NCBI GenBank assembly: GCA_023662905.1
Contig: JAMPIJ010000009.1
Coordinates: forward strand, 1 to 43,846
Source: Fusobacterium sp.
Lineage (GTDB): Bacteria; Cyanobacteriota; Vampirovibrionia; Gastranaerophilales; Gastranaerophilaceae
Direction of reading: 5' to 3'
DNA: 43,846 nucleotides
Part shown: positions 1-43,846 of the stretch, piece by piece
Position numbering within the stretch: the first letter of the stretch is position 1
How the letters are laid out: each line of letters starts with the position of its first letter
Made by a program: the position numbers and the translations under genes
Notes under the pieces: generated by a model
The model's input: only the letters and a program-made list of their open reading frames with translations
Told to the model about the DNA's origin: nothing
Database searches by the model: none

Positions 1-18
1 TACAGTTCTGTTTTTCAT
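1..18 (-). CDS. 5' end of an unidentified gene cut by the window edge
   Basis: Only six codons (MKNRTV) lie inside the window, starting from an ATG at 18-16 on the minus strand. The call rests on signals in front of it: an AAGGA ribosome binding site at 33-29, 10 bases before the ATG, and a consensus promoter at 76-48. The gene follows the efflux operon on the same strand but has its own promoter. No product can be named. Confidence 0.6.
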
Positions 19-47
19 ATATTTTCCATCCTTTCGTTTATATGTTT

Positions 48-76
48 AGTATAAATTATTTTTTTTACGTTGTCAA
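48..76 (-). promoter_or_regulatory. sigma70-type promoter for the gene leaving the left edge
   Basis: On the minus strand, -35 TTGACA (76-71) is followed by a 17-base spacer and -10 TATACT (53-48). It is one of the closest matches to consensus in the window. The -35 box abuts the stop codon of the MFS gene, so the partial gene is probably transcribed separately from the efflux operon. Confidence 0.75.
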
Positions 77-1645
77 TTAGTGGCCGATATTTATTTCTTG
101 ATTTTGTTTTTTGCCAAGCTTATGACTATTAGTTTTGCACACCAATACCAGTGGAATTACTGCAATACATAGAATCCCAAAAATTCTAAATGCGTCCATA
201 AACGCCAACAGTGTTGATTGTTGGATTAATTGACGATACATTTGAGATTCAGCCATGTGATTAGCGATTTCAGGTGCGTGATACGGCATTAGCGCTCCGC
301 CCATACTTTTCAGTCGCAAAATAAAGTTATTGTTGAGTTCGGAGAGGTTCCCGACCAACATATACTGGTGAACCTGCGCGAACCTTGTCAACATCGTGCC
401 GACAATTGAAGTTCCAATCGCGCTTCCGATGTTCTTTAACAAGTTTTGGAGGCCAGTCGCGTTCGTCATTTGTTCATTCGAAAGCGTTTCAACCGAAATC
501 GTAATAATCGGAATCATCGAAAGCCCCATGCCCATGCCCATAATAAAGTTAGGGATTACGATATTAATATTTGAAATCTGGAGATTTAACGACCCGAAAA
601 TAAATGTCGAAACCCCGAGCAACACAAGCCCTGTTGCGACCAAAATTCTTTTATCAATTCTATCCGACAGAACCGAACACAGAGCAATAGAAATCAATGC
701 ACCGATTCCGCGCGGCATCATCGTTGCCCCGCTTAAAAATGCAGTGTATCCCAACATATTCTGCAAAAACTGTGGCAAAATCGCTAACGACGCGTATAAT
801 ACACCTTGCATTACAATCTGAATAATCGTTCCGGTGAAAAAGTTTTTATCTTTAAACACAGACAAATCAACGAGTGACTCTTTATTTTTCATCTGCGAAA
901 TAAAGAAACAAATTCCGGCAACAACTGAAAACGCAAATGTCCAACAAATCCACGGCGCGTTAAACCAATCCGCGTTATTACCTTTATCAAGAACAACCTG
1001 CAAAGACACAAGCCAGAGCGTAAGAGTCAGGAAACCCATTTTATCAATTTTAACGCCCTTTTGACGTTGTGCGTATGGTGGATCATACAGTAATTTTTTA
1101 GAGAGCATAACCGCCAGACACCCGAACGGAACATTTATGTAAAAAATCCACGGCCACGACCAGTTATCAGTAATCCAACCGCCCAGAACCGGCCCGATAA
1201 TAGGCGCCACGATTACACCTAAGCCAAAAACAGACATCGCAAGACCGCGTTTTTCTTTCGGGAACCCCTCAAGAAGTATCGCCTGCCCGAGAGGCAAAAT
1301 ACCGCCGCCGCCAAAACCTTGCAAAATCCGCGCAAAAATCATAAATTCGATATTTTTGGCCATACCGCAGAGCATTGAAGCCAGTGCAAACAGAAAAATA
1401 CTGAACATAAAGAAATTCTTACGTCCCATAAGTTTACTAAACCAGCCGACCGTCGGAATAACAATACCGCCTGCAATCATGTAGCTTGTCAAAATCCACA
1501 GCGATTCATCGCGCGTAGCCGAAAAAGTTCCGGCCATGTGCGGAAGCGCAACGTTTGCAATAGTTCCGTCAAGAACATATATAAACATCGCAAGCATTAG
1601 CGGAATAGCGGTTATCCAAGGATTTCTGGTTTGATTTTCTGTCAT
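77..1645 (-). CDS. emrB: DHA2-family drug efflux permease (EmrB-like), copy 1
   Basis: This 522-residue protein is an inner-membrane proton-coupled multidrug exporter of the MFS DHA2 (14-helix) family. It shows the family's loop 2-3 signature (GWFSKLMGRKNFF) and the antiporter motif C region (GPVLGGWITDNWSWPWIF). It starts directly after the stop codon of a second EmrB-like gene and lies last in a marR-emrA-emrB-emrB operon. EmrB proteins work with a periplasmic adaptor (EmrA) and a TolC-type channel, and both are encoded next door. Length is normal for the family. The substrate cannot be read from sequence. Having two permease genes in tandem is unusual. Confidence 0.9.
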   Translation of the reverse strand: MTENQTRNPWITAIPLMLAMFIYVLDGTIANVALPHMAGTFSATRDESLWILTSYMIAGGIVIPTVGWFSKLMGRKNFFMFSIFLFALASMLCGMAKNIEFMIFARILQGFGGGGILPLGQAILLEGFPKEKRGLAMSVFGLGVIVAPIIGPVLGGWITDNWSWPWIFYINVPFGCLAVMLSKKLLYDPPYAQRQKGVKIDKMGFLTLTLWLVSLQVVLDKGNNADWFNAPWICWTFAFSVVAGICFFISQMKNKESLVDLSVFKDKNFFTGTIIQIVMQGVLYASLAILPQFLQNMLGYTAFLSGATMMPRGIGALISIALCSVLSDRIDKRILVATGLVLLGVSTFIFGSLNLQISNINIVIPNFIMGMGMGLSMIPIITISVETLSNEQMTNATGLQNLLKNIGSAIGTSIVGTMLTRFAQVHQYMLVGNLSELNNNFILRLKSMGGALMPYHAPEIANHMAESQMYRQLIQQSTLLAFMDAFRIFGILCIAVIPLVLVCKTNSHKLGKKQNQEINIGH

Positions 1646-3199
1646 CTAACTTCTCTCGTTTTTAAGTATAAACAAAAATGGCATTAAAATAAAGCAGGCA
1701 ATCGCAAAGACTTTGAATGTGTCCATATAAGCGCACAATGTTGATTGTTGTAGAAGCTGATTGTAAAGCATTTTCATTGCCATATTTGCGGCATTGAGAG
1801 CGTCACCGGCCTGACTAATAAACGCACCGGTAAAATTCTGCATTCTTTCAATATATGCAGGATTCAAGTCGTTGAGGTGTTTGACCAATCCAAACTGGTG
1901 AACCTGTGAAAATCTTGAAATCATCGTTGCAACAAGTGAAGTTCCAATCGCACCACCGATAGTTTTTAATAAATTTTGTAATCCTGAAGCGTTTGTCATC
2001 TGGTCGTTTCTAAGCGTTATACAAGAAAGCGTCGTAATCGGCATCATTGAAAATACCAGCCCGAGTCCGAAAATAAAGTTCGGAATAGCAATACACATCG
2101 GGTTAATTTGTAAATTCAAAAGTCCCAACATCCAACCGCCAAGCCCCAGACAGGTAATTCCGGCGATTCCATAGGTTCTGTAACTAAAACGACCGCCAAG
2201 ACCGCCAAAGATTAACAATGCTGTAAACGCTCCAAGGCCACGCGGCATTATCGCAAGACCGCTGGTGAACGAGTCATAACCGAGCATATTTTGAAGCATT
2301 TGCGGCAAAATCGCCAACGACGCAAGCAAAACAGCGTTAATCATAATTAACATAGAGGTTCCGCAAAGATAATTGGCGTCCTTGAACACATCAAGTTTAA
2401 CGAGCGGCTTTTTGCCTTTTGCCTGTGAAACAAAGAATAAAATTCCACCGATTAGGGCAATCGCAGTTAACCAACAAATCCACGGCGCATTGAACCAATC
2501 CTCGTCGTTACCTTTATCAAACACGATCTGCAACGGAATGAGCCATACGCAAAGCCACAAAAAACCGAATTTATCAAGATGAATATTCTTTTGACGTCTT
2601 GCATAAGGCGGGTCTTGCAGATATTTTTTCGCAAGGATTATACATAAACAGCCGACCGGAATATTAATCAAGAAAATATAAGGCCAAGACCAATTTTCCG
2701 TAATCCATCCGCCTAAAACAGGCCCCAAAATCGGCGCAACAACAACGACCAGACCGAAAACGGCCATCGCCTTGTTTCTTGCCTCACCCGTAAAGCTTTC
2801 CATATTTATCGCTTGCGCCATCGGCATTAAACAGCCACCGCCAAGTCCTTGCAGCGCACGTGCAATAACTATCATTCCGATAGAATTTGAAACCGCACAC
2901 AAAAACGATGCCAACGTAAAAATAAATACGCCGAGAATAAAGAAGTTTCTTCTCCCGAACAGGTGACAGAAGAAATCTATCATCGGGATTACGATACTAC
3001 TTGCCATAAGGTAACTAGTCAAAACCCAGATAGATTCCTGATTGCTGACGGAATAAGAGCCTGCAATATGTGGCAGCGCTACGTTCGCAACTGTTTCGTC
3101 AAGCGCGTACATAAACGTCGCCAACATAACAGGAACTATCATGAGCCAAGGATTTACCGTAGGCTTCCATTGTTCTTGTGTAACTAATTCTTCAGACAT
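1646..3199 (-). CDS. emrB: DHA2-family drug efflux permease (EmrB-like), copy 2
   Basis: A 517-residue MFS DHA2 transporter, clearly paralogous to the next gene: both share nearly identical stretches around GPVLGGWIT, NWSWP and the MGRKNFF/FGRRNFF loop. The start ATG at 3199 is two bases from the emrA stop, which implies translational coupling. The two copies match over their whole length and neither is broken, so both are probably functional. They may give two substrate ranges with one shared adaptor, or a mixed dimer; the sequence cannot separate these. Confidence 0.9.
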   Translation of the reverse strand: MSEELVTQEQWKPTVNPWLMIVPVMLATFMYALDETVANVALPHIAGSYSVSNQESIWVLTSYLMASSIVIPMIDFFCHLFGRRNFFILGVFIFTLASFLCAVSNSIGMIVIARALQGLGGGCLMPMAQAINMESFTGEARNKAMAVFGLVVVVAPILGPVLGGWITENWSWPYIFLINIPVGCLCIILAKKYLQDPPYARRQKNIHLDKFGFLWLCVWLIPLQIVFDKGNDEDWFNAPWICWLTAIALIGGILFFVSQAKGKKPLVKLDVFKDANYLCGTSMLIMINAVLLASLAILPQMLQNMLGYDSFTSGLAIMPRGLGAFTALLIFGGLGGRFSYRTYGIAGITCLGLGGWMLGLLNLQINPMCIAIPNFIFGLGLVFSMMPITTLSCITLRNDQMTNASGLQNLLKTIGGAIGTSLVATMISRFSQVHQFGLVKHLNDLNPAYIERMQNFTGAFISQAGDALNAANMAMKMLYNQLLQQSTLCAYMDTFKVFAIACFILMPFLFILKNERS

Positions 3200-3201
3200 T
3201 A

Positions 3202-4188
3202 TTATCTTACTTTAACCTTTGGTACAACAGACATTCCAGGGATAACTTTATACTGTTCTCTATCGTAATCTTCTGTGATAACGATTTTTACCGGAATACG
3301 TTGAACAATTTTTACAAACGAACCAACCGCATTTTCAGGCGGGAACAGGCTTGATTTAGCACCTGAACTTCTCTGAATACTGTCAATTTGTCCTTTGAAA
3401 ACTTTATTCGGATAAGTATCAATTTTAATATCAACCGGCTGACCCTCTTTCATATTGGTCAACTGGTTTTCTTTAAAGTTTGCAACGACCCAAACATTAT
3501 CAGGAACGATTACAAATAAAGGTGAGCCAACTTGCGCGAACATACCTTTTTCCACGCGGCGGGAAGTCACAAAACCTGATTGAGGCGCAACGATTTCAGT
3601 ATATTTAAGTTGTTGTTCAGCCCAGTCTTTTTGCGCTTTAACTGATTTCAAATCAGCATCTGCAACGCGATCTTTTTTATCAGAGAACAAACCTTGTTCC
3701 GCACTTGTGTGGCCTGCGAGCGCTGAATCATATTTTGCCTGAGCGTTATCTAATGTTTGTTTTGAAACCGCGCCTTTTTCGTATAAGCTTTTGTAGCGGT
3801 CTAAATCTTTTTTCGCGACGTCAATATCAGTTTGTCTTGCGTTGAACGTTGCTTTTGCATTTTTCTGGTTAAGCAAAGTTTTTTCATAAGCCGCATTTGC
3901 CTGATCAAGCCTGATTTTATAATCAACATCATCAATTCTTGCAACAACATCGCCCTCGCGGACATACTGGTTATCAGTTACAAGAACCTCAACGACTTCA
4001 CCGCTGACTTTTGGTGCAACAGAAACCGTTGTTGTTTCTACATAGGCGTCATCAGTTGATTGAAAACGCAACGCGTCATGCACAAAATATCCAACAGCCC
4101 CGAGAACAATAATTCCAATAGTAATAACCATCCACAAAGGCGGCTTCTTTTTATTATTTTCTTCTTTAACTTCGATTTCTTCTGTCAT
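3202..4188 (-). CDS. emrA: HlyD/EmrA-family periplasmic adaptor of the efflux pump
   Basis: This 328-residue membrane fusion protein should bridge the inner-membrane permease and the outer-membrane channel. A short charged N-terminus (about residues 1-17) is followed by one membrane helix (about 18-38), then the half-lipoyl segment (VSPKVSGEVVEV-like, with DNQYVREGDVVARIDD), a long coiled coil (about 90-190), and the second lipoyl and beta-barrel parts (VAPQSGFVTSRRVEKG, WVVANFKENQ). A GAGG ribosome binding site sits 7 bases before the ATG. It follows marR by 15 bases and precedes two EmrB genes. Confidence 0.92.
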   Translation of the reverse strand: MTEEIEVKEENNKKKPPLWMVITIGIIVLGAVGYFVHDALRFQSTDDAYVETTTVSVAPKVSGEVVEVLVTDNQYVREGDVVARIDDVDYKIRLDQANAAYEKTLLNQKNAKATFNARQTDIDVAKKDLDRYKSLYEKGAVSKQTLDNAQAKYDSALAGHTSAEQGLFSDKKDRVADADLKSVKAQKDWAEQQLKYTEIVAPQSGFVTSRRVEKGMFAQVGSPLFVIVPDNVWVVANFKENQLTNMKEGQPVDIKIDTYPNKVFKGQIDSIQRSSGAKSSLFPPENAVGSFVKIVQRIPVKIVITEDYDREQYKVIPGMSVVPKVKVR

Positions 4189-4203
4189 ATTTACCTCATC
4201 TTT

Positions 4204-4665
4204 TTATATATGCATATTAACTACTTCTGAAATATTATCGCGGAACTTTCTCAACGCGATTTGCAACTGTTCAACCTCTTCATCTGAAACCGTTGCCCTG
4301 ATGCTTTGAAAATGGCTTTCAATCTTGTTACTTATTTCTTCAAGTTTCTTATGTCCTTTTTCAGTAACGCCCATTTTCTTAACAAGGCGGTTATTCTTCA
4401 TATCAATAAATCTTGTAATAAGTCCTTTTTCTTCCAACGAATCCAGAATCCTACCGGTATTCGCCCTATCTTTCAAAATCAATTTTGCCAAATCCCTCTG
4501 ACAAATACCAGCATGACAAAATATTGTATCAAGCGCAGCATGCTCAAGCGGTGAAATTCCAACTTCCCACTGGTCAAATAACTGCGTCCCCATAGTTTTC
4601 AATAAACTAGCAGTAAGTTCCAAATCATAATATATTGAATCTATATAGTGTTTACATTTTGCCAT
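4204..4665 (-). CDS. MarR-family regulator of the efflux locus
   Basis: A 153-residue winged-helix repressor. The central part (CQRDLAKLILKDRANTGRIL, then LEEKGLITRFID and NRLVKKMGVTEKG) fits the MarR DNA-binding helix and wing, with dimerisation helices on both sides. It is first in the efflux operon and divergent from the TolC-like gene. An 18-base palindrome between the two genes is the natural operator. MarR proteins usually release DNA when bound to the drug or phenolic ligand that the pump exports; this is inferred for this copy. Confidence 0.9.
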   Translation of the reverse strand: MAKCKHYIDSIYYDLELTASLLKTMGTQLFDQWEVGISPLEHAALDTIFCHAGICQRDLAKLILKDRANTGRILDSLEEKGLITRFIDMKNNRLVKKMGVTEKGHKKLEEISNKIESHFQSIRATVSDEEVEQLQIALRKFRDNISEVVNMHI

Positions 4666-4696
4666 TTCTTATTCCAATTTATGTTTCAAAAATTAC

Positions 4697-4714
4697 ATGT
4701 TGCATTTGCAACAT
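4697..4714. promoter_or_regulatory. palindromic operator between marR and the tolC-like gene
   Basis: A perfect inverted repeat of ATGTTGCA and TGCAACAT is separated by TT. It overlaps the -35 box of the plus-strand promoter and lies 32 bases before the marR start, so one bound MarR dimer could silence both directions. Confidence 0.75.
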
Positions 4715-4728
4715 AATTATGTTATCAT
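4700..4728 (+). promoter_or_regulatory. promoter of the TolC-like gene
   Basis: -35 TTGCAT (4700-4705), a 17-base spacer and -10 TATCAT (4723-4728). The -35 box lies inside the palindromic operator. Confidence 0.6.
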
Positions 4729-4764
4729 AGTTTTATAAAAAAAGCAAGCAGGAGGACAAAAATT

Positions 4765-6156
4765 TTGAAAAAGGTAATAGCAACAGCACTTTTGCTTAGT
4801 ATAATCGGCGTAAACTCCATGCCGGCACTGGCTATAAATTCTACAGAAGATACCACAAAAACAAAGAAAACCTTATTTGCCCGCAAGGCAAAAGTTGATA
4901 AAAATCAGTATAGATTTGATTATGTAAATCTTGGATGGTGGGATTCATTCGGCGATGAATACCTTTCTGGCTATATCAGACAGGCAATCGACAAAAACCA
5001 CGACCTGAAAGCTTCAACACTTGTTACTCAGGAATACTATCAGGCAATGAAAGCACAATTTGCCTCAGAACTTCCGCAAGTTGGCGCAGGCTTCTTACCC
5101 GGGTATAGCAAAATGCCTGGAACGACAAGTTCTGATTGGGGATTTGCCCTGCCGGTGTATGCAAGTTACGAACTTGACCTTTTCCTAAAAAATCGTAATA
5201 AAACCAAATCAACAAAGAAAACTTTTGAAGCATCTGTTCAAGACGAACGCTCAGCCCATATTTCTGTGGCTTCTGCGGTCGGAACGACTTATATTAACAT
5301 CGTGAGAATGGATAAGACAATCAAACTTCAAGAAGAAATTGTTGATTTACGCTCACACCTTTACGAACTCGAAAAACTCCGTTTTGATGAGGGAATTTCA
5401 TCTTCAATGGACGTTGTGAACAGCGAAAAAAGTTTGATTACAGCGCAAAACGATTTAATCGAATTGAAAAAACAACACTTTAAACTTTTGAACCAGTTCG
5501 CAGTTCTTATCGGCGAAAGCCCTGAAAACGCAGCAAATCTTCAACGCAAAACTTTAGAAGAACTCAACGACAGCCAAGCAATTCCGGCTGAAATCGCAAC
5601 AGAGGTTATCACAAGCCGTCCAGATTATTTGAAAGCAGAAGTTTCTGTTGAAAAAGCCGGACTGGATGTAAAAGTTGCGAGAAAAGAATTTCTGCCATCA
5701 TTCAATCTCGGTGGTTTCGGACTATTTAACGCACATGATTTAGGCGGCCTTTTCACGACTAAAAACATGTTAATCGGACTTGGTGCCGGAATAATGATGC
5801 CATTATTCACCGGTGGCCAACGTGTTGCAAACCTAAAAATGAAAAAAGCGACTTACGAAAGAATATTAGAAACATACTACCAAACTAACCTGACAGCAAT
5901 TCAAGAGGTTAACGACGCATTGTATGTTCTAAAATCCGACGACGAACGTTACAACCAGCTTATCAAACAATACAATCTTGAAAGTTCAAACTTCGGACTA
6001 AATCAAATCAAGTATAACGAAGGCGTTCTTTCAAAATTCGACTTACTCCGCTATCAGGAAAGCCTTTTAGCGCTCGAAAAACAGTTAGATTTGTACAAAA
6101 CTGAAAGGCTTATGGGCTTCATCGGTCTGTATAAATCAACCGGAAGTAAATTATAA
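4765..6156 (+). CDS. outer-membrane efflux channel, TolC/NodT family
   Basis: A 463-residue protein with a cleavable signal peptide (hydrophobic residues about 4-23, ending at ALA). The rest alternates long helices and strands as in TolC channels, with the repeated tail motif region TNLTAIQEVNDALYVL and YNEGVLSKFDLLRYQESLLA near the C-terminus. No lipobox cysteine follows the signal, so it is not a typical NodT lipoprotein. The start codon is TTG at 4765, chosen because GGAGG lies 9 bases upstream and the signal peptide begins there. It stands divergent from marR and completes the EmrAB-type exporter. Confidence 0.9.
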   Translation: MKKVIATALLLSIIGVNSMPALAINSTEDTTKTKKTLFARKAKVDKNQYRFDYVNLGWWDSFGDEYLSGYIRQAIDKNHDLKASTLVTQEYYQAMKAQFASELPQVGAGFLPGYSKMPGTTSSDWGFALPVYASYELDLFLKNRNKTKSTKKTFEASVQDERSAHISVASAVGTTYINIVRMDKTIKLQEEIVDLRSHLYELEKLRFDEGISSSMDVVNSEKSLITAQNDLIELKKQHFKLLNQFAVLIGESPENAANLQRKTLEELNDSQAIPAEIATEVITSRPDYLKAEVSVEKAGLDVKVARKEFLPSFNLGGFGLFNAHDLGGLFTTKNMLIGLGAGIMMPLFTGGQRVANLKMKKATYERILETYYQTNLTAIQEVNDALYVLKSDDERYNQLIKQYNLESSNFGLNQIKYNEGVLSKFDLLRYQESLLALEKQLDLYKTERLMGFIGLYKSTGSKL

Positions 6157-6188
6157 CAGCGGCAAAGCCGCATGAACTCTATTTCTGT

Positions 6189-6216
6189 GACACCTTCCCA
6201 AGGGTGTCTTTTTTTT
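6189..6216 (+). terminator. Rho-independent terminator of the TolC-like gene
   Basis: A stem of GACACC paired with GGTGTC (6189-6208) is followed by eight T. It ends where the convergent bioY stop codon begins. A small GCGGC-AAA-GCCGC hairpin at 6159-6171 stands just before it. Confidence 0.85.
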
Positions 6217-6865
6217 AATAAGGTTTTTTGTAGCACCACAACAACGGGCGCAATAACTTTGTAAAATACACAAGCGCAAAGCTTAATATATAATCAAATA
6301 CGACTTTCCAGCCGCTTTGATTAATAATCCAACCTTTGATAAAATTCCAACCATCGCCCTTAATAAGCGCGATAACTATCATATATAGAATTCCTGTAAG
6401 GTGAATTGTTAAAACCGCCAACAGAACCCCGAGCGATATATTTTTAAAATTCATACCTTTTTTAAGCATAAAGCCCAGCGCAATAACTGCCGGAATGTAC
6501 GCAAGAATATATCCAAAACCATACTGCGCAAAATATTTAATTCCGCCGCCAAGCGCAAAAACAGGAAGAATAAACAATCCTGTCAAAATATAAAGAATAA
6601 CAGCAGTAACGCCAAGTCTTCTACCCAGAAGCGCGCCGACAAGGATTACGGCCGGAACCTGCGGGATTATCTGAAACGACTTGAAGAAACTTGCGAGCGT
6701 CAAACCGTTCACACTGTCCTGTGCGCTAGGGATTACCGGATAGTAAACGTCAAAAGTCACAAAAGTTGAAACCACAAGTAAAAAGGTACAAAAAAGAATT
6801 AGAACCAGAGTTCCAAGCGAAAATCTTATATTGTCGTTATTCTTTTTAAAAATTCTTCTTTTCAC
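6215..6865 (-). CDS. bioY: BioY-type biotin transporter substrate-binding subunit
   Basis: A 216-residue membrane protein with about six hydrophobic helices. The central part (IIPQVPAVILVGALLGRRLG, ILYILTGLFILPVFALGGG, YGFGYILAYIPA) follows the order of BioY, the S component of ECF-type biotin importers. Its start overlaps the rimI stop by four bases (ATGA), so the two are co-transcribed. No energising ATPase or T component is nearby; these may be encoded elsewhere or be absent. No biotin operator was recognised. Confidence 0.8.
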   Translation of the reverse strand: MKRRIFKKNNDNIRFSLGTLVLILFCTFLLVVSTFVTFDVYYPVIPSAQDSVNGLTLASFFKSFQIIPQVPAVILVGALLGRRLGVTAVILYILTGLFILPVFALGGGIKYFAQYGFGYILAYIPAVIALGFMLKKGMNFKNISLGVLLAVLTIHLTGILYMIVIALIKGDGWNFIKGWIINQSGWKVVFDYILSFALVYFTKLLRPLLWCYKKPY

Positions 6866-7395
6866 AGCGCTTCAATCTCTATTTTTTCTGCCAAATCTGC
6901 AACATTTCTTGCATAAATCTCTTTGAATTTATCATAAAAAATGTTTTCAGACCACATTATGTATGCGTCCTCGTTATTGTCCTGATAGTAACCTTTGCGG
7001 GTTCCGAGGTTTTTCAACCCGTATTTTTTGTAAAGCCCTTGAGCCGTATGGTTGCTGACACGAACCTCAAGCGTAATATATTTAATCAGATTTTCATAAC
7101 AATCATCAACGAGGCGTTTAAACAATGCTTCGCCAACAGATTTTCTGCGAAAATCAGGCGATACGCAGATGGTTGAAAAATGCGCTTCATCAATAATGTG
7201 CCAGAGGCCCATATAGCCAATAACTTCATCGGCAGCGTTTAAGGCAACGTAGTAACGCGCGTAGCCGTTGGAAAGTTCGTTGGCAAAAGCGTCTTTTGAC
7301 CAGTGGTGTTCGCCGTAAGAAGCAACCTCGATTTTAGCAACTTGGTCGAGGTCTTTTTTCTCCATTCTTCTGATTTTAACTTTGAAATCTGCCAT
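6862..7395 (-). CDS. rimI: GNAT N-acetyltransferase, RimI-like
   Basis: A 177-residue GNAT enzyme expected to acetylate the N-terminus of ribosomal protein S18. The RimI signature LEVRVSN-TAQGLYKKYG lies at about 109-125 and the acetyl-CoA loop at about 78-91 (VSPDFRRKSVGEAL). The loop is odd: RimI and most GNATs have RRKG(I/V)G, while here the first glycine is serine (S86). About 20 extra C-terminal residues follow the core. It lies 19 bases after pcrA and overlaps bioY. Another peptide-acetylating GNAT is possible. Confidence 0.85.
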   Translation of the reverse strand: MADFKVKIRRMEKKDLDQVAKIEVASYGEHHWSKDAFANELSNGYARYYVALNAADEVIGYMGLWHIIDEAHFSTICVSPDFRRKSVGEALFKRLVDDCYENLIKYITLEVRVSNHTAQGLYKKYGLKNLGTRKGYYQDNNEDAYIMWSENIFYDKFKEIYARNVADLAEKIEIEAL

Positions 7396-7414
7396 AGTTT
7401 TATATTACCACAAA

Positions 7415-9943
7415 CTAGAATTTTTTCAGACGGGCATAAGACGCATCCATTGCCTTTTTGCCAGCGTTGCCGAAATCGATTGTGTACATAGTGCTTGAGC
7501 CTACTTGCATTACGTCTAAGATATGGCCGACACCGAGCTTTTCGTGGAAAACACGATCGCCTTGCGCAAAGATTTCGTCAATAACTTTATTTACACGTTC
7601 ATCCTCAAGCTTTTGTTTTTCGATAGCGTCCTCTTGAACCTGTTTGTCACGTTCTTGAAGCATACGTTTAATAGCGTTGTCTTTGAAAAACTCTTTGACT
7701 TTCTCATCATCTTTTGCCTTGTTCGCCTGAGATTTCACAAGAATTGTACGGCTCGGCGTACGGTTTGGCTTCTGGTATCCGCCGTATGAGTATGAAGATT
7801 TTTGCTGCGGAGCCTCGACCGGCTTGCGTCCAGGGGCAACAAAGTTTTTGCCGAAACCGCTTGATGGTTTCACGTAACCGTCACGGTCAGACTGAACCGC
7901 ACCGAACGAGTAGTTTGAATGCCCTGTTTTAACTTTAGACACCGCGTTTCTGAATGTTGAAGAATCGTTTGTGCTTCCGCTGAACGCAGTTTTATTAATC
8001 AATTGCGGCGGGATTTCTTCTAAGAAACGGCTCGGCATGTAATATTTATATTCGCCCCAAGTTTGACGGCGTTTTGCAGAGGTTAAATAAAGTTTTTCTT
8101 CCGCACGCGTAACGCCAACGTACATAAGACGGCGTTCTTCTTCCATTTCTTTGTTGTTAGTCAAAGAGCGCTGGTGCGGGAAGATTCCCTCATCCATGCC
8201 GGCAAGGAAAACAACCGGAAACTCCAAACCTTTTGCGGCGTGAAGCGTCATCAGCGTAACGTTATTAGAAACTTCTTCCATACTGTCAAGGTCAGAAACA
8301 AGCGCGACCTGCTGCAAAAATTCGCCTAGAATATTATTCTGGTCTTCCGGAATAAATTCGCCCGCAACGTTAACTAATTCCTGCAAGTTTTCGATATCCG
8401 CTTCGGCTTCTGCTGTGTTCTGGGAACGAAGTTCAGCCAGATAACCCGTTTTTTCGATAACAAGGGTCACAAACTCGTGAAGATTATATGAAGTTTGCGC
8501 CTCTTTGAATTTCAAAATCAATTCGCAAAAATCTTTCAATTTAGAACGGACTTTCGGCGTGAATTCAAGCCCATCAGTATCAAGAAGTTTTACGGCTTCA
8601 AAAAGGCTGACGTCCTTTTCGTCGGCAAAAGTTTGAAGATTTTTGATAGTAGTATCGCCGATTGCACGCTTCGGAACGTTAACAATACGTTTGAAACTTT
8701 GTGAATCGTCTGTATTGTAGATTAATTTCAAATACGCAAGGATATCTTTGATTTCTTTACGGTCATAGAACTTGAGGCCGCCATAAATTCTGTACGGAAT
8801 CCCTGCCGCCATACAAGCTTCTTCTATCGCACGGGATTGAGAGTTTGTACGGTAAAGAATTGCGTAACGGTTGTAGTTTCCATCGTTCGTTTGTTTAATT
8901 TGGCTCAGAATATAGTTTGCCTCATCGGCTTCGTCCTGCGCCTCAAAGTAATCAAGGAGTTCACCGTCGCCTTTTTGTGAATAAAGAACTTTGTCAACAC
9001 GGTCGATGTTATTTTCGATAATCGCGTTTGCAACGTTCAAAATATTCGCTGTTGAGCGGTAATTCTGTTCCAATTTAATCAATTTAGCGTTCTGAAAATC
9101 CTTCTGGAAGTTCATAATGATTGTGTAATCCGCACCACGCCAGCTATAAATAGATTGGTCAACGTCACCTACAACGCAGAGTGAACGCTCCGGCGGAATT
9201 TCCTTGGAAAGATTGGTGTAGAGCATGTTTACGAGGTTATATTGCGCCTGGTTTGTATCTTGATACTCATCCACCAGAATATGTTGGAAGCGGCTGTAAT
9301 AAAATTCGCGAACCTCAGGGTTTTGCTCTAATAATTTTACGGTCAAAAGAAGCATATCGTCAAAGTCAATTGCATTGTTGTTATTCAACGCGTTTTCATA
9401 TTCTTCATAAATCTGCCCGATTCTTTGAGATTTAAAATCACGCGCAAAGGTTTGGAACGTATGAGCATCCATCATTTTGTTTTTCGCGTCAGAAATAACC
9501 GTTTTAACAAGTTTTGGTGCATAAAGTTTTTCATCAAGGTTTAATTTCTTAATCGCCTGTTTAATAAGCGCGTTTGAATCGCCCTCGTCATAAATAGTAA
9601 AATTCTTATCAAGTTTTTTGCCAGACGGGAACTTGTAATTCTCAATATTTTCACGCAAAATTCTGCCGCAAATACCGTGGAAAGTACCAACCCACATATA
9701 TTTCACAACATTTTCGCCAAGCATGCCGCCAAGACGTTCTTTCATCTCCTTTGCGGCCTTATTAGTAAACGTTACGGCCAAAATATCGCGCGGCCTCACA
9801 CCGTTTTTAATCAAATATGCAATGCGTGATGTCAAAACTTTAGTTTTTCCGCTACCCGCACCCGCAAGGATTAACAGCGGCCCCGTAAGTGTTTTCACCG
9901 CTTCACGTTGTTCATTATTAAGATTTTCTAATAAATTTTCCAT
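7415..9943 (-). CDS. pcrA: ATP-dependent 3'-5' DNA helicase PcrA/UvrD
   Basis: This 842-residue superfamily 1 helicase unwinds DNA in repair and replication restart. Seen in order: AGAGSGKT (Walker A, residues 27-34), DEYQDTNQAQY (motif II), GDVDQSIYSWRGAD (motif III), EQNYRST (motif IV), TLHAAKGLEFPVVF (motif V) and EEERRLMYVGVTRA (motif VI). The C-terminus (GDRVFHEKLGVGHI...IDFGNAGKKAM) is the Tudor-like tail of PcrA. ATG at 9943 is chosen over the one at 9964: the promoter predicts a transcript starting near 9972, and the MENLLENLNNEQREAV start fits the family. Confidence 0.95.
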   Translation of the reverse strand: MENLLENLNNEQREAVKTLTGPLLILAGAGSGKTKVLTSRIAYLIKNGVRPRDILAVTFTNKAAKEMKERLGGMLGENVVKYMWVGTFHGICGRILRENIENYKFPSGKKLDKNFTIYDEGDSNALIKQAIKKLNLDEKLYAPKLVKTVISDAKNKMMDAHTFQTFARDFKSQRIGQIYEEYENALNNNNAIDFDDMLLLTVKLLEQNPEVREFYYSRFQHILVDEYQDTNQAQYNLVNMLYTNLSKEIPPERSLCVVGDVDQSIYSWRGADYTIIMNFQKDFQNAKLIKLEQNYRSTANILNVANAIIENNIDRVDKVLYSQKGDGELLDYFEAQDEADEANYILSQIKQTNDGNYNRYAILYRTNSQSRAIEEACMAAGIPYRIYGGLKFYDRKEIKDILAYLKLIYNTDDSQSFKRIVNVPKRAIGDTTIKNLQTFADEKDVSLFEAVKLLDTDGLEFTPKVRSKLKDFCELILKFKEAQTSYNLHEFVTLVIEKTGYLAELRSQNTAEAEADIENLQELVNVAGEFIPEDQNNILGEFLQQVALVSDLDSMEEVSNNVTLMTLHAAKGLEFPVVFLAGMDEGIFPHQRSLTNNKEMEEERRLMYVGVTRAEEKLYLTSAKRRQTWGEYKYYMPSRFLEEIPPQLINKTAFSGSTNDSSTFRNAVSKVKTGHSNYSFGAVQSDRDGYVKPSSGFGKNFVAPGRKPVEAPQQKSSYSYGGYQKPNRTPSRTILVKSQANKAKDDEKVKEFFKDNAIKRMLQERDKQVQEDAIEKQKLEDERVNKVIDEIFAQGDRVFHEKLGVGHILDVMQVGSSTMYTIDFGNAGKKAMDASYARLKKF

Positions 9944-9978
9944 ATCCCGTATTCCCAAAATCATGTTTTTATGCTATC

Positions 9979-10007
9979 ATTATAAAACAGTAAAATGTAG
10001 ATTGCAA
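9979..10007 (-). promoter_or_regulatory. promoter of pcrA
   Basis: On the minus strand, -35 TTGCAA (10007-10002), a 17-base spacer and -10 TATAAT (9984-9979). It shares the short spacer with the plus-strand SLOG operon, so the two are divergently transcribed from about 80 bases. Confidence 0.75.
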
Positions 10008-10026
10008 TTAAAAAAGGATCATTGAT

Positions 10027-10605
10027 ATGGAAATATTGTTAAGTGCAGACGATGAAAAAGAAAACCAACAGCAGTCAATAGTTGTTCCGATGGACGATTT
10101 AGACAGAGCAGGCGAAGACCCTGAGGTTATGGACGAACTCGCAATGGAACTTGCGACAATCCAACAGTCAGCAAAAAAAATCGCTATTATCGGAAGCCGT
10201 AATCTCCCGATTACACACCAGCAGACAATCGAAACTCTTTCAACTGCACTAGTTATGCAAGGCAATACCATTATCACATCCGGAGGTTCTTCAGGTACTA
10301 ACGCTGCAGCTATCCGCGGCGCTATGAAAGCTAACCCTGATAAATTAAAAGTTATTTTACCTCAAACAATCGGCCAACAGCCAAGCGATGTTCAAAACCA
10401 GCTTATTGGCGTGCCGAATATCGTTGAGCATTCTGATAGAGCTATGATGACTCTTGCGGATGCGTCAAGAGTTTGCAACAGAGAAATTATCGACGACTGC
10501 AACCAGTTGATAGTTTTCCTTTCTCACACAAGTAAAACTTTGCACAGCGCAGTTCAATACGCTGAAGAAGGACACAAAGTTATTACTGTGTTCTATCTCG
10601 ATTAA
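10027..10605 (+). CDS. SLOG/DprA-like Rossmann-fold protein
   Basis: A 192-residue protein. After an acidic, probably disordered N-terminus (1-45) it has a nucleotide-binding fold of the DprA/LOG type: KIAIIGSRNL (51-60), then ITSGGSSGTNAAAIRGA (83-99), later DDCNQLIVFL and a C-terminal HKVITVFYL strand. These match the GSR and SGG-x-G-x-(D/N) motifs of SLOG domains, which bind nucleotides or single-stranded DNA. It is too short for full DprA. It heads an operon, overlapping the HEAT gene by one base (TAATG). AAGGA precedes the ATG by 9 bases. Confidence 0.7.
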   Translation: MEILLSADDEKENQQQSIVVPMDDLDRAGEDPEVMDELAMELATIQQSAKKIAIIGSRNLPITHQQTIETLSTALVMQGNTIITSGGSSGTNAAAIRGAMKANPDKLKVILPQTIGQQPSDVQNQLIGVPNIVEHSDRAMMTLADASRVCNREIIDDCNQLIVFLSHTSKTLHSAVQYAEEGHKVITVFYLD

Positions 10606-11741
10606 TGAACAATTTAATTAAAAAATTAACCGGAAAAAACCAGTCTGATTACGAGCCGGTTGCACAACAATTGATTAATATTCCTGATATTAGTCTATTT
10701 GAAGAACTCGTAAAACAGGACGATTTTCTATTCGATTTTGTAAAACAAAACGTCGCAAACCGTTTGCAAAAAGCCTGCAATGCGGAAAATTTCCGCAATC
10801 TTCTGGCGCTGATGAAGATTTATTCACCTTATTATGAGGAATTTATCACTTCAACGCTTGCGAAATTCGCTGATGAAGATTTGACCGACGAAATTTTAGA
10901 AATGCTTGAAAACGGCACAGAAGAAGAAAAAACTTACGCCGCAAAATATTTCGCACGTATTCAAGACCCGCTTGCACTGCCGCTTTTGAATGAATATGCT
11001 TTTTCAGAAAACCAAAACCTTGCCGCGAACTGTGCCGCAACTCTTGGCGCATTCGGAGATAGAGAAGTTTTCAACACAGCACTTGAAAAACTCAAATCTG
11101 ACGATGATTTTGAACAATTCAGCGCGATAAGCTTTTTGATTTCATACGGCGACAAAAACGCAGTCGGTGCAATAATCGACGCGATGAAAAACTCCTCAAT
11201 GGCCGAAAACATCGCAGGCGAAATCCCTTATCTTGTCGATATGCTGACGCTTTTAGAGGATAAAGACGGACTTATCGTTCTGAACAACATCATAAACGGT
11301 CTGGGCGAAATCTTGCCGCTTTCAGGCGTCTTTGATTATAATCTCTACGAAGTTTTCGAAAAACTGGATTGCCCGATTGTCTTACTCAACGCGCGTGAAA
11401 AGTTTAACACACTGACCGAAAACGACGAGTATCTTTTTGACGAGGACAAAAACACTAAAAACGAAGTTTTGGAAATCAAACAACTTCTTGATAGCCTGAA
11501 CATCGACGCGGCTGCGGTTGATGGCGAACTCCGTGAAGAAAGCCCGTTTGTTTTCACTGCGCTAGAATTAACCGCAAACGCCGAGGCGGTTGAAAAGCTT
11601 TTGACCTCAAGTAATCAAACAATTGTTTTAAAATCGGCAGAAGTTCTAAAAAAACTTGGCGCGTGGAATAAAGAAATCCGCGCTAAAGCGTTGAACAATA
11701 TTACAGATTCAAATATTAAATCCATAATCGAGGCAATGTAA
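10605..11741 (+). CDS. HEAT-repeat protein
   Basis: A 378-residue, mostly helical, acidic protein. Repeated pairs of helices such as AAKYFARIQDPLALPLL, AANCAATLGAFGDREVFNTAL and AISFLISYGDKNAVGAII (about 110-190) fit HEAT/PBS-lyase-type repeats, which act as protein-binding scaffolds. There is no signal peptide or membrane segment, so it is probably cytoplasmic. It is translationally linked to both neighbours (one-base overlaps), which suggests a partner role, but its target cannot be told. Confidence 0.7.
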   Translation: MNNLIKKLTGKNQSDYEPVAQQLINIPDISLFEELVKQDDFLFDFVKQNVANRLQKACNAENFRNLLALMKIYSPYYEEFITSTLAKFADEDLTDEILEMLENGTEEEKTYAAKYFARIQDPLALPLLNEYAFSENQNLAANCAATLGAFGDREVFNTALEKLKSDDDFEQFSAISFLISYGDKNAVGAIIDAMKNSSMAENIAGEIPYLVDMLTLLEDKDGLIVLNNIINGLGEILPLSGVFDYNLYEVFEKLDCPIVLLNAREKFNTLTENDEYLFDEDKNTKNEVLEIKQLLDSLNIDAAAVDGELREESPFVFTALELTANAEAVEKLLTSSNQTIVLKSAEVLKKLGAWNKEIRAKALNNITDSNIKSIIEAM

Positions 11742-12271
11742 TGGAAGAAAAAACACTTAGTTCAAAAATAGTTTATGATGGAAGAATTATGACGGTTCGC
11801 TGCGACGAAATCGAAACCGCAGACGGCCACCACTCTTTTCGCGAAGTCGTTGAACACTCAGGCGGTGTCACAATCGTTGCAGTCAAAAACGACAGCATTC
11901 TTTTTGTCAAACAATTCCGCTACCCGATAAAAGAGGTGGTTTTAGAACTTCCGGCCGGCAAACTCGAAAAAGGCGAAGATCCTGACGTTGCGTGTGAGCG
12001 TGAGTTGGAAGAAGAAACCGGCTACCGCGCTAAACACTGGACATCACTCGGTTTCATCTACACATCTATCGGTTTTTGCAACGAAAAATTATATCTTTAT
12101 TTAGCGCAAGACCTTGAATTTGTAGGTGAACACCCTGACGAGGGCGAGATTTTAGAGAATTACGAATACAAAATTACAGAAGTTGAAAAAATGATTGCAG
12201 ACGGAAGAATTTCAGACGCAAAGACAATTTGCGCCATCTACCGCGCACTTGGAGAAATAAAAAATGATTAA
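11741..12271 (+). CDS. nudF: Nudix hydrolase, ADP-ribose pyrophosphatase type
   Basis: A 176-residue enzyme expected to split ADP-ribose into AMP and ribose 5-phosphate. The Nudix box is complete at residues 73-95 (G-x5-E-x7-RELEEETGY). The flanking LELPAGK and REVVEHSGGVTIVAV stretches are typical of the ADP-ribose group. Its start overlaps the HEAT gene stop and its end overlaps the HAD gene by 8 bases. Confidence 0.9.
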   Translation: MEEKTLSSKIVYDGRIMTVRCDEIETADGHHSFREVVEHSGGVTIVAVKNDSILFVKQFRYPIKEVVLELPAGKLEKGEDPDVACERELEEETGYRAKHWTSLGFIYTSIGFCNEKLYLYLAQDLEFVGEHPDEGEILENYEYKITEVEKMIADGRISDAKTICAIYRALGEIKND

Positions 12272-13055
12272 ACTTGTAGCAACAGACATTGACGGAACAT
12301 TATTACAAAAAGATTACACCTGCCCCGCAGGACTTATGGATTGCCTGAAAAAGCTTGAAGAAAAAGACGTCAAAGTGGTTCTTGTTACCGGCAGAATGCA
12401 TCAGGCCGCAATAAAAATCTACAATCAGTTACAGCTTAAAAACCCGCTTGTTTCTTACCAAGGCGGACAAATTGATTCTCCTGAGGGCGAAATTCTTTAC
12501 CAAAAAACCTTAGACAAAGAATGTGTACAAAAAGCGATTAAATGGGCGCGCGAAAACAAAATTCACCTGCAAGTTTACTACAACGACAAACTTTACGCAG
12601 AACGCGACAACGCATTCATTCAACGTTATTCAAAAGAACAAAATGTTCCTTACGAAATCATCAACTTCGACGAATTGAACCCTGAGTATGCAAGCAAAAT
12701 GCTCGCGATCGACTTTGACCACCCTGAAACAGTTACCGAATGGGTTGGAGAACTTCAGGAAAAATTCCCGAACTGTTTCGTGGTAAAATCAACACCGTTC
12801 TTCTGCGAAATTTCGCACAAAAACGCAAACAAATGCGATGCTGTTAAATTTTTACAAAATTATTACGGGCTTAAAGATGAAGAAGTTTTGACAATCGGCG
12901 ATCAAAACAACGATATCGCGCTTCTTCAAGCGGGCGGCGTGCGCGTTGCAATGGGTAACGCAACCCCTGAACTCAAAGCCGTTTCCACCTACATCACCGA
13001 CACGGTCGAAAACGGCGGCTGGATAAAAGCAGTTGAAAAATTTGTTAATCTTTGA
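12264..13055 (+). CDS. Cof-type HAD phosphatase (HAD-IIB)
   Basis: A 263-residue sugar- or nucleotide-phosphate phosphatase of the Cof group. Motif I is DIDGTLL (residues 8-14), motif II lies in VVLVTGR, and motif IV is LTIGDQNNDIALLQ near residue 216, with the C2 cap between. It also carries the C-terminal GVRVAMGNATPELK signature of the family. It is the fourth gene of the SLOG-HEAT-Nudix-HAD operon. The natural substrate is unknown. Confidence 0.9.
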   Translation: MIKLVATDIDGTLLQKDYTCPAGLMDCLKKLEEKDVKVVLVTGRMHQAAIKIYNQLQLKNPLVSYQGGQIDSPEGEILYQKTLDKECVQKAIKWARENKIHLQVYYNDKLYAERDNAFIQRYSKEQNVPYEIINFDELNPEYASKMLAIDFDHPETVTEWVGELQEKFPNCFVVKSTPFFCEISHKNANKCDAVKFLQNYYGLKDEEVLTIGDQNNDIALLQAGGVRVAMGNATPELKAVSTYITDTVENGGWIKAVEKFVNL

Positions 13056-13060
13056 TATCA

Positions 13061-13079
13061 TAGTATCATTCAGATACTA
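13061..13079. promoter_or_regulatory. inverted-repeat operator in front of the HxlR gene
   Basis: TAGTATC and GATACTA form a perfect 7-base inverted repeat with a 5-base centre, two bases before the AGGAG ribosome binding site of the regulator gene. The GTATC/GATAC arms resemble known sites of HxlR-family regulators, so autoregulation is likely. Confidence 0.65.
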
Positions 13080-13090
13080 TAGGAGATTTT

Positions 13091-13438
13091 ATGGGCTATA
13101 AAGACCTTCCAAAGTGTCCGGTTGAAACGACTCTTTTAATGGTTGGCAAACGCTGGAAAGCATTGATAATACGGGATTTGCTAACCGGTACAAAAAGATT
13201 TGGAGAGCTGAAAAAATCCGTTCAAGGGATTACTCAAAAAGTTTTGACAACTACACTCAGAGATCTTGAAAAAGAAGGCATTATTGAACGCAAAGTTTAC
13301 AACACAATTCCGCCGAAAGTCGAGTATACTCTAACCGACGTCGGATACAGCCTTTTGCCTGTCCTGAACGCTATGGCAAGCTGGGGAACAGATTACCAGT
13401 ATTTTGTTAAACTTCTCGAGAAACAAAACAAAGACTAA
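13091..13438 (+). CDS. HxlR-family transcriptional regulator
   Basis: A 115-residue winged-helix protein. CPVETTLLMVGKRWKALIIR at residues 9-28 and the RFGELKKSVQGITQKVLTTTLR recognition region, followed by LEKEGIIERKVY and a PPKVEYTLTDVG wing, are diagnostic for HxlR/HypR/YodB proteins. In many members the first cysteine senses electrophiles or disulfide stress; a cysteine is present at residue 9. It has its own palindrome and AGGAG site, so it is separate from the operon before it. The 3' end overlaps the next, convergent gene by four bases. Confidence 0.9.
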   Translation: MGYKDLPKCPVETTLLMVGKRWKALIIRDLLTGTKRFGELKKSVQGITQKVLTTTLRDLEKEGIIERKVYNTIPPKVEYTLTDVGYSLLPVLNAMASWGTDYQYFVKLLEKQNKD

Positions 13439-14058
13439 TGTGAAAGTTCGTCACCAAGTTTTTCTAACAATGAATTAATATGTTTCAAGATAACAGGACG
13501 TGTACGCACAGTTTCTTCAAACGTCATTTCGCGCTCAGGGTCACGATTCATAGGATCAGTAGGGCGCATAACATTATTTCTGGTTGTAGAATAGCCATGA
13601 ACCTGTCCTTTAACCGAACTTAGTGCAACGGGAATTTCATTATATATAGCCGATTGCGTTGCGACTTTAATTTGTTCGCGTTCTTGTCCTTGTTTATTGA
13701 AAAACACAAAATCCAGATTTGGATTCATCTCTGCTTGGCGGGAAATCTCTACAGTATCACCATTTTTCATTGCGACCCGCATGGTATACGGTTCAGGAAT
13801 AAATTCTCCGAGAGCAAAAAGTTCGTCCTGTAACTTTTTATTCCTAATTGAATTTATAGTATCAAGAGCCTCTTTTGCCTTATCTGACAAAATAATAGGT
13901 TTGAAGTCTTCATAACTGCTGGTAATCATAGGTTTACACGGCTCTGCTTTTGGCATTGGAGCGCTAACAGAACTAATAGATTTCGTCATCTGTGCAGGGG
14001 TACTGATAAAATGATGTACTTTATTTTTAATTACGGGTAAAATGTTTGTTAATTTCAT
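13435..14058 (-). CDS. unrecognised 207-residue protein
   Basis: No family is recognised. The N-terminal 50 residues are rich in Ser, Pro and Lys and look disordered (MKLTNILPVIKNKVHHF start). Residues about 90-160 alternate hydrophobic and polar positions (YTMRVAMKNGDTVEISRQAE, DFVFFNKQGQEREQIKVATQS) and suggest a small beta-rich fold; the C-terminus is helical. There is no signal peptide or membrane segment. GAAGG lies 6 bases before the ATG and a good promoter stands upstream. The convergent HxlR gene overlaps its stop by four bases. Confidence 0.7.
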   Translation of the reverse strand: MKLTNILPVIKNKVHHFISTPAQMTKSISSVSAPMPKAEPCKPMITSSYEDFKPIILSDKAKEALDTINSIRNKKLQDELFALGEFIPEPYTMRVAMKNGDTVEISRQAEMNPNLDFVFFNKQGQEREQIKVATQSAIYNEIPVALSSVKGQVHGYSTTRNNVMRPTDPMNRDPEREMTFEETVRTRPVILKHINSLLEKLGDELSH

Positions 14059-14079
14059 AAAAGCCTTCTATATCTTAAT

Positions 14080-14107
14080 ATATTATATATAACACAAAAA
14101 CTGTCAA
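14080..14107 (-). promoter_or_regulatory. promoter of the 207-residue protein gene
   Basis: On the minus strand, -35 TTGACA (14107-14102), a 16-base spacer and -10 TAATAT (14085-14080). The -35 box overlaps the stop codon of the gene upstream. Confidence 0.65.
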
Positions 14108-15267
14108 GATGAATTTTTGCTATTTTCAAAACGGTATTTTGTAAACAGATTTGAAACACCTGCAACAAAGAATCCCATAAAACCTATGCTAAATAGGTAC
14201 GGAACACTATTTATTAAAGCTTTTTGTTTTGCAAGACGCTTAAATTCTGCGTTAATATTAGTTTTGCGCTCTTTTGCAAGTTTTTCGGCGAGCTTTGGAA
14301 GTTCCTCCATTGTTGGATTTTTCTCGATAACCTCTTTGCACTTGCCGCATTTTTTGAGTAAGCCTTTAAAACCTTCTTCAAAGAGTTCAGAGCCTGTAAT
14401 AACATAGAACCCTACAAGCGGATAGCGGAAAAGAGTTTCGAGGAAATTCTGACGTCCTCTATCTTTAGCGGCACCGAAATACCCGAGTCCGCCAATCATT
14501 ACGCAAGAAGTTAATTGACCTTTACTCAGCGCAAGTTTTCCATTTTCCCCGTTAAAATCCAGCCCGCAATATTTATCGAAAAACTTGCGCGCTTTTTCAT
14601 TCTTCTTGAAAAATTTCGTCCCCGGAGCGAGAATCGTTTCGCCAATATTTTGTAAAACCTTGCTATCAGCGCCTTTTTTCGCCATCAAAATTCCGCCTGC
14701 CACACTAAGCGCACACGCCGTCGCCGCGCGGGCAATATTCTTCTTAGCGGATTTTTCAACACGTTCCTGAATCCCACTATCCTCATCCTTTTTATAAAGA
14801 CTTGCGATATTATTGAAATCACCCTGTTTGAAAGCCTTGAGCGTCAAAAGATTTTTTATGTAATTGAGTGAAAACTCCACAATCGGAATAGTCAATGCAC
14901 ACATCGCAAGCCCCGCTTTTGCCGCAGTTACACGTTTATCAACCTTACCTTTCGCAAGTTCTGAAAAAGGCGTCGCAATCTGTTTTTTCATCTGAGCGCT
15001 CATGCCGGCAGAAAAAGGTTTTCTAAAAATCTTTTCGCCAAGAAACGCCGGTACAAAATAAACAAGCGCACTTTCAGAAAGTTCCAAAAAGCTGTTTTCA
15101 ACCAAATCCGCTTTGCTTCTTGCAAAAACTGCCTTAGGCACTAAATTCGTTGCCGTGTCCTGCACAAACCTTGAACCTGAAAGACCGTTGGCCTTTTCTT
15201 GATAATTCACGAATTTTGCAACGCTTTTAACCGGCTGGGATAATGTATTTATTAAATTGACTGACAT
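14104..15267 (-). CDS. unrecognised 387-residue membrane-associated protein
   Basis: No family is recognised. The protein is very basic. Hydrophobic stretches that could be membrane helices lie near residues 65-80 (ALVYFVPAFLG), 115-135 (AGLAMCALTIPIVEFSL), 180-195 (AATACALSVAGGILMA), 250-265 and 360-378 (PYLFSIGFMGFFVAGVSNLF). There is no signal peptide. The layout of short amphipathic segments between Lys-rich linkers resembles the N-terminal part of the UbiB-like protein at 19888. GGAG lies 8 bases before the ATG. The leader is about 137 bases and carries repeated GCCTGTA words. Confidence 0.7.
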   Translation of the reverse strand: MSVNLINTLSQPVKSVAKFVNYQEKANGLSGSRFVQDTATNLVPKAVFARSKADLVENSFLELSESALVYFVPAFLGEKIFRKPFSAGMSAQMKKQIATPFSELAKGKVDKRVTAAKAGLAMCALTIPIVEFSLNYIKNLLTLKAFKQGDFNNIASLYKKDEDSGIQERVEKSAKKNIARAATACALSVAGGILMAKKGADSKVLQNIGETILAPGTKFFKKNEKARKFFDKYCGLDFNGENGKLALSKGQLTSCVMIGGLGYFGAAKDRGRQNFLETLFRYPLVGFYVITGSELFEEGFKGLLKKCGKCKEVIEKNPTMEELPKLAEKLAKERKTNINAEFKRLAKQKALINSVPYLFSIGFMGFFVAGVSNLFTKYRFENSKNSS

Positions 15268-15293
15268 TTCTTTTTCTCCATAAAACTACAAAA

Positions 15294-15416
15294 CCTATAC
15301 AAAATATGTACAGGCCGTTAATTTTATGAAAAATTCAAGCTAACCTGTACTAACTACAGGCGCCACCAAGAAAAATTCAAATTTAATAAAAGATTTTTGT
15401 TCATACAGGCAATATA
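15294..15416 (-). promoter_or_regulatory. leader with repeated GCCTGTA words and two inverted repeats
   Basis: On the minus strand GCCTGTA occurs three times in about 100 bases. Two copies form inverted repeats: CCTGTA with TACAGG at 15344-15360 (5-base centre), and CCTATAC with GTACAGG at 15294-15314 (one mismatch). All lie downstream of the predicted transcription start, so they could be operator sites or RNA structure in the leader. Confidence 0.45.
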
Positions 15417-15439
15417 AACCAAAATTCGCGAACTGTCAA
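15411..15439 (-). promoter_or_regulatory. promoter of the 387-residue protein gene
   Basis: On the minus strand, -35 TTGACA (15439-15434), a 17-base spacer and -10 TATATT (15416-15411). It predicts a leader of about 137 bases. It is divergent from the promoter at 15450-15479. Confidence 0.7.
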
Positions 15440-15449
15440 CCTCTCCGAT

Positions 15450-15479
15450 TTGACACGTAACGTAATGTCATGGTATCGT
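15450..15479 (+). promoter_or_regulatory. promoter of the CsoR-like/rlmD operon
   Basis: -35 TTGACA (15450-15455), an 18-base spacer and -10 TATCGT (15474-15479), followed by an AAGGAG ribosome binding site before the ATG at 15500. Confidence 0.65.
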
Positions 15480-15499
15480 TAAGTTAAAAAGGAGAAACC

Positions 15500-15775
15500 A
15501 TGGGTATAATTAAAAATATTCGTATCAATAAAAACTTAAAAATGGCTATCGGACAACTCGAAGGCATTTTGAAAATGATTTTGACAAAACGCGAAAGCGT
15601 CGAAGTAAGCGACCAGCTTAACGCTGTAATGGCTTTAATCAAAGGCTGCCAGAACGACATCATCAAAGATGAACTTACAGAACAAATCGAGGACATCATC
15701 GTCACTCCTGACGCAGTCGACAGAAAAGCTAAAGTCGACAAACTCGTGATATTTATTGATAGAATGATTCGCTAA
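15500..15775 (+). CDS. CsoR/FrmR-like small helical protein lacking metal ligands
   Basis: A 91-residue all-helical protein. Residues 12-62 follow the CsoR/RcnR/FrmR pattern (IGQLEGILKMI...DQLNAVMALI), including the GQLxGI start of helix 1 and the Q-x2-A segment. Lined up by eye with CsoR, the three copper ligands Cys, His and Cys are replaced by Ser33, Glu58 and Gln62. One cysteine (C50) is present at a different place. It may be a sensor of something else, or no longer a sensor. It overlaps the rlmD start by one base (TAATG). Confidence 0.6.
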   Translation: MGIIKNIRINKNLKMAIGQLEGILKMILTKRESVEVSDQLNAVMALIKGCQNDIIKDELTEQIEDIIVTPDAVDRKAKVDKLVIFIDRMIR

Positions 15776-17130
15776 TGATTGAGAACGAATTAGTTACATT
15801 AAAAATAGAAAACTTTTCAAACCTTGGTTTCGGCATAGCACGCGAGGACGGAAAAGTCGTATTTGTTTCTAACGCTTGCCCTGGGGATGAGGTTGAGGCA
15901 AAAGTAGATAAAGTTTGCAAAAACTTCACCTACGCATCGACAACAAAAGTTCTAACCCCGTCAACGCATAGAACAGAACCGATTTGCCCGCTTCAAAAAG
16001 TTTGCGGCGCGTGTCAGTTAGGGTTCATCGACTATGCGTATCAACTTGAACTCAAACGCCAGAACGTAGAAGATGCTATGCGCAAAATCGGCGGACTTGA
16101 TGTTGAAGTTAATGCACCAATCGCAAGCCCTAACACAACCGGTTACAGACACAAAATTCAATATCCGGTCGGCGAAACAAAAAATTCTAAACGAATTCTT
16201 GCCGGCTACTACAAACAAAAATCACACGAAATCGTAAACATCAAATATTGCCCTGTTCAACCGGCAATCTGCGACGAAATTATAGAATTTATTCGCAACA
16301 AAGCGTTTGATTTCGGAATTTCAGGCTTCAACGAGAAAAAACACACAGGCGACCTGCGCCACATAGTTCTGCGCGCGTCTGCCGACAACGGCAAAATCCT
16401 CGTTACCCTCGTTATCAACGCAACACAATCTTTCCCGCGCCTGAGAGATTTTGCACAATGCATTTTTGATGAATTTGAAGCAGTCACAGGCGTATGCGCA
16501 AGCTTCAACCCGAAAAAAACTAACGTAATCCTCGGGTCTAAATCCGAATGTCTTTGCGGAAAAGATTATATAATAGAGCGAATTTTAGGCAAAACATTCA
16601 AAATCGGCGCGAATACTTTCTTCCAAATCAATCCTAAAAGTGCCGAAAACATTTTCGCCTACGTAAAAAAACATATTTCCGAAAACTTTGACCGTCCAAC
16701 GGTTTTAGACGCGTATTCGGGTGTAAGCGCGTTTGGCATAACCGTCAGTGATGTGGCAAAAGAAGTCGTTTGTGTGGAAGAAAACACTGAATCCTGCAAC
16801 CTTGCACACGAAATAGCACGCGAAAACAAAGTTAAAAACATCGAAATAAACAACATGGACGCCGGCAAATTCTTTGCACGCGAAAAACGTAAATTCGACG
16901 TCGTAATCCTTGACCCGCCACGCAGCGGTTGCACACAAGAATCACTCGACAACGCACTAAAAGTCTGCGGCAAACAAATAATTTACGTAAGCTGCAACCC
17001 TGCAACCTTAGCGCGTGACCTGAAATATTTAACAGAAAAAGGCGCCAAAATCTCAGGCAATATTCAGCCGTTCGACATGTTCTGCCACACGTACCACATC
17101 GAAAACGTCGCGATTATTGATATAGACTGA
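15775..17130 (+). CDS. rlmD: 23S rRNA uracil-C5 methyltransferase (RlmD/RumA type)
   Basis: A 451-residue SAM-dependent enzyme that methylates a uridine of 23S rRNA. An N-terminal TRAM domain (about 1-58) binds RNA. The 4Fe-4S cluster cysteines are C71, C77, C80 and C159. The C-terminal methyltransferase shows VLDAYSGVSAFGI, the LDPPRSGC motif, and the catalytic cysteine in IYVSCNPATLARDL. The full cluster set favours RlmD-type over tRNA-specific TrmA. It is read in an operon with the CsoR-like gene. Confidence 0.92.
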   Translation: MIENELVTLKIENFSNLGFGIAREDGKVVFVSNACPGDEVEAKVDKVCKNFTYASTTKVLTPSTHRTEPICPLQKVCGACQLGFIDYAYQLELKRQNVEDAMRKIGGLDVEVNAPIASPNTTGYRHKIQYPVGETKNSKRILAGYYKQKSHEIVNIKYCPVQPAICDEIIEFIRNKAFDFGISGFNEKKHTGDLRHIVLRASADNGKILVTLVINATQSFPRLRDFAQCIFDEFEAVTGVCASFNPKKTNVILGSKSECLCGKDYIIERILGKTFKIGANTFFQINPKSAENIFAYVKKHISENFDRPTVLDAYSGVSAFGITVSDVAKEVVCVEENTESCNLAHEIARENKVKNIEINNMDAGKFFAREKRKFDVVILDPPRSGCTQESLDNALKVCGKQIIYVSCNPATLARDLKYLTEKGAKISGNIQPFDMFCHTYHIENVAIIDID

Positions 17131-17136
17131 TGCTTT

Positions 17137-18456
17137 CTAGTTTTTGGCTTTCTTCTGAGCCTTTTGCCAAGCTTTAGCTTCACGTGCGACTGGAACAGCT
17201 TGGTTATAACCCAAATTTTCTCTAAGCAGAATATCAGGTGCAGTTAAAAATTTCTGACTTGGTCTACGCAAATAACCTTCTGCAGGTTTCAACAACTGAG
17301 TTATATTTGTCCATAACGTATATCTATTATGTTCATTACGTAATGCTTTATTTCCTTCTGGAACTAATTTATCCCAAAACGCATACAATTGAGGGTAAAT
17401 TCCTTCAGGTTTATTACAAAGACATTTATAACGGCTATCCTCAAGCAGTTCTTTGAACTCTTCTGAAGGTCTATACATCATTTGCGCTTCTACAACCCTA
17501 CCATTCGGCAACTCATACAAAAGATGAAGAGCCGGATAACCATTTTTCATAGGTTGGAATTTAACTTGCTCACGATTAGTCACATCTAAACCCGCAGTAT
17601 CCGCTAAACTGTTAATATCTTTTTTAGAAGCAAGCATAAAATATTCAGGATCAGCCATAGCTTTTAACTGTCTATCACTGAACTGCCAGCCGAAATCTTT
17701 TTTCCAATTTCTTAAAACATAGTACGGAATAGAATCAGCAGACTCAATATCAGGATAGTAAACTTCTATTTGTTTAACTTTGAGCTTACCATCTTTTATC
17801 ATTTGCCCTACAATGCGTAGCACTTTAGCAACAGCTTTTTTATCACGATCTCTGAAAACATACCTTTCACCAGCGACATCAGTAACCTCTTCCATAGCTT
17901 GTTCTTTATTTCTAATAGAGAAAGTTTCTCCTCTTTTAGCCGCTTCTTCAGATTTTTTTGCCGCAGTAACTTCTAACTTTTTGCGAACTTTTGAAAAATC
18001 CTTTACACGATAACGAATTTCTTGAATAGGTCTATCTTGTCCGCAAACTACTGAAACTTCACGTCTAAAATATTGTTGGTCAAGGTTTTTCATATATTCC
18101 AGTGATACAGTTGCATCACGCACCATAGCCATTGCGATAGAAGACGGCGTTTCATAAAAAAGTTCCTCTGGAGCAACTTTGTCTGCACGTAATCCGTTAA
18201 CAGTTTGCGTAACAACTTCTGCGGCTTTCTTTGCAGCCTTACTCCTACTGCCAAAAGAAACGGTATCGCGCGCGAGCGGCGCAAGGTTTGACGGCTGATT
18301 ATTCTGGAGTGCTGGGAACGCAAAAATCTTAGCGCCTAGTGCATTGAAACCATTGAGAGGGCGCTCCCCCCCCCCCCCGGCTGTATTAAGACGTGACGAT
18401 GTGTTTTGTTGTGAATTTTTTAACTGCGTAACATTTGGGGTAATTGTAAGATTCAT
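17137..18456 (-). CDS. divergent RelA/SpoT-like nucleotidyltransferase-fold protein with a G13 tract
   Basis: A 439-residue protein. Residues about 148-330 follow the RelA/SpoT synthetase domain: RYRVKDFSKVRKKL (substrate-binding start), TDVAGERYVFRDRD at 192-205 (like D-L-A-G-x-R), KNGYPALH at 304-311 (G-loop with stacking Tyr), and VVEAQ at 321-325 (catalytic E-x-Q). No HD hydrolase, TGS or ACT domain is present. The first 70 residues are low-complexity with an SFG motif at 67-69. Thirteen G in a row encode Gly27-30, a strong candidate for slippage. ATG 18456 is chosen over GTG 18465 because AAGGAG lies 10 bases before it. Confidence 0.65.
   Translation of the reverse strand: MNLTITPNVTQLKNSQQNTSSRLNTAGGGGERPLNGFNALGAKIFAFPALQNNQPSNLAPLARDTVSFGSRSKAAKKAAEVVTQTVNGLRADKVAPEELFYETPSSIAMAMVRDATVSLEYMKNLDQQYFRREVSVVCGQDRPIQEIRYRVKDFSKVRKKLEVTAAKKSEEAAKRGETFSIRNKEQAMEEVTDVAGERYVFRDRDKKAVAKVLRIVGQMIKDGKLKVKQIEVYYPDIESADSIPYYVLRNWKKDFGWQFSDRQLKAMADPEYFMLASKKDINSLADTAGLDVTNREQVKFQPMKNGYPALHLLYELPNGRVVEAQMMYRPSEEFKELLEDSRYKCLCNKPEGIYPQLYAFWDKLVPEGNKALRNEHNRYTLWTNITQLLKPAEGYLRRPSQKFLTAPDILLRENLGYNQAVPVAREAKAWQKAQKKAKN
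18366..18378 (-). repeat. G13 homopolymer in the RelA/SpoT-like gene
   Basis: Thirteen C on the plus strand, read as G13, begin 78 bases after the start codon. The tract is in frame at 13. A gain or loss of one G would end translation after a short peptide. Such a tract is not expected by chance in AT-rich DNA. Confidence 0.9.
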
Positions 18457-18565
18457 ATTGCACACACTCCTTGAAAAATTTTAGTATACAAAGTATAAGA
18501 CAAAAAATTCTAAAAAGTGCTATTTTTGTCGTAGTTATTAATAAATTGTTACAATGCTTACAAAC

Positions 18566-18594
18566 TTGCGAAATTAAAACTTTTCAGGTAAAAT
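18566..18594 (+). promoter_or_regulatory. promoter of fabI
   Basis: -35 TTGCGA (18566-18571), a 17-base spacer and -10 TAAAAT (18589-18594). Confidence 0.6.
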
Positions 18595-18624
18595 GGTTAA
18601 GTCTTAATGAATAAGGAGAAAATT

Positions 18625-19425
18625 ATGGGATTAATGACAGGTAAAAAAGGGCTTATTTTTGGTGTTTCAAACACTCACGGTATCGCTTACGGTATCGCTA
18701 AACAATTGTTTGAAGAAGGTGCTGAAATAGCTTTTACATACGCTAACGAAATAATGGAAAAACGCGTTAGACCAATCGCAGAAGAAATGAACGCAAAAAT
18801 CATTCTTGAATGCGACGTAACAAAAGAAGAAGACATCAAAGCTGTAGTTGCTGAATGCGAAAAAGTTTACGGAAAATTAGACTTCGTAGTTCACGCAGTA
18901 GCGTTCGCAGCAAGAGAAGATTTACAAGGAAGATTTATTGATACATCACATGCCGGCTGGGATTTAGCAATGGGTATCAGCGCATACTCACTAGTTTCAA
19001 TCTGCCGTAACGTAGAACCTATTATGAACGAAGGCGGTTCAATCTTCGCTCTTACATATCTTGGTTCAGAATATGTTGTAGCAAACTACAACGTAATGGG
19101 CGTTGCAAAAGCAGCATTAGAATCTTCAATGAGATACTTAGCGGCTGACCTTGGTAAAAAAGGTGTAAGAGTAAACTGTATCTCTGCAGGTGCAGTAAAA
19201 ACATTAGCAGCAAGCGGCATTGCAGGCTTCGGCAAAATGTTGAAAGCAGCGACAGCAAAAGCACCTTTAGGCAGAAACGTTTCATTGGAAGATGTAGGTC
19301 GTGCAGGTCTTTACCTTGCATCAGATCTTTCAAGCGGCACAACTGGCCAAATTCTTTATGTAGACTGCGGTTGCCACGCTGTTTACGCTTCATCAGAAGA
19401 GATGGACTTGTTAACACGAGAATAA
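18625..19425 (+). CDS. fabI: enoyl-[acyl-carrier-protein] reductase FabI
   Basis: A 266-residue NADH-dependent short-chain reductase that makes the last step of each fatty-acid elongation cycle. The cofactor site reads GLIFGVSNTHGIAYGIA at the N-terminus. The catalytic pair is Tyr155 and Lys162 (Y-x6-K in YNVMGVAK), as in E. coli FabI. The C-terminus GTTGQILYVDCGCHAVYA matches the family. The ATG at 18625 is preferred over 18607 because the AAGGAG site lies between the two. It is monocistronic here, with its own promoter and a hairpin after it. Confidence 0.94.
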   Translation: MGLMTGKKGLIFGVSNTHGIAYGIAKQLFEEGAEIAFTYANEIMEKRVRPIAEEMNAKIILECDVTKEEDIKAVVAECEKVYGKLDFVVHAVAFAAREDLQGRFIDTSHAGWDLAMGISAYSLVSICRNVEPIMNEGGSIFALTYLGSEYVVANYNVMGVAKAALESSMRYLAADLGKKGVRVNCISAGAVKTLAASGIAGFGKMLKAATAKAPLGRNVSLEDVGRAGLYLASDLSSGTTGQILYVDCGCHAVYASSEEMDLLTRE

Positions 19426-19436
19426 TTGATTTTTTG

Positions 19437-19460
19437 AACGCCGGATTTTTATCCGGCGTT
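19437..19460 (+). terminator. fabI: hairpin after fabI
   Basis: A perfect 10-base stem (AACGCCGGAT with ATCCGGCGTT) has a TTTT loop. Only three T close the downstream side before an A tract, so it is a strong hairpin but a poor classical terminator. Confidence 0.6.
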
Positions 19461-19473
19461 TAAAAAAAAGTTG

Positions 19474-19501
19474 TTGACAATAAAAATTTATTTGGTAATA
19501 T
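19474..19501 (+). promoter_or_regulatory. promoter of tRNA-Glu
   Basis: -35 TTGACA (19474-19479), a 16-base spacer and -10 TAATAT (19496-19501), about 26 bases before the mature tRNA. Confidence 0.75.
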
Positions 19502-19527
19502 AAAAGACGTAGACAGAAAAGACATTT

Positions 19528-19603
19528 GCTCCCATCGTCTAGAGGCCTAGGACACATCCCTTTCACGGATGCGGCAGGGGTTCGAATCCCCTTGGGAGTA
19601 CCA
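19528..19603 (+). tRNA. tRNA-Glu (anticodon TTC)
   Basis: The 76-base cloverleaf has acceptor GCTCCCA paired with TGGGAGT, anticodon stem CATCC/GGATG around CTTTCAC (anticodon TTC), a T-arm with GGTTCGAATCC, and an encoded CCA at the 3' end. Confidence 0.95.
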
Positions 19604-19604
19604 C

Positions 19605-19638
19605 AAAAAAGGTTGTAACATATGTTACAGCCTTTTTT
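19605..19638 (+). terminator. terminator of tRNA-Glu
   Basis: GGTTGTAACA pairs with TGTTACAGCC (one G-T pair) around TA, flanked by an A tract and six T. Confidence 0.8.
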
Positions 19639-19662
19639 GTTGCATTCATAAAGAGTGATAAG

Positions 19663-19695
19663 AACCCCTACTAAGCGAAGCTTAGTCATGGGGTT
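19663..19695. repeat. stem-loop with GAA loop
   Basis: ACTAAGC pairs with GCTTAGT around a GAA loop, extended by AACCCC with GGGGTT. It is the first part of a GC-rich, hairpin-rich spacer that has no gene of its own. Confidence 0.6.
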
Positions 19696-19805
19696 CGAGC
19701 GCGAACGAGCTGAGGCTGGAGCGTTTTTGCCTTATGCGCTTTGCGCAACAGCAAAAACGCGGAATTGCCGTTACACGCGAGTGAGCAAGACAATCCCCTT
19801 GGGAG
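19690..19805. repeat. broken copy of the tRNA-Glu 3' end, split by a 93-base palindromic insert
   Basis: GGGGTTCGA at 19690-19698 and AATCCCCTTGGGAG at 19792-19805 both match the T-arm and acceptor 3' strand of tRNA-Glu (19577-19598). Between them lie 93 bases whose centre is a hairpin: GCGTTTTTGC pairs with GCAAAAACGC, with an inner GCGC/GCGC. Joined, the two pieces repeat the tRNA 3' half except for one duplicated A. No second functional tRNA is present. Confidence 0.55.
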
Positions 19806-19862
19806 CAAATCCAAACCAGAGCGAACGCCGCCTGCTAGCAAAAAATTTTTTCAGGAGTTTTT

Positions 19863-19889
19863 ATATACACAGGTACGGCGTGTGTATAT
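19863..19889 (+). promoter_or_regulatory. hairpin covering the start codon of the UbiB-like gene
   Basis: ATATACACA (19863-19871) pairs perfectly with TGTGTATAT (19881-19889); the right arm contains the first two bases of the ATG at 19888. An AGGAG site lies just before the hairpin at 19853-19857, too far from the ATG in linear distance. The structure could hide the start or bring the two together. Confidence 0.45.
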
Positions 19890-22152
19890 GAATATTCAAA
19901 ATTTTGACAATACAACTTTATTTTCGGGTTCAAAAACAAGACGCAAAAGCGTCGTTCAAAAGTATGCGCTTAACCAGAACCTCGGGCTTTGCGATGCGAT
20001 TGTGGATAAATTCACACACAACCGACAAAAATCTATCGACACGCTGCAAAAATACAAATCCGGCGAAATCACTAGAGAAGATTTAGAACTAGAGCTTAAA
20101 CGAAGATACAACGCACGCAAAGAAACCGGCGAACTTATCACCGACACAGCTGTAAGCGCATTATCACTTACGGCTTACAAAAACATTGATCAATTCAGTT
20201 CAGTCACGGAACTTTTCAAAAAAGGACTCGGGCAGAAAACAAAAGGGATTGCGATTTGTGCATCAGTGCTAACAGGTTTAATCGCGAAACCAGTTTTAAC
20301 CGGAATTGATAAACTCGGCGAGGGAAAAGATCGTTCACACCGTCCATCGCTATTTAACAGGTTTGCGATGGGAGCGCTAAACGGCTTAGCCTCACCTATT
20401 CTAGCGACTTCAAGCCTATTCGTCACGATACCTGCGCTATTAGGAATAAACACTTCTGCGCGCTACCTGACCGGCCGCAACGACAAAAGTTTACACGAAT
20501 ACCTGCAGACACAAAAAGACAGCATAGGAGTCCACCTGTTTGCAACAGTACCGGAACTCGCAGTTCTGGGTTACAAGGGTAAAGGTGTGATTAAATCATG
20601 GGATTTAGCCTGCAAAAAAGCGAAAGAAAACAGTCAGGCGCTAAAAGAATTCCAAAACCCGCACAAAAAAGATTTTGATTTAGAAACCTTATCTGAAAAT
20701 CTTGATTTAAAAACCAAAATCGAATATTATCTAAAACTATTACCTGTGTTCAATGACCCGAGTGCGGATAAAATCATCGACACAAACATTTTCATCGCGA
20801 AATTTCTACAGACTTTACCTGACCAAAAGATTGAAAGTTGGGACAAAATATATGGCAAAGATATTCAGCCAAAGCTTATTTCAGCGATAAAAGATTTAAA
20901 AGGTGGCTGTCCTCGCTCGTATACTGTTGACGAAGCGCAGGGACTTATCAGTGCAACTTATGGTAAAAAGTATTCTATTATCCGCGACGAACCTCTTGGG
21001 GTAGGCACCATAGCGGAAACTTACCTTGCGAAAGAGAACAAAACAGGCCGCGAAGTCGTCATTAAGCTATTGAAAAAAGGCATAAACGAAGAAAAAATTG
21101 AAGCCGACAGGCTTCAAGCACAAGAGCTGCTTGCAAAATCCGAATTTCGCAAAAACAAGGAAGAATTCACATATTATAAGAAATTCATCGACGTAATGTA
21201 TGCGGCATGGTCAAAAGAATGCGACCTTTCACTAGAAAAAGAAGCCGCCGAAATCATGGCCTCTAACGCAAAACGTTTCAATGTTGTTAAACCTATTGAG
21301 ATTAAGAATAATATTTATGTAATGGATAAGGCAAAAGGCGTTCAGTTGAATAAACTCGACGAAGAGTTGAAGCGCCGCGATATCAAGCTTACGGAAGAAC
21401 AAGTCAAAAAACTTCTGCTGAACTACAATAAAGTTTTCATCGAACAGTTAATTTCCATACCACGGAGCGGCCAAAAAATCATTCAAGCAGACCCGAATTC
21501 TGCAAACATCTTTATTGACCTAGATAACTTAGAAAAGCCAATAACATTCCTTGATTTGGGCAATGTTCTCCGCTACGACAACCTGACAGCGACCAGAAAC
21601 GCACTGGGTCACTTAGATTTTATTTTTGGCAACTCACGCGGAATTGCCGAAACAAACCTCGAGGGCGCGATTCTGCCAGAGGGTTTAAGCCGTAAAGACG
21701 CAATCGAAAAACTTGTTAAAGAACTTGAGACACATATTTTTAACAACAAAACCCAGATTCCGCCGCCGAACACAATAACAGATTTCTGCGTGGACGTTAT
21801 GAAAAACATGAAAATCATCCCTAACGCCGATAACGCAAACCTCATCAAGGCAGAAACCACATACTACTCAAACATTTTTGAATTAAGACATAAAATTCAG
21901 GACGGCCTTGTACAGGAAATCGCTGGAAGCGAGGGCTTTGGCGACAAACTAAAACTTATGCTTACAGAGATGAAACAAACCGGTGACTTCCAGAACCTTG
22001 TACGCTGTATTTTATCTGAGATTTTCAATTCAGTGAAAAACGCATCTTTCACCACTCAAAAACATGCATATAACGAATTAAAAGAAAAAATAAATTATCT
22101 TGAGAACAACAAAGAAAAAGCGCTTACAACATTCTATAGCCTTATAAATTAA
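19888..22152 (+). CDS. UbiB/ABC1-family atypical kinase-like protein with a long N-terminal extension
   Basis: A 755-residue protein. Residues about 368-560 read as an ABC1/ADCK/UbiB kinase-like domain: PLGVGTIAETYLAKENKTG and VVIKLL (nucleotide loop and Lys near 390), CDLSLEKEA (helix with Glu), QADPNSANIF near 533 (catalytic loop, like HADPHPGNIL) and FLDLGN near 554 (metal-binding, like LDFG). The canonical histidines of the loop are replaced (Q and N). The first 360 residues are unique, with hydrophobic stretches near 115-135 and 160-190 and an LFSG motif at 11-14. The start ATG at 19888 fits MNIQNF; the frame is open upstream only through the repeat-rich spacer. Substrate unknown. Confidence 0.7.
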   Translation: MNIQNFDNTTLFSGSKTRRKSVVQKYALNQNLGLCDAIVDKFTHNRQKSIDTLQKYKSGEITREDLELELKRRYNARKETGELITDTAVSALSLTAYKNIDQFSSVTELFKKGLGQKTKGIAICASVLTGLIAKPVLTGIDKLGEGKDRSHRPSLFNRFAMGALNGLASPILATSSLFVTIPALLGINTSARYLTGRNDKSLHEYLQTQKDSIGVHLFATVPELAVLGYKGKGVIKSWDLACKKAKENSQALKEFQNPHKKDFDLETLSENLDLKTKIEYYLKLLPVFNDPSADKIIDTNIFIAKFLQTLPDQKIESWDKIYGKDIQPKLISAIKDLKGGCPRSYTVDEAQGLISATYGKKYSIIRDEPLGVGTIAETYLAKENKTGREVVIKLLKKGINEEKIEADRLQAQELLAKSEFRKNKEEFTYYKKFIDVMYAAWSKECDLSLEKEAAEIMASNAKRFNVVKPIEIKNNIYVMDKAKGVQLNKLDEELKRRDIKLTEEQVKKLLLNYNKVFIEQLISIPRSGQKIIQADPNSANIFIDLDNLEKPITFLDLGNVLRYDNLTATRNALGHLDFIFGNSRGIAETNLEGAILPEGLSRKDAIEKLVKELETHIFNNKTQIPPPNTITDFCVDVMKNMKIIPNADNANLIKAETTYYSNIFELRHKIQDGLVQEIAGSEGFGDKLKLMLTEMKQTGDFQNLVRCILSEIFNSVKNASFTTQKHAYNELKEKINYLENNKEKALTTFYSLIN

Positions 22153-22250
22153 ACGTAATATTTCTTAACAAATAATCTTAAAATTTAAAGTTTTGCGCCA
22201 ATTCATCCGACTACGTAGGTAAGGAATCAATTACGAAAGGAACGGAAACA

Positions 22251-24572
22251 ATGGGATTGGCAGCATCTCAAGCAAGATTACTCTCAATAACATCAAGAAT
22301 TTCTGATAATGAATTGCGTGCGCAAATCATTAACAATCAGAAAATGCGCCTTTCTGCGGACAGTTCCAAAGTAAGTGAAAACTACATTAATGCTTTGAAC
22401 AAAACAAATCTTGTATTTGCAAACTATGGCGAAGATGACAAAGCACAAAATGTGCCTTTAACATTCAATAATTTAACAGCATTCAACCAGTACAACAACC
22501 AGTATGGTTTAACAAATACTGCCGGAAATATTTTGATTTCTGAATCAGACGCTGATAAATATATCGCTTCAGGTCGCGATAAAGAAAAATTCTTAAAACA
22601 ATACGGCATAGAATACACAACTTCATACTGGGATACTCTTCAAGCACAACTTGAATCAAACGAAAGTTTCTACTCTAATCCAGACGGTGACGGCGTTGCA
22701 GAAGCAGACGGAACAACTCCTGCACAATTTACCACCGGCGGTAAAGCAACAAATAACACTACAACCGATGGACATTATGATTTCTTTGATGCACTAGCAT
22801 TAAGAGAAATGTATGAGGGTAAAAAAGATGAAAATGGAGTTACTATAACTCCATCTTATGACGAAGTTATCAAAACATCACAATACACCGACTTCGCAGG
22901 CTATGTAGATTCATTTGCCAAACAAGCAGCTGCATTAAAACAAGCTGCCGCGCAAAAGAACCAGTTACTCGGCAGCTATGCACAAGCAGCATTGAGCGCC
23001 GGTGAAACATTTAATAAAATTGATGGCCTTAGCACATTCCCTCCTAGCACAACTGATTTAGCCGCTATCAATGACGCATTGAAAAATGATATCGGTAAAT
23101 ATTACGATGGTGCAACTTTTGATGCATCAAAACATGTTATTGACCCAGATATCTTAAACGATTTTGAAAAAAGGGATGGAGCTTATCATATCAAAATGCC
23201 TTTCGAAGGCTACTTTGACGATCAAAAAACCACTAAGTTATATGCTAATGGATATGACGAAAATGCTCTATATTTAAAATTTACAAACAATACAACAACT
23301 CCTGCTTCAGAAGACTACTATGCGAGGGTTGAAGACCCAAGCGGAAACGGTGCAATTGTATTCGCAAAAATTAACACAACAGGAACAAGTGATTTGTACA
23401 AATGGAACGGTACCTCAATGGTACAGTACACATACAATGACGAAGCCGAAGACGGTTCACCACTTCCTATCACACCAACAACTAATGTAATAGTAAACGG
23501 TAACAAAGTACAATTCCAATTTGAAGAATTTGACGAAGAAGGCAACTCTGCTGGTACTTCAACATTCCAATATCCTGAATTCAATAAAAATAACTTTTCA
23601 CCTATACCTACAAATAACGACACAACAAATGCTACAATCTCAAGCGTAATGACTGAAGCTGAATTTAAAGCACATATTAAAGATATTTTAAAAGAACAAG
23701 CAGCAGCAATTTTCAAATCAATCGGTGAAGGCACCAGCGGCGCACGCTTGAAAGAATCAGCATTCGTCAACTCTTACACATTCACCGATGATGCCGGCGA
23801 GACCAAAACAAAAACATTTACAGAAGACGAAAAGAAAATTCTTCTCAGCCAAACCGCAACAAATGCCAATGTAGACAAAATCTTACAAGATATCTGCACA
23901 CTTCTTTTTGGTGAAGACAACAAAAATAAAATCACAAACTCTGACGATATGACCGAATTTCTGGACACAATTATGTCAGGTAAGTTGAAAGGCTTCATGG
24001 ATAAAGGTGAAGTAATACACCTAAAAAATCAAAACCTTGATATTACTAAAAACGACTTAGCAAGCAAAGACATCGTATATTGTGTTAACGCATACATCTT
24101 AGACACAATGATGGATTTATTCGGTGAACCAATCTACGGCTATATGAAAGGTGGCGAGGGTAACTGGCAAGTTGCTGACGAAGAAGCTAACTGGTACATC
24201 AACCTCTTCAACAAGATTGAAAAATGCGGATACCAAATGTTACCGAAAGGTCTTGCAAACAGCACAGAATGGATTCAATTTGCCCTCGAAAACGGAATCG
24301 TTATTATGGAACAAATTGATTCAACCGCAAACTGGCAGCCAATCACCTACACAAGCTGTTCTGATATCATTGAACAAAATGATTCAAACGCCGCAACAAT
24401 CGCAGAAGCTGAATACAACAAAGCTATGCGTCAGATTGAAGCAAAAGATGAAATGTTCGACCTTGAACTTAAAAACATCGATACCGAACACTCATCACTC
24501 GAATCAGAATACGAATCCGTCAAAAAAGCAATGTCCGGCAACATTGAACGGACATTCCAGATGTACTCGTAA
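22251..24572 (+). CDS. MGLAASQAR-type protein, axial-protein-like (large paralogue)
   Basis: A 773-residue protein of no named family that I recognise. The first 45 residues form an amphipathic helix (MGLAASQARLLSITSRISDN) and the last 60 a coiled coil (FDLELKNIDTEHSSLESEYE, ending ERTFQMYS). Both ends match those of the 360-residue protein at 25797, while the middle differs in length and sequence. There is no signal peptide. Conserved helical ends around a variable middle are the layout of flagellar and type III axial proteins, which are exported without a cleaved signal. AAAGGAA lies 8 bases before the ATG. The middle is acidic and rich in Asn, Thr and Asp. Confidence 0.7.
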   Translation: MGLAASQARLLSITSRISDNELRAQIINNQKMRLSADSSKVSENYINALNKTNLVFANYGEDDKAQNVPLTFNNLTAFNQYNNQYGLTNTAGNILISESDADKYIASGRDKEKFLKQYGIEYTTSYWDTLQAQLESNESFYSNPDGDGVAEADGTTPAQFTTGGKATNNTTTDGHYDFFDALALREMYEGKKDENGVTITPSYDEVIKTSQYTDFAGYVDSFAKQAAALKQAAAQKNQLLGSYAQAALSAGETFNKIDGLSTFPPSTTDLAAINDALKNDIGKYYDGATFDASKHVIDPDILNDFEKRDGAYHIKMPFEGYFDDQKTTKLYANGYDENALYLKFTNNTTTPASEDYYARVEDPSGNGAIVFAKINTTGTSDLYKWNGTSMVQYTYNDEAEDGSPLPITPTTNVIVNGNKVQFQFEEFDEEGNSAGTSTFQYPEFNKNNFSPIPTNNDTTNATISSVMTEAEFKAHIKDILKEQAAAIFKSIGEGTSGARLKESAFVNSYTFTDDAGETKTKTFTEDEKKILLSQTATNANVDKILQDICTLLFGEDNKNKITNSDDMTEFLDTIMSGKLKGFMDKGEVIHLKNQNLDITKNDLASKDIVYCVNAYILDTMMDLFGEPIYGYMKGGEGNWQVADEEANWYINLFNKIEKCGYQMLPKGLANSTEWIQFALENGIVIMEQIDSTANWQPITYTSCSDIIEQNDSNAATIAEAEYNKAMRQIEAKDEMFDLELKNIDTEHSSLESEYESVKKAMSGNIERTFQMYS

Positions 24573-24611
24573 AGAATAGACCTTTTTTATAAAAAATATT
24601 AAAATATTCGT

Positions 24612-25676
24612 ATGGAGAATAAAATTAATCTAAACCATTTATCAGGTAGAAATGTACTGCGAGCAAACCCACAAAAGCCCGCAGTACATTCTTCTGCCGC
24701 GGCCCAAACACCAACGCCAGCAGCCCCGAAACCGACCGCAGCAAAAACACAATTCTCCCAAAATCTTCAATCCGCCGCTATGGGCAGCGGCGAAAACGCT
24801 TCATACATAAAAGAAATGATGAAGTTTCCTAAAAACTTCAACGCACTTGTCTATATTCTTCAAAATAAAATGACTTCCGCTCAGCTTCAAGCCCAATTGC
24901 ATAGGAACCTCTTTGCCGGACAGCAATTATCGCAAACTCAAACCCAAATTCTCGCACAACTTCAAGGTATGAATTCCGCGGAATTCCTGCAAGGAAACCA
25001 AAACCTTATGGCACAACTTGAAGCCGCAATAAAAAAACTTCCGATTTCTGCAAACGGAATGATAAACATCGCCGACCTTGCAATGTTGATTAAATCCAAC
25101 GGAAAAGAAGCCATTACACAAATTATTATTAATATGGCAAACTCTGCGAAAAACGGGATTAACGACGTATCTCAAATGAAAGAAGCAGCAAAGCTTATCA
25201 ACGCAAGCGTTGCCGTCGCCTCTCAAAAAGACAACGCTCAAACACTCAAAATGCTTATGCTTCTATATCTTCCTTGGCTTCCACTCCAACAAGGCGTCGA
25301 CTTCGACCTAGAAATCCAATCACAACCAGACAAGGATTTGAACAACAGCATTCTTATAATAAAAATTCAGACCGTAAATTATGGCGAACTAACAGCAACA
25401 CTCGTACTCGAGGACGCAAACGCCGTAAGTATCGACATTCAATGCACCGAAGAATTTCCACGCGATGAACTCTCACTTCGCTTGAACAGTGAAAACAAGC
25501 ATTACTCAGCCCAAACAACCCTAAGTTACACATCCAAACAATCAAAATCCCAATCGCCTAAAACTCAGGCTACAATAAATATGTCTAACACAAACGAAAT
25601 CAACCCGTATTTGCTCCTAACAGCGCATTTAATCATAAGACACGTAGTAGAGCTAGACCGCGAAGCCCTTTCATAA
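24612..25676 (+). CDS. FliK-like (hook-length-control-type) protein
   Basis: A 354-residue protein. Residues 20-60 are low-complexity Ala/Pro/Gln, residues 65-215 helical and Gln-rich, and residues about 213-295 resemble the C-terminal Flg_hook domain of FliK: LLYLPWLPLQQGVDFDLEIQ, then ILIIKIQTVNYGELTATLVL with VSIDIQC and a DELSLRL helix (like L-x-L-x-P-x2-LG-x-V-x-V). FliK measures hook length and switches the export apparatus. It sits between two axial-protein-like paralogues. No ribosome binding site is seen; a -10-like TAAAAT ends 6 bases before the ATG, so it may be leaderless or read through from upstream. Confidence 0.5.
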   Translation: MENKINLNHLSGRNVLRANPQKPAVHSSAAAQTPTPAAPKPTAAKTQFSQNLQSAAMGSGENASYIKEMMKFPKNFNALVYILQNKMTSAQLQAQLHRNLFAGQQLSQTQTQILAQLQGMNSAEFLQGNQNLMAQLEAAIKKLPISANGMINIADLAMLIKSNGKEAITQIIINMANSAKNGINDVSQMKEAAKLINASVAVASQKDNAQTLKMLMLLYLPWLPLQQGVDFDLEIQSQPDKDLNNSILIIKIQTVNYGELTATLVLEDANAVSIDIQCTEEFPRDELSLRLNSENKHYSAQTTLSYTSKQSKSQSPKTQATINMSNTNEINPYLLLTAHLIIRHVVELDREALS

Positions 25677-25707
25677 TAGCGCGTTTCGACATGTTACAGA
25701 ATGTTAA

Positions 25708-25748
25708 GCAACATGAAACAATTTCCTAAAGTTTCAAAATCATGTTGC
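25708..25748 (+). promoter_or_regulatory. inverted repeat in the leader of the small MGMAASQAR gene
   Basis: GCAACATGA (25708-25716) pairs with TCATGTTGC (25740-25748); inside, GAAAC can pair with GTTTC. It lies 49 bases before the start codon and may be an operator or leader structure. Confidence 0.4.
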
Positions 25749-25796
25749 CGACATGCATGATACATAGAAACTAAAACAAAGAAAGGTACAAAACCA

Positions 25797-26879
25797 ATGG
25801 GTATGGCAGCATCGCAAGCCCGATTCCTCGGACTCACTGCGAGAATGAACAACATTGAATATGAAGGACAGCAGATTAACCAACAAAGAACTGCTCTCTC
25901 TAACAAATCCGCTTCATACTACAGCGACTTGTTAGGTATGTCAGTTCCGACTGCACCGTCTGTCGAAGAATATACCCAAACGGTATACACTTTCAACGAT
26001 GGAGCTTTAACTAACCAGATTACATCGTTAATCGCCGACACAACAAAACCAGGAACTTACAAAGTAAGTTACATTAAAAACTGGACTGATGACTTCTCTA
26101 TCGTAGCCGCATCACCTAGTATTATTACTAAAAACGATGCAGGTACTGAGTTCAAAATCGGCGCAACTAAGCTTTGCCAATTAGTAAACCTTAAACAAGC
26201 CAACGGTACAGACAGAGAACCTACAACGACAGAATATGCCGAAGGCGCTAGAGATGATGATTATTGGAAATCATTATCTCCAGATCAAAGAAAAAATTTA
26301 TTAAAAGAAGAAAGCGCATATCTCAATCTCTTACGTGATACCTATGGCGCAGACGCAAACTTCTACGTAAGATATGTTCAAAACACCTCTACAGGTGAAT
26401 ACGAAGCAATCTTCTATAATGAAAAAGATATTAAACCGAAACCTGTTGGTGAAAACGGCGGCCCTGTTTATGATGAACGAAACAATACCCAATCATTCGT
26501 AGCAGCATACAAAGTCGGTTCAGCTCAAAGAGTTGAAGAAATCAAAGGCGTAGAGGGCTGTTACCTAGAACAGGATTCAACCGGTCGCTATATCAACATC
26601 AAAATTGATGGCAAAACATACGCGCTTTCAACGAATACGATTACTGATCAGGACGCATACGAAGACGCAATGAACCAGTATGAATACGACAAAGCGTTAT
26701 ATGACCAATCAATCGAAGAAATTAACGCTAAAATTGAAATTATTCAAGCGGAGGACAAAAACCTAGAATTAAGATTAAAACAACTTGATACCGAACACAA
26801 CGCAGTATCAAACGAAAAAGACGCAGTAGAGAAAGTTATTGAAAAAGCCGTTGAAGGCGGATTCAAAACTTTCGGGTAG
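25797..26879 (+). CDS. MGMAASQAR-type protein, axial-protein-like (small paralogue)
   Basis: A 360-residue paralogue of the protein at 22251. N-terminus: MGMAASQARFLGLTARMNNI followed by EYEGQQINQQRTALSN. C-terminus: NLELRLKQLDTEHNAVSNEK, then a coiled coil ending GGFKTFG. The middle (about 50-290) is beta-rich and not repeated elsewhere in the window. There is no signal peptide and no membrane segment. AAAGG lies before the ATG. I recall proteins with this start from Gastranaerophilales genomes, where they are listed as hypothetical. Confidence 0.7.
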   Translation: MGMAASQARFLGLTARMNNIEYEGQQINQQRTALSNKSASYYSDLLGMSVPTAPSVEEYTQTVYTFNDGALTNQITSLIADTTKPGTYKVSYIKNWTDDFSIVAASPSIITKNDAGTEFKIGATKLCQLVNLKQANGTDREPTTTEYAEGARDDDYWKSLSPDQRKNLLKEESAYLNLLRDTYGADANFYVRYVQNTSTGEYEAIFYNEKDIKPKPVGENGGPVYDERNNTQSFVAAYKVGSAQRVEEIKGVEGCYLEQDSTGRYINIKIDGKTYALSTNTITDQDAYEDAMNQYEYDKALYDQSIEEINAKIEIIQAEDKNLELRLKQLDTEHNAVSNEKDAVEKVIEKAVEGGFKTFG

Positions 26880-27000
26880 CCCGAGCAGAGCCACGTAGCT
26901 TGCGAAGCAAGCGAAGAGACGAGCGTGCGACGGTCAAGACCGCGCTCTTGACTGCAAACGCGAGCGGTGGCGTCTATCGCGAGGGCGTAGCGTTTATAAA
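26880..27000. repeat. GC-rich spacer with small hairpins
   Basis: The stretch is clearly richer in G+C than its surroundings. It holds GCTTGC-GAA-GCAAGC and GTCAAGA-CCGCGC-TCTTGAC stem-loops and repeated GAGCG/GCGAG words. It resembles the spacer at 19663-19835 in base composition and in the GAA-loop hairpins. No gene is seen. Confidence 0.5.
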
Positions 27001-27047
27001 AACTTACATAACAAAATTTTTCCTTTCCCTTTTCCTATTGATTTCCG

Positions 27048-27076
27048 ACGACATTCTAACAGATGTCGTTTTTTTT
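27048..27076 (+). terminator. Rho-independent terminator after the small axial-like gene
   Basis: ACGACAT pairs with ATGTCGT around an 8-base loop and is followed by a run of eight T. Confidence 0.85.
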
Positions 27077-27080
27077 ATGC

Positions 27081-27148
27081 GTGAGCCGGTGCTCACGGTA
27101 TAGCACACGTGAGTGTGACAAACAGGTACTTGTGAGCAAATGCTCACA
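27081..27148. repeat. two GTGAGC/GCTCAC hairpins
   Basis: GTGAGC-CGGT-GCTCAC (27081-27096) and TGTGAGC-AAAT-GCTCACA (27131-27148) share the same arms. The second spans the stop codon of the minus-strand gene ending at 27144 and could act in its 3' end processing or stability. Confidence 0.6.
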
Positions 27149-28157
27149 CCTCAGCTTTTGCTAAGTCATCAAACAACTTCTTCACTTCCGCATCTTGTAA
27201 TGCCGCAGCCGTTTTAAATTTATCTTTTGCAAATTTTACCATGCACCCCTCACCGGAAAATTCAAAACCTGCACGCTCGCCGGCAAGCAAGGCTTCTTGC
27301 TCAATTCCTGAGGCAAAATATTTAGCATAATCAATTTTTCCATCACACTCAAAATAGTCTATATTTTGAAAATCTTCAAAATAACGTTCCGCTTTTTGGG
27401 CTTCCTTTGTTCCTGACTTTATAATTCCCATAGAATCTACAACCTTTTGCCTAAACGCTGTTACTTGCTGCCTGAATTCTGGCACAAGTGCTTCAATTTC
27501 CTTATCCAAAGCTGCCATATCATTATTTTCAAAATATTTTTGATAACGCGCCATCGTATCATAGACCACTTGATTCTGAATAATACCCTGCTCCACCATT
27601 TCATCCAAACTCATATTAGCAAGTAAATGTTTAACAGTAGCTTTTTCCGTATTAACCAACCCATTAACATGAATATCTACAACTTTTTCACCTAGAGTTT
27701 CATGTCTAAAAACATCCATATTCTGTTTAAAATGCTGCAGTTCATGGCGTAAACCACTAAAAATCTCAGCTTGTGACATTGATGATAAATCCTGATTTCG
27801 GGTTATTGCATTATAATTAAACATATACGCCATCGGAGCTGTTGTCGATTGCGCCTGCGGTATTAATGACGGCTTAATTTCATCAGGAATCCCCATTTTT
27901 TTAGCCAATAATTCGTATGCACCATTTACAAAATCCTCACCTTGTAATTTTGTGAGAGCCTTAATCTCCTCATGGGTTGTACCCAGTTTGAATTTCATGG
28001 AATAGACATATCCCTGAAAACAATTCTTATCTAATTGAGTAAGCCCTTTTGAAACTTTAGTATCGGGTAAAACCTGTGTTAAACGGTTGAGAAACTCCCC
28101 CCCCCCCCCGAACGACGGTACATTTTTCTGTATTTGAGTATTATTTCTTATTTGCAT
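27144..28157 (-). CDS. HEXXH zinc-protease-like protein with a G13 tract
   Basis: A 337-residue protein. HELQH at 138-142 in FSGLRHELQHFKQ is the zinc-binding and catalytic motif of many metallopeptidases, and EQEALLAGERAG at about 286-297 could supply the third ligand. No known peptidase family is recognised otherwise; the rest is helical. No signal peptide is seen, but the N-terminus carries the SFG motif (VPSFGGGGEF). Thirteen G encode Gly17-20 directly after that motif. ATG 28157 is chosen because AAGGAG stands 6 bases before it; the longer frame to 28190 has no ribosome site. Confidence 0.6.
   Translation of the reverse strand: MQIRNNTQIQKNVPSFGGGGEFLNRLTQVLPDTKVSKGLTQLDKNCFQGYVYSMKFKLGTTHEEIKALTKLQGEDFVNGAYELLAKKMGIPDEIKPSLIPQAQSTTAPMAYMFNYNAITRNQDLSSMSQAEIFSGLRHELQHFKQNMDVFRHETLGEKVVDIHVNGLVNTEKATVKHLLANMSLDEMVEQGIIQNQVVYDTMARYQKYFENNDMAALDKEIEALVPEFRQQVTAFRQKVVDSMGIIKSGTKEAQKAERYFEDFQNIDYFECDGKIDYAKYFASGIEQEALLAGERAGFEFSGEGCMVKFAKDKFKTAAALQDAEVKKLFDDLAKAEV
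28097..28109 (-). repeat. G13 homopolymer in the HEXXH-protein gene
   Basis: Thirteen C on the plus strand (G13 in the coding strand) begin 48 bases after the start codon. Length and following codon (GAG) are the same as in the tract at 18366-18378, though the surrounding sequence differs. Confidence 0.9.
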
Positions 28158-28208
28158 ATTATCTCCTTTTAATGAAATAAAAACATACACAAGAAAAAAT
28201 TTGCTAGC

Positions 28209-28240
28209 AAAAAAAGCCCCCGCGATTGCGAGGGCTTTTT
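28209..28240 (-). terminator. fabF: terminator of fabF, possibly bidirectional
   Basis: AGCCCTCGC pairs with GCGGGGGCT (one mismatch) around AATC and is followed on the minus strand by seven T; the plus strand also has five T. Confidence 0.85.
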
Positions 28241-28256
28241 GTTATAAATTATTAAT

Positions 28257-29507
28257 CTATACCTTTTTCAAGATAATTGTAGCGTTTTGACCGCCAAATC
28301 CGAATGAATTTGACAACGCGACATTAACGTCAGCCTTACGCGCTTTATGTGGAACATAATCCAAATCAGCAACGTGTTCATCTTGGTTATCAAGGTTAAT
28401 TGTCGGTGGAACAATACCATCGTTAATTGATTTAATACAAGCGATAGCTTCAACCGCACCTGTTGCACCGAGCATGTGTCCGTGCATACTTTTTGTAGAG
28501 CTTACAAGTAGGTGAGGGTTTTGAGTTTTATCACCGAATACTCTAGCAACTGCCATAGATTCAGCAACATCGCCTAAACCTGTACTTGTACCGTGAGTGT
28601 TGATATAATCAACATCTTCCGGTTTCATGCCAGCATCTCTGAGCGCAAATTCCATAGATTTTGTAGCACCGTTACCTTCAGGGCATGGAGCAACAACATC
28701 GTATGCGTCAGCAGATTGGCCGTAACCAACGATTTCAGCGTAAATTTTAGCACCGCGTTTTTTAGCGTGTTCGTATTCTTCAAGAACAAGAACGCCTGCA
28801 CCTTCTGACATAACAAAACCATCACGGTCTTTGTCATAAGGTCTTGAAGCTTTAGTCGGTTCGTCGTTTCTTCTAGAAAGTGTTCTAGCAGAAGCGAATG
28901 CACCTAAACCAACGTCACAAATAGTAGCTTCAGCACCGCCGGCCAAAATAATATCAGCGTCACCGTACTGGATAGTTCTGAATGCATCACCAACTGAGTG
29001 TGTGCCTGTAGCACAAGCAGAAATAACAACTTTATTAACGCCTTTGAATCCGTGTTTGATTGAGATTCTGCCTGATGGCATGTTAACAATCATCATCGGG
29101 ATTGTGAAAGGTGAACATTTATTCGGCCCTTTTTCAATAATACGTTTGTGGTTTTCTTCAAAAGTAATAAATCCGCCTGCAGCAGAGCTTACCATAACGC
29201 CAACACGGTAAGGGTCAATGTCGCCCAAATCTTCTAATTTAGCGTCTTTAACAGCTTCATCAGCCGCAACCATAGCGAACTGGATAAATCTATCCATCTT
29301 TTTCGCATCTTTAGCTTCCATATAATCTTCAGGGTTGAAATCTCTAACTTCACCTGCGATTTTGACAACGTGCTTATCAATATCCACGAGGTCAGGAACG
29401 CTTATTCCGCTATTACCCTCAACAAGATTGGCCCACAATTTATCAACACCAGCTCCGTACGGAGAAACCACACCCAATCCTGTGATTACAACTCTTTTCT
29501 TAGTCAT
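28257..29507 (-). CDS. fabF: beta-ketoacyl-ACP synthase II (FabF)
   Basis: A 416-residue condensing enzyme that elongates acyl-ACP with malonyl-ACP. The catalytic triad is visible: Cys in VVISACATGTHSVGDAF (about residue 163), His in NTHGTSTGLGD and His in KSMHGHMLGATGAVE. The C-terminal NSFGFGGQNA glycine-rich loop is intact. The start MTKKRVVITGLG at 29507 is chosen; upstream codons in the frame are not conserved-looking and lie in the acpP-fabF spacer. It follows acpP in the same operon. Confidence 0.96.
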   Translation of the reverse strand: MTKKRVVITGLGVVSPYGAGVDKLWANLVEGNSGISVPDLVDIDKHVVKIAGEVRDFNPEDYMEAKDAKKMDRFIQFAMVAADEAVKDAKLEDLGDIDPYRVGVMVSSAAGGFITFEENHKRIIEKGPNKCSPFTIPMMIVNMPSGRISIKHGFKGVNKVVISACATGTHSVGDAFRTIQYGDADIILAGGAEATICDVGLGAFASARTLSRRNDEPTKASRPYDKDRDGFVMSEGAGVLVLEEYEHAKKRGAKIYAEIVGYGQSADAYDVVAPCPEGNGATKSMEFALRDAGMKPEDVDYINTHGTSTGLGDVAESMAVARVFGDKTQNPHLLVSSTKSMHGHMLGATGAVEAIACIKSINDGIVPPTINLDNQDEHVADLDYVPHKARKADVNVALSNSFGFGGQNATIILKKV

Positions 29508-29544
29508 CTTAATACCTTTTTTTAATATTAACGGCTTTAAAAAT

Positions 29545-29573
29545 GCTCGTTGAGGTATTAAGCCCCAACGAGC
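29545..29573 (-). terminator. hairpin between acpP and fabF (probable partial terminator)
   Basis: GCTCGTTG pairs with CAACGAGC, and on the minus strand the stem is followed by ATTTTT. It could end part of the transcripts and so keep acpP above fabF, which cells usually need. Confidence 0.6.
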
Positions 29574-29581
29574 AATCAAAA

Positions 29582-29812
29582 CTATTTATGTGCTTCGATG
29601 TAGTCAACAGCGTCTTGAACTGTTTGAATTTTTTCAGCTTCTTCATCAGGAATTTCGCATCCGAATTCTTCTTCCAAAGCCATAACCAATTCAACTGTAT
29701 CCAAAGAGTCAGCGCCTAAGTCGCCAGTAAAGCTAGCTTGAGGAGTAACGATTGCTTCGTCTACGCTCAATTGATCAACTACAACTTTTTTAACTTTTTC
29801 TAATGTACTCAT
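29582..29812 (-). CDS. acpP: acyl carrier protein
   Basis: A 76-residue acidic carrier of growing acyl chains. The 4'-phosphopantetheine is attached to Ser36 in the conserved [18 protein letters not shown] motif. Length and charge are typical. It is followed by fabF after a hairpin and preceded by a consensus promoter. Confidence 0.97.
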
Positions 29813-29863
29813 CTTTTTTTCCTCTTCATTTAAAATAATTAAACTGTGTTTCTACACTCAGAT

Positions 29864-29892
29864 ATTATACCTGAGAAAAAAAATTTAGGCAA
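29864..29892 (-). promoter_or_regulatory. promoter of acpP-fabF
   Basis: On the minus strand, -35 TTGCCT (29892-29887), a 17-base spacer and -10 TATAAT (29869-29864). Confidence 0.7.
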
Positions 29893-29931
29893 TATTTACA
29901 TAATTGTGTAACTTTTCGTTACAAGTAGCGT

Positions 29932-29955
29932 AAAAAAGGGAAGCTTTCGCTTCCC
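29932..29955 (-). terminator. terminator of the Bax-inhibitor-like gene
   Basis: GGGAAGC pairs with GCTTCCC around a 4-base loop and is followed on the minus strand by six T. Confidence 0.88.
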
Positions 29956-29961
29956 TAAAAT

Positions 29962-30738
29962 TTAACGTCTTCTTTGAAGTTTTGCCAATAATTTTAAAAT
30001 TTCTATATACAACCAGATGATTGTAACCATCAGTCCGAACGCGCCGTACCATTCAACGAACTTCGGAAGCATTCTACGGCTTGCTTCATAGATAAAATCA
30101 AAATCTAAAAGCAGATTAAACGCTGCAATACCAACAATTACAACGCTTATTCCGATACCTAACGGAGTCGCAGCATTTATCGCAGGAACCCGTATGCCAA
30201 ATAAACTTAACAACAAATCGATAAGATAAACACCTGCAACGGTCGCAGTACACATTATTACTCCGGCACGAAGCTTTTCAGTAACTTTTATTACGCCGGT
30301 CTTGAACAAAATAAGCATGACCGCAACGCATAAAATCGTAGATTTTATTGCAGTTTGAATAATTCCAGGGAATGAAGCTTCAAACATAGCAGAAACAAAC
30401 CCTAAGAATGCCCCCTCAAGCAAGGCATATACAGGCACTAAGTATTGAATAACGGGTGACATTCTTTTAAAAATAATCACAAAGCCCAAAACAAAAGCCG
30501 CAATCAAAGACACGACAGAAAGGCCTTGCGCCATATCCATAAAACCTTTAGTGACCAAACTCCAAGAAAAAGCGGCCGCAATAAATACTAACGCCAAACA
30601 AATTCCCGTTTTATTAATAGTGCCATTAACGGTCATTGGCTCTCCGTCCAATACTCTTTCACCCGCGAGGTATTCTGGATTGAACGCAGGGTTACTAGTA
30701 TTGCGTGGTATCATACTGTTGTTTTCGTTATTTTCCAT
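29962..30738 (-). CDS. Bax inhibitor-1/YccA-family membrane protein
   Basis: A 258-residue protein with a polar 45-residue N-terminus (containing SNPAFNPE, typical of the BaxI_1 group) and seven hydrophobic helices. The last part (DFDFIYEASRRMLPKFVEWYGAFGLMVTIIWLYIEILKLLA) carries the family's conserved acidic residues in the membrane, linked in related proteins to calcium or proton leak. AGGAGA lies 5 bases before the ATG. Confidence 0.88.
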   Translation of the reverse strand: MENNENNSMIPRNTSNPAFNPEYLAGERVLDGEPMTVNGTINKTGICLALVFIAAAFSWSLVTKGFMDMAQGLSVVSLIAAFVLGFVIIFKRMSPVIQYLVPVYALLEGAFLGFVSAMFEASFPGIIQTAIKSTILCVAVMLILFKTGVIKVTEKLRAGVIMCTATVAGVYLIDLLLSLFGIRVPAINAATPLGIGISVVIVGIAAFNLLLDFDFIYEASRRMLPKFVEWYGAFGLMVTIIWLYIEILKLLAKLQRRR

Positions 30739-30820
30739 AAAAATCTCCTATTTACCATTAATATTATAATATATAGGACTAAAAAAATAAAAAAATTAAC
30801 AATAAATTAATAAAAGGGGC

Positions 30821-30851
30821 TTTACAAAAAAAATGTTTGTTGTAGTATAAA
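30821..30851 (+). promoter_or_regulatory. promoter of tRNA-Asn
   Basis: -35 TTTACA (30821-30826), a 19-base spacer and -10 TATAAA (30846-30851). Confidence 0.5.
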
Positions 30852-30864
30852 AGTATAGAGAGAT

Positions 30865-30936
30865 TCCTCAGTAGCTCAATGGCGGAGCAACCGGCTGTTA
30901 ACCGGTAGGTTGTTGGTTCGAGTCCAACCTGGGGAG
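30865..30936 (+). tRNA. tRNA-Asn (anticodon GTT)
   Basis: Acceptor TCCTCAG pairs with CTGGGGA, anticodon stem ACCGG/CCGGT holds the loop CTGTTAA (anticodon GTT), and the T-arm reads TTGGTTCGAGTCCAA. CCA is not encoded, unlike in tRNA-Glu. Confidence 0.94.
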
Positions 30937-30948
30937 TTTTTTATTGCC

Positions 30949-30976
30949 AAAAAGCGGGTTTCAAACCCGCTTTTTT
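30949..30976 (+). terminator. terminator of tRNA-Asn
   Basis: GCGGGTT pairs with AACCCGC, with five A before and six T after. It precedes the ogt gene by 20 bases. Confidence 0.85.
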
Positions 30977-30995
30977 ATATAGAAAAGGTAATTCA

Positions 30996-31493
30996 ATGCA
31001 ATTTACGAACAAATATCAATCACCACTTGGAAAGATTATTATGGCAGCAGATGAAATCGGCCTTACTGGATTATGGTTTGAGGGGCAGAAATATTTTCCA
31101 TTATTCCTCGATGAAGAACATGTAGAAAAAGAACTCCCGATATTTGAACATGCCAAAACGTGGCTTGATATATATTTTTCGGGAAACGAACCCGATTTTA
31201 AGCTTCCGCTTCATTTTACCGGAAGTAAATTTCAAAATGAGGTATGGGAAATCCTTTATCAAATACCTTACGGCCAGACCACAACTTATGGAACTATTGC
31301 GAAACAAATTGCAGAAAAAAGAGGGCTTGCAAGAATGTCCGCCCAAGCCATTGGCGGCGCTGTAGGCCATAATAAGATATCAATTATTGTTCCTTGCCAC
31401 AGAGTAGTGGGAGTGAATGGAAGTCTTACCGGCTATGCTGGCGGCATTGACAAGAAAATTACGCTTCTCAAAATGGAAAAAATACTTACCTAA
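30996..31493 (+). CDS. ogt: methylated-DNA-protein cysteine methyltransferase
   Basis: A 165-residue suicide repair protein that takes alkyl groups from O6-alkylguanine in DNA. The acceptor is Cys134 in IIVPCHRVVG. The helix-turn-helix (TTTYGTIAKQIA) and the GYAGGIDKKITLL end match the family. It has no Ada-type N-terminal regulatory domain. It is convergent with the MmcQ-like gene and overlaps its end by four bases. Confidence 0.94.
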   Translation: MQFTNKYQSPLGKIIMAADEIGLTGLWFEGQKYFPLFLDEEHVEKELPIFEHAKTWLDIYFSGNEPDFKLPLHFTGSKFQNEVWEILYQIPYGQTTTYGTIAKQIAEKRGLARMSAQAIGGAVGHNKISIIVPCHRVVGVNGSLTGYAGGIDKKITLLKMEKILT

Positions 31494-32173
31494 ACTTTTG
31501 ATTTCTTCACTGTAAATCCGTGACTTTCTTCTATAAGTTCCATAATTTTTTCATCAGGAACTGAATCATCAAGGATTATTGTTATCCATGATTTTTTATT
31601 CATATGATAGGCAGGGTAAAAATGTTTTTGTTTTAGCAATTTTTCAATCTTCTCAGGGGCCAACTTAATATCAGCGACTTCAATCAAACCTTTTTTATCA
31701 GGTTGAAGTTTAGACCTATCAACATCCAAAATTGCCAGATACCATTTCCTTGTTTCCGGATTTCTAAACACACCGGAACCTTGGAATTTTTCCCATAAAA
31801 ATTCCGGTTTGTCGCCGTATTTTTCTATCAATAATTTTGTTATTCTATTAGACTGAGGGTAAATATAAAAATTTTCTGAAAAGCAGTTGTTCCGAATGTC
31901 TTCAAGCAATTCTTCATAAGCCGTACGAACCTCGGCAACAAACGCGCCTTGATTATTTTCAACCCGCAGTGGTAAAAATTCGTCATCGTTTTCTAAATCA
32001 TACACGGTTCCGGAAACTTTACCGGCAGAATCTACAACAATAACGGCCTTAAATAAATCATCTTTGAACAATTTTTCTATTTTAAAATCACTGTCTTCTT
32101 TCGTAAACCCGTATTTCTCAAGTTTATCAAAATCAACAGAATATTTCTTAAATATTTTCTCTTCAATGCTCAT
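31490..32173 (-). CDS. MmcQ/YjbR-family protein
   Basis: A 227-residue protein of the MmcQ/YjbR (CyaY-like fold) family. The C-terminal half (about 120-225) shows the signature ETRKWYLAILDV, AYHMNKKSWITIILDD and LIEESHGFTVKK. The first 100 residues form an extra domain also seen in longer members. Its exact role is not known; double-winged helix or DNA-binding roles have been proposed. Confidence 0.85.
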   Translation of the reverse strand: MSIEEKIFKKYSVDFDKLEKYGFTKEDSDFKIEKLFKDDLFKAVIVVDSAGKVSGTVYDLENDDEFLPLRVENNQGAFVAEVRTAYEELLEDIRNNCFSENFYIYPQSNRITKLLIEKYGDKPEFLWEKFQGSGVFRNPETRKWYLAILDVDRSKLQPDKKGLIEVADIKLAPEKIEKLLKQKHFYPAYHMNKKSWITIILDDSVPDEKIMELIEESHGFTVKKSKV

Positions 32174-32267
32174 AAATTTATTATACTATATAAAAAATTT
32201 TGCCTATTGACTGATAGTAGCTCTCAGGTTGTACAATAAAAATATTACAGTAAATGAGGAAAATTTT

Positions 32268-32816
32268 ATGGAAGAAGTTAGAATTGATTTGAGAATACCA
32301 GATGAAAACCGCGAAACTGAAATGAAAAGAAGTTCAGAACTCTGTTTCAAAATTAACCATACAATGCCGACAAGCCCTGAATGCAGAAAGCTTATCGAAG
32401 AACTTTTCAATAACACGTTGCCCGAAGAAGCAACCATAAATCCACCTTTATTTTTCTTACTCGGCAACACTGTTAAAATAGGAAAAGGCGTCGTTTTAAT
32501 GAACGGATTTCAATGCATGTCATCAGGCGGCCTTACGATTGAAGATGATACTTTAATTTCTTTAAACTGCACAATCGCTACAAATAATCACGATTTCTAC
32601 GACAGACCAGTTATAACCTGCAAACCTGTTCATATCAAACGAAATGTTTGGATAGGAGTCAACGTAACGATTTGCCCAGGGGTTACAATTGGCGAAAACG
32701 CCATAATCGGTGCGGGTTCTGTCGTAACAAAAGATATTCCAGATAATGCTGTCGCGGTCGGAGTTCCGGCAAAAGTAATTAAATATCTCGATCCAGAAAA
32801 ATTCAATAAGGACTAG
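32268..32816 (+). CDS. hexapeptide-repeat acetyltransferase (maltose/galactoside O-acetyltransferase type)
   Basis: A 182-residue left-handed beta-helix enzyme that transfers acetyl from acetyl-CoA to a sugar or related hydroxyl. Repeats run from about residue 70 to 165 (VWIGVNVTICPGVTIGENAI, IIGAGSVVTKDIPDNAVAVG), with the catalytic His in NNHDFYDRP. An N-terminal helical Mac-type segment is present. The ATG at 32268 is used because AGGA lies 7 bases before it; the frame extends to 32229 without a ribosome site. Confidence 0.88.
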   Translation: MEEVRIDLRIPDENRETEMKRSSELCFKINHTMPTSPECRKLIEELFNNTLPEEATINPPLFFLLGNTVKIGKGVVLMNGFQCMSSGGLTIEDDTLISLNCTIATNNHDFYDRPVITCKPVHIKRNVWIGVNVTICPGVTIGENAIIGAGSVVTKDIPDNAVAVGVPAKVIKYLDPEKFNKD

Positions 32817-32905
32817 CTTTCATCTTAAAGATTACCAGAAAGGCTATAGTTTTTCCCTCGAAATACATAAATACTTTAACTATACTAAAAGAAAGGAAAA
32901 ACAAC

Positions 32906-33247
32906 ATGGTATTACTTTTAAGATGGCTTTTGTACACACTAGCTGTAATGCTAGTCGGCTGGATTATTCCGGGTATTGATGTTGCGAACTGGCAGAGTGC
33001 GATGTTAATCTGTGTAATTATGGCGTTAATCAACATTTTCATACGCCCGCTGGTTACGATTATAACGCTTCCGATAAATCTGCTTACGCTCGGCCTATTC
33101 GGAATAGTTATCAACGCTGCTTTATTCCTACTTGCAGGTCACTTCGCTCCGGGAATCCATATTGACGGTTTCTTAAGTGCTATTTTAGGTTCTCTCGTCT
33201 TATCTTTCCTCGGTTTGGTTATAGATTCAATTACTGAAAGAAAATAA
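32906..33247 (+). CDS. four-helix membrane protein of the phage-holin-IV (PF04020-like) family
   Basis: A 113-residue protein with four membrane helices and the family pattern NIFIRPLVTIITLPINLLTLGLFGIVINA. The family is common in bacterial chromosomes outside prophages, and no phage gene is near, so a lysis role is unlikely. AAAGGAAA precedes the ATG. Confidence 0.88.
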   Translation: MVLLLRWLLYTLAVMLVGWIIPGIDVANWQSAMLICVIMALINIFIRPLVTIITLPINLLTLGLFGIVINAALFLLAGHFAPGIHIDGFLSAILGSLVLSFLGLVIDSITERK

Positions 33248-33257
33248 GTTTTTGTAC

Positions 33258-33263
33258 TATAAT
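33258..33263 (+). promoter_or_regulatory. -10 element just before the dehydrogenase start
   Basis: A consensus TATAAT ends 6 bases before the ATG at 33270, so transcription should begin at or next to the start codon. No ribosome binding site is visible: a leaderless mRNA candidate. Confidence 0.5.
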
Positions 33264-33269
33264 TAAACT

Positions 33270-34274
33270 ATGAAAGCTTTAGTTTATAGTGAACAAAATG
33301 GAATAAAATTATGCGAAAGGCCTATGCCTGTATTGATTGATGAAAGCGATGCGATTATAAAAGTCACGCTTTCATCAATTTGTACAAGCGATTTGCATAT
33401 AATAAAAGGCTTTGTACCGCAAGCTAAAGACGGAATTGTTTTAGGCCATGAATTTGTTGGCGAAGTTGTGTCCGTTGGTGCGAACGTAAAAAGGTTTAAA
33501 ACTGGCGATAGAGTATGCGTAAATTGCGAAACTTTTTGCGGAGAATGTTTCTTTTGCAAACGCGGCTATATCAATAATTGCATAAAAGGCGGCTGGGAAC
33601 TCGGCTGTAAAATTGACGGCTGTCAGGCAGAATTTGTTCGTGTTCCGCTTGCTGACAATGGATTAACGAAACTTCCAGACGATGTAAGTTATAAAAACGC
33701 ATTATTTGTAGGCGATATTCTTTCAAGCGGATATTTCGGCGCAGAAATGTGCGAAATTCAAACAGGCGATACTATTGCTGTAATCGGTGCAGGGCCTGTC
33801 GGACTTTGTGCTATGATGTGCGCAAAATATATGGGAGCAGGTAAAATTATTGCAATCGACGTTGATGAAACACGTCTTGAAATCGCAAAAACACATGGGC
33901 TTGCAGATGAAACTTTCACCCCGCAAAACTGCGATATAACGAACGCTGACGGAGTAATCGAATGTGCCGGAACAAATGAAAGTTTTCAACTAGCATGGAA
34001 AATCGCACGTCCGAACGCAATTGTTGGGATAGTTGCAATGTATGAAGAATCTCAAATATTACCGTTACCTAAAATGTACGGCAAGAACCTTACGTTCAAA
34101 ACCGGCGGTGTGGACGCAATCCATTGCGAAAAACTTGTAAACCTGATTTCTAAGGGAAAAATTTCAACAGATTTTCTTATAACTCAAACCTACAAGTTTG
34201 AAGATATCAAAGAAGCGTACAAATTTTTCGAAGAAAAATCCAATCCGTGTTTAAAAATCGCAATCAAATATTGA
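33270..34274 (+). CDS. zinc-dependent medium-chain alcohol/polyol dehydrogenase
   Basis: A 334-residue NAD(P)-dependent oxidoreductase. Catalytic zinc ligands are Cys38 with the His60-Glu61 pair (GHEFVGEV); the structural zinc site is Cys90, Cys93, Cys96 and Cys104. The cofactor fold begins VIGAGPVGL near residue 171, followed by IIAIDVD, whose final Asp favours NAD over NADP. The substrate, an alcohol, polyol or threonine-like compound, cannot be decided. Confidence 0.9.
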   Translation: MKALVYSEQNGIKLCERPMPVLIDESDAIIKVTLSSICTSDLHIIKGFVPQAKDGIVLGHEFVGEVVSVGANVKRFKTGDRVCVNCETFCGECFFCKRGYINNCIKGGWELGCKIDGCQAEFVRVPLADNGLTKLPDDVSYKNALFVGDILSSGYFGAEMCEIQTGDTIAVIGAGPVGLCAMMCAKYMGAGKIIAIDVDETRLEIAKTHGLADETFTPQNCDITNADGVIECAGTNESFQLAWKIARPNAIVGIVAMYEESQILPLPKMYGKNLTFKTGGVDAIHCEKLVNLISKGKISTDFLITQTYKFEDIKEAYKFFEEKSNPCLKIAIKY

Positions 34275-34328
34275 TTAAACCCTTTTTTGGACTAATATTA
34301 AATATATTAGTAATAGGGAGATTTCAAA

Positions 34329-34772
34329 ATGATAGAATTTTTAGGACAATTAATCGGTTTTCTATTTTTAGGCGCAATAATCTACTTACTTTGGAAACAC
34401 AAAGGTACTCATCCTGAACTATTTAAACTAACAACAGGCGAAGAAATTGTTGAAATGGTTAAGGGAGATTATTGGATTAAAGAATTCTTATGGCGTGAAC
34501 AACAAAACACAGGTGAAATTGCATTCACAAACAGACGTATTCTTTTCAAAGGTACAATGTTAAACTCTTCTGATAAAGATATTAAAATTCCTTACAGTAA
34601 AATCGCTGATATTAAAAAATCAAATATCGTATTATTTATTCCAATGGCGTTCACAGTCATAACAACGGATAATGAAGCTTACAAATTCGCCGTAATGAAA
34701 CGCAATCATTACATTGATTTAATCAAATCACTGGCGCAAAAAAGTAAAGAAGAACTTGAAACTATTCAATAA
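34329..34772 (+). CDS. membrane-anchored PH/GRAM-like domain protein
   Basis: A 147-residue protein with one N-terminal membrane helix (about 3-22) and a PH-like fold (GEIAFTNRRILFKGTM, KDIKIPYSKIADIKKS, FTVITTDNEAYKF) ending in a helix. Such domains bind membranes or proteins; its job is unknown. GGGAG lies before the ATG, and a perfect palindromic terminator follows. Confidence 0.7.
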   Translation: MIEFLGQLIGFLFLGAIIYLLWKHKGTHPELFKLTTGEEIVEMVKGDYWIKEFLWREQQNTGEIAFTNRRILFKGTMLNSSDKDIKIPYSKIADIKKSNIVLFIPMAFTVITTDNEAYKFAVMKRNHYIDLIKSLAQKSKEELETIQ

Positions 34773-34776
34773 TTAA

Positions 34777-34804
34777 AAGAGGCAATCAATTGATTGCCTC
34801 TTTT
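34777..34804. terminator. bidirectional terminator between the PH-domain gene and the autotransporter
   Basis: GAGGCAATCAA and TTGATTGCCTC form a perfect palindrome with A before and T after on both strands, serving both convergent genes. Confidence 0.85.
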
Positions 34805-34810
34805 ATTATA

Positions 34811-37800
34811 TTATAATTTATAATTCAGTCCGCCCTGGAAGCCTACCCCCGTTCTTCCGCCATTACGTATAATGAATTGGAAGTAAGCGCTAAATCTATC
34901 TTTCCAGGTTTTTGTAACCCCTACACCATATTGCAAGAAGCCATGACGCATTCTGACATGTGGAAGCCATACATCGTTACCTGCACGACCGCCAGCAAAA
35001 CCAAGAATATTATAGAAGTATTGAATTGTTGCATAAACACTCCAAGTTTCGCGTCCATAAATAAAGTTTACACCAGGCGCAACATTCACACCGTGCATCA
35101 TATCAGCACGCATACTCATATCTCCAAAATTCGTATGCCAGTTTTGTTGGCCGTAATAATTGTATGACGCAAGGAATGTAGGTTGTATGATAAAATGTTT
35201 TGACCTTGCCGGACGATAATTATAAGCCGCTTTTGCAGCTGCACCGGCAAACCAGTTTCCGGTGTTGTCAGAGTAGCCTGCGACATCCATATTATTAGTA
35301 TAGCCGCCACCGTAAGCAAGGATGGAACCGATGAATTCATTTTTCATAAATGTAGCCATAGCACCAGCCTGCCCGCCGTTCTGAGTCATACCAACACCGC
35401 TAAAAGACTGGTGGCCTCCGGTATAACCGACATAGGCTGTTGGAAGCATTGTCCAACCTTTTTTCATCTCACGCGCAGGGAAATCTGCACCAATTAACGC
35501 ACCCCAGAATGTATTATTTACATTCAAGCCCTGAGTCATTCCAAGACGTTCAACTACACCAAAAGGTTTTACCCATACACTGCCATCTTTTTTATTGTAT
35601 TGATAAGGCGCAAATTGAGGATAAGCCGCCGCGTATTTATTCGGGTTAGATTGTGAAAGATATTGCATGTTAATCTCTTGAACGTGATCAAAAAGCAAAT
35701 TACTTACAACAAGTTGATTTTGCCAGCTTGCGATGGTTGCAACCTGTCCTCTGAATACCTGCGGATTATATCTTGTCAAAGACGCGGTATAAGTTCCGTT
35801 GCCTGCACCGGTAGGGAATAGACCGTAGTAACCGATTGGTGTAAATATTTCTTTATTCGTTGCAGTAAAAATTATATTCTCATAACCCGGATTAGAAGTA
35901 TTGAAGATTGTTAACGGAACATTTTTATCAATAGGACATTTATTGATAAACTGGAAGTCGCTAATATTCAATGTTCCTTTACCGTTTGCAGTTATAGAAC
36001 CGGCAAGAATTCTATCAGAAGTCCAATCTCTCGGCGAAATATCAATAGAGAAATTTCCTTTTGCGCCATCAGCAAGAGTAACATAATCCGCGTTAGTGTC
36101 ATTAATAGTTCCGTTCATCAAAAGGACATCAGAGTTTCCAGCAAGGTTAAGGTTGTCAGCGCGGAAACCATTTTGTGCCATTTGTAATGTTGAGTTTGTA
36201 AGATAAAGATTTTCAAACACCGTTTTCTGAGCGTTTGTAAAAATCACTGCATTATCAGCATTAATATCTTTTGTCGCAACGCTTTGTCCAACAAGTCCTA
36301 CATAAGCTCTTCCACCATCAGCAGAACCCGCTGCAGAAATATTTTTGTTAAGTTCAACATCATGCCCGCTCTGTGCTAAGAATGATGCTCCGTTTGTAAC
36401 TTCAACTATTTCATTGAAAACAATATCGTTACCTTTATGCGAAAGCGCTATCAATTTGCCGTTAGAAACCTGAACTTTATCATTAAAGAACAAATCTATA
36501 TCACGGTAAGTCGAATACGTAATTTCGGCGTTTTTGTCCTGATTAATAGCACCTTGAATTTTATCAGCAAAAATACCTATTTTTTTGCCATCAATATTTC
36601 CGAATTGAAGATTTCCCCCGAAGCCGTCTGCATCAACAAAAGTAAGATTTCCGGAGTTATCAACAAGGAGGTTGCCTGTAAAATTACTTGTTCCGCCGGA
36701 GAAAATAACATCTCCTGCCCCCTCTTTATTAATCTGTCCGGTTGCCCCGACGATTTCAGCTTTGAGGTTTAAATTATTGTTACCAACAAGATTCATAGTA
36801 GAATCTGCGCCGTTAAACGTAATTGTTTGACCGCTATCAGCCATATTTACATTATCACCAATATCAAGAACACCAAAGTTATTAATATTAGTATTACCAA
36901 GTAAAGTATCTCCGTCATTTAGAGCGACTCTGCCTGTATCTTCAGCTGATGTTCCTGAAATATTCAATAACCCTTGAATATTTGTATTTACAGCATTTTC
37001 AATATAACTTCCACCATTAATATTCAAAATACTATCAGCAGATGCGGTAAATTTACCAGAATCCGCATGCAATACAGAATTTGACTGCGCCGAATAATCT
37101 AAACTACCGCCGACAAGATTAACCGTTCCGGCCCATTCGCTGTCTTTATCAAATTCAACACTTCCGTTATTACCAATATTTAAAGTACTATCAGAAGAGA
37201 AATCTACATTTGCATCTTTTGCTATATAACTTCCGTCTTGAATCGCAAGTTCACTGCCTGTAATATTCAACGAACCGCCTTCTGCCTGCAATTTACCATT
37301 AGATGTAATTGCGTTAAGATTCAAAACTCCATTTTGCGCAAGGCCGATAGTACCTTGCCAGCTATCAGCCGCATCACCGGTGCCACTTAACGAAGTTTGG
37401 CCGCCCGTAATATTTAAAGTTCCAGACTGCGAAATATTAACAACTGCATCAGAAGAAATTGTTCCCGCTGACTGATTAACTGTACCGGCTCCAATATTAA
37501 AGTTCCCGCCAGAAATAGTGTCATCTGCGTTATTCATCGCAAAATTTCCGGTAACATTAGTCGTACCACCTGTTTGTATAAATTTTCCAGCTGTATTCTT
37601 TGTAGCATTATTTAATAATAACTCACCTGAAGAAACATTAACATCACCGTTCCAAGTAGTACCGCTGCCCAATTCAACTTTTCCACCTGAAACATCCAGA
37701 GCAGAGGCGTTATTGATAGTTGTATTTACTGTTTGCTTAATATAACTTCCATCAGCAACAACAAAATGCTGGTCACCACCTGCAATTATTAAATTTCCAC

Positions 37801-40123
37801 GTTCTCCTGTGAATGTACCGTTTGCACCGTTTTTAGTTCCCTGAAAATTAAGCGTACCGCCTTTTAAACTAATTGCACCATCTGTCCATAAATCACCTGT
37901 AGCGTCATTATTATTCAACGTTACATTACCGGTATTTCCAATAACAACAGTGCTTTTAGTCACATCAAATATAGCATCTGCAACAACAGTACCATTTACA
38001 TTAATTGAGGAATTATCGCTGAATTCAACCTGCCCGCCGCTCATCACGCCGCCCTCTTTCAATTCAAAGCTTGAGCCATCCCCGACATTAATCACACCAC
38101 CGGTTACGCTTCCGCCATTATCAATAATGAAAGAGGAATCCGTTACATTCACAACCCCGTTTGTAATTGAACCGTTATTGCCCAGAATTAACGATGAATC
38201 ATTATCAAGATTGAGATATCCGTTTGACTGAGTATAACTACCATTCACAGTATTATGAGTGAAATTGTTCAAATTAAGAGTACTTCCATTATTAGTAATA
38301 GAACCACTCCAATTATCTCCATTATGCAATGTTGCACTTCCGCTATTATTTAAAACAAGAGATGAGCCAGCTTGAATATCAGTTTTCCCTGTCGAATCAA
38401 GGGTTCCGCCATCAATAGTAACGGTTCCGCCCTTGTGAATTGTAGTATTTGTATTTCCGTTAATTGCACCGCCGTTAAGATTCAGCGAGCTTCCAGAACC
38501 TACAGAAACACTGCCGCCGCTAATTTCACTTGCGGCATTACCCAGCGTTAATTCTGAACCGTTGTTCAAAGCCAGTGAACCACTATTCTGAACATAATTT
38601 CCACCGCCATTCGCAGTAGAGTGAGTAAAACCATCTAAAATAACTGAACCGCTGTTATTAACATCACCAGCCCATGTGTCGTCAGTATTAAAAATTAATG
38701 TTCCTTTCTGTGCAACATTTACCTGACCACCGCTCAAAAGATTAACAACATTCTTATCACCAATAGTGACACCATCAATATTAAATGTTGATTTGTTTGC
38801 TGTTGAACTTCCAATAGTAACATCTACACCATTTGCAATAACTTTATTTGTGCCATTAACAGTCGCAGATGAACCATCCAATATATTAAACTGTCCGGCC
38901 TTAACCTCATAATTATCAAACATTACAGAGGAATTTGTTAACTCAAGAGTTCCCGCATTCTGAGTAAACTTACCAGTAAAATCCGAAACTTTTGTATTGC
39001 CAGAAAATACGACTTTACCTGCTCCATTTTTCTCAAAACTTCCATTACCGGCTATAGCACCGTCATCGGCAAAAATAACACTATTGCTATCACCTTTAAT
39101 AGTAAGCTTCGAAGATGTTCCGTCAAGATAAACAGAACTTCCTTGCAGAGCCGTATTCCCAGAAAATGTAATATCCCCGGCCGTAGAATCCAGATTCAAA
39201 ATACCAGAATTATAAACAGCACCGCCGCGTTGCGCCGAATTCCCAGTAAAAGAAGTTCCACCCGCAATATTTGTTTGTGCAGGAGTTTCAGAGTAATAAG
39301 TTGCATTATAAATAGCACCACCATTGATTGCGGCCGTATTGTTACTAAAAGTATTATTCGCCTCAACATTGACAATACCGTTATAATTAGCAATCGCACC
39401 ACCACTACTGCTTGTTGCACGGTTAGAATCAAACTTCGAACCATTACCAGTATTTAAAACAGTATTTCCGGTTACATCATACATATAAACAGCGCCGCCG
39501 GCTCCAGACGTATTGCCGGTGAATTCACCTTTTGCAATATCAATCAAACTGTCTCCATTATAAATAGCTCCACCTCTTGTAGCAGAAGCGTTATTAGAAA
39601 ATACGACATTTCCCATCGAAACAGTTGGAGCGCCTTGAATAAACATCGCACCGCCATTAGTTTCATCGCCAGCAACAAGATTTAAAACTTTATTGTTACT
39701 AAAAGTAACATCCCCAATGACAGCATTGACCGCATTCATATAAATTGCGCCGCCAGAAGGCCCGTCCTGCCCGTCCCAACCTACGTACCTCTGGCTTATA
39801 CTCTGAACTTTGTTACCGTCAAAAACAACACCATTTGCAATACTTAAATTTCCACCAACCTGATAAATCGCACCACCAAAAACAGCTTGATTTGCGGCTT
39901 CTAAAATATTATTACTAAAACTTCCGCCAAGAATACTCAAATTATACCCATTATTAAGTATTGCTCCACCATTACCAGTATTAACTGATGAAATTCCGGA
40001 TAAGCCTGTGTTAAGAGTCACGTCTTGATCCATAATCAGCCTGTCGTCAGCACTGGCCGCTGAAAATGTCATAATAGACAACAAACCTGCAATTGCAAGC
40101 GTATTTTTAAAAATTCCATTCAT
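34811..40123 (-). CDS. Pmp-like autotransporter adhesin
   Basis: A 1770-residue secreted protein. A signal peptide (residues 1-25, ending SAASA) is followed by a right-handed beta-helix passenger. Residues about 50-330 hold many GGAI(Y/F) and F(S/D)(G/N)N repeats, as in chlamydial polymorphic outer-membrane proteins. Residues about 480-1000 contain at least six modules with a W-x-G-x-(V/I) core. The C-terminal 260 residues (from about 1510, GSVWVKPFGVVERLG) form the autotransporter barrel, ending GLNYKL without the usual final Phe or Trp. It probably acts as a surface adhesin. The promoter lies at 40195-40167, AAGGA 11 bases before the ATG. Confidence 0.85.
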   Translation of the reverse strand: MNGIFKNTLAIAGLLSIMTFSAASADDRLIMDQDVTLNTGLSGISSVNTGNGGAILNNGYNLSILGGSFSNNILEAANQAVFGGAIYQVGGNLSIANGVVFDGNKVQSISQRYVGWDGQDGPSGGAIYMNAVNAVIGDVTFSNNKVLNLVAGDETNGGAMFIQGAPTVSMGNVVFSNNASATRGGAIYNGDSLIDIAKGEFTGNTSGAGGAVYMYDVTGNTVLNTGNGSKFDSNRATSSSGGAIANYNGIVNVEANNTFSNNTAAINGGAIYNATYYSETPAQTNIAGGTSFTGNSAQRGGAVYNSGILNLDSTAGDITFSGNTALQGSSVYLDGTSSKLTIKGDSNSVIFADDGAIAGNGSFEKNGAGKVVFSGNTKVSDFTGKFTQNAGTLELTNSSVMFDNYEVKAGQFNILDGSSATVNGTNKVIANGVDVTIGSSTANKSTFNIDGVTIGDKNVVNLLSGGQVNVAQKGTLIFNTDDTWAGDVNNSGSVILDGFTHSTANGGGNYVQNSGSLALNNGSELTLGNAASEISGGSVSVGSGSSLNLNGGAINGNTNTTIHKGGTVTIDGGTLDSTGKTDIQAGSSLVLNNSGSATLHNGDNWSGSITNNGSTLNLNNFTHNTVNGSYTQSNGYLNLDNDSSLILGNNGSITNGVVNVTDSSFIIDNGGSVTGGVINVGDGSSFELKEGGVMSGGQVEFSDNSSINVNGTVVADAIFDVTKSTVVIGNTGNVTLNNNDATGDLWTDGAISLKGGTLNFQGTKNGANGTFTGERGNLIIAGGDQHFVVADGSYIKQTVNTTINNASALDVSGGKVELGSGTTWNGDVNVSSGELLLNNATKNTAGKFIQTGGTTNVTGNFAMNNADDTISGGNFNIGAGTVNQSAGTISSDAVVNISQSGTLNITGGQTSLSGTGDAADSWQGTIGLAQNGVLNLNAITSNGKLQAEGGSLNITGSELAIQDGSYIAKDANVDFSSDSTLNIGNNGSVEFDKDSEWAGTVNLVGGSLDYSAQSNSVLHADSGKFTASADSILNINGGSYIENAVNTNIQGLLNISGTSAEDTGRVALNDGDTLLGNTNINNFGVLDIGDNVNMADSGQTITFNGADSTMNLVGNNNLNLKAEIVGATGQINKEGAGDVIFSGGTSNFTGNLLVDNSGNLTFVDADGFGGNLQFGNIDGKKIGIFADKIQGAINQDKNAEITYSTYRDIDLFFNDKVQVSNGKLIALSHKGNDIVFNEIVEVTNGASFLAQSGHDVELNKNISAAGSADGGRAYVGLVGQSVATKDINADNAVIFTNAQKTVFENLYLTNSTLQMAQNGFRADNLNLAGNSDVLLMNGTINDTNADYVTLADGAKGNFSIDISPRDWTSDRILAGSITANGKGTLNISDFQFINKCPIDKNVPLTIFNTSNPGYENIIFTATNKEIFTPIGYYGLFPTGAGNGTYTASLTRYNPQVFRGQVATIASWQNQLVVSNLLFDHVQEINMQYLSQSNPNKYAAAYPQFAPYQYNKKDGSVWVKPFGVVERLGMTQGLNVNNTFWGALIGADFPAREMKKGWTMLPTAYVGYTGGHQSFSGVGMTQNGGQAGAMATFMKNEFIGSILAYGGGYTNNMDVAGYSDNTGNWFAGAAAKAAYNYRPARSKHFIIQPTFLASYNYYGQQNWHTNFGDMSMRADMMHGVNVAPGVNFIYGRETWSVYATIQYFYNILGFAGGRAGNDVWLPHVRMRHGFLQYGVGVTKTWKDRFSAYFQFIIRNGGRTGVGFQGGLNYKL
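37100..38700 (-). repeat. W-x-G beta-helix modules inside the autotransporter
   Basis: Six related segments carry DDTWAGDVNNSG, GDNWSGSITNNG, LWTDGAISLKGG, GTTWNGDVNVSSG, DSWQGTIGLAQNG and SEWAGTVNLVGG, with spacing near 75-110 residues. They are related but not identical, so this is an old internal duplication and not a slippage repeat. Confidence 0.6.
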
Positions 40124-40166
40124 GCTACACTAATTCCTTATATAATCAAGCTTAATATAATACCAA

Positions 40167-40195
40167 ATTTTATCCTAAAGAAGCCCAAATGTAAA
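40167..40195 (-). promoter_or_regulatory. promoter of the autotransporter gene
   Basis: On the minus strand, -35 TTTACA (40195-40190), a 17-base spacer and -10 TAAAAT (40172-40167). Confidence 0.6.
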
Positions 40196-40257
40196 TAGTT
40201 TTCAGACATGTATTAATTTAGCATTAACAAATTTATCGCAAAGAATTGATTTAATAC

Positions 40258-40286
40258 TTGACAAAAAAACAATAATAGTAAATAAT
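40258..40286 (+). promoter_or_regulatory. promoter of the metal-efflux operon
   Basis: -35 TTGACA (40258-40263), a 17-base spacer and a weak -10 AATAAT (40281-40286). Alternative -10 boxes a few bases on also lie in or next to the operator. Confidence 0.55.
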
Positions 40287-40314
40287 AATATTGTTAACTG
40301 GTTAACAATATTAT
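40285..40314. promoter_or_regulatory. 30-base perfect palindromic operator abutting the marR start
   Basis: Two 14-base arms (left arm ATAATATTGTTAAC) face each other across TG. The palindrome begins at the -10 box and ends directly before the ATG at 40315, covering the expected transcription start. A bound regulator dimer would block initiation. No ribosome binding site fits between it and the start. Confidence 0.8.
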
Positions 40315-40797
40315 ATGATTATGAATCAACAAATACTTAATGAACTACTTTCCATATTTGACATAACAGCACAGCTTGATGTTTTATACAAACACTCTTT
40401 TGGAGATATCCTGCTTGATTATACCTATGCAGAAATGCACTGCATAGATTGCATTGGGAAAATAGAAAACCCAAATGTAACTAAAATTGCGTTAACGATG
40501 AAACTCTCAAAAGCAGCTATTAGTAAAAATATAAAAAAGCTTCTGGCTAGAAACTCTATTGAAACATACAAAAATCCTGACAACAAAAAAGAAATATATT
40601 ACAAACTAACACCAATTGGTCTGGATGTGTTCGATAAACACCTAAAAATGCATGAAACCTGGTATAACAAGGACAATGAATTTTTTAAACAATTCAACAA
40701 AAAAGATTTAGAAATTATATTTAATATCTTATCTAAATATAATAAAACCCTGCAAGGGCGACTGGATAATATAAAAGATTGCATGAAGAAAGGATAG
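40315..40797 (+). CDS. MarR-family regulator of the metal-efflux operon
   Basis: A 160-residue winged-helix protein. Helices ALTMKLSKAAISKNIKKLLARNSIE form the DNA-binding unit, followed by a wing (NPDNKKEIYYKLTPIG). Cys and His at 42-45 (MHCIDC) in the dimerisation part could bind zinc, as in ZitR/AdcR-type metal-sensing MarR proteins. It heads an operon with an HMA protein and a P1B ATPase, so metal control is likely. ATG 40315 or ATG 40321 may be the true start; neither has a ribosome site. Confidence 0.85.
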   Translation: MIMNQQILNELLSIFDITAQLDVLYKHSFGDILLDYTYAEMHCIDCIGKIENPNVTKIALTMKLSKAAISKNIKKLLARNSIETYKNPDNKKEIYYKLTPIGLDVFDKHLKMHETWYNKDNEFFKQFNKKDLEIIFNILSKYNKTLQGRLDNIKDCMKKG

Positions 40798-40803
40798 TTT
40801 AAA

Positions 40804-41022
40804 ATGAAAAAAACATTTAAAATTGAAGTAGATTGTGCCAATTGCGCAAACTTAATGGAAGAAGCTGCAAAAAAGACAACAGGTGTAAAAGATGCTGTTG
40901 TTAACTTTATGGCACAAAAAATGGATGTAGAATTTTCTGAAGAAGCCGACCCTAAGTCTGTTATGAAAGAAGTTTTAAAAAATTGCAAAAAAGTTGAAGA
41001 AGATTGCGAAATTTTCATCTAA
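40804..41022 (+). CDS. free-standing heavy-metal-associated (HMA) domain protein
   Basis: A 72-residue beta-alpha-beta metal-binding protein with the CxxC site C11-A-N-C14 in VDCANCANLMEE, a form typical of the N-terminal domain of ZntA/CadA zinc-cadmium ATPases. The ATPase encoded next lacks this domain, so the protein probably delivers metal to it in trans. The gene follows marR by 6 bases and has AAGGA 9 bases before its ATG. Confidence 0.88.
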   Translation: MKKTFKIEVDCANCANLMEEAAKKTTGVKDAVVNFMAQKMDVEFSEEADPKSVMKEVLKNCKKVEEDCEIFI

Positions 41023-41044
41023 AAGAATTATTGAGAGCCGAATT

Positions 41045-42952
41045 ATGAATAAAAAACAAAAGAAAATGTTAAAAAGGATTATAATAGCATCAATCCTTTT
41101 GATTGTATTACATTTGCTTCCAATCCAGGGCATAATAAGATTTTTAGCCTATATGATCCCTTATTTTATCATTGGATACGATATAATCAAAAAAGCAATC
41201 CTTGGTATAAAAAATCGGAAACCCTTTGACGAATCATTGCTTATGGCAATAGCGACACTGGGTGCAATTGCATTGGCATTGTATCAAGAAGCTCACGGAC
41301 AAATCGGAGATTATGTAGAAGCTATTGCTGTAATGCTGTTCTATCAAATCGGAGAGTTTTTCCAAAATATTGCAGTTTCAAAAAGTCGTAAAAATATCTC
41401 TGAATTAATGGATATTCGACCTGATTATGCCAATATCGAAGTTGATGGTAAGATTAAACAAATAAGCCCTGATGAGGTTGCAATAGGTACTATTATTACT
41501 GTAAACCCTGGAGAAAAAGTTCCAATTGACGGAATTATCGTAGAAGGTAAGTCTTCTTTAAATACGATAGCCCTGACAGGTGAAAGCGCACCGAGATTTG
41601 TAAATGAAGGTGAAGAAATTATTTCAGGCTCAATTAATATGAGCAGCCCCCTAAAAATAAAAACAACAAAGAACTTTGGAGATTCAACCGTTTCTAAAAT
41701 ATTGGAACTTGTCGAAAATGCAAGTTCTAAAAAATCTAAATCAGAAAATTTTATCTCAAAATTTGCAAGAGTTTATACTCCGATTGTTGTGTTTTCAGCA
41801 CTGGCTTTAGCAATATTTCCGCCAATATTTAGATTATTGTTTTTAAATTCCCCTGCGCTATGGAGCGTTTGGATGTATAGAGCATTAACATTCCTCGTTA
41901 TAAGCTGTCCTTGCGCTTTGGTTGTGAGCATTCCTCTGTCATTTTTTGCAGGAATCGGCGGAGCATCTAAAGCCGGCATCTTAATCAAGGGGTCGAATTA
42001 TCTAGAAACCTTATCTAAAGTTAAAACAATAGTTTTTGATAAAACAGGTACTCTAACGCAAGGAGTGTTTGAAGTTAATGCGATTCATCACAGCAAAATA
42101 AGTAACGAACAGTTGATTGAATACGCAGCATTAGCTGAAAATGCCAGTTCACATCCAATTGCAATAAGCCTTAGAAAGGCTTACAAGAAAGAAATAGATA
42201 ACTCTCGTATTTCAAATATAGAAGAAATTAGCGGCAATGGCGTTATTGCCCAAATTGATAATTTAGAAATAATGGCTGGAAATGAAAAGTTAATGGAAAA
42301 ATTTGGAATTGAGGCCATTAAATGCCATTCAGTCGGAACAATTATTCATATTGCCATAAACAAGGAATATGCAGGACACATAGTCATTTCTGATACAATT
42401 AAGCCTGACTCTGAAAAGGCAATTGAATGCCTAAAAAAATTAGGTATTAAAAATATTATTATGTTAACAGGCGACTTGAAAAAAGTAGCTTTGGATGTTG
42501 CCAAAAAATTAAAAATTGATAAAGTTTATAGTGAACTTTTACCGGCGGATAAAGTTAAAAAAGTCGAAGAACTAATTAATGACAAGAATGTTACTGCTTT
42601 TGTCGGCGACGGAATCAACGATGCACCTGTTTTAACAAGAGCAGATATCGGAATCGCAATGGGCGCACTCGGCTCAGATGCCGCAGTCGAGGCCGCTGAT
42701 GTTGTTCTAATGGATGACAATCCGCTAAAAATATCTGAAGCAATAAAAATTTCAAAAAAATGCTTAAATATAGTTAAACAAAATATTTGGTTTGCACTCG
42801 GTGTAAAATTTGCCTGTCTCATTTTGGGTGCTATAGGAATAGCTAACATGTGGCTTGCAGTCTTTGCAGATGTTGGTGTAATGATAATATGTATATTGAA
42901 CGCATTTAGAGTATTGATAAATAGGAGTACAACATGCAAATTCATCAAATAA
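41045..42952 (+). CDS. zinc/cadmium-exporting P1B-type ATPase
   Basis: A 635-residue heavy-metal pump. TGESAPR lies in the actuator domain, the ion-path motif is Cys288-Pro-Cys290 in SCPCALVVSIP, the phosphorylated residue is Asp332 in DKTGTLTQG, HP lies in ASSHPIA, and GDGINDAPVL begins near 521. The last two helices carry the Lys (ALGVKFA) and Asp (FADVGV) pair of the P1B-2 zinc/cadmium/lead group. No HMA domain is fused; the N-terminus goes straight into the first helices. The start ATG at 41045 is chosen over 40994, which overlaps the HMA gene. Confidence 0.93.
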   Translation: MNKKQKKMLKRIIIASILLIVLHLLPIQGIIRFLAYMIPYFIIGYDIIKKAILGIKNRKPFDESLLMAIATLGAIALALYQEAHGQIGDYVEAIAVMLFYQIGEFFQNIAVSKSRKNISELMDIRPDYANIEVDGKIKQISPDEVAIGTIITVNPGEKVPIDGIIVEGKSSLNTIALTGESAPRFVNEGEEIISGSINMSSPLKIKTTKNFGDSTVSKILELVENASSKKSKSENFISKFARVYTPIVVFSALALAIFPPIFRLLFLNSPALWSVWMYRALTFLVISCPCALVVSIPLSFFAGIGGASKAGILIKGSNYLETLSKVKTIVFDKTGTLTQGVFEVNAIHHSKISNEQLIEYAALAENASSHPIAISLRKAYKKEIDNSRISNIEEISGNGVIAQIDNLEIMAGNEKLMEKFGIEAIKCHSVGTIIHIAINKEYAGHIVISDTIKPDSEKAIECLKKLGIKNIIMLTGDLKKVALDVAKKLKIDKVYSELLPADKVKKVEELINDKNVTAFVGDGINDAPVLTRADIGIAMGALGSDAAVEAADVVLMDDNPLKISEAIKISKKCLNIVKQNIWFALGVKFACLILGAIGIANMWLAVFADVGVMIICILNAFRVLINRSTTCKFIK

Positions 42953-43698
42953 GAAACGCAACAATAATTATAACTTACAATAATAAAAAATTTTTAATTG
43001 ACCCTTGGCTTATGCCCAAAGACTATATGGAAGGTTTTGAAGCAGGAATTAATTCGCATATAAAACAGCCAAGAGTTGAACTTCCAATAAGTATTGATGA
43101 AATTGTTAATGTTGACGCTGTAATTCTAACTCATTACCACCCTGACCATTGGGATGAGTTTGCAGCAAAAGCCTTAAATAAAAATATCCCGTTTTTTGTT
43201 CAATCAAAAGATGATTTTAATATTATCAAAAACTTAGGCTTTAATGATGTGAGAATAATTGAAGATGTGTCTGATTTTGCGGGTATAAAATTGTATAAAA
43301 CAGACTGCCAACACGGAAGACGTGAAACAATAAAACCGCTTTGTGAACAAGTCGGTATGCCTTATGACTCAATGGGCATCATTTTTAAATCTGAAAATGA
43401 AAAAACACTTTATTTAGCAGGTGATACAATTTTCTGTAATGAAGTGAAATGTGCTTTAGACAAATATAAGCCCGATGTAATTATAGTAAATGCTTGTGGA
43501 GCAACAACTATAACGGGTGAGAAAATAATTATGGACTGTAATGATATCAAATCAATATCAGATTATATTCCAAATGCAATAATAGTTGCAAGCCACCTAG
43601 ATACCGTAAGCCATTTAACGGTGACAAGAGATGATATTAAAAATTTGAAATTAAATAATGTAGTAGTACCTAATGATAACGAAGTTTTGGAGTTATAA
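42934..43698 (+). CDS. metallo-beta-lactamase-fold hydrolase (UlaG-like)
   Basis: A 254-residue enzyme of the MBL superfamily. The metal site H67-x-H69-x-D71-H72 (THYHPDHW) is intact, with further ligands expected at GDT (about 167) and the SHLD segment near 222. It resembles UlaG-type lactonases and phosphodiesterases, but the substrate is unknown. Its start lies 19 bases inside the ATPase gene, so the two are translationally coupled, and it may be read as part of the metal operon. Confidence 0.88.
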   Translation: MQIHQIRNATIIITYNNKKFLIDPWLMPKDYMEGFEAGINSHIKQPRVELPISIDEIVNVDAVILTHYHPDHWDEFAAKALNKNIPFFVQSKDDFNIIKNLGFNDVRIIEDVSDFAGIKLYKTDCQHGRRETIKPLCEQVGMPYDSMGIIFKSENEKTLYLAGDTIFCNEVKCALDKYKPDVIIVNACGATTITGEKIIMDCNDIKSISDYIPNAIIVASHLDTVSHLTVTRDDIKNLKLNNVVVPNDNEVLEL

Positions 43699-43846
43699 TC
43701 TAGAATTTGAAGCTCTATAAATACATTTTCATAAACCAATATAAAGCTTTATATTTCACTGAGTTTGGCATTTTCAACCCACATTTATTTTTATAATGTT
43801 TGATGAAGTTTTATACAGCACAATAGCCCCCCCCCCCCCCCCCCCC
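43699..43846. other. downstream spacer ending in C20
   Basis: No gene is supported in these 148 bases; every minus-strand frame leading out of the tract closes within about 60 bases. A TATAAT lies at 43792-43797. The last 20 bases (43827-43846) are all C, which is where the assembly stops. Confidence 0.7.

What the first reader, a model, noticed from the sequence alone, without database searches (positions are those of the whole stretch)
18366..18378. G13 tract at the start of a RelA/SpoT-like gene: candidate phase-variable alarmone-type enzyme
Thirteen G in the coding strand lie 26 codons after the start, in frame only when the tract has 13 (mod 3) units. Long G tracts in the 5' part of a gene are the classic mark of slipped-strand ON/OFF switching. 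The encoded protein keeps the D-x-A-G-x-R, NGY-x2-LH and E-x-Q features of (p)ppGpp-type synthetases but has no hydrolase domain. A growth-control nucleotide synthetase under stochastic control would be a new arrangement as far as I know.
Basis: partly seen in the sequence, partly recalled or inferred. Interest (0 to 1): 0.72.

Follow-up and report, generated by a model that had tools for sequence, protein, structure and literature searches.

The report
Phase-variable alarmone-type synthetase gene
A gut relative of cyanobacteria carries a run of 13 G near the start of a gene for a stress-signal-type (alarmone synthetase-like) enzyme; the run would switch the gene on or off when copied imprecisely, and it is one of about 112 such G runs in this genome, most of them in surface-pilin genes.

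Summary
In detail: G13 on the minus strand (18366-18378), 26 codons after the ATG of a 439-aa gene. Computed products are full length only with G10, G13 or G16; other lengths stop at about 40 aa. The protein has the synthetase fold of small alarmone synthetases with catalytic-type residues invariant and no hydrolase; the genome has a separate full-length RelA/SpoT. Three of six orthologues in the genus (Ca. Gastranaerophilus) have the tract at the same place (G13, G14, one with an assembly gap inside it); three lack it. It is no isolated curiosity: the genome has about 112 tracts of 9 or more G (1.4 expected), roughly 60-70 in prepilin genes, with ON and OFF frames side by side, and a genus-specific motif (CTNANCNG) follows many tracts. 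'Phase-variable alarmone-type synthetase' is the best reading, by frame logic and genome-wide analogy. Slippage in this gene, the enzyme's product, and whether it acts inside or outside the cell are not shown; no within-species length data could be obtained. I found no earlier report of a phase-variable alarmone synthetase, or of G-tract phase variation in this lineage, in the open-access library.

The parts
18366..18378 (-). G13 tract, codons 27-31 of the gene; ON at G10/G13/G16
17137..18456 (-). SAS-like (RelA/SpoT synthetase-type) gene, 439 aa from the conserved ATG
   Evidence: orthologues in 5 of 6 other genomes of the genus
18467..18472 (-). AAGGAG ribosome-binding-like site; GGAGTGTGT is conserved upstream of the ATG in orthologues
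18253..18285 (-). LAPLARDTVSF N-terminal tag (residues 58-68), kept in distant homologues; function unknown
17407..18153 (-). synthetase core (about residues 102-350)
17977..18009 (-). R150-x-K152 ... K160, ATP-site-type motif
17863..17880 (-). D193VAGER198, catalytic Asp-type motif
17524..17541 (-). G306YPALH311, acceptor-site-type motif
17482..17490 (-). E323AQ325, catalytic Glu-type motif; the usual IRT that follows is replaced by MMY/IMG
15775..17130 (+). conserved convergent neighbour, tRNA/rRNA (uracil-5)-methyltransferase type
18607..19425 (+). conserved divergent neighbour, enoyl-ACP reductase (FabI type)
28097..28109 (-). second G13 tract, in frame, followed by TCTCAACCG; orthologues carry G7, G10 at a contig end, and a gapped tract there
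27144..28157 (-). gene of unknown function with the second G13 tract
43827..43846 (-). G20 tract at the contig end (assembly break at a tract)

Best explanation
The gene is a contingency locus: slipped-strand mispairing changes the number of G in the tract, so that a cell makes either the full 439-aa protein (G13, or plus/minus 3) or a stub of about 40 aa. The protein is a small alarmone synthetase-like pyrophosphokinase (pyrophosphate from ATP to the 3'-OH of a nucleotide, or possibly of tRNA) with a long disordered N-terminus and no hydrolase; (p)ppGpp, if that is the product, could be removed by the separate full-length RelA/SpoT. Subpopulations of a clone would thereby carry, or lack, an extra source of this signal or toxin. 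Shown here: tract, frame, fold, conserved residues, kept gene order, tract variability between species, genome-wide ON and OFF tract genes. Inferred: slippage in this gene, enzymatic activity, product, place of action.
For: Frame logic. Orthologues at the same chromosomal place: G13, G14, G10-NN-G13, and three without the insert. 112 G tracts of 9 or more in the genome; 116 of 146 genomes of the family have a tract of 10 or more G. In the prepilin set with the standard ATG spacing 22 are in frame (21 G12, 1 G15) and 25 out of frame (G9, G10, G11, G13, G16); LicD, glycosyltransferase, HTH-repeat and other genes are split into two frames exactly at the tract. Between two related species 4 of 10 orthologous tracts with flanks alike on both sides differ by one G. 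Fold: RelP Z 12.6, RelQ 11.7, CapRel 10.4, exported Streptomyces SAS 10.0; family homologues pass the Pfam RelA_SpoT cut-off; the profile matches solved SAS sequences at E 7.5e-10 with R-x-K, D, GY..H and E-x-Q aligned.
Against: No within-species length variants were available. The window protein alone scores 19.4 bits against Pfam RelA_SpoT, below the cut-off of 27. Model confidence is modest (mean pLDDT 58, most of the core about 65-90). The IRT after E-x-Q is not kept. Assembled homopolymer lengths can be wrong by one. Both alleles of this gene whose tract length is known read in frame, so no OFF allele of this gene has been seen.
Confidence: 0.62

Rival explanations
1. Phase-variable, but the enzyme is an exported or delivered effector (like exported alarmone synthetases or Tas1), so switching hedges an antagonistic or host-directed activity and not the cell's own growth control.
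For: Disordered, tagged N-terminus (LxPLxxDTVSF) shared with otherwise unrelated tract genes of the genome, one with a lipobox-like stretch after the tag; no antitoxin or immunity gene beside it; fold close to an exported Streptomyces SAS and to Tas1; PMC12691689 shows that such enzymes exist and occur as isolated loci. Other tract genes are mostly surface-related.
Against: No Sec-type hydrophobic stretch is visible in the first 100 residues; no secretion domain was found by Pfam; the function of the tag is unknown; the gene sits in a stable place between two housekeeping genes.
Confidence: 0.3
2. The tract is only a poly-glycine linker or a neutral expansion and is not switched.
For: Reads in frame where its length is known; lies in a disordered region; absent in three species of the genus.
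Against: The four glycines of the tract are all GGG, while the other glycines of the gene use GGT 8, GGA 5, GGC 3 and GGG 1; tracts occur also as C runs, between genes and out of frame; 112 tracts against 1.4 expected.
Confidence: 0.12
3. The tract is part of a wider DNA element (G tract plus CTNANCNG) that serves recombination, gene conversion or spread of 5' ends among genes; slippage is secondary.
For: CTNANCNG within 8 nt 3' of the G strand at 41 of 64 pilin and 9 of 19 other tracts, none on the 5' side, background 0.007, also when the gene runs the other way; almost wholly confined to this genus.
Against: The tract of this gene has only a degenerate form (CCTCTCAATGG); its orthologue in L125 has CTTATCCG directly after the tract. 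No recombination product was looked for.
Confidence: 0.15
4. Transcriptional or ribosomal slippage on the G run gives some full-length protein from every allele, so the tract tunes the level and does not switch.
For: Long homopolymers can cause slippage (general knowledge, not tested here).
Against: Nothing here tests it; the two other frames end 13-15 codons after the start of the tract.
Confidence: 0.1

Closest known systems
Small alarmone synthetases RelP/SAS2 and RelQ/SAS1
   Same: synthetase-only fold; R-x-K, D, GY..H and E-x-Q residues aligned
   Different: about 100-residue disordered, tagged N-terminus; C-terminal extension; IRT after E-x-Q replaced; G tract
toxSAS and CapRel
   Same: synthetase domain with similar fold (CapRel Z 10.4)
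   Different: no antitoxin gene beside it; no antitoxin domain that Pfam detects
Exported alarmone synthetases (SaEAS, VpEAS; PMC12691689)
   Same: isolated locus without immunity gene; fold match 8vx3 Z 10.0
   Different: no visible Sec signal peptide; export not tested
Poly-G/C contingency loci of Campylobacter (PMC6321876), Helicobacter (PMC2823697) and Neisseria (PMC5084427)
   Same: G/C tracts within genes, many near the 5' end, ON and OFF states in one genome, surface genes among the targets
   Different: 112 tracts of 9 or more G here (median 20 phase-variable tracts per C. jejuni genome in PMC6321876; 115 phase-variable genes are claimed for N. meningitidis in PMC5084427); dominated by one prepilin family; followed by a genus-specific motif; includes an alarmone-type synthetase

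Membership tests
Small alarmone synthetase (RSH synthetase-only) | synthetase (nucleotidyltransferase-type) fold | tested here: met
   the top matches are SAS structures, Z up to 12.6
Small alarmone synthetase (RSH synthetase-only) | Pfam RelA_SpoT above cut-off | tested here: inconclusive
   window protein 19.4 bits against 27; four homologues 29.0-36.4 bits
Small alarmone synthetase (RSH synthetase-only) | catalytic-type residues | tested here: met
   R150, K152, K160, D193, R198, Y307, H311, E323, Q325 invariant in 11 sequences and aligned with solved SAS
Small alarmone synthetase (RSH synthetase-only) | no HD hydrolase, TGS or ACT domain | tested here: met
   contrast with the full-length RSH
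Small alarmone synthetase (RSH synthetase-only) | (p)ppGpp or (p)ppApp synthesis | not testable with these tools
   needs an enzyme assay
toxSAS toxin-antitoxin | adjacent antitoxin gene | tested here: not met
   neighbours are a methyltransferase gene and FabI, kept across the genus
Exported alarmone synthetase | signal peptide or secretion domain | tested here: inconclusive
   no Pfam secretion domain, no hydrophobic N-terminal stretch by eye; no signal-peptide program was run
SSR-mediated phase-variable (contingency) locus | long repeat in the 5' part of the gene with frame-dependent product | tested here: met
SSR-mediated phase-variable (contingency) locus | length differs between relatives at the same site | tested here: met
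   G13, G14, gapped tract, absent
SSR-mediated phase-variable (contingency) locus | length variants within one population, measured switching | not testable with these tools
   no reads and one genome per species

The most novel reading that the evidence does not exclude
Ca. Gastranaerophilus, an uncultured gut lineage beside the Cyanobacteria, has a very large G-tract phasome built on a DNA element (G tract plus CTNANCNG) that switches some 60-70 prepilins, surface-sugar genes and an alarmone-type synthetase, so that surface identity and a growth or toxic signal vary by chance in single cells.
Probability: 0.35. Interest if true: 0.85.

Novelty: new variant of a known kind. Interest (0 to 1): 0.62.

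Why it matters
Alarmone synthetases are normally tied to nutrient or stress cues; placing one under stochastic genetic control would give clonal subpopulations with preset growth or antagonism states. The setting is an uncultured animal-gut lineage whose surface biology is almost unknown, and the tract census makes the idea testable from existing metagenome reads.

Tried and rejected
Tract variants in IMG/VR: none. Sequencing artefact: rejected, since the tract is at the same place in independent assemblies with conserved flanks. Toxin-antitoxin pair: no partner gene. Tract pilins as targets of the genome's diversity-generating retroelement: no DNA match between that locus and the tract loci. 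Single-sequence PDB search: no relative; only the profile found them. Literature: no paper on Gastranaerophilales phase variation, and the one Melainabacteria hit is about flagellins; searches for phase variation with alarmones gave no paper on a switched synthetase in the titles and abstracts listed. The library lacks most subscription journals.

Full report
Observation. The window has C13 on the + strand at 18366-18378, which is G13 in the minus-strand gene 17137-18456. The conserved start is the ATG at 18456, with AAGGAG upstream; the tract follows after 26 codons. Among G10-G17 only G10, G13 and G16 give a full-length product; the others end after 39-43 aa, and the next in-frame start codon lies at codon 109, without a clear ribosome-binding-like site. 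The run is far beyond chance.

Protein. Pfam RelA_SpoT matches the window protein only weakly (19.4 bits, cut-off 27), but homologues from the same family of bacteria pass the cut-off at 29.0-36.4 bits. The model has modest confidence (mean pLDDT 58); its core nevertheless matches small alarmone synthetases above all else: RelP Z 12.6, RelQ 11.7, CapRel 10.4, exported Streptomyces SAS 10.0, Tas1 7.3. Across 11 homologues R150, K152, K160, D193, R198, G306, Y307, H311, E323 and Q325 are invariant and align with solved SAS sequences. The IRT after E-x-Q is not kept. There is no HD domain. The genome has one full-length RSH with HD, RelA_SpoT, TGS and ACT domains on another contig. Relatives with the domain are found in most genera of the family and in some other families of the order; some matches lie in very long open frames of about 1,700-3,300 aa.

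Context and relatives. The named relatives are Ca. Gastranaerophilus phascolarctosicola and other Gastranaerophilales or Melainabacteria MAGs. The gene lies between the methyltransferase and FabI genes in the relatives read; in G003 a tract-bearing prepilin stands on the FabI side within the stretch read. Of six orthologues in the genus, three have the tract at the same place (window G13; L125/G006 G14, in frame; L126/G001 G10-NN-G13, an assembly gap inside the tract) and three lack the insert. The seventh genome, G002, has neither the gene nor any tract of 10 or more G.

Genome-wide setting. The genome has 112 runs of 9 or more G against about 1.4 expected. Of the 80 sites with enough flank, 60 precede a prepilin-type signal (mostly FTMAEILLSLTIIG). 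In the set with the standard ATG spacing, 22 are in frame (21 with G12, one with G15) and 25 are not (G9, G10, G11, G13, G16). Other tract genes include LicD, glycosyltransferase family 2, LysM and HTH-repeat proteins; several are split into two reading frames exactly at the tract. Between G003 and G004, 10 tracts could be paired by flanks on both sides; 4 differ by one G, though one-base assembly error cannot be excluded. In the family 116 of 146 genomes have at least one tract of 10 or more G.

A motif. CTNANCNG lies within 8 nt 3' of the G strand at 41 of 64 pilin and 9 of 19 other tracts, never on the 5' side, against a background of 0.7%; one of the 9 is probably a pilin cut by a contig end. 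It follows the G strand even where the gene runs the other way (L049, L051). It is almost confined to this genus. Its meaning is unknown.

Reading. The most likely mechanism is translational ON/OFF switching, by slipped-strand mispairing, of a small alarmone synthetase-like enzyme. Frame logic, tract variability between species and the genome-wide pattern support it; within-population variation, activity and place of action are not shown. Export is a serious alternative for the role: exported alarmone synthetases exist as isolated loci without immunity genes (PMC12691689), as here, but no signal peptide is visible. The kind (a poly-G contingency locus) is well known; the target enzyme, the lineage and the scale are new as far as the open-access library shows.

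Noticed in passing
own genome, e.g. L048:4855-5850, L071:15807-16802, L064:1139-2131: About 60-70 prepilin-like genes with a G9-G16 tract about 10 codons after the ATG and before FTMAEILLSLTIIGVVAA; roughly half in frame. C-termini vary strongly (..W.S....VRCVKR). Four whole proteins gave no Pfam match.
   Followed up: partly
3' side of G tracts in G000, G003, G005: Genus-specific motif CTNANCNG next to G tracts, independent of gene orientation.
   Followed up: partly
window 28097-28109: Second G13 tract, in frame, in a gene of unknown function; orthologues have G7, G10 at a contig end and a gapped tract at the same place.
   Followed up: partly
L043:916-2077 and L066:664-1627: LicD and glycosyltransferase 2 genes split into two frames at C15 and G11 tracts.
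   Followed up: partly
L136 (G000:C22 about 112.2-114 kb): Diversity-generating-retroelement-like locus: reverse transcriptase, an Avd-like ORF and an Asn-rich template-like segment; its target was not found.
   Followed up: partly
window 18253-18285; L038, L049: N-terminal tag DTVSF: 4 DNA-pattern hits in the genome, 3 of them in genes with a G or C tract just upstream of the tag.
   Followed up: partly
L137:4992-11588, L138:4933-10176, L139:3448-11919: Proteins of about 1,750-2,820 aa in other genera with a RelA-like domain, one with an HD domain.
   Followed up: no
window 43827-43846 and many contig ends of the genome: Contigs end at G tracts, which suggests that tracts break the assembly.
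   Followed up: no
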